From a virus, in IMG/VR virus record IMGVR_UViG_3300037264_002924, positions 1 through 27,972 of that record: a DNA stretch of 27,972 bases; one strand, written 5' to 3'. Below, one piece after another: positions 1 to 27,972 of this stretch (the first letter of the stretch is position 1; every line of letters begins with the position of its first letter). The translations under genes were made by a program, and so were the position numbers. Under the pieces are notes generated by a model. It did not search any database. It saw only the letters and a list, made by a program, of their open reading frames with translations, and had not been told where the DNA came from.

Positions 1-380
1 CCCGTGTGGTAGCTGACGGTGCCGTCGAGCTGCGTCCTGTAGACGACGCCCTTCCCGTTCTGGATCGTCGGAGCGAACGGGACGAAGACGTGGTACGCGA
101 TGCCAGGCCACGCGCGTCCTCCGCCGACGAGAATCTTCTTGCCCCGCCTGTCGTGCTTGAACGTGCCGTCCGGGTTCGTCGCCCAGATGGGCGCGGCGGT
201 GTGGAAGGTCGCCGTGTTGCGAGGGCCGACGGCGCCCGGCTGCTTCCCGCCTGCCGTCTGGTGGTAGATGATCTCCTCGATCGCACCAGTACGCGGCTTG
301 TACGCACCGGGGCCTCGCGGCAACGACTCCGCGATGTCCTCCAAGATGAACGTATCCCCCTCGTGCTCGACGGTTCCCAT
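1..380 (-). CDS. Endolysin, N-acetylmuramoyl-L-alanine amidase type (partial, 3' end off window)
   Basis: Reading the minus strand from the ATG at 378-380 gives 126 codons open to the window edge. The protein looks like an Amidase_2/PGRP-type zinc amidase, which cuts the bond between muramic acid and L-alanine in peptidoglycan. Visible hallmarks are IIYHQTAG near residues 37-44 (first zinc-ligand histidine, His40), then WPGIAYHVFVPF near 91-102 (the conserved W-x-G-I-x-Y-H core), then GVVYRTQLDGTVSYHTG at the cut end (second histidine region, His125). The third zinc ligand would lie beyond the edge. It starts 12 nt after the stop of the 504-aa fibre-like gene, with AGGGCG as a weak ribosome binding site. 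It may be a free lysin or a virion-associated hydrolase; its place after the baseplate and fibre genes allows either. Confidence 0.8.
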   Translation of the reverse strand, partial: MGTVEHEGDTFILEDIAESLPRGPGAYKPRTGAIEEIIYHQTAGGKQPGAVGPRNTATFHTAAPIWATNPDGTFKHDRRGKKILVGGGRAWPGIAYHVFVPFAPTIQNGKGVVYRTQLDGTVSYHT

Positions 381-392
381 CTGCGCCCTAGT

Positions 393-1907
393 CTACTTCA
401 GGCGAGGCCGAGGATCGAACAGCCCTCGGATGTTGAGCTGGAGCAGCGCACCGTCCCAGCGATCGAAGCCGACGAAGGCGAACCGGAGGTCAAACATCCG
501 AGTGGCGGTCAGCGGAACCTCGATGCCGCCGAGATGGATCACCTCGGCGATGCTCGCCTGCGGAGAGAAGGCGACGTTCGCCAGTGCCAGCGTGCTCCCG
601 GAAGGCGACCTCACTTCGATCGAATGCGTCCCCTGGCTCGCGTTGCTGACGATGACGCCGCCCAGCTCGCACCTGACGCCTCGGCAGGTCAGAGGGGAAA
701 CGCCTGCGGCCGTCAGGTCAATGATCTCCGTGCTCGGAGATGCGCCGGGAGAGACTGCGATGTCAGGCGCGTCTGCGTGACGGTACCAGTCGTTGGTCCT
801 GAAGAACGGTCGGATGTTCGTCGCGACCACATCTGTTCGCAGCGCGCCGAGGTACAGGCCGCGCGAGGACGAGTCCCCGGAGAACAGGGTGTCGCCGACT
901 CCACCACCGCCGGCTGCCGTCGGGAAGCCGACCGGCGCACTCGGGTAGCCCTCGATCGTCGGGGGCACACTGGAGAGGACGATGAAGCCCTCCTGCAACG
1001 GAGTCGCGATGTTCGTGAACCTCGCACGATGGCCGGCTGAGTCGCGGCACGCGAACAGGTAGGCGTAGTACCAGGTGGCGGCCGTCAGAGGGAACGCTGC
1101 CGGATCGATCGTTCCGGTGGTGGAGAGGATCAGGGAACCGACCTGCCGAAGGAGCTGGCCGTCCACCATCGCCTGCCCGGGTCGCACCGTCCAACCGGGG
1201 AACCCCGCAGTCGTCGATGTGGCCGCCAAGTCGAACCCGTCGATGATGCCGTGCGCCTTGGTCATCGGAGCAGGGACGAACAGAGGGCGGAGATCGAGGA
1301 TGTCGTTCGCAACGATCGCAGCGGCGAGCGCCGGCACCCGAACCGCAGCGATCGGAATGCGATCGGTCGCCGCAGCCGAGAACGCAGGGATGACCGGGTT
1401 GGCTCCTGCCGCTCCGGTCGTCACGGTCAGCACGCATCCGGCCTTCCGCACCTTGTCCACCGCAGCCGGGGCGAACAAACCAGTCACCGGGTTGTAGATG
1501 TCTCGGTTCTGCGACTCGACCAGATCATCCGAGAACGTCGCCTCGATGAGATCGAAGCGTGGGTTGACCGGATCGGCAGCGGCGAGAACGAGGTTCTGCG
1601 CCGCTCGGTTGTGGAGCAGCCGGTACGCGGAGTCGTCGGCGGTCGGCGGACCGGCGCTTCGGATGATCGTCGCGTAGCCTTCCTGCACGTCCACGGACAG
1701 TCCAGCTCCGCCGGGGACCGCAGCCAGACCTCGGATCACGGCGTTGCGATCCTGCGAGACAGTGCCGTTCGGGTTCATGTGGAACCCGGCCAGCCCACGG
1801 TACATCTCCATCAGGTCGAGGCCGAGGAGATCCTGGAGTCGGTTGATGTCGTTCGACACCCCGCGCTCCCGCGTGTTCATCACGATGCGACCAAGCGGAC
1901 TGCTCAT
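393..1907 (-). CDS. Putative tail fibre / receptor-binding-region structural protein (504 aa)
   Basis: A 504-aa protein with no signal peptide or membrane segment. The N-terminal 60 residues (GRIVMNTRERGVSNDINRLQ) look like an attachment region. The section around residues 90-215 contains NPRFDLIEATFSDD and IPIAAVRVPA...DILDLRP, a pattern I associate with phage fibre-adaptor proteins that list property values. The remainder is rich in Gly, Ala, Thr and Ser with beta-strand-like periodicity. ATG at 1907 has GGAG 8 nt upstream and follows the preceding gene by 15 nt. Being the last gene before the endolysin and directly after the baseplate wedge genes, it sits where tail fibres usually lie. The exact role is inferred from position and composition. 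Confidence 0.6.
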   Translation of the reverse strand: MSSPLGRIVMNTRERGVSNDINRLQDLLGLDLMEMYRGLAGFHMNPNGTVSQDRNAVIRGLAAVPGGAGLSVDVQEGYATIIRSAGPPTADDSAYRLLHNRAAQNLVLAAADPVNPRFDLIEATFSDDLVESQNRDIYNPVTGLFAPAAVDKVRKAGCVLTVTTGAAGANPVIPAFSAAATDRIPIAAVRVPALAAAIVANDILDLRPLFVPAPMTKAHGIIDGFDLAATSTTAGFPGWTVRPGQAMVDGQLLRQVGSLILSTTGTIDPAAFPLTAATWYYAYLFACRDSAGHRARFTNIATPLQEGFIVLSSVPPTIEGYPSAPVGFPTAAGGGGVGDTLFSGDSSSRGLYLGALRTDVVATNIRPFFRTNDWYRHADAPDIAVSPGASPSTEIIDLTAAGVSPLTCRGVRCELGGVIVSNASQGTHSIEVRSPSGSTLALANVAFSPQASIAEVIHLGGIEVPLTATRMFDLRFAFVGFDRWDGALLQLNIRGLFDPRPRLK

Positions 1908-1922
1908 GGAATCATCTCCTCG

Positions 1923-3242
1923 TCAGCAAGGCGGATCGTCCGCCTGAATGAGATAGATCTCGAAGCCGACTCCGCCGGCCTTCGCCAAGTTCACCTGCGA
2001 CCAGATAGCAGCAACGTACGAACCCCAGTAGGTCGCAGGCCATCCATCCCAGAATCCTGCGCCGATGTCCGCATCGAAGGCGCCGTTGCCGTCCACCGGA
2101 CCCGCGTCGTCGTAGAACAGACCGAACTCACCGTCAATGCGGTTCGGCACGCCGAGCAGGAAGAAGCCTCGGAACTCCAGCAGGGACATGAACAGCTTGA
2201 ATCGATCGTCCGGGCGAATCACGAAGTCGTAGTCCCAGGCGTCGAAGTCGAAGTACCAACCCGGCAGGCACGCGGTGCCGATCTCCCGCAGCACGACGCT
2301 CTCGCCGAGTGGCGCGAGGATGCGGTTCCCGATCCTGCGGATGGCGTTCGGGGACACCACGTCGGGCAAGGTCGCGATGCGCGATCGGTAACCGTCGTCC
2401 GTCTCGCCGGGCGTCCGGGACACTCGCCGCTCGGCGCCGAGCGCATCGAGCAAGCCGGAGATGCCCCCGGTGGCCGCCAGTGGGTTGGTCACGGCCAGCG
2501 TGAGGTCGGTGTCCCAGTCGAGGATGCGCCACTCAGCAGTTCCGACCTCGGCGACCAGCGCGAGCGGCACCACTGAGTCGTCTACGAGCGTGACGGTGTT
2601 CGTGCCGTCGAAGTTCCTCTGCCACGCGGAGATGCGGCGGATGGCTCCGAGGTTCGCTCCTGCCGCGAACTGGAGGTACTGCCCGACGTGGCCCGGAGAC
2701 AGCACGTCGGGGAAGCCGGTGTCCACGAGGAAGTTGTCGGCGCCGACGACCTGCACCGTCGCCCCTGCGTTCGTGAAGTCGGCGCCCGGCTGAACGAACT
2801 CGGTGAGCTGGTCGTCTGCGATGTTGTAGCTGTACCCCGGCCTCGCCGCTCGGACAGGAACGGCCAGCGAGGTCACACCCGCGTCTAGCACTGAGTCCTC
2901 ATCGACCACAAACTGCCGGCCCACCTCGTCCGTTACGAGCACCTGGCCAGCCGTGAGCTGGATGACGAGGTGGAGCTGAAGCGTCCGGGTGACGGTCACC
3001 TCGACGGTTGCCCTCTGCGCTCCGGCTGCCGGAGGATTGGTCTGGGCCGCGTGGGGAAGGATGAACGTCGCCTGCGTCGTCACATCGATCGACTCGGCGG
3101 CGCGAGCGAGCATCGCCGCGTGGGCCTTGTAGACCTCGATGCCAGAACCGTCGCCGGCTAGCTCCATCGGATCCGTGTAGGAGCCGTCGAGGACTCGCCT
3201 CCACAGCTCCAGCAGATCATCGGCAGTGAGGCGTCCGGGCAT
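1923..3242 (-). CDS. Baseplate wedge protein, second J-like paralog (439 aa)
   Basis: A 439-aa protein that follows the baseplate J-like gene by 4 nt. It shares the J-like layout: a helical N-terminus (ADDLLELWRRVL), a beta-rich part with LTAGQVLVTDEVGRQFVV and DAGVTSLAVPVRAARPG, and then VTNPLAATGG followed by RTPGETDDGYRSRI. That last pair parallels VTNPDATAGG and ESDALFRERV in the neighbouring 368-aa protein. The C-terminal third is aromatic and acidic (WYFDFDAWDYDF, GFWDGWPATYWGS) and unlike J, so it may do the job that tail protein I does in P2-like phages, linking wedge to fibre. ATG at 3242. The wedge assignment is fairly secure by synteny; paralogy to J rests on the shared motifs. Confidence 0.65.
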   Translation of the reverse strand: MPGRLTADDLLELWRRVLDGSYTDPMELAGDGSGIEVYKAHAAMLARAAESIDVTTQATFILPHAAQTNPPAAGAQRATVEVTVTRTLQLHLVIQLTAGQVLVTDEVGRQFVVDEDSVLDAGVTSLAVPVRAARPGYSYNIADDQLTEFVQPGADFTNAGATVQVVGADNFLVDTGFPDVLSPGHVGQYLQFAAGANLGAIRRISAWQRNFDGTNTVTLVDDSVVPLALVAEVGTAEWRILDWDTDLTLAVTNPLAATGGISGLLDALGAERRVSRTPGETDDGYRSRIATLPDVVSPNAIRRIGNRILAPLGESVVLREIGTACLPGWYFDFDAWDYDFVIRPDDRFKLFMSLLEFRGFFLLGVPNRIDGEFGLFYDDAGPVDGNGAFDADIGAGFWDGWPATYWGSYVAAIWSQVNLAKAGGVGFEIYLIQADDPPC

Positions 3243-3246
3243 CGTT

Positions 3247-4353
3247 CTACTCGACGGTCACGCGATCGAGAGTCGTGCGAATGGTCTCGCCCGTGCCCGC
3301 GAGAAGGTCGCCGACCGGCGCGACGATCGCGTCCGACTCCACCACGAGGCCGTTGGGCACGAAGCGGTTGAGGACGGTGAACAGGTCCGCCACGTAGAGC
3401 GTCTGCTGGGTTCCGAGGTTGTTCACGAACGCCAGCACCGCAGTCCTCACCTGCTCGGTGAGCGTGAGCGTGTCCACGCCCGCCGTGAAGCGCAGTCGCA
3501 GCGTCACGACCACGAAGATCGGAATGCTCGTGTTGACGCGAACGAAGATGCCGCCGGCTCGGAACTCCTCCAGTGAGATGGAGACGAGGGCCGCGAGTGC
3601 AGTCGAAGCGACGCCATCCGAGTCGGCGATGAACAGGTCCACGAACCGCTGCGGGATGCCGAGGTCGTCGGTGATCTCGATCGCCTTTGCCGACACGACG
3701 CCTGGCACCGCACGCGCGCCGAACTCGATGGCAGCGAGGATGCCGCGCCGAGCCGTTCGGAAGAAGTCGCGCACCCTCTCGCGGAACAGAGCATCCGACT
3801 CGCGCGGCTCTCCGCCCGCAGTCGCATCCGGGTTGGTGACCACGATGGTCGGGTCGAACGGAGGCGAGACGAATGCGTTGATCGCTCCTTCGGCAACCTG
3901 AGTCTCCTTGCCTGCCTGAACGGCCTGCACGTTGACCGACAGCGGTCCCACGTCCAAGGCGCCGAAGGAGATGGATGCCAGGGTCTTGTACTGGATGCCG
4001 GTGTCGGTACGGAGCAAGGTGCCGAGCCCGATCGTCCCCGCTCCGACTGTCGCGCTGACGCGAGAGAACTCGACCGTGCCGAGCGCCGCTGCCGCTCCCT
4101 TGCGAGTGATCTGGTATCGGTCCCAGGCGTAGCGGTCGAGATCCTCCCCGGAGGCAACGTCGAGGAGCAGGCGCCCTTCGGCGAGGGCAAGCTGGCGCAT
4201 GACCTCCTCGGCCATCGCAGCCTCCGACGCGAGCATGATGTTCACGTCGGAGCCATCGGTCTCGATCTGCGCCGGGTCGATGCGGACTGCTCGCTGCCGG
4301 ATGACCTCGGCACCGATCTCGAACAAGTCCCTTCTCGAAGTCAGGTCTGCCAT
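3247..4353 (-). CDS. Baseplate wedge protein, J-like (Baseplate_J family)
   Basis: A 368-aa protein with the typical features of P2 gpJ / T4 gp6-like baseplate wedge proteins. It has a helical N-terminus ending in LLLDVASGEDLDRYAWDRYQITRK (residues about 61-84, the usual 'G-x-x-L-D-x-x-A-x-x-x-G-I-x-R' region). A beta-rich core follows (GTIGLGTLLRTDTGIQYKT), then VTNPDATAGGEPRESDALFRERVRDFF (about 172-198) and GILAAIEFGARAVPGVVSAKAIE. These are family hallmarks. The wedge forms the hexagonal frame that opens when the tail contracts. The gene lies 3 nt downstream of the gp25-like gene and 4 nt upstream of a J-like paralog, so the wedge genes form a compact translational block. ATG start at 4353. 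Length is normal for the family. Confidence 0.88.
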   Translation of the reverse strand: MADLTSRRDLFEIGAEVIRQRAVRIDPAQIETDGSDVNIMLASEAAMAEEVMRQLALAEGRLLLDVASGEDLDRYAWDRYQITRKGAAAALGTVEFSRVSATVGAGTIGLGTLLRTDTGIQYKTLASISFGALDVGPLSVNVQAVQAGKETQVAEGAINAFVSPPFDPTIVVTNPDATAGGEPRESDALFRERVRDFFRTARRGILAAIEFGARAVPGVVSAKAIEITDDLGIPQRFVDLFIADSDGVASTALAALVSISLEEFRAGGIFVRVNTSIPIFVVVTLRLRFTAGVDTLTLTEQVRTAVLAFVNNLGTQQTLYVADLFTVLNRFVPNGLVVESDAIVAPVGDLLAGTGETIRTTLDRVTVE

Positions 4354-4356
4354 GTC

Positions 4357-5268
4357 TCAGTCTCCGAGTCGGAAGGGAAAGGAGAAGGCCGCCTGCCGGC
4401 CCTTGGACTTCACCGACACGTTCACGCGGAGCAGCATCGACCCGTTGGCGCGCTCGGTGGTCAGGAACACCGATGCCTCCGCAACGTCGGGCTCCTGCTG
4501 GATCTGCTGAGTAGCCTCGTCCTGCAAGTCGCGGAGCACCTCGGTCCGTGCGAGCTGCTTGAGGCGCTGCGGGATGCCGAGTCCGTACGTCGGCAGGTGG
4601 TAGAAGCCGCCGAGCTTCGAGACGAGCCTGCGATAGACGCGCTTCTTCAGGTACGTCAGTCCTTCGTCGAAGGCGTAGTCGCCGGTGTCGTCTGTCGGGA
4701 TGGACCCGAGGGTCGCGAGGTCGATGCCGCGCACGGGATCGAGAGCACCCGATAGCGTCTGCGGGTTGGCGATGTCGCGAGCACCAGTCGCCAGCTCTGG
4801 CAGCGCCGGCACCCGCTTGTCGCGCAGCCCGTCGAACGTGAAGGCGTACTCAAGAGCGGACAGCGGGAAGCCGGTGTCCGACTCCACGTTCGAGACCGTC
4901 ACCGTGTACTGCGCGGGGTAGTGGCTGAGCGGACGGTCGGTGATCACGTCCACCTGGGTCGCGGACCCGACCACCGCGATCACCTCTCTGACCTGCACCT
5001 CGTCAACGCCGGTCTGTCCGGCTGGAACTGAGAGAGCGTAGTTCGCAGCACGGAGCGCGTCACCGAGCGTCTCCAGTCCGTCGAGGAGGACCGCACGGCT
5101 GAAGGTCACACGGACGACGTTCTCCTTGATGGCCTGGGCAGACTCGACTGCCACCACCAAGGAGAGCACGACCCTGCAAGCGTCGAAGGAACCGAGCGGC
5201 AGTCCGTCCGTCGGCGCAGTGCCTAGCAGGGAAGATGGGTTGAACCCTTCGCCGCCGAAGTCCGCCAC
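4357..5268 (-). CDS. Baseplate wedge protein: N-terminal Ig-like domain fused to gp25-like domain
   Basis: A 303-aa protein starting at GTG 5268, with GGAG 6 nt upstream. The C-terminal third (YHLPTYGLGIPQRLKQLART, then LRDLQDEATQQIQQEPDVAE and MLLRVNVSVKSKGRQ) matches the layout of the gp25/gpW-lysozyme-like wedge family: a short G-x-F/Y segment, a helix, an 'I-x-x-x-EP-x-v' motif, and a closing beta strand. Family members are usually about 110-140 aa, so this one carries a long N-terminal extension. Residues about 45-150 (ENVVRVTFSRAVLLDG, YTVTVSNVESDTGFP) resemble SbsA/Big_5-type Ig-like repeats. It precedes the J-like gene, as gp25 homologs commonly do. The N-terminal peptide MADFGGEGFNP is nearly repeated in the 39-aa ORF just upstream. 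Confidence 0.75.
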   Translation of the reverse strand: MADFGGEGFNPSSLLGTAPTDGLPLGSFDACRVVLSLVVAVESAQAIKENVVRVTFSRAVLLDGLETLGDALRAANYALSVPAGQTGVDEVQVREVIAVVGSATQVDVITDRPLSHYPAQYTVTVSNVESDTGFPLSALEYAFTFDGLRDKRVPALPELATGARDIANPQTLSGALDPVRGIDLATLGSIPTDDTGDYAFDEGLTYLKKRVYRRLVSKLGGFYHLPTYGLGIPQRLKQLARTEVLRDLQDEATQQIQQEPDVAEASVFLTTERANGSMLLRVNVSVKSKGRQAAFSFPFRLGD

Positions 5269-5271
5269 GGT

Positions 5272-5391
5272 CTACTCCGTGACCTCTTCAAATTCCTCGC
5301 ACGTCGCAGCCTCTTCTCCGGGCACCGCATCGGCTGGCGCCTCTCCGAGAGTCTGAGTCGGATCGAATCCCTGACCATTGAAGTCGGCCAT
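5272..5391 (-). CDS. Small 39-aa ORF resembling the N-terminus of the downstream wedge protein
   Basis: A short reading frame from ATG at 5391 to TAG at 5272-5274, preceded by AGGA (in TAGGAGGACTTCG) at suitable spacing. It encodes MADFNGQGFDPTQTLGEAP followed by an acidic tail rich in Glu. The first 20 or so residues match the start of the next gene (MADFGGEGFNPSSLLGTAP) at roughly half the positions, and the spacing to the next gene is 3 nt. It fills the gap between the 314-aa gene and the gp25-like gene. It may be a small expressed protein or the remnant of a partial tandem duplication. The good ribosome binding site and lack of internal stops favour expression. No known family recognised. 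Confidence 0.6.
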   Translation of the reverse strand: MADFNGQGFDPTQTLGEAPADAVPGEEAATCEEFEEVTE

Positions 5392-5401
5392 CGAAGTCCT
5401 C

Positions 5402-6346
5402 CTAGACGCTCGGAACGGAACCATCCCACGGCAGTACGATCATTCCCATGATCACCTTCGTCCGCGTGCCTCCATCCGAGAGCGTGTCCATGTTCGCCCG
5501 GTTGACCCCGCACCATCGGGTCATGGACAGGAAGCCCTTCCAGCCGACCTGAGTCGCTGCCCCAGAAGGGCGCCCGCACGGAATCGGAAAGTGGTTGTCG
5601 TCGCTGTCGTACGGGTTGGTTCCGATGTTCTCGGGGACCCCCGTGCCGAACGAGTTGGAGTTGTAGTAGAGGAGCGGCATCGGCACGAAGATGTCACCAG
5701 CCAGGTCTTTCTGATACCAACCCTTCGGCCCAGCAGCACCACCGAGCGCAGTGATGTCGAGCGAAGCGGCCCCGTTGGTGATGTAGTAGATCGCCGGGTC
5801 CTGATCGAGCGCATTGAAGCTACCGGCCACCATCGCATCGAACAAGAGGATGGCGTCCACCGCGCCAGTTCCATTGATCGCGCTCTCGCAGTACCAAGTG
5901 AAGGGCGCCGCGTCGTCCGCTGCCATGTGGAACTTGTAGGTCGCTGCCACTGCGAACAGCGCGGTTCCCGCTGCCACCGTTCCGTGCAGGTTCTCCTGGT
6001 CGGTCGCAGTAGGCGCAACCGTGGCACTCGGAGCGCCACCGACGAACGTGTCCTCCGCGCTGACTCGGATCCACCACGCACGCTCGGTGGTGCCTCGCTG
6101 GAAGACGAACTCGCGCCGGGGCGACATCGTTGCCGGACCCCGGATGCGGAACCAAGCGGTCGAGTTGTTCAGCCCACCTGCTCCTGCGCCGGCTCCGGTG
6201 ATGCCGTCGCTGGCCGGGAAGTACGTGAGACTGTCGCCGGAGTTGGGAACGTCCCAGCCCGCTAGCTTCAGCAACGTCTTCAGCGCGAAGACGACCTCGG
6301 CGCTGGTTGCCACGCTCGCATTGTTCACGTCGTACAGAAAGGCCAT
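5402..6346 (-). CDS. Hypothetical virion protein in baseplate cluster (314 aa)
   Basis: I do not recognise this 314-aa protein. It begins MAFLYDVNNASVATSAEVVFALKTLLKLAGWDV, a start I associate with phage-encoded structural proteins that carry a small helical domain followed by beta-rich repeats. The middle is Gly/Ala-rich (GAGAGAGGLNNSTAWFRIRGP) and contains WWIRVS and YKFHMAADDAAPFTWYCES segments. The C-terminus holds NSFGTGVPENIGTNPYDSDD and a cysteine pair. No signal peptide or membrane span is visible. ATG at 6346 has a strong GGAGGAG site. It lies between the spike and the gp25-like gene and is probably part of the baseplate or a tip-associated adhesin; this is inferred from position only. 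Confidence 0.6.
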   Translation of the reverse strand: MAFLYDVNNASVATSAEVVFALKTLLKLAGWDVPNSGDSLTYFPASDGITGAGAGAGGLNNSTAWFRIRGPATMSPRREFVFQRGTTERAWWIRVSAEDTFVGGAPSATVAPTATDQENLHGTVAAGTALFAVAATYKFHMAADDAAPFTWYCESAINGTGAVDAILLFDAMVAGSFNALDQDPAIYYITNGAASLDITALGGAAGPKGWYQKDLAGDIFVPMPLLYYNSNSFGTGVPENIGTNPYDSDDNHFPIPCGRPSGAATQVGWKGFLSMTRWCGVNRANMDTLSDGGTRTKVIMGMIVLPWDGSVPSV

Positions 6347-6365
6347 GGCTCCTCCTCTACCACAC

Positions 6366-6971
6366 TCAGCTACCGATCTTCACCTTTGACGAACCGCTTG
6401 TGATCGTACCGTCGATATCGACGGGCGCTGCGTTGAGCACTCCGGCGTTCGCTGCGACCAGGAACGTCCCGATGGGAACCGTCACCCTCACCGTGTCGCC
6501 CTTGCGCGCGGCCTCGACTGCGTTCGACCCTTGCATCCTGATGGTGCCCGAGACCTCCAGCTCCCAATCGCCCTCCTCGATCTTCACGAACGGGAAGGAG
6601 CCGTCTACTTCTCGTCCGTTGACCGTGAGCGGGAAGGTGTCGATGTCGTTGTGCAGCCGAGGCATTGCGACGCAACCTGCGTCCTCGTCGCCATCGGGCA
6701 CCAGCACCATCACCTCGTCGCGGCGCCTCACAGGGAAGAAGACCGCGCCGCCGGGTGCAGCGTAGATGCCGCCCCACCTGCACGTCACGGGCTTCTCGCT
6801 CGGGTGCAGGGTCACGTCCACGAACACGCCGCCTGCCTCGATGGCGACGGCATCGGGGTCGTCGTCCACCGTGCCGTAGGCGACCCAGGTGCGCGGGTCG
6901 ATGCCGGGGCGACTGATGGCCTCGCCGGCCCTGAGCACGTCCATCCTGCGACTGACTGGGAAACGCCTCAT
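6366..6971 (-). CDS. Baseplate central spike protein (gpV/gp45-like)
   Basis: A 201-aa protein overlapping the hub stop by ATGA, start ATG at 6971. Residues about 28-110 form a beta-rich OB-fold-like section (WVAYGTVDDDP, VDVTLHPSEKPVTCRWGG, GAVFFPVRRRDEVMVLVPDG) typical of the spike that sits under the tail tube and pierces the outer cell layer. The C-terminal part is a regular beta repeat (GDWELEVSGTIRMQGSNAVEAARKGD) and ends in DGTITSGSSKVKIGS. That ending recalls the PAAR-like pattern G-x-I-x-x-G-S-x-x-V, suggesting an intrinsic sharpened tip. Position straight after the hub gene is exactly that expected for gpV. Trimerisation and puncture function are known for the family, not shown here. 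Confidence 0.75.
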   Translation of the reverse strand: MRRFPVSRRMDVLRAGEAISRPGIDPRTWVAYGTVDDDPDAVAIEAGGVFVDVTLHPSEKPVTCRWGGIYAAPGGAVFFPVRRRDEVMVLVPDGDEDAGCVAMPRLHNDIDTFPLTVNGREVDGSFPFVKIEEGDWELEVSGTIRMQGSNAVEAARKGDTVRVTVPIGTFLVAANAGVLNAAPVDIDGTITSGSSKVKIGS

Positions 6972-8890
6972 CTCAGATCCTCATCGAGGTCGAGTCCGTA
7001 CAGCGGATCGTCGCTGTCGTCTAGCAGTCCGATCCGCTGCGTCGGCTGCGGGGCTCCGGGCGAGTCAGTCGGACGCGCGCTGGCTGCCGCTGCATCGGAC
7101 GGTGCAGTCGGCTCCTCGGCAGTCGGCAGCAGCACTTCCTCGCGAACGGTGAAGTAGTTGATGGCGCCGATCGCAACCGACACACCTTCCTCGTTGCTCC
7201 AGTCCAGCGTCACGTCCTTGACTCGGAACACGTCCTGGAAGCCAGAGGAGTCGAGAAGCTGAGCGTACTTCTGCGCCAGCCCGCGCGAGAAGCCAAGCTC
7301 CTCCAAGAACGACACGCGGCCCTCCTGGTCGAGCGACTGGATGCGGGTCACGGTGTCGAACTCGTCCTGCCTGGCGAACCGGATCTTGATCGGGTCTCCG
7401 GCCTTGAGGTCGAGCAGGTCCGGGTCCTCGTTGTCTCCGCCGAAGGACGCCAAGTCCTTCGTCTCGATCTTGAACGTGATGTCGTTGCGACCCTGCTGCT
7501 CGTAGATGCCCTGGGCGATGCGACGCAGCACCTCCAGGTCTCGGATGCCGGAGACGCGGAACACATCCACCGTCTCACTCGCACCCGCGTTGCCGGGTCG
7601 CGTACCCGTGACGCGCGGCAGAGGGGGGAAGGTAGCCGAGAGCGTGACCTTCTCCTGCGTGTCGTAACAGCGCACCTCGACCGTGTTGACCTTCTGGGCT
7701 GCGAACTTCCTCTCGGCCGACAGGTCGGAGATATTGCGACCGTAGATGAAGCGGCGGTACTCGGAGAAGCCAAGCTCCTCGGTCTGCCGGCCCCGGAAGG
7801 GATCGTTGTCGCGCCGGGGGAACGAGGTGCCGTAGATGGTCCTCGGCTGTTGGATGACGACCGTCTCCTCGTCCATGAAGATGACGAAGCCGAACGCGCC
7901 GCACAGGTCGGTGAGGTAGTCCCAGTAGGACAGCTTCTCGTCTCCCTTGCCTGCCTTGCGGGCTGCGCCTTGGCCGCGACGAGAACGAGTGTGCCTCGGC
8001 GGCGGCACCACGAGCCGAGGCGGCGGAGTACCTCGCGGTCGCACCTCGACCACCATGCCCTGAGCGGCTGGCAAGGTCGCCAGCACCTCGGCCACCATCT
8101 CGTCGAGTGGCTTGGTCAGGTCAGCCTGAATGCCCGAGGGCTTGATGGAGTCGATGAGGATGCTGGTGAGGTCGCGCCCTTCGACGCTCACCGTCGCCTG
8201 CCCCTCGCTCGACCACTTGACCGCCCACGAGTCCACGAAGCCACGGAGCCTGCGGTTGGAGATGGGTCGCATCCCGCTGGCTCCAACGTCCACGGCTCGG
8301 GCACTTGGGTCGAAGTTCTGCCCCATGCTGGTCGTGACTTCGCCGCCCTGCACCAGACGCTCGTCGGACACGATGCTGAGCAGCTCGCCGTTGCCCCTGC
8401 GTTCGAGCCTCTGCACGCCTGCGTCGAAGTCCTCCTTCGACACGACGCCGAGGTACAGCTCCACCCCGCACGACCGGATGAGCCTCGGGTCGAATGGAGC
8501 GTCCATGAACGGAAACTCCATCTTGAACGTGTCGGCCGCTCGGATGCCGTTCAGCTCGATGCCCATGCTGTTGGGCTGGAAGGCGCCAATGACGAACGTC
8601 AACCCGTCTGTGCTGCTCTCCCCTTCTTGCGTCGTCGCCCTCACCGAGCCAGTGACCAGCGGCTCGATGAGGAACTGCCCTCGCCCTTGTTCCACGTACC
8701 GCAGTCCGGCGAGAGCGGCTGCCGCTGCGAGGACTGCCTGCGGTGTCGTCTGCCGGTCGGTCTGGCGCAGGGTCCTGCCGGGCGTCTGCCCCGTCGTCGG
8801 CGCAGAGGGCAGACGCATCGACGTGATCCCGTCTATCTCGTCGAACCGAACGAACAGGCGCACCTTGGTGCTGGGGTAGAAGTCGGCCAC
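6968..8890 (-). CDS. Baseplate hub protein (gp27/gpD-like)
   Basis: A 640-aa protein starting at GTG 8890. Residues about 85-270 carry beta-barrel-like sections (MGIELNGIRAADTFKMEFPFMDAPFDPRLI, VELYLGV, LRGFVDSWAVKWSSEGQATVSVEGRDLTSILID). A second domain includes LSYWDYLTDLCGAFGFVIFMDEETVVI near 330-355. This layout of two barrels with 'D-x-T-x-x-L' is typical of hub proteins (T4 gp27, P2 gpD), which sit between tube and spike. It is longer than P2 gpD (about 390 aa) and ends in an acidic Pro/Ala-rich tail (TAEEPTAPSDAAAASARPTD...DLDEDLR). The stop overlaps the spike start. Unusually, no clear Shine-Dalgarno precedes the GTG; an AT-rich 19-nt motif lies directly upstream instead. Confidence 0.78.
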   Translation of the reverse strand: MADFYPSTKVRLFVRFDEIDGITSMRLPSAPTTGQTPGRTLRQTDRQTTPQAVLAAAAALAGLRYVEQGRGQFLIEPLVTGSVRATTQEGESSTDGLTFVIGAFQPNSMGIELNGIRAADTFKMEFPFMDAPFDPRLIRSCGVELYLGVVSKEDFDAGVQRLERRGNGELLSIVSDERLVQGGEVTTSMGQNFDPSARAVDVGASGMRPISNRRLRGFVDSWAVKWSSEGQATVSVEGRDLTSILIDSIKPSGIQADLTKPLDEMVAEVLATLPAAQGMVVEVRPRGTPPPRLVVPPPRHTRSRRGQGAARKAGKGDEKLSYWDYLTDLCGAFGFVIFMDEETVVIQQPRTIYGTSFPRRDNDPFRGRQTEELGFSEYRRFIYGRNISDLSAERKFAAQKVNTVEVRCYDTQEKVTLSATFPPLPRVTGTRPGNAGASETVDVFRVSGIRDLEVLRRIAQGIYEQQGRNDITFKIETKDLASFGGDNEDPDLLDLKAGDPIKIRFARQDEFDTVTRIQSLDQEGRVSFLEELGFSRGLAQKYAQLLDSSGFQDVFRVKDVTLDWSNEEGVSVAIGAINYFTVREEVLLPTAEEPTAPSDAAAASARPTDSPGAPQPTQRIGLLDDSDDPLYGLDLDEDLR

Positions 8891-9024
8891 GAATAAAATC
8901 CGATTTGCCCCGAGCCCCTAGCAGCCCCTCAGAGGGCCGGAACCGGCGGGGCATATCTGCGCCGCACCCGGGCAAGGGGAACGCCGCTGAGGGGAACGTA
9001 GGCGGTCTGAGGGGCGGGTCTGCA
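8891..9024. repeat. Intergenic region rich in inverted repeats, containing 19-nt motif
   Basis: 134 nt without a gene between the LysM protein and the hub. At 8891-8909 lies GAATAAAATCCGATTTGCC, whose exact reverse complement occurs at 21056-21074. TGCCCCG at 8906-8912 pairs with CGGGGCA at 8947-8953, enclosing GCCGGAACCGGC and CCCTCAGAGGG. CTGAGGGG occurs at 8987-8994 and 9007-9014, with an inverted copy CCCCTCAG at 8925-8932. On the coding strand the 7-bp stem is followed by an AT-rich stretch and then the GTG of the hub gene, so it could act as an attenuator, processing site or operator. A candidate ATG-initiated reading frame across it is only a shadow. Confidence 0.55.
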
Positions 9025-10113
9025 TCACGTCCGCACGGGGATGAGAATGACCTCCCCGCCCTCCAAGAAGGAGTTGGCGAGCCCGTTGGCGTCGGCGATG
9101 AGCTGCCACGAGTCCGACGTGCCGTAGTACCGACGCGACAGGTCTCGGAGCGACTGCCCCTGCCGGCCGACGACGACATCGAGGTACTGCGGCTTGACCC
9201 GTCGCAGACGATCATCCTCCTGGCGCCTCGACTCCCTCGCTACCTGCTCCGCGTTCTGCCTCGTGGTGTGGAACGCGGTCCAGCTCTTGAGCATGTCGGT
9301 TGCGTTGTCGCTCGTGGCAGTCAGCTCAGCCGGCGTGTTGCCTACCTCGTCCACGATGCCCCTCACCTGCGAGCGGATGTTCGAGGAGATGGCGACGAAC
9401 GAGTTGATGACCTCCAGAGGCAGCTTCACGTTCTTGACCGTGCGGTCCACGAGCGCCACGGCGCGCGAGACGCCGGCCTGCACGAGACGACCCCGCCGGA
9501 TCACTTCGTCGGCCGTGTCCTCTGCGATGTTGTTGACGCGCTCCATCGCGTTGGCGGCATCGGCGAATGCTTGGAACACCGTCTCCAAGAAGGACAGGTT
9601 CCGAATCAGCTCGGTGTCGGAGACTCGGTTCACCTTCTGGCCGCGAGACTTCCAATCGAAGGTGACCTCCCAGTCGATGTCCTCCAGCCGGTGGTGCGTG
9701 AACTTCCAGGTGGCGATGCGACCGAAGCGGATGATGCCGCCCCAGCTCACGCGAACCTCCTGCCCGCTGCGACCGATCGACTCCATCGCGTCGCGCACCA
9801 GCTCCGGCGTGTTGAGGGAGAAGCGCTGTTCGTTCTCGACCAGCACCGCCGGATCGTTGGCGAGCTTGCGGAGCCGCCACGCGCCCTTCACATCGGTGGT
9901 CGGCTCCTCGATCGGGCCGAGCACCTGCTGGGTCGCCTCGGGGTTGCCGCCGTACCACTTGGTGATGACCCGTTGCTTGCCGCTCCACGAGACCGGGCGG
10001 TAGGGAAGCGACTGCCCCTGAAGGCGCAGCACTCGCATGCGCCCGGACTTCTCCTCGATGCGGAAGGCGTCCTGCGGATGACCTGGAGCGTGTTCCCGAA
10101 ACAGGTTCGCCAC
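9025..10113 (-). CDS. LysM-domain baseplate/tail protein (gp53-like or gpX-like)
   Basis: A 362-aa protein starting at GTG 10113, 3 nt after the preceding stop. The last 55 residues (YLDVVVGRQGQSLRDLSRRYYGTSDSWQLIADANGL...GGEVILIPV) form a LysM-like domain of the kind that closes phage tail proteins. Residues 100-165 include VSWGGIIRFGRIATWKFTHHRLEDIDWEVTFDW, matching the beta-rich N-terminal layout of tail proteins that bind the tube end. The middle (about 170-310) is helical and contains many Asn, Val and Arg. In myophages a LysM protein between tape measure and hub binds the hub-tube junction, so I infer a tube-to-hub adaptor rather than a peptidoglycan-binding enzyme. Confidence 0.8.
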   Translation of the reverse strand: MANLFREHAPGHPQDAFRIEEKSGRMRVLRLQGQSLPYRPVSWSGKQRVITKWYGGNPEATQQVLGPIEEPTTDVKGAWRLRKLANDPAVLVENEQRFSLNTPELVRDAMESIGRSGQEVRVSWGGIIRFGRIATWKFTHHRLEDIDWEVTFDWKSRGQKVNRVSDTELIRNLSFLETVFQAFADAANAMERVNNIAEDTADEVIRRGRLVQAGVSRAVALVDRTVKNVKLPLEVINSFVAISSNIRSQVRGIVDEVGNTPAELTATSDNATDMLKSWTAFHTTRQNAEQVARESRRQEDDRLRRVKPQYLDVVVGRQGQSLRDLSRRYYGTSDSWQLIADANGLANSFLEGGEVILIPVRT

Positions 10114-10116
10114 GGA

Positions 10117-10581
10117 CTACCGCCCCTCGAAGCGAGCACAGCAGCCCATCGCCTCCACGGTCGCCAGCTTGCCAGCGTCGTCGAGGACGGCGTAGCACTT
10201 GCCGCTCGCAGCCAACTCCGACTCGTACCAGCGACAGGCGTCACAGCTCGTCCCGCCCACATCCATCAGACCCGAGAGACCGGGCTCGACTGGAGCGAGC
10301 AGCGGGATGTCTGGACGGGTGTCAGACGGAGGACCGAAGACGTGGTACCCGCAGACGGCAGAGGCGGGCACCTTCACGGCCGGCGAATGGATCCAGCACT
10401 GCTCGGAGCGCGCCCACATGAAGCAGTTGTCGCAGCGCTTCCGGTTGCCGTCTGGGTTGGGATGTGCGTACAGGACTCCCCACGCCGCAGGCAGCCCGGC
10501 CGGCTGACGCTGCTTGAGCTTGGGCAGCGAGACTGACTCGACCTTCGCTGCCCACTTCTTGAGTCCTTCGCCGTTCGCCAT
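10117..10581 (-). CDS. Cysteine-rich protein with two four-cysteine clusters (154 aa)
   Basis: Not recognised as a named family. The 154 residues hold two similar cysteine units: C50-x2-C53-x8-C62-x14-C77 followed by GYHVFG, and C113-x2-C116-x12-C129-x17-C147 (with C148) followed by ARFEG. Each unit starts CD(N/A)C and has an aromatic residue just after the pair, so the protein looks like an internal duplication of a metal- or Fe-S-binding fold similar in spirit to small HiPIP or rubredoxin-like domains. ATG at 10581 lies 1 nt past the stop of the 141-aa membrane protein. Its place just before the LysM and hub genes suggests a tail-tip or assembly role. Whether it binds zinc or an Fe-S cluster cannot be told from sequence. 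Confidence 0.7.
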   Translation of the reverse strand: MANGEGLKKWAAKVESVSLPKLKQRQPAGLPAAWGVLYAHPNPDGNRKRCDNCFMWARSEQCWIHSPAVKVPASAVCGYHVFGPPSDTRPDIPLLAPVEPGLSGLMDVGGTSCDACRWYESELAASGKCYAVLDDAGKLATVEAMGCCARFEGR

Positions 10582-10582
10582 C

Positions 10583-11008
10583 TCACTCTCTCGCCTTCAA
10601 CACCTCGACAGCCCCCCACACCAGCACGCCCGTAGCGACTGCACCGACGACGAACCCGACAGTGAAGCCATTCCTAGCCCACCACCCGGGGTCGTCTGCT
10701 TCACCTGCCGCACCCTGTGCTTCGGCGAGCTGCTCCGTCACCTCGGCCAACAGCCGCTCCCTCACCCCCAGCCGGCCGCGTGCCTCATCAACATCGAGGC
10801 TGAGGCGAGCGTAGGCGAGAGCCTTCTCCTGAGTCATTAGGATGCCAGCGAAGGGCGCCGGTTGATCCTGCCCCACCTCCACGAGGTCGAGAGATGGCGC
10901 GGGCTCTGCTGTCGCCACTGCCACGGGCGCCGGCTCCGGGTCGCCGAGCGCAGACGACGGGAGCGAGAACAGCAGGAGCGACAGCAGGCCCGCGAAGACG
11001 TACCTCAC
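10583..11008 (-). CDS. Exported protein with signal peptide, coiled coil and C-terminal membrane segment (spanin-like candidate)
   Basis: The frame is open much further upstream, but the likely start is GTG at 11008, overlapping the stop of the holin-like gene as GTGA. This yields 141 aa: a signal sequence (MRYVFAGLLSLLLFSLPSSALG, residues 1-22), a Pro/Ala/Glu-rich linker, a predicted amphipathic helix at about 56-100 (EKALAYARLSLDVDEARGRL...EVTEQLAEAQ), and a membrane segment at about 113-134 (GFTVGFVVGAVATGVLVWGA) with a short basic tail. This topology recalls unimolecular spanins, but there is no cysteine to form a lipobox. It may instead be a lysis accessory or another virion-associated membrane protein. 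Neighbouring the holin-like gene supports a lysis role; confidence in function is low. Confidence 0.65.
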   Translation of the reverse strand: MRYVFAGLLSLLLFSLPSSALGDPEPAPVAVATAEPAPSLDLVEVGQDQPAPFAGILMTQEKALAYARLSLDVDEARGRLGVRERLLAEVTEQLAEAQGAAGEADDPGWWARNGFTVGFVVGAVATGVLVWGAVEVLKARE

Positions 11009-11526
11009 GGCTTCGCCGCCGGAGGGTTGGAGCGCATGAACGCAGCGATGGCTGACAGCCGCGCCTTCGGTTCGGAGATGGAGGCTGCCTTGTCCAACTC
11101 GAACTTCAGAGCCTCGACCTTCGCCCTCACCTCCGAGTCGCCCCCAGTGAGAGCAGCAGCGACGGCACCAGATGCCGCACGACTGGCCCGCCCCGCTGGC
11201 GTAGCAAGCGTGAGCACCTCGTGGGCGCCGACTCCTGCGAACGCAGCGCCGACTCCTGCGATCCCAGACATGAGGATCGAGAGCCACGGCTTGTGCAGCG
11301 CGAGGGCTCCGATGGCACCTGCTGCGAAGCCGAGCACGCTCGCCACAAGCGGGCGCACCCACTTGTGTTGTGCCGACACCTTCGACAGGATGCTCTGCCC
11401 GAACTTCGTCTTGGTGAAGTCCACGAGGATCTTCACGAGCGCTGCCAGCGCGACGATGGCTCCCATCGCCTTCGCGTTCTGCGCCAGTTCGATCCCTTGT
11501 CCGATGAGCTTGATCAAGTCTTCCAT
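11005..11526 (-). CDS. Holin-like membrane protein (173 aa)
   Basis: The chosen start is ATG at 11526 with GGAG 7 nt upstream; a GTG one codon earlier is possible. Three hydrophobic stretches are visible at about residues 20-37 (AMGAIVALAALVKILVDF), 58-77 (VRPLVASVLGFAAGAIGALA) and 81-100 (WLSILMSGIAGVGAAFAGVG), followed by a soluble Ala/Arg/Lys-rich C-terminal helix. This resembles phage holins with a soluble tail, though it is larger than most (about 70-150 aa). It overlaps the next exported-protein gene by GTGA and follows the 61-aa gene by 4 nt, so the three are probably co-expressed. Location between tape measure and baseplate genes is unusual for a holin, so a structural membrane role remains possible. 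Confidence 0.65.
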   Translation of the reverse strand: MEDLIKLIGQGIELAQNAKAMGAIVALAALVKILVDFTKTKFGQSILSKVSAQHKWVRPLVASVLGFAAGAIGALALHKPWLSILMSGIAGVGAAFAGVGAHEVLTLATPAGRASRAASGAVAAALTGGDSEVRAKVEALKFELDKAASISEPKARLSAIAAFMRSNPPAAKP

Positions 11527-11530
11527 CACA

Positions 11531-11716
11531 CTACTCCTTCCGTCGTTCTGCCCACTGCTTCACCTTCGCAGCCTTGACCTTGGCGGCCTCGACTGCTCGG
11601 AGCTGAGCAAGGGCTTCCTCTTGCGTGTCGTGCTTGCCGAGCACCTTGCCGGTCTTCTCGGCGATGACCAACCAGCGCCGACCTTGTCTTTTGATACTCA
11701 AAACCGGTGGGCTCAT
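11531..11716 (-). CDS. Small conserved-looking phage protein (61 aa)
   Basis: A 61-aa protein from ATG 11716 to TAG 11531-11533. It begins with a beta hairpin-like part (VLSIKRQGRRWLVIAEKTGKVLG) and continues with KHDTQEEALAQLRAVEAAK, then a basic helix. The pattern 'G-x-x-L-G-x-H-D-T-x-x-x-A-x-x-Q-L-R-A' is common in small phage proteins and in the C-terminal tails of capsid proteases, where it is of unknown function. No strong ribosome binding site is visible before the ATG, and its 5' end lies only 14 nt from the start of the divergent homing endonuclease gene. Part of its beginning overlaps an inverted repeat at 11689-11703. Confidence 0.65.
   Translation of the reverse strand: MSPPVLSIKRQGRRWLVIAEKTGKVLGKHDTQEEALAQLRAVEAAKVKAAKVKQWAERRKE
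11689..11703. promoter_or_regulatory. Operator-like perfect inverted repeat
   Basis: TTTTGA-TAC-TCAAAA is a 6-bp perfect inverted repeat with a 3-nt centre. It overlaps TTGATA (11691-11696), a possible -35 for the plus-strand endonuclease gene, and lies inside the first codons of the minus-strand 61-aa gene. A protein bound here could block the endonuclease promoter. It is also short enough to be chance. Confidence 0.3.
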
Positions 11717-11730
11717 ATTACAATCTCGCT
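11714..11730 (+). promoter_or_regulatory. Candidate promoter for plus-strand homing endonuclease (leaderless-type start)
   Basis: TACAAT at 11719-11724 matches the -10 consensus at 5 of 6 positions and stands 6 nt before the ATG at 11731, the spacing expected when transcription begins on the start codon. An alternative is CATATT at 11714-11719, which lies 17 nt after TTGATA at 11691-11696. No Shine-Dalgarno precedes the ATG, in line with a leaderless message. Confidence 0.4.
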
Positions 11731-12357
11731 ATGGCGCCTCCCGTGAAGCGAAGGTTTGAAAACGAGCTGGTCGGCAATGTTCGAGTCCTCTCCGAAATGT
11801 CGATGTCCGAACGAACAGGACGCCAACGCACCTTCCTCTGTCAGTGCCTCACATGCGGGCGACAACTCAGGATCGGATATAGCAACCTCCTCCGAAACAA
11901 GTTCGGATGCTGGAGTTGCCAGAGCAAGATGGCCCACACGACCCACGGGCTCCGCGACACGGCAGAGTACAACATCTGGAAGGACATGCGACGGCGCTGC
12001 AAGGTCCACCCCGACTACGCAGGACGAGGAATCTCCATCCATCCGCGATGGAGTAGTTTTGCTGACTTCTACGCTGACATGGGATCTCGACCGAGCAACA
12101 AGCACTCGATCGATCGGATCGACAACGACGGAAACTACGAGCCCGGCAACTGCCAGTGGGCAACACGATCTGAGCAAGCTCGGAACCGTCGGAGCAACCG
12201 CCCTGTGACGATTGGAGGAAAGACACAACTCATCGAAGACTGGGCTGCAGAAGCCCCGGTCGATCCTGCAACAGTCCACGCGCGACTTCGGCGTGGCTGG
12301 GATTTGGAGCTGGCACTCACCTCGCCGAGAAAACGGCCGGGCAGACCGAGAAAGTGA
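11731..12357 (+). CDS. HNH-type homing endonuclease (208 aa), antisense to the operon
   Basis: The only convincing plus-strand gene. Cysteines 37, 39, 42, 60 and 63 form a zinc-ribbon-like N-terminus (CQCLTCG ... CWSC). The catalytic half holds YNIWKDMRRRC (about 80-90), YAGRGISIHPRW (about 96-107), FADFYADMG, and SIDRIDNDGNYEPGNCQWAT (126-145), followed by EQARNRRSN. This is the standard layout of phage free-standing HNH endonucleases that cut DNA to spread their own gene. The tail (TQLIEDWAAEAPVDPATVHARLRRG) resembles the helix-turn-helix DNA-binding end of such enzymes. A GTG at 11707 gives 8 more residues, but ATG 11731 fits the conserved start better. It sits between tape measure and the 61-aa gene; a small GACGA/TCGTC hairpin (12364-12376) separates it from the convergent tape measure stop. 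Base use looks less GC-rich than its neighbours. Confidence 0.85.
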   Translation: MAPPVKRRFENELVGNVRVLSEMSMSERTGRQRTFLCQCLTCGRQLRIGYSNLLRNKFGCWSCQSKMAHTTHGLRDTAEYNIWKDMRRRCKVHPDYAGRGISIHPRWSSFADFYADMGSRPSNKHSIDRIDNDGNYEPGNCQWATRSEQARNRRSNRPVTIGGKTQLIEDWAAEAPVDPATVHARLRRGWDLELALTSPRKRPGRPRK

Positions 12358-12376
12358 TCGCTTGACGACCATCGTC

Positions 12377-14266
12377 CTACGCCCCGAACGGAATGGCCGT
12401 GCGCGCCGTGATGCGGGCCTCGGCTGCCCGGTTGATGTCGCGCTGGAACACGACCGCCACGCGGTCGGGATCCTGGTCGCGGAAGTCCATCTTCAAGTTG
12501 AACGTCGAGCCTCGGAAGTCGTTGACGGGCTGAGCCGGTCGCTCGCCCATCGCAGCCTCTACCTGAGCCCGAGCAATCGCTTCTTCGTTCTGACGCTGGA
12601 CCCACGCACTGATTTCCTCGGCCCTCGTCGTCGCTTGCTCGTCGCGTTCCTGTTGGACATCGCGAGCCCGTATCGACTCAGGCGAGATGCCAAACTGTCG
12701 CATCGCGAACTGGACGATCGGTTCTCGCATGATGATGTCGATGATCCACTTGATCGCCCGCACAAGACCGTTGAGCTGGAACACGAGGGCGATGACCCAC
12801 CGACCTGCCAACTCCGCGAACAACTCGACGAGCGGACGAACCGACGACCAGAGCTTCTGAAGTGACTCCCACAGCGTCCCCATCTGTGTCCTGAAGATCG
12901 TGCCCATCCCCGAGAGGTTGTTCTTGAAGGCGTACATCGCCCCGCCGGCCACGGCAGCAATCGCGACCAGGGCCATGAACGCAGAGATGGCAGCTCCGAT
13001 CGTCGCGATGGCCTGCGGGCCGCCGAGGGCACCCATGAGACCGGGGCCTGCTGCGGTCGCAGCACCGCCGGCCATCTGCATCGCAGGAGCCGCACGCAAG
13101 CCGGCGCCGATGATCACCTGCCCGAAGTGAGTCGCGACAGGAGCCGCACCGGCTGCCACTCCTGACGCAGCACGCGCCACCGTGCCGCCCGCTCCGGCGA
13201 GCATGCGACCCATCCCCCCCGCAGCACCGACAGCACGACCAGCGAGGCCGAGCGCGGCAGGCGCAGCCATCCTCGCCGCCATGCCGGCTCCGATCAGGGT
13301 GGGCAGTTGTTTTGCCTTCGCCACGATGTCGTCCCAGTGGGTCTGGATCCAACGGAAGGTCCGGGCCGCCAACTCCACCGACCTCTGGATGAACTCGGCG
13401 AACTTGTTGCCCCACCTCACCGCGAAAATCTCCACTTCCATCTGGTGCTTCTGCACCCAGCCGGACGTGCGTGAGAGCAGCTTGCCGATCGTGTTCATAA
13501 TCGGAGTGCCGAACGCCTCCATGATGTTGTCGCGGACATCCTTGAACGACTGAACGATCTGGGCGAAGCCAGGAGGCACCCCACGCATCGTCTCGCCGAC
13601 TCTGGCGAACGCAGACTGCAACGCCGCGAGCTTCTGCGGCTCGGAGAGCTTCGCGAACGACTTTGACTTCACGTCGAGCTGGCCAAAATTTCGGAGCAGT
13701 TGAACCATCGGGTCTCGCGCCCGCGTGAGCCCCGACATGATGCCCAGGACGGAGGAGCCGGCTTGGTCCATCGAGATGCCGAGTGGCCCAGCGACCCGCG
13801 TGAGGTTCTCGGTCAACCGCACACTGTCCTCGATCCCGCCGCCCGCCTTCTGGACTACACCGAACATCGACTCGAACGCAGCCGTCACGCTGTCCGCGCT
13901 GACGCCAGATGCGATGCCGATGTCCTCCAGTTGGTTGTGGACGGAGCGGGCAGCCGAGGACGCCTTGCCGAACTCGGCGCCGCTGGCTGCCATGAGCATC
14001 GCGCCGATCTGTCGCTGCGACTGCTGGGCACCCGACGCAGCCTGGATGGCCTCACGCCCGAGGCTCTTGAAGTCCTCGATGAGGCGACCGAGGCTGAGGC
14101 CGACGGTCACAGCAAGAGCCTGGCTCGCGAAGCGCGCAATGCCGCGCACAGCGCCACCTACAGAACCAGTCACGCGATCGAAGGACTGCTTCACACGGTC
14201 GGTGGCCTTGCTGGCTTGGTCATCCAGCCGAAGCCTGACCTTCACATCTGCTTGCCGCTCAGCCAC
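12377..14266 (-). CDS. Tail tape measure protein (629 aa)
   Basis: A 629-aa protein starting at GTG 14266 with GGAGG 8 nt upstream. It is mostly helical and Ala-rich, begins MAERQADVKVRLRLDDQASKATDRVKQSFDRV (a common tape-measure start), and carries a hydrophobic stretch of about 60 residues (ATIGAAISAFMALVAIAAVAGGAMYAF near 430-460) that may enter the host membrane. It scaffolds tube polymerisation and sets tail length. At roughly 0.15 nm per residue the tail would be near 90-100 nm, short for a myovirus. The gene directly follows the frameshifted chaperone pair, the expected arrangement. No peptidase or lysozyme motif was seen. Confidence 0.85.
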   Translation of the reverse strand: MAERQADVKVRLRLDDQASKATDRVKQSFDRVTGSVGGAVRGIARFASQALAVTVGLSLGRLIEDFKSLGREAIQAASGAQQSQRQIGAMLMAASGAEFGKASSAARSVHNQLEDIGIASGVSADSVTAAFESMFGVVQKAGGGIEDSVRLTENLTRVAGPLGISMDQAGSSVLGIMSGLTRARDPMVQLLRNFGQLDVKSKSFAKLSEPQKLAALQSAFARVGETMRGVPPGFAQIVQSFKDVRDNIMEAFGTPIMNTIGKLLSRTSGWVQKHQMEVEIFAVRWGNKFAEFIQRSVELAARTFRWIQTHWDDIVAKAKQLPTLIGAGMAARMAAPAALGLAGRAVGAAGGMGRMLAGAGGTVARAASGVAAGAAPVATHFGQVIIGAGLRAAPAMQMAGGAATAAGPGLMGALGGPQAIATIGAAISAFMALVAIAAVAGGAMYAFKNNLSGMGTIFRTQMGTLWESLQKLWSSVRPLVELFAELAGRWVIALVFQLNGLVRAIKWIIDIIMREPIVQFAMRQFGISPESIRARDVQQERDEQATTRAEEISAWVQRQNEEAIARAQVEAAMGERPAQPVNDFRGSTFNLKMDFRDQDPDRVAVVFQRDINRAAEARITARTAIPFGA

Positions 14267-14269
14267 CGA

Positions 14270-14506
14270 CTAGTCCTCCGTCCCCGGTCTGTTCTCGCTC
14301 TCCAACAACTTGCTCAGGGCCTCGGCGAACCCGAGTGCTTCGGACCTGGGCCAGTCTCTCACGTCCATGCGTCCGTACCTTGCGCAGAACGCCACCATCC
14401 GATCCGCCCGAGAGATCACCTCCAAAGGATCCTCGTCGAGGACGACGCAGAAATCCATGAAGGGGAGAGCTACGCGATGGTCCCTGTCCTCACCCGGGCC
14501 TTGAAT
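14270..14506 (-). CDS. Tail assembly chaperone, -1 frameshift extension (GT-type)
   Basis: The -1 frame is open from the slippery site through to TAG at 14270-14272. It gives 78 residues after the shift, including the ATG-started 62-aa ORF at 14270-14458 (MDFCVVLDEDPLEVISRADRM ... RPGTED). Joined to the first 141 residues of the upstream ORF this makes a 219-aa fusion, the equivalent of lambda gpGT. Such fusions bind the tape measure (through the T part) and tube subunits during tail assembly. Independent initiation at the ATG is less likely, because the only GGAG nearby (AGCTCTCCCCTTC before the ATG) is not a purine-rich site. The GTG of the tape measure follows 3 nt past the stop. Confidence 0.8.
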   Translation of the reverse strand: MQGPGEDRDHRVALPFMDFCVVLDEDPLEVISRADRMVAFCARYGRMDVRDWPRSEALGFAEALSKLLESENRPGTED

Positions 14507-14928
14507 TTTCCCAACTGCTCCTCCGTCGGCATGAAGGTGTCGGCGTAGGTGCTGATGAGGAACGCACGGCCAGACGAGCCGATGTCCTCCAGCAGATGGT
14601 CGAGCAGGGTATCGCCTGCACCCGTCGCCAGCTCGACCACCACTCCGTCCACGGCTCGGATCGACGATCGGATTCGATGGTCCGCGATGGCCTCCATCTC
14701 ACCCTTCGCCCGCTTGGCTGCGATCTTCTCCTCTCGGTAGCTCAGCTCCCACATGATGACCACGATGTCGCCGCGCTCGGGGTTCCCGTGAACCTCGGGC
14801 GAGATCGGCACGTACGCGAACCGTGCCCCCTTCGGGGCCTTGAGACCGGCCGGCCACTGCATGCCGGCCTCCTCGGGTTCCACGTCTCGATGCACTCCGT
14901 TGCCGCCTGTCTCTGTTGCCTGTTCCAT
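14470..14928 (-). CDS. Tail assembly chaperone (152 aa, G-type)
   Basis: A 152-aa protein with ATG at 14928 and a strong AAGGAGGA site 7 nt upstream. It lies between tube and tape measure, the position of tail assembly chaperones. Sequence is acidic to mixed, with WPAGLKAPKGARFAYVPISPE near 25-45 and a helical middle (YREEKIAAKRAKGEMEAIADHRIRSSIRAVDG). Near the end, codons TTG GGA AAA read through a slippery heptamer (see the separate entry), then the frame closes 11 codons later with TAG. Sequence similarity to known chaperones is not obvious by eye, which is normal for this fast-evolving family; identification rests on gene order and the frameshift signal. Confidence 0.78.
   Translation of the reverse strand: MEQATETGGNGVHRDVEPEEAGMQWPAGLKAPKGARFAYVPISPEVHGNPERGDIVVIMWELSYREEKIAAKRAKGEMEAIADHRIRSSIRAVDGVVVELATGAGDTLLDHLLEDIGSSGRAFLISTYADTFMPTEEQLGKFKARVRTGTIA
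14506..14512 (-). other. Programmed -1 ribosomal frameshift site (G GGA AAA)
   Basis: On the coding strand the heptamer GGGAAAA is in the required phase (TTG GGA AAA, i.e. G GGA AAA). Slipping back one base at this point lets the ribosome read ATT CAA GGC CCG onward in the frame of the downstream ORF, with no stop before 14270. GGGAAAA/GGGAAAG-type sites are well known in lambda-like chaperone pairs. GC-rich sequence right after (GGCCCGGGTGAGGACAGGGACC region) could help pausing. Confidence 0.85.
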
Positions 14929-15037
14929 GATGCGCTCCTCCTTGCGCTGTCGTTAGGTTGGGCTGCCGTCGTGTCGGTGGAGGTCCAGACCGTCGCCTGG
15001 TCCGGCCGGCGGCTCGCCCTCAAGCCTGACGCCTTCC
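14929..15037. other. Intergenic spacer between tube and chaperone genes
   Basis: 109 nt with no supportable ORF. It holds the strong Shine-Dalgarno AAGGAGGA of the chaperone near its left end and GC-rich sequence (GCCGCCGGCCGG on the coding strand) that could fold into a small hairpin. No T-tract for a terminator and no clear promoter were seen. Confidence 0.4.
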
Positions 15038-15472
15038 TTACGTCAGGACATCGAAGTCGGATGCTTGACCCTCGACGGTCACCGAGACGTAGTCGCCTCG
15101 CGAAGAGACCGAGAGAGGTTGTGCCCCGAAGCTCACGTCGGGGATCGACACGCGGGGCGTGTCGCCGTTCGGGTAGTTCAACACCACGATGACGTTGAAC
15201 TGCGTCGCCGGTGTGCGCCTGCGCGCCCGGTCGATGACTCGACGCTGGAAGTCGAACCACTCCTGCGTCTCCAGATGCAGCGACATTCGGATCCGAACGC
15301 CGTTGTAGATGTCGTCCTTCCGGTTCGTGGTCTCTCCGATGTACCCCTCGTCCTTCGTTTCGAGCTGAGCCTCCAGCTCGAAGTTCTGGATGGCGGTGAG
15401 CGACCTTTCGATCTCGCCGTCCGTGACGATCCTGATTTCAACTTCCTGTCCGCGAATTCTCGTGGCTGCCAC
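15038..15472 (-). CDS. Tail tube protein (144 aa)
   Basis: A 144-aa protein with GTG start at 15472 and GGGAGG 7 nt upstream. It is beta-rich: VEIRIVTDGEIERSLTAIQNFELEAQLETKDEGYIGETTNRKDDIYNGVRIRMSLHLE is typical of myophage tubes, in which a central segment 'E-G-Y-x-G-E' is followed by an N-G-x-R/K strand. The C-terminus (YVSVTVEGQASDFDVLT) ends in strands expected to pack in the hexameric ring. The tube is the inner channel for DNA. Order sheath, tube, chaperone, tape measure is conserved in contractile tails. Here an HNH gene separates it from the sheath, but its own ribosome binding site is intact. Confidence 0.82.
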   Translation of the reverse strand: MAATRIRGQEVEIRIVTDGEIERSLTAIQNFELEAQLETKDEGYIGETTNRKDDIYNGVRIRMSLHLETQEWFDFQRRVIDRARRRTPATQFNVIVVLNYPNGDTPRVSIPDVSFGAQPLSVSSRGDYVSVTVEGQASDFDVLT

Positions 15473-15492
15473 GTTTCAACCTCCCATCTACT

Positions 15493-16143
15493 CTAGCCGC
15501 AGACCCGTTCGCCGCAGCCGATCCACTCCGTAAACGTCTTGTCCTTCTTCGACCGATTGCACGGAACGCACGCCGGTACGACGTTGCCGGCCTCGTGACG
15601 CCCTCCCCTGGACAAGGGAAGCACGTGGTCCATCTCCTCGTACAGGCCTCCGCAGTAGGCACACTTCTCGCCGAAGTCGGCGACGATCTTGAGCCACTGC
15701 GCAAGGGATAGATCGCCGCCGTTGATCCTTGCCCTGCGCCGACGCGCATGAGCCAGTGCAGGTTCTGGATCGATCGCGTACTTCGCTCGACGCTTGGCGT
15801 TGAACTTCTCGGGGTCCGCCTTCCGTCGCTCAGCCTGCTTGGAGTTGACGTACTCTCGATTCCGTTCGAACCAGGACTGCCACAGCTCACGGGCACGCCC
15901 TGAGTCTCGCTTCTTAGCCATGCTCGCCAAGTTCGACTTCCGGTAGTCCTCGGGATGCTCCGTTCTCCACTTCAGATCTGCCTGTCGTTTCGATGCCGAC
16001 GGACGAGCTCTCGCATAGGAGCGGTCGCACTCTCGGCACGTCGGGTTGACGTACCGATAGATGCAACCGTTCTCCTTTTTCGCACGGGGCCGAAACTCCG
16101 AGAGAGGAAGACTCAGCCCGCACTTGGTGCAGGTCTTCTTCAC
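15493..16143 (-). CDS. HNH homing endonuclease inserted between sheath and tube (216 aa)
   Basis: GTG at 16143 overlaps the sheath stop as GTGA, so it is translationally coupled to the sheath. Residues 5, 8, 36 and 39 (CTKC ... CREC) form a zinc-finger-like N-terminus. The catalytic ββα-metal fold is at about 161-200: CAYCGGLYEEMDHVLPLSRGG, then NVVPACVPCNRSKKDK. Key residues are Asp172-His173 (general base), Asn187 and Asn196, with Cys161/164/192/195 as the structural zinc site. The middle is strongly basic (RARELWQSWFERNREYVNSKQAERRK), suitable for DNA binding. It looks like a selfish insertion placed in the short gap before the tube gene. It ends 20 nt before the tube start and keeps that gene's ribosome binding site. 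Confidence 0.9.
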   Translation of the reverse strand: MKKTCTKCGLSLPLSEFRPRAKKENGCIYRYVNPTCRECDRSYARARPSASKRQADLKWRTEHPEDYRKSNLASMAKKRDSGRARELWQSWFERNREYVNSKQAERRKADPEKFNAKRRAKYAIDPEPALAHARRRRARINGGDLSLAQWLKIVADFGEKCAYCGGLYEEMDHVLPLSRGGRHEAGNVVPACVPCNRSKKDKTFTEWIGCGERVCG

Positions 16144-18359
16144 GCCGCAAGCTCCGAGACATCCACCGATTCTCCAATTTCGGTTTGTATGACAATCGAG
16201 TCGAGGCTGGACAGGGTTCGCACTCGCACGATGACTCGGAACATCCCCGCCGCGAGCGTAGCCGGAGTGTTGCCGGACTTCTGGTCGATGACGTAGCCAT
16301 CGATGCGCTGCGCCGCCGTGTTGTTGGGCGAGAGCAGCCCTGAGAGGAAGGCGTTGTACTCGCCCACGATCGCGTTCCGCCTCGCCGTGGTGTTCAGCTT
16401 CTTGGAGAACGACTTGGTGCGACGCGCCAGGGAGTCCTGGATGAAGTCGGCCATCCTGCGACGCGCGATGTTCCGCAGGTTGGACGAGACCGCCGGGTCC
16501 ACCGACGTGACGCCCGACTGGTAGACCGGCGACCCCTCGTCCATGCGAGGAGCGCAGATGCCGTTGGCTCGGAAGTTCGTGTAGTCCACGATGGTGAGCA
16601 ACGGCGCCCCCGACTCCAACCCGACGACGGCGCCGAGAGAGGACGTGAGCTGACCGGGATTCTCCTCCGGCGAGAGCTGCGACATCACGCTCGCCAGGAA
16701 GCCGTCCGCGCCGAGGTCAATAACACCGTCGTCCGTGAAGCCGTCTCCTCCGGCAGTCGCGCCGAGGAAGGCGATCTGCGGAACGAACGACGCCCACTGC
16801 GGGTAGCAGTAGAAGGCTCGCTGGTTCCGCGTCACGCCGACACCGACTCCGGCGTCACCCTGCGCCGTGGCCTTCGCCGTGCCCATGGGAGGACGGATGC
16901 ACGCCACGCGGCCGAACATCCCGATCGAAGAAGCATCGAGCGCGTTGTCGCGCAGGTACCGACGCAGGTTGTCGGACTGCCTCGCGGCGTAGATGATGTT
17001 GGACTCGCGCGCCACGCTGTTGAGATCCAGCGTCGCGTTCAGGGCAGTGAGGTACACCGCGTCGAGCTGCACCTCGGTCAGCGCCACCGTCAGAGCCAGC
17101 GGGTTGCTGACCGAGAAGGCAGCGAAGACAGCATCGCTCAGGGTGACCACGGCACCTGCGATTGCGCCGAGCGCCGTGCCGTCGTCGAGGGCAGGACGAA
17201 CAGGAACGGAGAACGGACCAGGCTCCGAGCCGTCCGGGACCGTCACCGTCTGCATCGTGACCCAGGTGGTCACGCCGTTGGTGACCCGCGTGCCGGCCGG
17301 GATGGTGCCGCCCGTGTTGGTCGCGAGATCGGCATCGTCCTCCACGCCCTCGGTGAACCCGAAGTCGTCGGCCGTGGAAGCCGCCAGCAGCTCCAGGCGT
17401 CCGGTGCCGTCGAGCGTCTGCCGGTTGGTCGCCCGGATGTTCCCGTCGGCGTCGCGATCGATCCGAACGTCACCGCCGGTCGCGGCGTTGACGATCGTGT
17501 CCGCCTCGGCCAGCGTGACCGCGTCGATGTTCGCGACGTTGCCCGTGCCGCCGGACGTACCGGCCACGTGCCCTAGCTTCGCCAGCACGCCAGCCGTCAC
17601 CTCGGTGAGAACGATGTCGGCGTCCGTGCCCTGGTACCTGGACGTGAGGGTCAACTGGCCGGCGGTGTTGGTTGCGATCACGTAGCCGAAGAACCCGTTG
17701 ATCCGAGCGATGACCGCAGCGATGGTCGTGTCGGCTGCGAGGAACGTGATGTCGATGGCGTCGTCGTTGCCGTCCTTGATCCGAGTCTGGTCGCCCGCGA
17801 GGATCGCGGCGAACGCCGCCGCCGCACCCGTCACCGTGCCGGCTGCCGCAGTGAAGGTCGCGACCGGAGCCGCCACACCGTCCACCTCGAAGGCGAGCGT
17901 CTGGGCCGGAGTCAGGTCCCACGTCTGCTTGTTGTTGCCGGACAGGGACGCCAGCCTCGTGAACTCGACCACACCCACGCGGGTGTCCGCGCGGCAGACG
18001 AGGAGGCGCTTGAACTTCTTCCCGTGCAGCGCGAGGAAGCCGTTGCCGTTCCAGAACTCCCCCGCGTGCTGACGAGCACACGGGTTCTGGTACGCCAGGC
18101 TCGCGTAGACGAAGCCGAAGCTGCCGAAGCCGGCGTTCGCGGGATTGCCGTCCCACGCCTGCACGAGGTCGGTCACGCTGGTGACCTCGATGGGCACGTT
18201 GAATGGACCGTCCTCGAACTCGGAGACGAGGAGGACAGTGCCGGCGCCGATGCCCGAGATGGATGCCGGCGGCTCCAGGTCGAGGATGTTGACCGACTCG
18301 ATCTCCAGCAGGACATCCAGCCCCGGGTCGGTGAGGAAGCGACGAATGAAACCGGCCAT
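16140..18359 (-). CDS. Tail sheath protein (739 aa) with an inserted beta domain
   Basis: ATG at 18359 with AAGGAG 8 nt upstream; 739 aa, on the long side for sheaths (commonly 380-660). The N-terminal part has GTVLLVSEFEDGPFNVPIEVTSVTDLVQAWDG (about 40-71), typical of sheath N-termini that give 'G...GPxxxPxxVTS'. The C-terminal third has FRANGICAPRMDEGSPVYQSGVTSVDP, RRRMADFIQDSLARRTKSFSKKLNT and SPNNTAAQRIDGYVIDQKSGNTP, hallmarks of the conserved contraction core. The sheath polymerises around the tube and contracts to drive it into the cell. Residues about 155-275 form an inserted domain (KDGNDDAIDITFLAADTTIAAVIARIN ...) shared with the 668-aa protein. The stop overlaps the HNH gene. Confidence 0.92.
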   Translation of the reverse strand: MAGFIRRFLTDPGLDVLLEIESVNILDLEPPASISGIGAGTVLLVSEFEDGPFNVPIEVTSVTDLVQAWDGNPANAGFGSFGFVYASLAYQNPCARQHAGEFWNGNGFLALHGKKFKRLLVCRADTRVGVVEFTRLASLSGNNKQTWDLTPAQTLAFEVDGVAAPVATFTAAAGTVTGAAAAFAAILAGDQTRIKDGNDDAIDITFLAADTTIAAVIARINGFFGYVIATNTAGQLTLTSRYQGTDADIVLTEVTAGVLAKLGHVAGTSGGTGNVANIDAVTLAEADTIVNAATGGDVRIDRDADGNIRATNRQTLDGTGRLELLAASTADDFGFTEGVEDDADLATNTGGTIPAGTRVTNGVTTWVTMQTVTVPDGSEPGPFSVPVRPALDDGTALGAIAGAVVTLSDAVFAAFSVSNPLALTVALTEVQLDAVYLTALNATLDLNSVARESNIIYAARQSDNLRRYLRDNALDASSIGMFGRVACIRPPMGTAKATAQGDAGVGVGVTRNQRAFYCYPQWASFVPQIAFLGATAGGDGFTDDGVIDLGADGFLASVMSQLSPEENPGQLTSSLGAVVGLESGAPLLTIVDYTNFRANGICAPRMDEGSPVYQSGVTSVDPAVSSNLRNIARRRMADFIQDSLARRTKSFSKKLNTTARRNAIVGEYNAFLSGLLSPNNTAAQRIDGYVIDQKSGNTPATLAAGMFRVIVRVRTLSSLDSIVIQTEIGESVDVSELAA

Positions 18360-18361
18360 GT

Positions 18362-19066
18362 TCAAATCTCCTTGAGTGGGTTACAGGTCGCCACGATCAC
18401 AGCCCCGTCCTCGACAAGCACTTCGGCGGATACCACTTCCACTACCTCCACGTCCACCTTCGGCTCCATCGGTCGGAAGGCCATCAGCTTCACGACAGGG
18501 ATCCTCGCGTCGATGTAGAGGTCTGCCCTCCTCACGTTCCGCGCCGTCTCCTCGCCGTCAATCCATTCGACGCGCATCAGCTGGTAGCTGCCGATGCGGT
18601 CGAAGTAGTCCTCGGTCCTCAGCCAGACCCCGTACGTCGCATCGCTCGGCACCATCGCCGACTCCAGCCCCGCGACCAGTGCTCGGCGCTCTCCGCTATC
18701 TGCGCCCCACACGGTGACCTGGAAGGTCTCGGTGTACTCCGCGAGCTGCACGAGCGCCGTCGAAGGTGAGTACACCTCGTAGGTGTCCTCTTCGACTGAT
18801 GGCGTCAGGCTCAGCATCCCGTACTCGCCAGTGCCGGGCGCGATGGAGATCGAAGGGTAGGTCATCTTATGCTCGGGGTCCGGCCACTCCTCCAAGACGT
18901 TCTTGGCTGTGACGCGGAACCGCTCTCCACCGCCTGGTCGCTGGAACAGGAGCGAGGCGAAGTAGGTCTTCAGCGCCTTGGTCAGCGCACGGCGCGGCGT
19001 CACGGTAGGGATCGGAACATCCACCTCCGGGAGAGTCGGCTGCGGCACGTTGACGAGGTTACTCAT
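18362..19066 (-). CDS. Tail terminator / tail completion candidate (234 aa)
   Basis: ATG at 19066 overlaps the previous stop as ATGA, giving 234 aa. It follows the gp10-like gene and precedes the sheath, the usual site of the tail terminator that caps the tube and joins it to the head. The fold has a mixed alpha/beta appearance: TKALKTYFASLLFQRPGG, TYPSISIAPGTGEYG, LAEYTETFQVTVWGADSGERRALVAGLESAM, and RADLYIDARIPVV. The 'x-Y-P-x-x-S-I' followed by a 'ETFQVTVWG...ERRAL' helix pattern is what I associate with terminators. The C-terminal 40 residues are Val/Glu-rich (VDVEVVEVVSAEVLVEDG). No specific family motif is decisive. Confidence 0.6.
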   Translation of the reverse strand: MSNLVNVPQPTLPEVDVPIPTVTPRRALTKALKTYFASLLFQRPGGGERFRVTAKNVLEEWPDPEHKMTYPSISIAPGTGEYGMLSLTPSVEEDTYEVYSPSTALVQLAEYTETFQVTVWGADSGERRALVAGLESAMVPSDATYGVWLRTEDYFDRIGSYQLMRVEWIDGEETARNVRRADLYIDARIPVVKLMAFRPMEPKVDVEVVEVVSAEVLVEDGAVIVATCNPLKEI

Positions 19067-19617
19067 CGACCAGCCTTCGGAGTCGCCCACTCCTCCAGTG
19101 CCTTCTGGATCTCCTCGTCCAGCCCCTTCTGGATGCCGGGGATGCTGCGCTCCAGGATCTTCAGCGGGGGAGTACCGCGCCGCGCGATGGCGCGCTGGAT
19201 GCTGCGAGCGATCTGGATCTCGCGCACCAGCGCCTTGACCCTCCCCTCACCCTTGCCCGACTTGCCGCGCCCGGTCAGCTTCTTGCGCTTGACCCAGGCG
19301 AGGATGGGAGCGAGCGGAGGCATGTGCGGTCTGGTGCCGCGCTCGATGAACGCGGCGTGCGGCGCGTCGCTGAACAGGGAGGCACCGCCCTCGTCGCTCT
19401 CCACCTGCCAGCTCGCACGGTACTCGCCGCGATCGACGGGGGGGTGAACGAGGCGCCCGCCGATCATTCCGCGCGTGTCCTTGATGGTCTTGAGGACGAC
19501 GTTCCGACCGCGATGGGCAGCCGCCCTCACAGCGCGGAGCAGCGCAGGCCGGACACCCTTGACGGACAGGTCCACCCACGAGGGCAACCGGTTCAGCTCG
19601 ACCTGAGACGTGCTCAT
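19063..19617 (-). CDS. HK97 gp10-like tail completion / head-tail joining protein (184 aa)
   Basis: A frame open further upstream, but ATG 19617 overlaps the previous stop as ATGA and begins a sensible protein. It has the gp10-like pattern: an N-terminal helix (VRPALLRAVRAAAHRGRNVVLKTIKD) followed by GEYRASWQVES, ASLFSDAPHAAFIERGTRPHMPPLAPILAWVKRK. The 'h-Y-x-x-f/i-E-x-GT-x-x-x-P-P-x-x-x-i-x-x-W' signature is typical for HK97-gp10 and related minor tail proteins. A basic Lys/Arg helix follows, with a C-terminal SIPGIQKGLDEEIQKALEEW. Length is normal. It is placed between connector genes and the tail terminator, which suits a head-tail joining or tail-completion role. Confidence 0.78.
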   Translation of the reverse strand: MSTSQVELNRLPSWVDLSVKGVRPALLRAVRAAAHRGRNVVLKTIKDTRGMIGGRLVHPPVDRGEYRASWQVESDEGGASLFSDAPHAAFIERGTRPHMPPLAPILAWVKRKKLTGRGKSGKGEGRVKALVREIQIARSIQRAIARRGTPPLKILERSIPGIQKGLDEEIQKALEEWATPKAGR

Positions 19618-20171
19618 GTCGCCTGCGTCTCCTCGATCGAACCGGGTGCCCGGTCGCGAGAGCGGTCCTCGTCCATGCGCTCCACGTACACGACCCACTC
19701 GGCGGCATCGGCTGCTCGGTGCGCGCCGAGGAACCGACAGCGACGACGGGCAGCAGGAACATCTCCGCGCCCGTCCTCCGTGACCTCCCAGTAGAAGTTT
19801 CGGTTCTCGACCTCGGCTGTCGTCACCGCGAAGCCGGACAGGTCGTCCTCCGTGTACCGCACTGCACTGACGCGATCGATCTTCAGACCACCACGCTCCA
19901 GCATGCCGGCGGAGAATGGTGTGTTCTGAAAGTTCGTGATCATCTCGACGCGCGGGGTCGGGAGGATCTCCGTCTCGCTCACGACCTCTTCGAGACCCTC
20001 ACCACGCTCACTGCCCGACCACTCGGTCACGATGAGGAAGACGCGGTACGGTCGGATGCCGAGCCCCACAGCGACCGACTGCCGGATGCCGTCTGCAATC
20101 GGTGCCAGCTTGGCCGCCAGCGTGTGCGCCGCCTCGAAAGGAGTGAGAGCCCTGGGGTCCTTGCAGCTCAT
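19614..20171 (-). CDS. Head-tail connector-region protein (185 aa)
   Basis: ATG at 20171 overlaps the previous gene as ATGA. The 185-aa protein has an N-terminal helix (TPFEAAHTLAAKLAPIADGIRQSV), then a strand-rich part (YRVFLIVTEWSGSERGEGLEEVVSETEILPTPRVEMITNF), and RAVRYTEDDLSGF-like region continuing with YWEVTEDGRGDVPAARRRCRF. The 'E-W-S-G-S-x-R-G-E-G' and 'E-I-L-P-T-P-R-V' pattern is typical of a small family found between capsid and tail completion genes in many phages, often called neck or head-closure protein. I have not matched it to a fold. It is likely to form part of the head-tail interface. Confidence 0.6.
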   Translation of the reverse strand: MSCKDPRALTPFEAAHTLAAKLAPIADGIRQSVAVGLGIRPYRVFLIVTEWSGSERGEGLEEVVSETEILPTPRVEMITNFQNTPFSAGMLERGGLKIDRVSAVRYTEDDLSGFAVTTAEVENRNFYWEVTEDGRGDVPAARRRCRFLGAHRAADAAEWVVYVERMDEDRSRDRAPGSIEETQAT

Positions 20172-20581
20172 CCGATTTGCACGGGCACGTTGATGCCGCC
20201 GCTACCACCCGAGCCGAACGGGCTGCCCGGGGAGAACGGGTTGCGGTAGACGCCGAGCTGGCGTGCCAGCCTGTCGGCCCACCGCGTGTACTCCTCCTCC
20301 AGCTTGCGAGTCTCCTCCGGGTTCAAGGTGATCTCGCCGACCTCCTTCGCAGCCAGTCGGCACTGGGCGTCGATGAGCTTCGACTCGATGCCGTCGAGAA
20401 CTGCGAGGTGAGTTCGCACTCGGTCCTCACCTTCCGGCAGCAGGTTGTTCATCGCCGACTCGACGAGGAAGAGGGCTTGGCTGGCACGAGGGAAGCCGAG
20501 GGCGATCGAAGCTGCCGGAGCCACGTTGAGGTAGCCCAGGTGGTATCGAGTCCTCTCGCGCTCTGAGGTGGTGAGCGCCAC
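20168..20581 (-). CDS. Probable head-tail connector / capsid-adjacent protein (137 aa)
   Basis: The reading frame is open further upstream, but the best start is GTG at 20581, 4 nt after the 143-aa gene's stop with AAGG upstream; the extra N-terminus would be Arg/Ser-rich and overlap the previous gene. The 137-aa protein starts MALTTSERERTRYHLGYLNVAPAASIALGFPRASQALFLVESAM and ends with a helix (NPEETRKLEEEYTRWADRLARQLGV) and a short Gly-rich tail (FSPGSPFGSGGSGGINV). The all-helical pattern and the 'RTRYHLGY.NVAPA' opening are familiar from small connector proteins next to capsid genes. Its last codons contain GCAAATCGGAT, related to the 19-nt repeat. Confidence 0.65.
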   Translation of the reverse strand: MALTTSERERTRYHLGYLNVAPAASIALGFPRASQALFLVESAMNNLLPEGEDRVRTHLAVLDGIESKLIDAQCRLAAKEVGEITLNPEETRKLEEEYTRWADRLARQLGVYRNPFSPGSPFGSGGSGGINVPVQIG

Positions 20582-20585
20582 GGGA

Positions 20586-21017
20586 CTACGCCTTCTCCAG
20601 CTCGACACCCTGCGAGAGAAGCGACGGCATGTCGTAGCTGCTCGCGTTGATGATGTCGCCCTTGCGGAGCAGGGCACGGAACCCGCCTGAGGAGATCCAC
20701 TGCTCCTTGAGCACGCGGAGGTCTCCCGAGGTCGGCACCGGACCTGTACGTCCTCCGAGGTGCGGAGCAGGATCGACGAACGTCACTTCGGGAATCGACT
20801 CGACCTGCTGCGACGGAGCAACGTACTCGTCCTTCGCCATCACGTCGGTGAGTGTCTTGCCGTCCGGGAAGGCGCCGGGCTTGGAACGCCCCTGCGAGGT
20901 CCGAGGGAACAGCGGTACAGCCGGCACGGTCGGCTTGGAAGGCTCGACCTTCTCCTCGTCCCGATCGAACTCGAACTCGCTACTACTGCCAGTCCCCTTC
21001 TTTCGTGTCGTCCGCAT
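20586..21017 (-). CDS. Hypothetical protein after major capsid gene (143 aa)
   Basis: ATG 21017, with GGAGG 4 nt upstream of a short spacer, giving 143 aa. The first 50 residues are charged and low in complexity (RTTRKKGTGSSSEFEFDRDEEKVEPSKPTVPAVPLFP), probably unstructured. The remainder has a Pro-rich section (YVAPSQQVESIPEVTFVDPAPH) and ends in LKEQWISSGGFRALLRKGDIINASSYDMPSLLSQGVELEKA. It resembles linker proteins that follow capsid genes, and may be a head-decoration or connector factor. Not recognised as a family. It is separated from the capsid gene by the long hairpin at 21039-21096. Confidence 0.6.
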   Translation of the reverse strand: MRTTRKKGTGSSSEFEFDRDEEKVEPSKPTVPAVPLFPRTSQGRSKPGAFPDGKTLTDVMAKDEYVAPSQQVESIPEVTFVDPAPHLGGRTGPVPTSGDLRVLKEQWISSGGFRALLRKGDIINASSYDMPSLLSQGVELEKA

Positions 21018-21038
21018 GAGTCCTCCGAACTCACAAGC

Positions 21039-21096
21039 GGGCAGGGCCGGGGGCCGGCAAATCGGATTTTATTCCGACGCCGGTCCCCGGCTGCCC
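21039..21096. other. Extended hairpin after major capsid gene
   Basis: A 58-nt imperfect inverted repeat: GGGCAG (21039-21044) pairs with CTGCCC (21091-21096), CCGGGGGCCGGC (21047-21058) with GCCGGTCCCCGG (21079-21090, one mismatch) and TCGGA (21062-21066) with TCCGA around a TTTTAT loop (21073-21077). It lies 9-70 nt after the capsid stop. It has no T-tract, so it is more likely an attenuator or RNA-processing/stabilising element that lets the capsid message outnumber downstream genes than a simple terminator. The inner part is the 19-nt repeat shared with 8891-8909. Confidence 0.6.
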
Positions 21097-21105
21097 CGGG
21101 TCTAC

Positions 21106-22482
21106 TTACTCGCCGTGGATGACCACGACGGCTCGCTTGAAGCGGGCCGCATCGCCGGACGTGATATCGGACGGGATCGCGAAGTCACCCGACCACGACC
21201 ACGTCTGGCCGACCACCTGCTGGAGGCGGTCCATCGGCGCACGGAGGATGTAGCGGATGCGCTCGATCATCACGGCCAGGCCGTTGTTCACGATGTCGAA
21301 GGATCCGATCTTCCCCATGACGCCAGCCTCGGTGATGTACTTGGACTCATCGAGGTACTTCTCGTAGATCGTGCCCTGGCCCAGAACGATCGCGCGGTGG
21401 AGCGGGATGCCCGTCTCGTTCACCGTGTCGCCGCCGATGTCACGCGAGTACAGCGCCAGGCCGCCCGTGCTGACCGTCGCGCCGCTGTTCGCCAGCAGAG
21501 GGTTCTCCGCGTTGCGGTAGAACATCATCCCCAGCAGATGACCCAGCGCCGCCTCCCTGTAGTGGAGGTAGTCCGGCAGGCTCGTGTTGAGCCGCTGGAA
21601 GGCCGGGTCGGCGAAAATCTGGGCCTCGCTCGTGGGGTCCAGGTGGACGTGGTAGAAGCCGTCCGGGAAGGGCGGCACGTTCATCAGGCGCAGCCGAGCG
21701 ACCGCGCTGATGAGATCCTGGAGCGTCAGGATGTCCACGGCGGACACGTCGTCCACGTTGGTGCCGCCGCCCGAGTAGACGAGCGTCGAGCGGATGCTCG
21801 AACGGATCGACTCTCGGAGAGCGAGCGCCGCAATGGCCGCACCGTCCACCGTGATGATGCCGGGACCGTCTGGGTCGGTCACATCGTCGGGCGCGACCGC
21901 CGTGACGTTCCGGGTGCCGACCGTGGCGATGATCACGGAGAGCGAGTTGGTCGTGCTGACGGTCGTCGGCCGACCGTTGACCAGCACGAAGCGGAAGCCG
22001 TTGAGGGCCGCCACGTGGATGTTGTTTGTGGGCGCCGCGATGGCGACATCGTTGACCGTGTGGCCTCCGATGTACGCCTTGAACAGCGGGTCACGAGCGA
22101 GCTGGTTGAGCGACTGCCCGCCACCGAGGCCGAGCTGCTGCGAGTTCCGAAGGAACAGCGAGGCAGCCGCGACGGTGCTGGTCGGCATGTGGGTGTCGAT
22201 CGTGTCGCCGTACTGCTTGGCGGTCGCCTCCCACTGCTCGATGGCGACGGACTTCGGAGTCGGATCGACGCCCGCGACGAGCGGCGTCTTCGAGGGGGCG
22301 AGGAGCCCCGCACGGGTGAAGGTCTGGTTGTCGCCGAGGTTGACCGGCCACAACTCGGCCGCCGCCTCCGCGCGGAACAGGAGCTTCGGATAGAGCGCGT
22401 CGCGGAAGACGCGCTCCAGCGTGCGGTCCTGCACGAGGTTCTGGAGATTGAGGGGAATCCCGATCACGAGCGGGCCTGCCAT
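21106..22482 (-). CDS. Major capsid protein (458 aa)
   Basis: The ATG at 22482 has GGAGG 6 nt upstream and starts MAGPLVIGIPLNLQNLVQDRTLERVFRDALYPKLLFR. A GTG 21 codons upstream is open but lacks a good site. The region NQTFTRAGLLAPSKTPLVAGVDPTPKSVAIEQWEATAKQYGDTIDTHM (about 52-100) follows the pattern of HK97-fold capsid proteins of the N4-gp56 type, with P-L-x-x-G-V-x-P and a following 'x-x-A-x-x-Q-Y-G'. The central part is beta-rich with the usual A-domain alternation (NGFRFVLVNGRPTTVSTTNSLSVIIATVGT), and the end includes FYHVHLDPTSEAQIF and ...YRNAENPLLANSGATVSTGGLALYSRD. It is next to the connector genes. No separate protease or scaffold is in the window. Confidence 0.78.
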   Translation of the reverse strand: MAGPLVIGIPLNLQNLVQDRTLERVFRDALYPKLLFRAEAAAELWPVNLGDNQTFTRAGLLAPSKTPLVAGVDPTPKSVAIEQWEATAKQYGDTIDTHMPTSTVAAASLFLRNSQQLGLGGGQSLNQLARDPLFKAYIGGHTVNDVAIAAPTNNIHVAALNGFRFVLVNGRPTTVSTTNSLSVIIATVGTRNVTAVAPDDVTDPDGPGIITVDGAAIAALALRESIRSSIRSTLVYSGGGTNVDDVSAVDILTLQDLISAVARLRLMNVPPFPDGFYHVHLDPTSEAQIFADPAFQRLNTSLPDYLHYREAALGHLLGMMFYRNAENPLLANSGATVSTGGLALYSRDIGGDTVNETGIPLHRAIVLGQGTIYEKYLDESKYITEAGVMGKIGSFDIVNNGLAVMIERIRYILRAPMDRLQQVVGQTWSWSGDFAIPSDITSGDAARFKRAVVVIHGE

Positions 22483-22716
22483 CGGATGCCTCCGGGTTCG
22501 ACGTTCACGGCTTCGGTCTGCGGCGGGAGCGGCACCATGCCTCACCCTACAGTTGCCACATCCGTTCCGTCCCGTTCCCCGCGATCCGACCGTTGACCGC
22601 CGTCGTACACGTACTGCGGGTCCAGGGACTCTTCGGTTGCGAGCGTTACTCGCGCGTTCCGTTGAGCCTCTACAGAGTGGAGGTGTACGCCTACACCTCC
22701 GGGGCTGTCAACACCC
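22483..22716. promoter_or_regulatory. Leader region of the major capsid gene with promoter-like repeat
   Basis: 234 nt between the 46-aa ORF and the capsid gene. On the coding strand TTGACA occurs at 22711-22706 inside a stretch almost identical to the one before the 668-aa gene (GTGTAGGCGTAC is the other shared core). A 9-bp perfect hairpin, GGAGGTGTA-CGCC-TACACCTCC, lies at 22679-22700 and overlaps it. After this there is a leader of about 200 nt with no recognisable gene; the strong GGAGG of the capsid gene closes it. A tiny frame from ATG (MVPLPPQTE...) overlaps the capsid start and is not supported. A high-level late promoter in front of the capsid gene is plausible. Confidence 0.5.
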
Positions 22717-22857
22717 CTAGCCGTCGGTGGCGACCTGGAACCGGATCACGTTCTCGGTAGGTGCAGCGAGTTCGACCTTCGTCTCTAGGGGAGGAGCAGC
22801 CAGATCGGCGACGAGGATCTCTTCTGGCGAGGTGGGGTTGGGGTCCTGGGATTGCAT
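22717..22857 (-). CDS. Small 46-aa ORF, C-terminal paralog of the 129-aa protein
   Basis: ATG at 22857, 17 nt after the 668-aa stop, to TAG at 22717-22719. It encodes an acidic 46-aa peptide (MQSQDPNPTSPEEILVADLA ...) ending in ETKVELAAPTENVIRFQVATDG. This end resembles the end of the 129-aa protein (EQIEFAFESPDDTVVRFRVLKD): both have x-V/I-E-x-x-x-P-x-D/E-x-V-V/I-R-F-x-V. Both genes are followed by the same TTGACA element. It has no good Shine-Dalgarno and may depend on re-initiation after the 668-aa gene. It could also be the remnant of a second copy of the 129-aa gene. A function is not inferred. Confidence 0.5.
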   Translation of the reverse strand: MQSQDPNPTSPEEILVADLAAPPLETKVELAAPTENVIRFQVATDG

Positions 22858-22874
22858 TGGCGGGAGGAGGGTGT

Positions 22875-24881
22875 CTAGGCGAAGTTGAGCTGGCGGAAGA
22901 CTCGCGCGTCAGTCGTGGCTCCGACGAGCGGCGTGGCAGCGACGGCGACTGTGCTCCACAGGCCGGCAGCGCCGTCCGTCCGAACCTCCGGCGTGGCGCC
23001 GGTTCCGACGAGCCCGTTCGTGACTGCCCCGGCCACGAGTCCGAGGATCGCGAGCGCAGTCGAAGCCGCACCGATCGCGAGGCTCCCAGCCGCGCCGAAC
23101 AAGGCGCTGCGCAACTGAAGCTCGCCAGCCGTCGCGAACGCGGTGCCGGCGAGGGCGGCGTTGACCCTGGTGACAACAAGAGCCAGCGTCGTGTCGGTGA
23201 TCAAGAACGTGACGGTCACATCGCCCGCCCCGTCCTTGTTGATGATCAGGGTCTCGCCGCCGAGGAAGCCGGTCGGGTACGTGCCTCCCCTCCCGATGAT
23301 CATCGTGCGTCCGGTCTCCTTGCCGGCCTGCACGGAAGCCTTGTTCTGCGCGTCGACTGCCGTGAGCAGAGAGCCGACCGATCTCACGAACGCGGTACCC
23401 GCCGCGTCCGCCGCACCGTCCACCGTGCCGGGCAGTCGGATAGCCGACCCGTCGTTGTTGACCCGCATGCAGCCGCCCGCCGGGGCTGCCGATCCGCCAC
23501 CCAACGCGGCGGCGAACAGCACATTCCCCATGTTGGGGATCTTGCCGCCCTGGAAGCACTGGAGAGCGGGAACGGCGGCCCCCTGCCCGCTGAACTGGAG
23601 CGGGAGGACAGCCGGGCCGCCGAACACTGGGGACTGCGAGTCGCCCGTGAGGACGACCACCCCGGTGTAGAAATGCCCCGAGAAGATGCTGAGCGTGCTC
23701 TTGCGGTCCGCGTTGATCGCCTGGCCGAGCGCCGTCGAGACGTACGACTCCGCGAAGACCGACGCCCCGGCAAGGCGCATCCCGAAGCCGCCCGCGCCGG
23801 TTGGCTTGCTCGCGAAGCACTTAGTCGCGAAGGAGACGAGCGTCAGTGCTCCGAGCACCGGGTCCGCGACTACCCCAACGTCGCCGCCAGACGCCACCGC
23901 CCCGCCCTTGACGTACAGGCCGCCCTGCACGCCCCGGAACAGGCACCCGAAGATCCCGAGCATCCCGCCCTGCGACCGGACTGAGCACGGGTTGTCGCCC
24001 ACCACATCGTTGTTGATCTCCAAGTCGCGGAGGATCACGCACGACTTCAGCAGGTTGTGTCGGACCGAGGGGACGAACTCGCTCGCCCACGGCATGATGA
24101 TGTCGAGCGCGACGCTGCGCCCCGCCGCCGGGCTCGCGAGGATCGCGCTCGGCGTCAGGACCTCATAGACCCAGCCGGGCGCTGCCTTCGGGGCGCCCAC
24201 GTTGTCGAACGGCTCGGGCGGCTCGACGAGCGTGGTGGTGTTGTCCTTGATGGTGATCCACCGCTCGGTCGCGGCCCGGTTGAGCGGGTCGTAGGTGTGC
24301 AGCTCGAATCCGCGCAGCGCGCCCGCCACGAACGGGGCGGCCGTGTCGACGATCCCGTAGTTGTTCGTCCCGACCGTCGCGATCCCGGTGTGGACGACCG
24401 TCTTCGCCGTAGGACCACTTAGGATGATGCGGCCCTTCGGCGGACGAGGGACGTTGAGGATCAAGTTCTCGGGGGTATGGGCACCAGCGAGCCAGTTCAC
24501 GACAATGTCGTTCGTCAGGTTCAACTCCAGCCACGACGCCGCGCGGTCCAGACCTCGCTGACCGGTGCGGAATGGTCGAGACACAGTTCCATCGTTCGCA
24601 TCGTTGCCGTTGACCGGATCGATGTAGACTCCAACGGAACCATTGGCAGCCGCTTGGAGAGGTTGGCTGATTCCGCCCAGGAGCGAAAGAATCGCAGGGA
24701 ACAATGGCTGCGACTGAGCATAGGCAGTCGCCCTGGCTTCCATCTCCGGGGTCGCCAGCACAAGCGGCGCGCTGTCCGAGAGCATCCCCGTGATCGGGTC
24801 GTTGGAATCCGAAAGGACGGTGCCAGCCCGGTAGAGGGTCGTCCCGTACTGGAAGTCATTGAGCATGATGTAGCGAGCCAT
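22875..24881 (-). CDS. Tail-spike or fibre-like protein with beta-helix features (668 aa)
   Basis: ATG at 24881 with AGGAGAAACA as ribosome binding site. The start MARYIMLNDFQYGTTLYRAGTVL is a common head-fibre or decoration start. From about 84, VGVYIDPVNGNDANDGTVSRPFRTGQRGLDRA is the classic entry into right-handed beta-helix/pectate-lyase-like domains ('D-x-x-G-N-D-x-N-D-G-T-x-x-x-P-F-x-T'). A long repetitive beta section rich in Gly, Val and Ala follows (residues about 100-530). Residues about 539-623 form a second domain (ETLIINKDGAGDVTVTFLITDTTLALVVTRVN ...) also present in the sheath. Glycan-degrading residues cannot be placed. It may be a spike, a fibre or a head-attached adhesin; position before the capsid gene rather than with the baseplate favours a head fibre or a secondary adhesin. 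Confidence 0.6.
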   Translation of the reverse strand: MARYIMLNDFQYGTTLYRAGTVLSDSNDPITGMLSDSAPLVLATPEMEARATAYAQSQPLFPAILSLLGGISQPLQAAANGSVGVYIDPVNGNDANDGTVSRPFRTGQRGLDRAASWLELNLTNDIVVNWLAGAHTPENLILNVPRPPKGRIILSGPTAKTVVHTGIATVGTNNYGIVDTAAPFVAGALRGFELHTYDPLNRAATERWITIKDNTTTLVEPPEPFDNVGAPKAAPGWVYEVLTPSAILASPAAGRSVALDIIMPWASEFVPSVRHNLLKSCVILRDLEINNDVVGDNPCSVRSQGGMLGIFGCLFRGVQGGLYVKGGAVASGGDVGVVADPVLGALTLVSFATKCFASKPTGAGGFGMRLAGASVFAESYVSTALGQAINADRKSTLSIFSGHFYTGVVVLTGDSQSPVFGGPAVLPLQFSGQGAAVPALQCFQGGKIPNMGNVLFAAALGGGSAAPAGGCMRVNNDGSAIRLPGTVDGAADAAGTAFVRSVGSLLTAVDAQNKASVQAGKETGRTMIIGRGGTYPTGFLGGETLIINKDGAGDVTVTFLITDTTLALVVTRVNAALAGTAFATAGELQLRSALFGAAGSLAIGAASTALAILGLVAGAVTNGLVGTGATPEVRTDGAAGLWSTVAVAATPLVGATTDARVFRQLNFA

Positions 24882-24944
24882 TGTTTCTCCTGTTGTGCGA
24901 GTGGTCGAAACGAGTACGCCTACACATCCGAACCTGTCAACACC
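24882..24944 (-). promoter_or_regulatory. Promoter-like element before the 668-aa gene
   Basis: On the coding strand, GGGTGTTGACAG with a spacer and GTGTAGGCGTAC starts at the stop codon of the 129-aa gene (24947) and ends about 33 nt before the ATG at 24881. TTGACA is a perfect -35 hexamer; no convincing -10 (TATAAT) follows 17 nt on, where GTACTC stands. The nearly identical stretch before the capsid gene argues for function, perhaps recognised by a sigma factor with a different -10 preference or a phage activator. Confidence 0.5.
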
Positions 24945-25334
24945 CTAGTCCTTCAGCACCCTGAAACGCACCACGGTGTCGTCGGGGGACTCGAAGGCAA
25001 ATTCGATTTGCTCCTGGGTAGTCACAGCGAACACGGTTTCTGACGGAGCCACGACTTCCTGCTCGGTCGGACCAGGAGCCTCAGATGCGAGCACGCTGTC
25101 TGGAGCCAGAGCCGTGAGACCCAACTGCGTGTCGCTGGCGGCAACTGCGGCGAAGCTGGTCAGGTCCCTGGGAGCCCTGAGCCGGAGGGTTGCCCCGATC
25201 GAGATCGGAGGGAAGACCGGGACGACGAACAGCTCTTGGTTCTCCGGCCCGCTGACGATGACGACCGCAGGCGGGACGAACGTGTGGGTCGTGGAGATCC
25301 AGAGGTTCTCCCCGTCTGCCCCGATCACTCGCAT
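24945..25334 (-). CDS. Hypothetical virion-region protein (129 aa)
   Basis: The frame is open further upstream, but ATG 25334 overlaps the previous stop as TGATG and begins a clean protein: MRVIGADGENLWISTTHTFVPPAVVIVSGPENQELFVVPVFPPISI. It is beta-rich and acidic, with TLRLRAPRDLTSFAAV in the middle and a Ser/Pro/Glu-rich part before the end (FESPDDTVVRFRVLKD). No family recognised. It is translationally coupled to the 222-aa gene, so the two probably act together in the virion. Its C-terminal peptide recurs in the 46-aa ORF. Confidence 0.6.
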   Translation of the reverse strand: MRVIGADGENLWISTTHTFVPPAVVIVSGPENQELFVVPVFPPISIGATLRLRAPRDLTSFAAVAASDTQLGLTALAPDSVLASEAPGPTEQEVVAPSETVFAVTTQEQIEFAFESPDDTVVRFRVLKD

Positions 25335-26002
25335 CAGCCGGCGACCTGAAGACCTTTCACGCTGACGAAGGTGCCACTGGGTGCCGTCACGATCAATCGG
25401 ATGTAGACCTCTGCCCCGATCACGAACCCGGCAGGACTGGCACCGGACGTGATCCTGAACACTCCCTGCGCGTCTGGTGCTGCGTCTGCGAGCGAGAACA
25501 AGAGCACGCCGGCCGAGGAGTAGAAGTCGGCCGAGCATGCCGTGACGGCCGCGACCAGCTCTCCGTTCCTCTCCAGCCAGACGTTCCCGTCTAGCACCAG
25601 CGTCGTCGGGTGGAAGGCGAAGCTGGCCGCCACCTTGTCGGTCGAGAGGTCGTGTACGAAGACCACGAGGTCAAGGTCGTCCCCCTTGATGACGGCTCCG
25701 TCGTCTGCACGGAACTCCGCTGCGAGCACGGAGCCCGAGACGACAGAGGGGACGAGCGACGAGTCAAACGAACGCTGGTAGTGCCCGCGCTCAACTTCGG
25801 TCAGACCGGCATACTTCGTCGTCCAGCCCGCGAGCTTGAAGATGTTGTCGGCCCAGTCGAGGTAGCTGCCCAGGGTGGACGCATCGCGGAGCGCAACTGT
25901 GACCTGGGCAGGCGTCAGCCCCGTGACGCCGCCGATCCCCTCGCGGTCCACCGTGAGGTCGAGCGGGACGACGCTACCAGCCTGTGCGAGCTGACTGCCC
26001 AT
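25334..26002 (-). CDS. Hypothetical virion-region protein (222 aa)
   Basis: The open frame runs 70 codons further upstream, but ATG 26002 overlaps the preceding stop as TGATG and starts a sensible protein, MGSQLAQAGSVVPLDLTVDREGIGGVTGLTPAQVTVALRD. This section and the following ASTLGSYLDWADNIFKLAGWTTKYAGLTEVERGHYQRSFDS look like the N-terminal module of phage proteins built from Ig- or BppU-like domains. The rest is beta-rich (LDLVVFVHDLSTDKVAASFAF, VFRITSGASPAGFVIGAEVYIRLIVTAPSGT). There is no signal peptide. The gene is part of a chain of overlapping or nearly touching genes from 27887 to 24945, apparently accessory virion proteins. Confidence 0.6.
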   Translation of the reverse strand: MGSQLAQAGSVVPLDLTVDREGIGGVTGLTPAQVTVALRDASTLGSYLDWADNIFKLAGWTTKYAGLTEVERGHYQRSFDSSLVPSVVSGSVLAAEFRADDGAVIKGDDLDLVVFVHDLSTDKVAASFAFHPTTLVLDGNVWLERNGELVAAVTACSADFYSSAGVLLFSLADAAPDAQGVFRITSGASPAGFVIGAEVYIRLIVTAPSGTFVSVKGLQVAG

Positions 26003-27174
26003 CAGTGAGGGACTGCGACCACCCGGACCGGGAACGCCGAGCCGCCCGTCGGCATGAACTGCACCCAGACCGTGACGCCTCCGGTCGGGTCCCAGCGGCC
26101 GAGGACCGAGCCCTTTGTGTTGTCCGAGGTCGTCCCGCTCCCAGGCGGGACCAGGAACGTCGTGTTGACGGCCGGCAGGATCCCGGCCATGACCCGCGCC
26201 GCCCCGCCCCATCCCCCGCCACGCGGGTTCACCAGGAGGCCGATGTTCCTCCCGTCGGTCTCGGTCATAGCCAGGTGCATCCGGTAGAGGACACCGAAGT
26301 TGCCATCCAGCGTCTCGGCCGTCGGAGAAGCCACGGCGTTGTCCCAGCCGGTGATCGCTTCGTCCCCGTCAGTGCAGTTCGCGCCCGTGCCGCAGCCGAT
26401 CGTGAACGACTGGCAGTCCTCAGCCGCGTCGATCGTCTCGCTGGTGGCCGTGTCGTAGATCTTGTCGGCGCTGTCGAAGGTTCCGCGATCGTGGGTATCC
26501 CTCGCCAGGACGGACAGGCCGGGGCAGACGCCCGTCGGCGAGTCGCCCGTGTCGAGGATGCAGACCTCGATCTTGTGGGTCTGGGTGAACGAGTAGTCCC
26601 AGATGCCGTGCAGCAGGCTGCCGACGCTGACGTTGGTCGTGTCGAAGGTCGAGTCGAGTCTGGCGACTCCGCCCGCTGCGATGGTCACGCCGGAGCCCGC
26701 CGTCGAGTCGAGCCAGCGCTGGAACGCCAGCTTGCCCGCGTAGGCGAATGAGGTGGTCGGTCCGGCCGTCCCCTTTTTCTGCACGGTGAGCGTCCCGCTG
26801 GAGGCGGACGTGTTCGTGATGAGGACCGTGAACCGCGAAGTTGTCTTGGACCTGTTGTTGACGTGGTAGACAAACGCCCGGTGGTACGCGGTCCCGCTCG
26901 TCGCCGGCAGGTTCGCGTCCTCGTAGAGCGTCCCCTTCGCGGTCGGGCTCTCGGGGCTGTCGGAGAAGACGAGCCGTCCGGCGCTCCAGGTGCCGACAGT
27001 CAGTACGTCTGGGCAGTCGAGCGGCGTCACGCCAGACAGGCTGATGGTCTGCCCGAGCGTGGCGCCCGTGAGGTCTGTGTCGAGCTGCGCGGAAGTCGCG
27101 CAGACGGCCGCGACCGCGAGCCCCGCAACGGCCAGTACGGCTGCCGCGAGGAGGTAGGTGACGATGCGCTTCAT
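26002..27174 (-). CDS. Secreted protein with N-terminal signal peptide (390 aa)
   Basis: The ATG at 27174 starts MKRIVTYLLAAAVLAVAGLAVAAVCATSAQLDTDL, a textbook signal peptide with a likely cut near residue 29 (ATSA|QLDT); a TTG 10 codons upstream adds an unlikely tail. No lipobox is present (AAVC lacks a small residue before Cys). The mature part is beta-rich: YHRAFVYHVNNRSKTTSRFTVLITNTSASSGTLTVQKKGTAGPTTSFAYAGKLAFQRWL, then HGIWDYSFTQTHKIEVCIL, six or more Cys, and near the end YRMHLAMTETDGRNIGLLVNPRGGGWGGAARV. The order 'N-N-x-(S/T) ... T-N-x-x ... G-x-x-G-P-x ... Y-x-G-K ... LLxxxWDY ... NPRGG' resembles domains of exported Bacillota surface proteins, as I recall them; this was not checked. 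It is unusual among capsid-region genes and may be a cargo (moron) gene. Confidence 0.65.
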   Translation of the reverse strand: MKRIVTYLLAAAVLAVAGLAVAAVCATSAQLDTDLTGATLGQTISLSGVTPLDCPDVLTVGTWSAGRLVFSDSPESPTAKGTLYEDANLPATSGTAYHRAFVYHVNNRSKTTSRFTVLITNTSASSGTLTVQKKGTAGPTTSFAYAGKLAFQRWLDSTAGSGVTIAAGGVARLDSTFDTTNVSVGSLLHGIWDYSFTQTHKIEVCILDTGDSPTGVCPGLSVLARDTHDRGTFDSADKIYDTATSETIDAAEDCQSFTIGCGTGANCTDGDEAITGWDNAVASPTAETLDGNFGVLYRMHLAMTETDGRNIGLLVNPRGGGWGGAARVMAGILPAVNTTFLVPPGSGTTSDNTKGSVLGRWDPTGGVTVWVQFMPTGGSAFPVRVVAVPH

Positions 27175-27191
27175 GTGTCTGTTCCCCTTCA

Positions 27192-27887
27192 CTACGGTTC
27201 CCAAAGGTAGAGACGAGCGCGGACCACCGTGCTCGTCGTCTGGTTCGGCACGACGGTCACGCGGACGTACGACTTCTCCGGCAGCTTCACTCCGAGGAGT
27301 GTTCGACCAAACTCCGCGTCGAGTATGGGAGGCGAGAGCGCGTTCGAGAACTTCTTCTCCAAGTCCAGCACTCGGTCAACGAGATCGACGCCGTTCGTCC
27401 GGTCCTGCCCGAGCAACTTGAAGCTCGCCTCGTCGTCGGTCGTGCCCTCCCACCTGGCGACCCAGCACTCCTTGCCGGCCTCGACGTAGTGGTGGCAGAG
27501 GAACGCCTGGAGCGTCGCGGCCCCGATCCCGCAGATCGCCGTGCCCGTCCCGCCCGTGTTCGGGAACAGCTCGATCGCCCCGACCGCCGCCGCACCCTTC
27601 ACCAAATCGAACGCCTCGATGAACCGGATGTCCGTCCCGACCGTATCGACCGCCGTAGTGCCGTTCAGGACCACATCCTCCGACTTCCTGACATAGGCGG
27701 AGTCGAGGTAGCTGATGCGGACGGTCTTCGCGCTGCCGTCGCTGGCGCTCGACGACTTCACGGACCGCTGCGCCTGCGACGCGGGCTCGTTGTACGCGCG
27801 GGCGGAGACGAGCACCTCGGACGTGCTCGCTGCCGTCAGGTTGCCCAGCCGGTAGATGATCCTCGGGTCGTTGAGCGCGAGGTCCAT
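27192..27887 (-). CDS. Hypothetical virion-region protein (231 aa)
   Basis: The open frame extends past ATG 27887, but upstream codons belong to a different, overlapping frame of the previous gene; the ATG has a GAGGAG site (GAGGAGTGAG) and starts MDLALNDPRIIYRLGNLTAASTSEVLVSARAYNEPASQAQRSVKSSSASD. The rest is beta-rich: KTVRISYLDSAYVRKSEDVVLNG, GAIELFPNTGGTGTAICGIGAATLQAFLCHHYVEAGKECWVARWEG. The 'V-x-L-N-G-T-x-x-V-x-T-x-G-x-D-I-R-F-I-E' pattern is common in head-decoration or head-fibre proteins from phages, of unknown function. It lies 17 nt before the secreted-protein gene. Role inferred only from context. Confidence 0.6.
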   Translation of the reverse strand: MDLALNDPRIIYRLGNLTAASTSEVLVSARAYNEPASQAQRSVKSSSASDGSAKTVRISYLDSAYVRKSEDVVLNGTTAVDTVGTDIRFIEAFDLVKGAAAVGAIELFPNTGGTGTAICGIGAATLQAFLCHHYVEAGKECWVARWEGTTDDEASFKLLGQDRTNGVDLVDRVLDLEKKFSNALSPPILDAEFGRTLLGVKLPEKSYVRVTVVPNQTTSTVVRARLYLWEP

Positions 27888-27888
27888 C

Positions 27889-27972
27889 TCACTCCTCGTA
27901 GAAGTCGAACGACGCGAACAGGTCCTTGGCGCCGGCCGCATCCACCGTCGCGTACGCCGTAATCGAGACCGG
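27889..27972 (-). CDS. C-terminal end of an upstream gene (partial)
   Basis: The last 27 codons before the TGA at 27889-27891 read VSITAYATVDAAGAKDLFASFDFYEE and are separated from the next ATG by one base (TGA G ATG). The frame is open to the right edge. The peptide ends acidic with aromatic residues, as in other phage structural proteins. Start and function lie outside the window. Confidence 0.6.
   Translation of the reverse strand, partial: PVSITAYATVDAAGAKDLFASFDFYEE

Follow-up and report, generated by a model that had tools for sequence, protein, structure and literature searches.

Genetic organization of the locus

The minus strand of an uncultured viral genome fragment of 27,972 bases, referred to here as the window, includes two nearly identical elements, one located in front of a gene encoding a 668-amino acid protein and the other in front of the major capsid protein gene. 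What these elements do at these two sites is the question considered here. The fragment is everything known of this virus of bacteria, and a nucleotide search with the window identified no relative among named phages. From 27.9 kb downwards, the minus strand includes several genes with no assignment, a 129-aa ORF, the first copy of the element, the 668-aa gene, a 46-aa ORF, the second copy, a long leader and the capsid gene, with the tail sheath found further along in the same order, at 16-18 kb (Table 1).

The gene that follows the second copy had been labelled a capsid gene in the original prediction, and this label is correct: its product matches capsid proteins, the closer relatives (43-57% identity) being from uncultured contigs and more distant ones from Streptomyces phage Kromp and two phages of Komagataeibacter. 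The product of the 668-aa gene is probably a structural protein, as judged from sequence comparisons. It has no PHROG or Pfam match and, when used as bait, found no match in viral contigs; a 40-residue segment (residues 535-574) shows 50-55% identity to parts of proteins from four related phages. The matching protein is encoded 2-4 kb upstream of the capsid gene in three of them (L015, L008, and L081) and on its downstream side in the fourth (L017).

Table 1. Features of the element-capsid locus (window coordinates).
Feature	Coordinates	Strand	Remarks
129-aa ORF	24945..25334	-	Ends at copy 1
Element copy 1	24914..24944	-	GGTGTTGACAGGTTCGGATGTGTAGGCGTAC; before the 668-aa gene
-35 of copy 1	24935..24940	-	TTGACA, otherwise present in the window only in copy 2
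Proposed -10 of copy 1	24911..24916	-	TACTCG; 18-bp spacer; register from L152
668-aa gene	22875..24881	-	AGGAGA ahead of ATG; residues 535-574 match proteins of related phages
46-aa ORF	22717..22857	-	Paralogous to the C-terminal end of the 129-aa ORF; stops at copy 2
Element copy 2	22685..22715	-	GGTGTTGACAGCCCCGGAGGTGTAGGCGTAC; before the capsid gene
-35 of copy 2	22706..22711	-	TTGACA, otherwise present in the window only in copy 1
Proposed -10 of copy 2	22682..22687	-	TACACC; 18-bp spacer; register from L152
Inverted repeat	22679..22700	-	Perfect (9 bp) in copy 2, where it reads GGAGGTGTA-GGCG-TACACCTCC; copy 1 has an imperfect version
Conserved covarying leader hairpin	22585..22613	-	Core 22586-22606, ACGACGGCGGTCAACGGTCGG; between copy 2 and the capsid gene
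Major capsid protein gene	21106..22482	-	ATG at 22482, CGGAGG ahead of ATG

The duplicated element

The element is 31 nt long and has the structure GGTGTTGACAG-N3-CGGA-N-GTGTAGGCGTAC. Its two copies have the same length and spacing and are identical at 28 of 32 bases; no other direct 32-mer pair within the minus strand matches as well (the maximum in 20 dinucleotide shuffles was 25). Both begin at the TAG of the preceding ORF, with one extra G in copy 2. The near-identical pair and its start at the stop codon of the preceding ORF had both been described correctly; the proposed layout with a short variable stretch was confirmed as a pattern, except that CGGA and the spacing are fixed and the variation is limited to the three N positions and one further base.

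Exact matches to GTGTAGGCGTAC occur twice in the window, and allowing up to two mismatches raises the number to 8 (0.99 expected), two of which are the reverse-strand shadow of copy 2. The hexamer TTGACA is found on either strand of the 28 kb only within the two copies, while 6.9 occurrences would be expected; both sites are intergenic and each points into the gene behind it. As had been noted, no third copy is present in the 27,972 bases of the window, and a search of viral contigs for the exact composite motif gave no match.

The second-best 32-mer pair of the minus strand (27/32) is a coding repeat. This 39-nt repeat, 82% identical between coordinates 20892-20930 and 22138-22176, is shared by the capsid gene, as TVAAASLFLRNSQ, and the gene next to it, as TVPAVPLFPRTSQ, and has the same reading in both.

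Proposed promoter features of the two copies

Each copy is likely to be a promoter of the sigma70 class, with a perfect -35, a conserved spacer (CGGA-N-GTGTAGGCG), a weak -10, and an orientation towards structural genes. The identification of TTGACA as a perfect -35 holds for both copies. The accompanying statement that the -10 is absent holds in that no TTGACA-N16-19-TAnnnT sequence exists in the window, so that neither copy has a consensus -10, but it is too strong, as TACTCG and TACACC stand where an unrelated phage, L152, has its -10. These hexamers keep the T at position 1 and the A at position 2 and lack the T at position 6. For this reason the two copies can be said to work like a sigma70 promoter while not being counted as members of the consensus class.

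The L152 site was the single contig match in a scan of viral contigs for TGTTGACAGN{7,9}GTGTAGGCG, for which roughly one to six chance matches are expected (an estimate, the size of the collection in bases not being given); since one match does not exceed the chance expectation, the spacer common to L152 and the window may be a coincidence. The weight of this match is in its position and not in the shared spacer. The site, TTGACA-GTTATCCGGTGTAGGCG-TAATTT, combines a perfect -35, a 17-bp spacer and a good -10, is the only TTGACA-N16-18-TAnnnT of the 55.8-kb contig, lies directly after a terminator-like GC-rich hairpin with a T run, and precedes a gene with no assignment and a capsid gene. Transferred to the window, this register would place the -10 on TACTCG (24916-24911) and TACACC (22687-22682).

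A host-type RNA polymerase would recognize TTGACA plus the weak -10 at both copies, and we infer from this arrangement both that transcription would start here and the position of the start. Copy 1 would fire about 25 nt before the 668-aa gene, so that its message would have a leader of this length, with AGGAGA as an ordinary ribosome site. Copy 2 would fire about 190 nt before the capsid gene, and the resulting leader of about 190 nt would include a conserved hairpin, described below, and the sequence CGGAGG before the ATG.

Promoter-like sites in related phages

A set of 62 distinct loci, each with a related capsid gene, was scanned over the region 20-300 nt before the capsid match. The sequence TTG-N3-17-TAnnnT was present in 17 of them, compared with 0.5 in shuffles (maximum 3); this pattern was picked after some of the sites had been seen, the sharp preference for 17 bp not having been built in. 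The 17-bp spacer stands out, as 18 bp gives 4 loci, a weak signal, and 15, 16, 19, and 20 bp give 0-2; the strict pattern is missing from 45 loci. Examples are TTGCAG-17-TATTCT (L002), TTGCGC-17-TAGGAT (L005), TTGCTT-17-TATTCT (L100), and TTGACG-17-TAGGGT (L102). In L002 and several others the -35 lies at most about 10 nt from the preceding stop codon, as it does in the window, whose copies share their position with these promoter-like sites. The spacer sequence of the element is absent from the related phages, having been seen only in L152, and no repeated promoters of the kind found in the window were detected inside the relatives.

Of the functions that could be assigned to the element, a promoter before two structural genes is thus the best supported, by the sites of the relatives and by L152, although the -10 departs from the consensus. 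Like the sigma70-class promoters of phage structural operons, the element has a TTGACA -35 and a location directly after the preceding stop codon and before a capsid gene; it differs from them in a -10 without the last T and a spacer sequence that is conserved between copies. If TACTCG and TACACC are the -10, its spacer would be 18 bp, compared with about 17 bp (16-18 bp) in that class.

This conserved spacer, or its inverted repeat, may bind a regulator. It could even be that the element is primarily the site of a phage regulator of late genes, formed by the inverted repeat GTGTA-GGCG-TACAC and its neighbours, where TTGACA would not be enough alone and an activator or a repressor would offset or block the weak -10. 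The 9-bp repeat is perfect in copy 2 and 4 of the 5 inner arm positions are kept in copy 1, and the conserved spacer and the weak -10 also speak for such a site. Activator-dependent middle or late promoters are known in phages, namely those of the T4 MotA, Mu C, and P2 Ogr types, and they resemble the element in that a conserved extra box accompanies a core promoter that is imperfect. In these promoters, however, the -35 is weak or replaced, as is usual for activator-dependent promoters, whereas here it is perfect; moreover, the inverted repeat is poor in copy 1, and in L152 this spacer box is paired with a good -10, a combination for which no activator should be needed. A primary role as a regulator site therefore seems unlikely.

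Age of the duplication

The 46-aa ORF and the C-terminal region of the 129-aa ORF are paralogous over 45-48 residues (local alignment score 55 versus 27.7 ± 5.3, a value reached by none of 2000 shuffles), and the two ORFs are reciprocal best matches within the window. When aligned by codons, the DNA of this paralogous module is identical at 66 of 135 positions (49%), compared with 28 of 32 (88%) for the element; the chance of observing at least 28 of 32 at a 49% rate is 6e-6. Because of this difference the element looks constrained. Both copies would go back to an old duplication in which a gene end was copied along with the promoter, and selection would have kept the promoters alike while the gene ends diverged.

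Gene conversion limited to the element would also explain 88% versus 49% identity, with no obvious reason for it to stop at the element borders. That the similarity reflects a recent duplication or a gene-conversion patch with no function is quite improbable. Short patches do get copied in this genome, as indicated by the 39-nt repeat mentioned above, but the paralogous codons that flank the element are just 49% identical, the two sites lie between genes, at the place of a promoter, and carry the only TTGACA sequences of the window, and the relatives have promoter-like sites at the same place.

An action of the element as RNA, as a hairpin located where the upstream message ends and protecting or processing transcripts, is the least probable reading. 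Copy 2 does form a stable fold (-15.9 kcal/mol, z -3.6), but copy 1 does no better than shuffles (z 0.0 for a 66-nt stretch and -1.1 for the core), and TTGACA, although part of the conserved sequence, is not part of the hairpin. The element also has no T run, and a terminator reading was rejected on this ground.

The hairpin in the capsid gene leader

The leader that would follow copy 2 includes a putative hairpin, for which the comparative support is stronger than for the promoter. It is located 124 nt before the capsid start codon, where the stretch 22586-22612 reads ACGTGTACGACGGCGGTCAACGGTCGG, and has the form ACGCG-N-A, a 4-bp stem, and a GRCGGTNAACR loop. The motif ACGACGGCGG-N3-ACNGTCGG, found by comparison of leaders, matched 54 stretches in viral contigs, some of them from contigs already in the set of relatives; a capsid-protein ORF is found at most 3 kb downstream in 40 of them and is missing in 14, 5 of which have fewer than 700 bases downstream. 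Dozens of uncultured phages have this hairpin ahead of a capsid or scaffold gene (in addition to the window, L002, L005, L008, L013, L086, L088, L096, L100, L120, L132, L139, and others). In some phages it lies 70-124 nt before the capsid gene, in others the distance is about 920-1120 nt, which puts it ahead of the preceding, scaffold-type gene; both positions are occupied in L086, L088, and L100, while the capsid gene of L132 is preceded by two copies. When the motif was made slightly stricter and searched for in cellular genomes, 257 billion bases gave only four matches.

Relatives fetched by the capsid protein alone have the alternative stems CGTC/GACG, CGGC/GCCG, CAGC/GCTG, CGCC/GGCG, and CACC/GGTG. 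In a set of 29 sequences, partly chosen for pairing, all 116 of 116 cells were paired, 14 double changes were counted versus 2.4 in shuffles and at most 1 in slid controls, and one stem pair takes all four Watson-Crick forms. Hairpins selected by the loop only have on average 2.67 of 4 pairs, compared with 1.83 ± 0.12. Compensatory stem changes across species, by which structured RNAs are recognized, are therefore present. A covariance model that includes the window itself detected its hairpin with 41.2 bits (E 3e-8) and found no second one before the 668-aa gene. A generic best-score promoter scan before the hairpins gave a mean of 7.14 versus 6.82, a difference too weak for single loci.

No family in Rfam release 15 was matched at the gathering threshold by the hairpin or its loci, named phages gave leader hairpin matches at chance level only (E about 1), and the open-access literature yielded no description. 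The hairpin can be considered a candidate new RNA family, absent from Rfam, which shares with the structured leaders of that collection the presence of a short hairpin in a 5' leader. Translational operators are known in phages, such as the coat operator of RNA phages and the leader of T4 gene 32, and the capsid leader hairpin resembles them in being a small hairpin close to the start of a gene whose product is made in large amounts; its loop and stem are different, however, and it lies 60-130 nt ahead of the start codon and not over it. Its loop GGCGGT presumably resembles the ops element of RfaH. Most likely the hairpin would act on the capsid message itself, through translation, stability, or antitermination.

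We consider it reasonably likely that a two-part module governs the capsid gene here and in many uncultured relatives, consisting of a promoter at the stop codon of the preceding ORF and an undescribed hairpin by which a factor of the phage or the host would recognize capsid and scaffold messages, for example as a translational operator for the coat protein or as an antitermination signal. Phage control of a high dose of capsid protein is understood in few models, and a promoter kept across an old duplication together with a covarying capsid/scaffold hairpin would define a testable control point. The hairpin also provides a sequence handle to find capsid operons in metagenomes.

In L041, L054, L057, and L063 the motif is found inside the first codons of scaffold-like genes, and in L057 a start codon is closely flanked by two copies, one on either side; conservation of the hairpin is therefore not bound to one coding or non-coding context. 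A second small hairpin, CGACRG-N5-CYGTCG, is located about 10-18 nt before the conserved one in L025, L029, L039, L066, L020, and L024.
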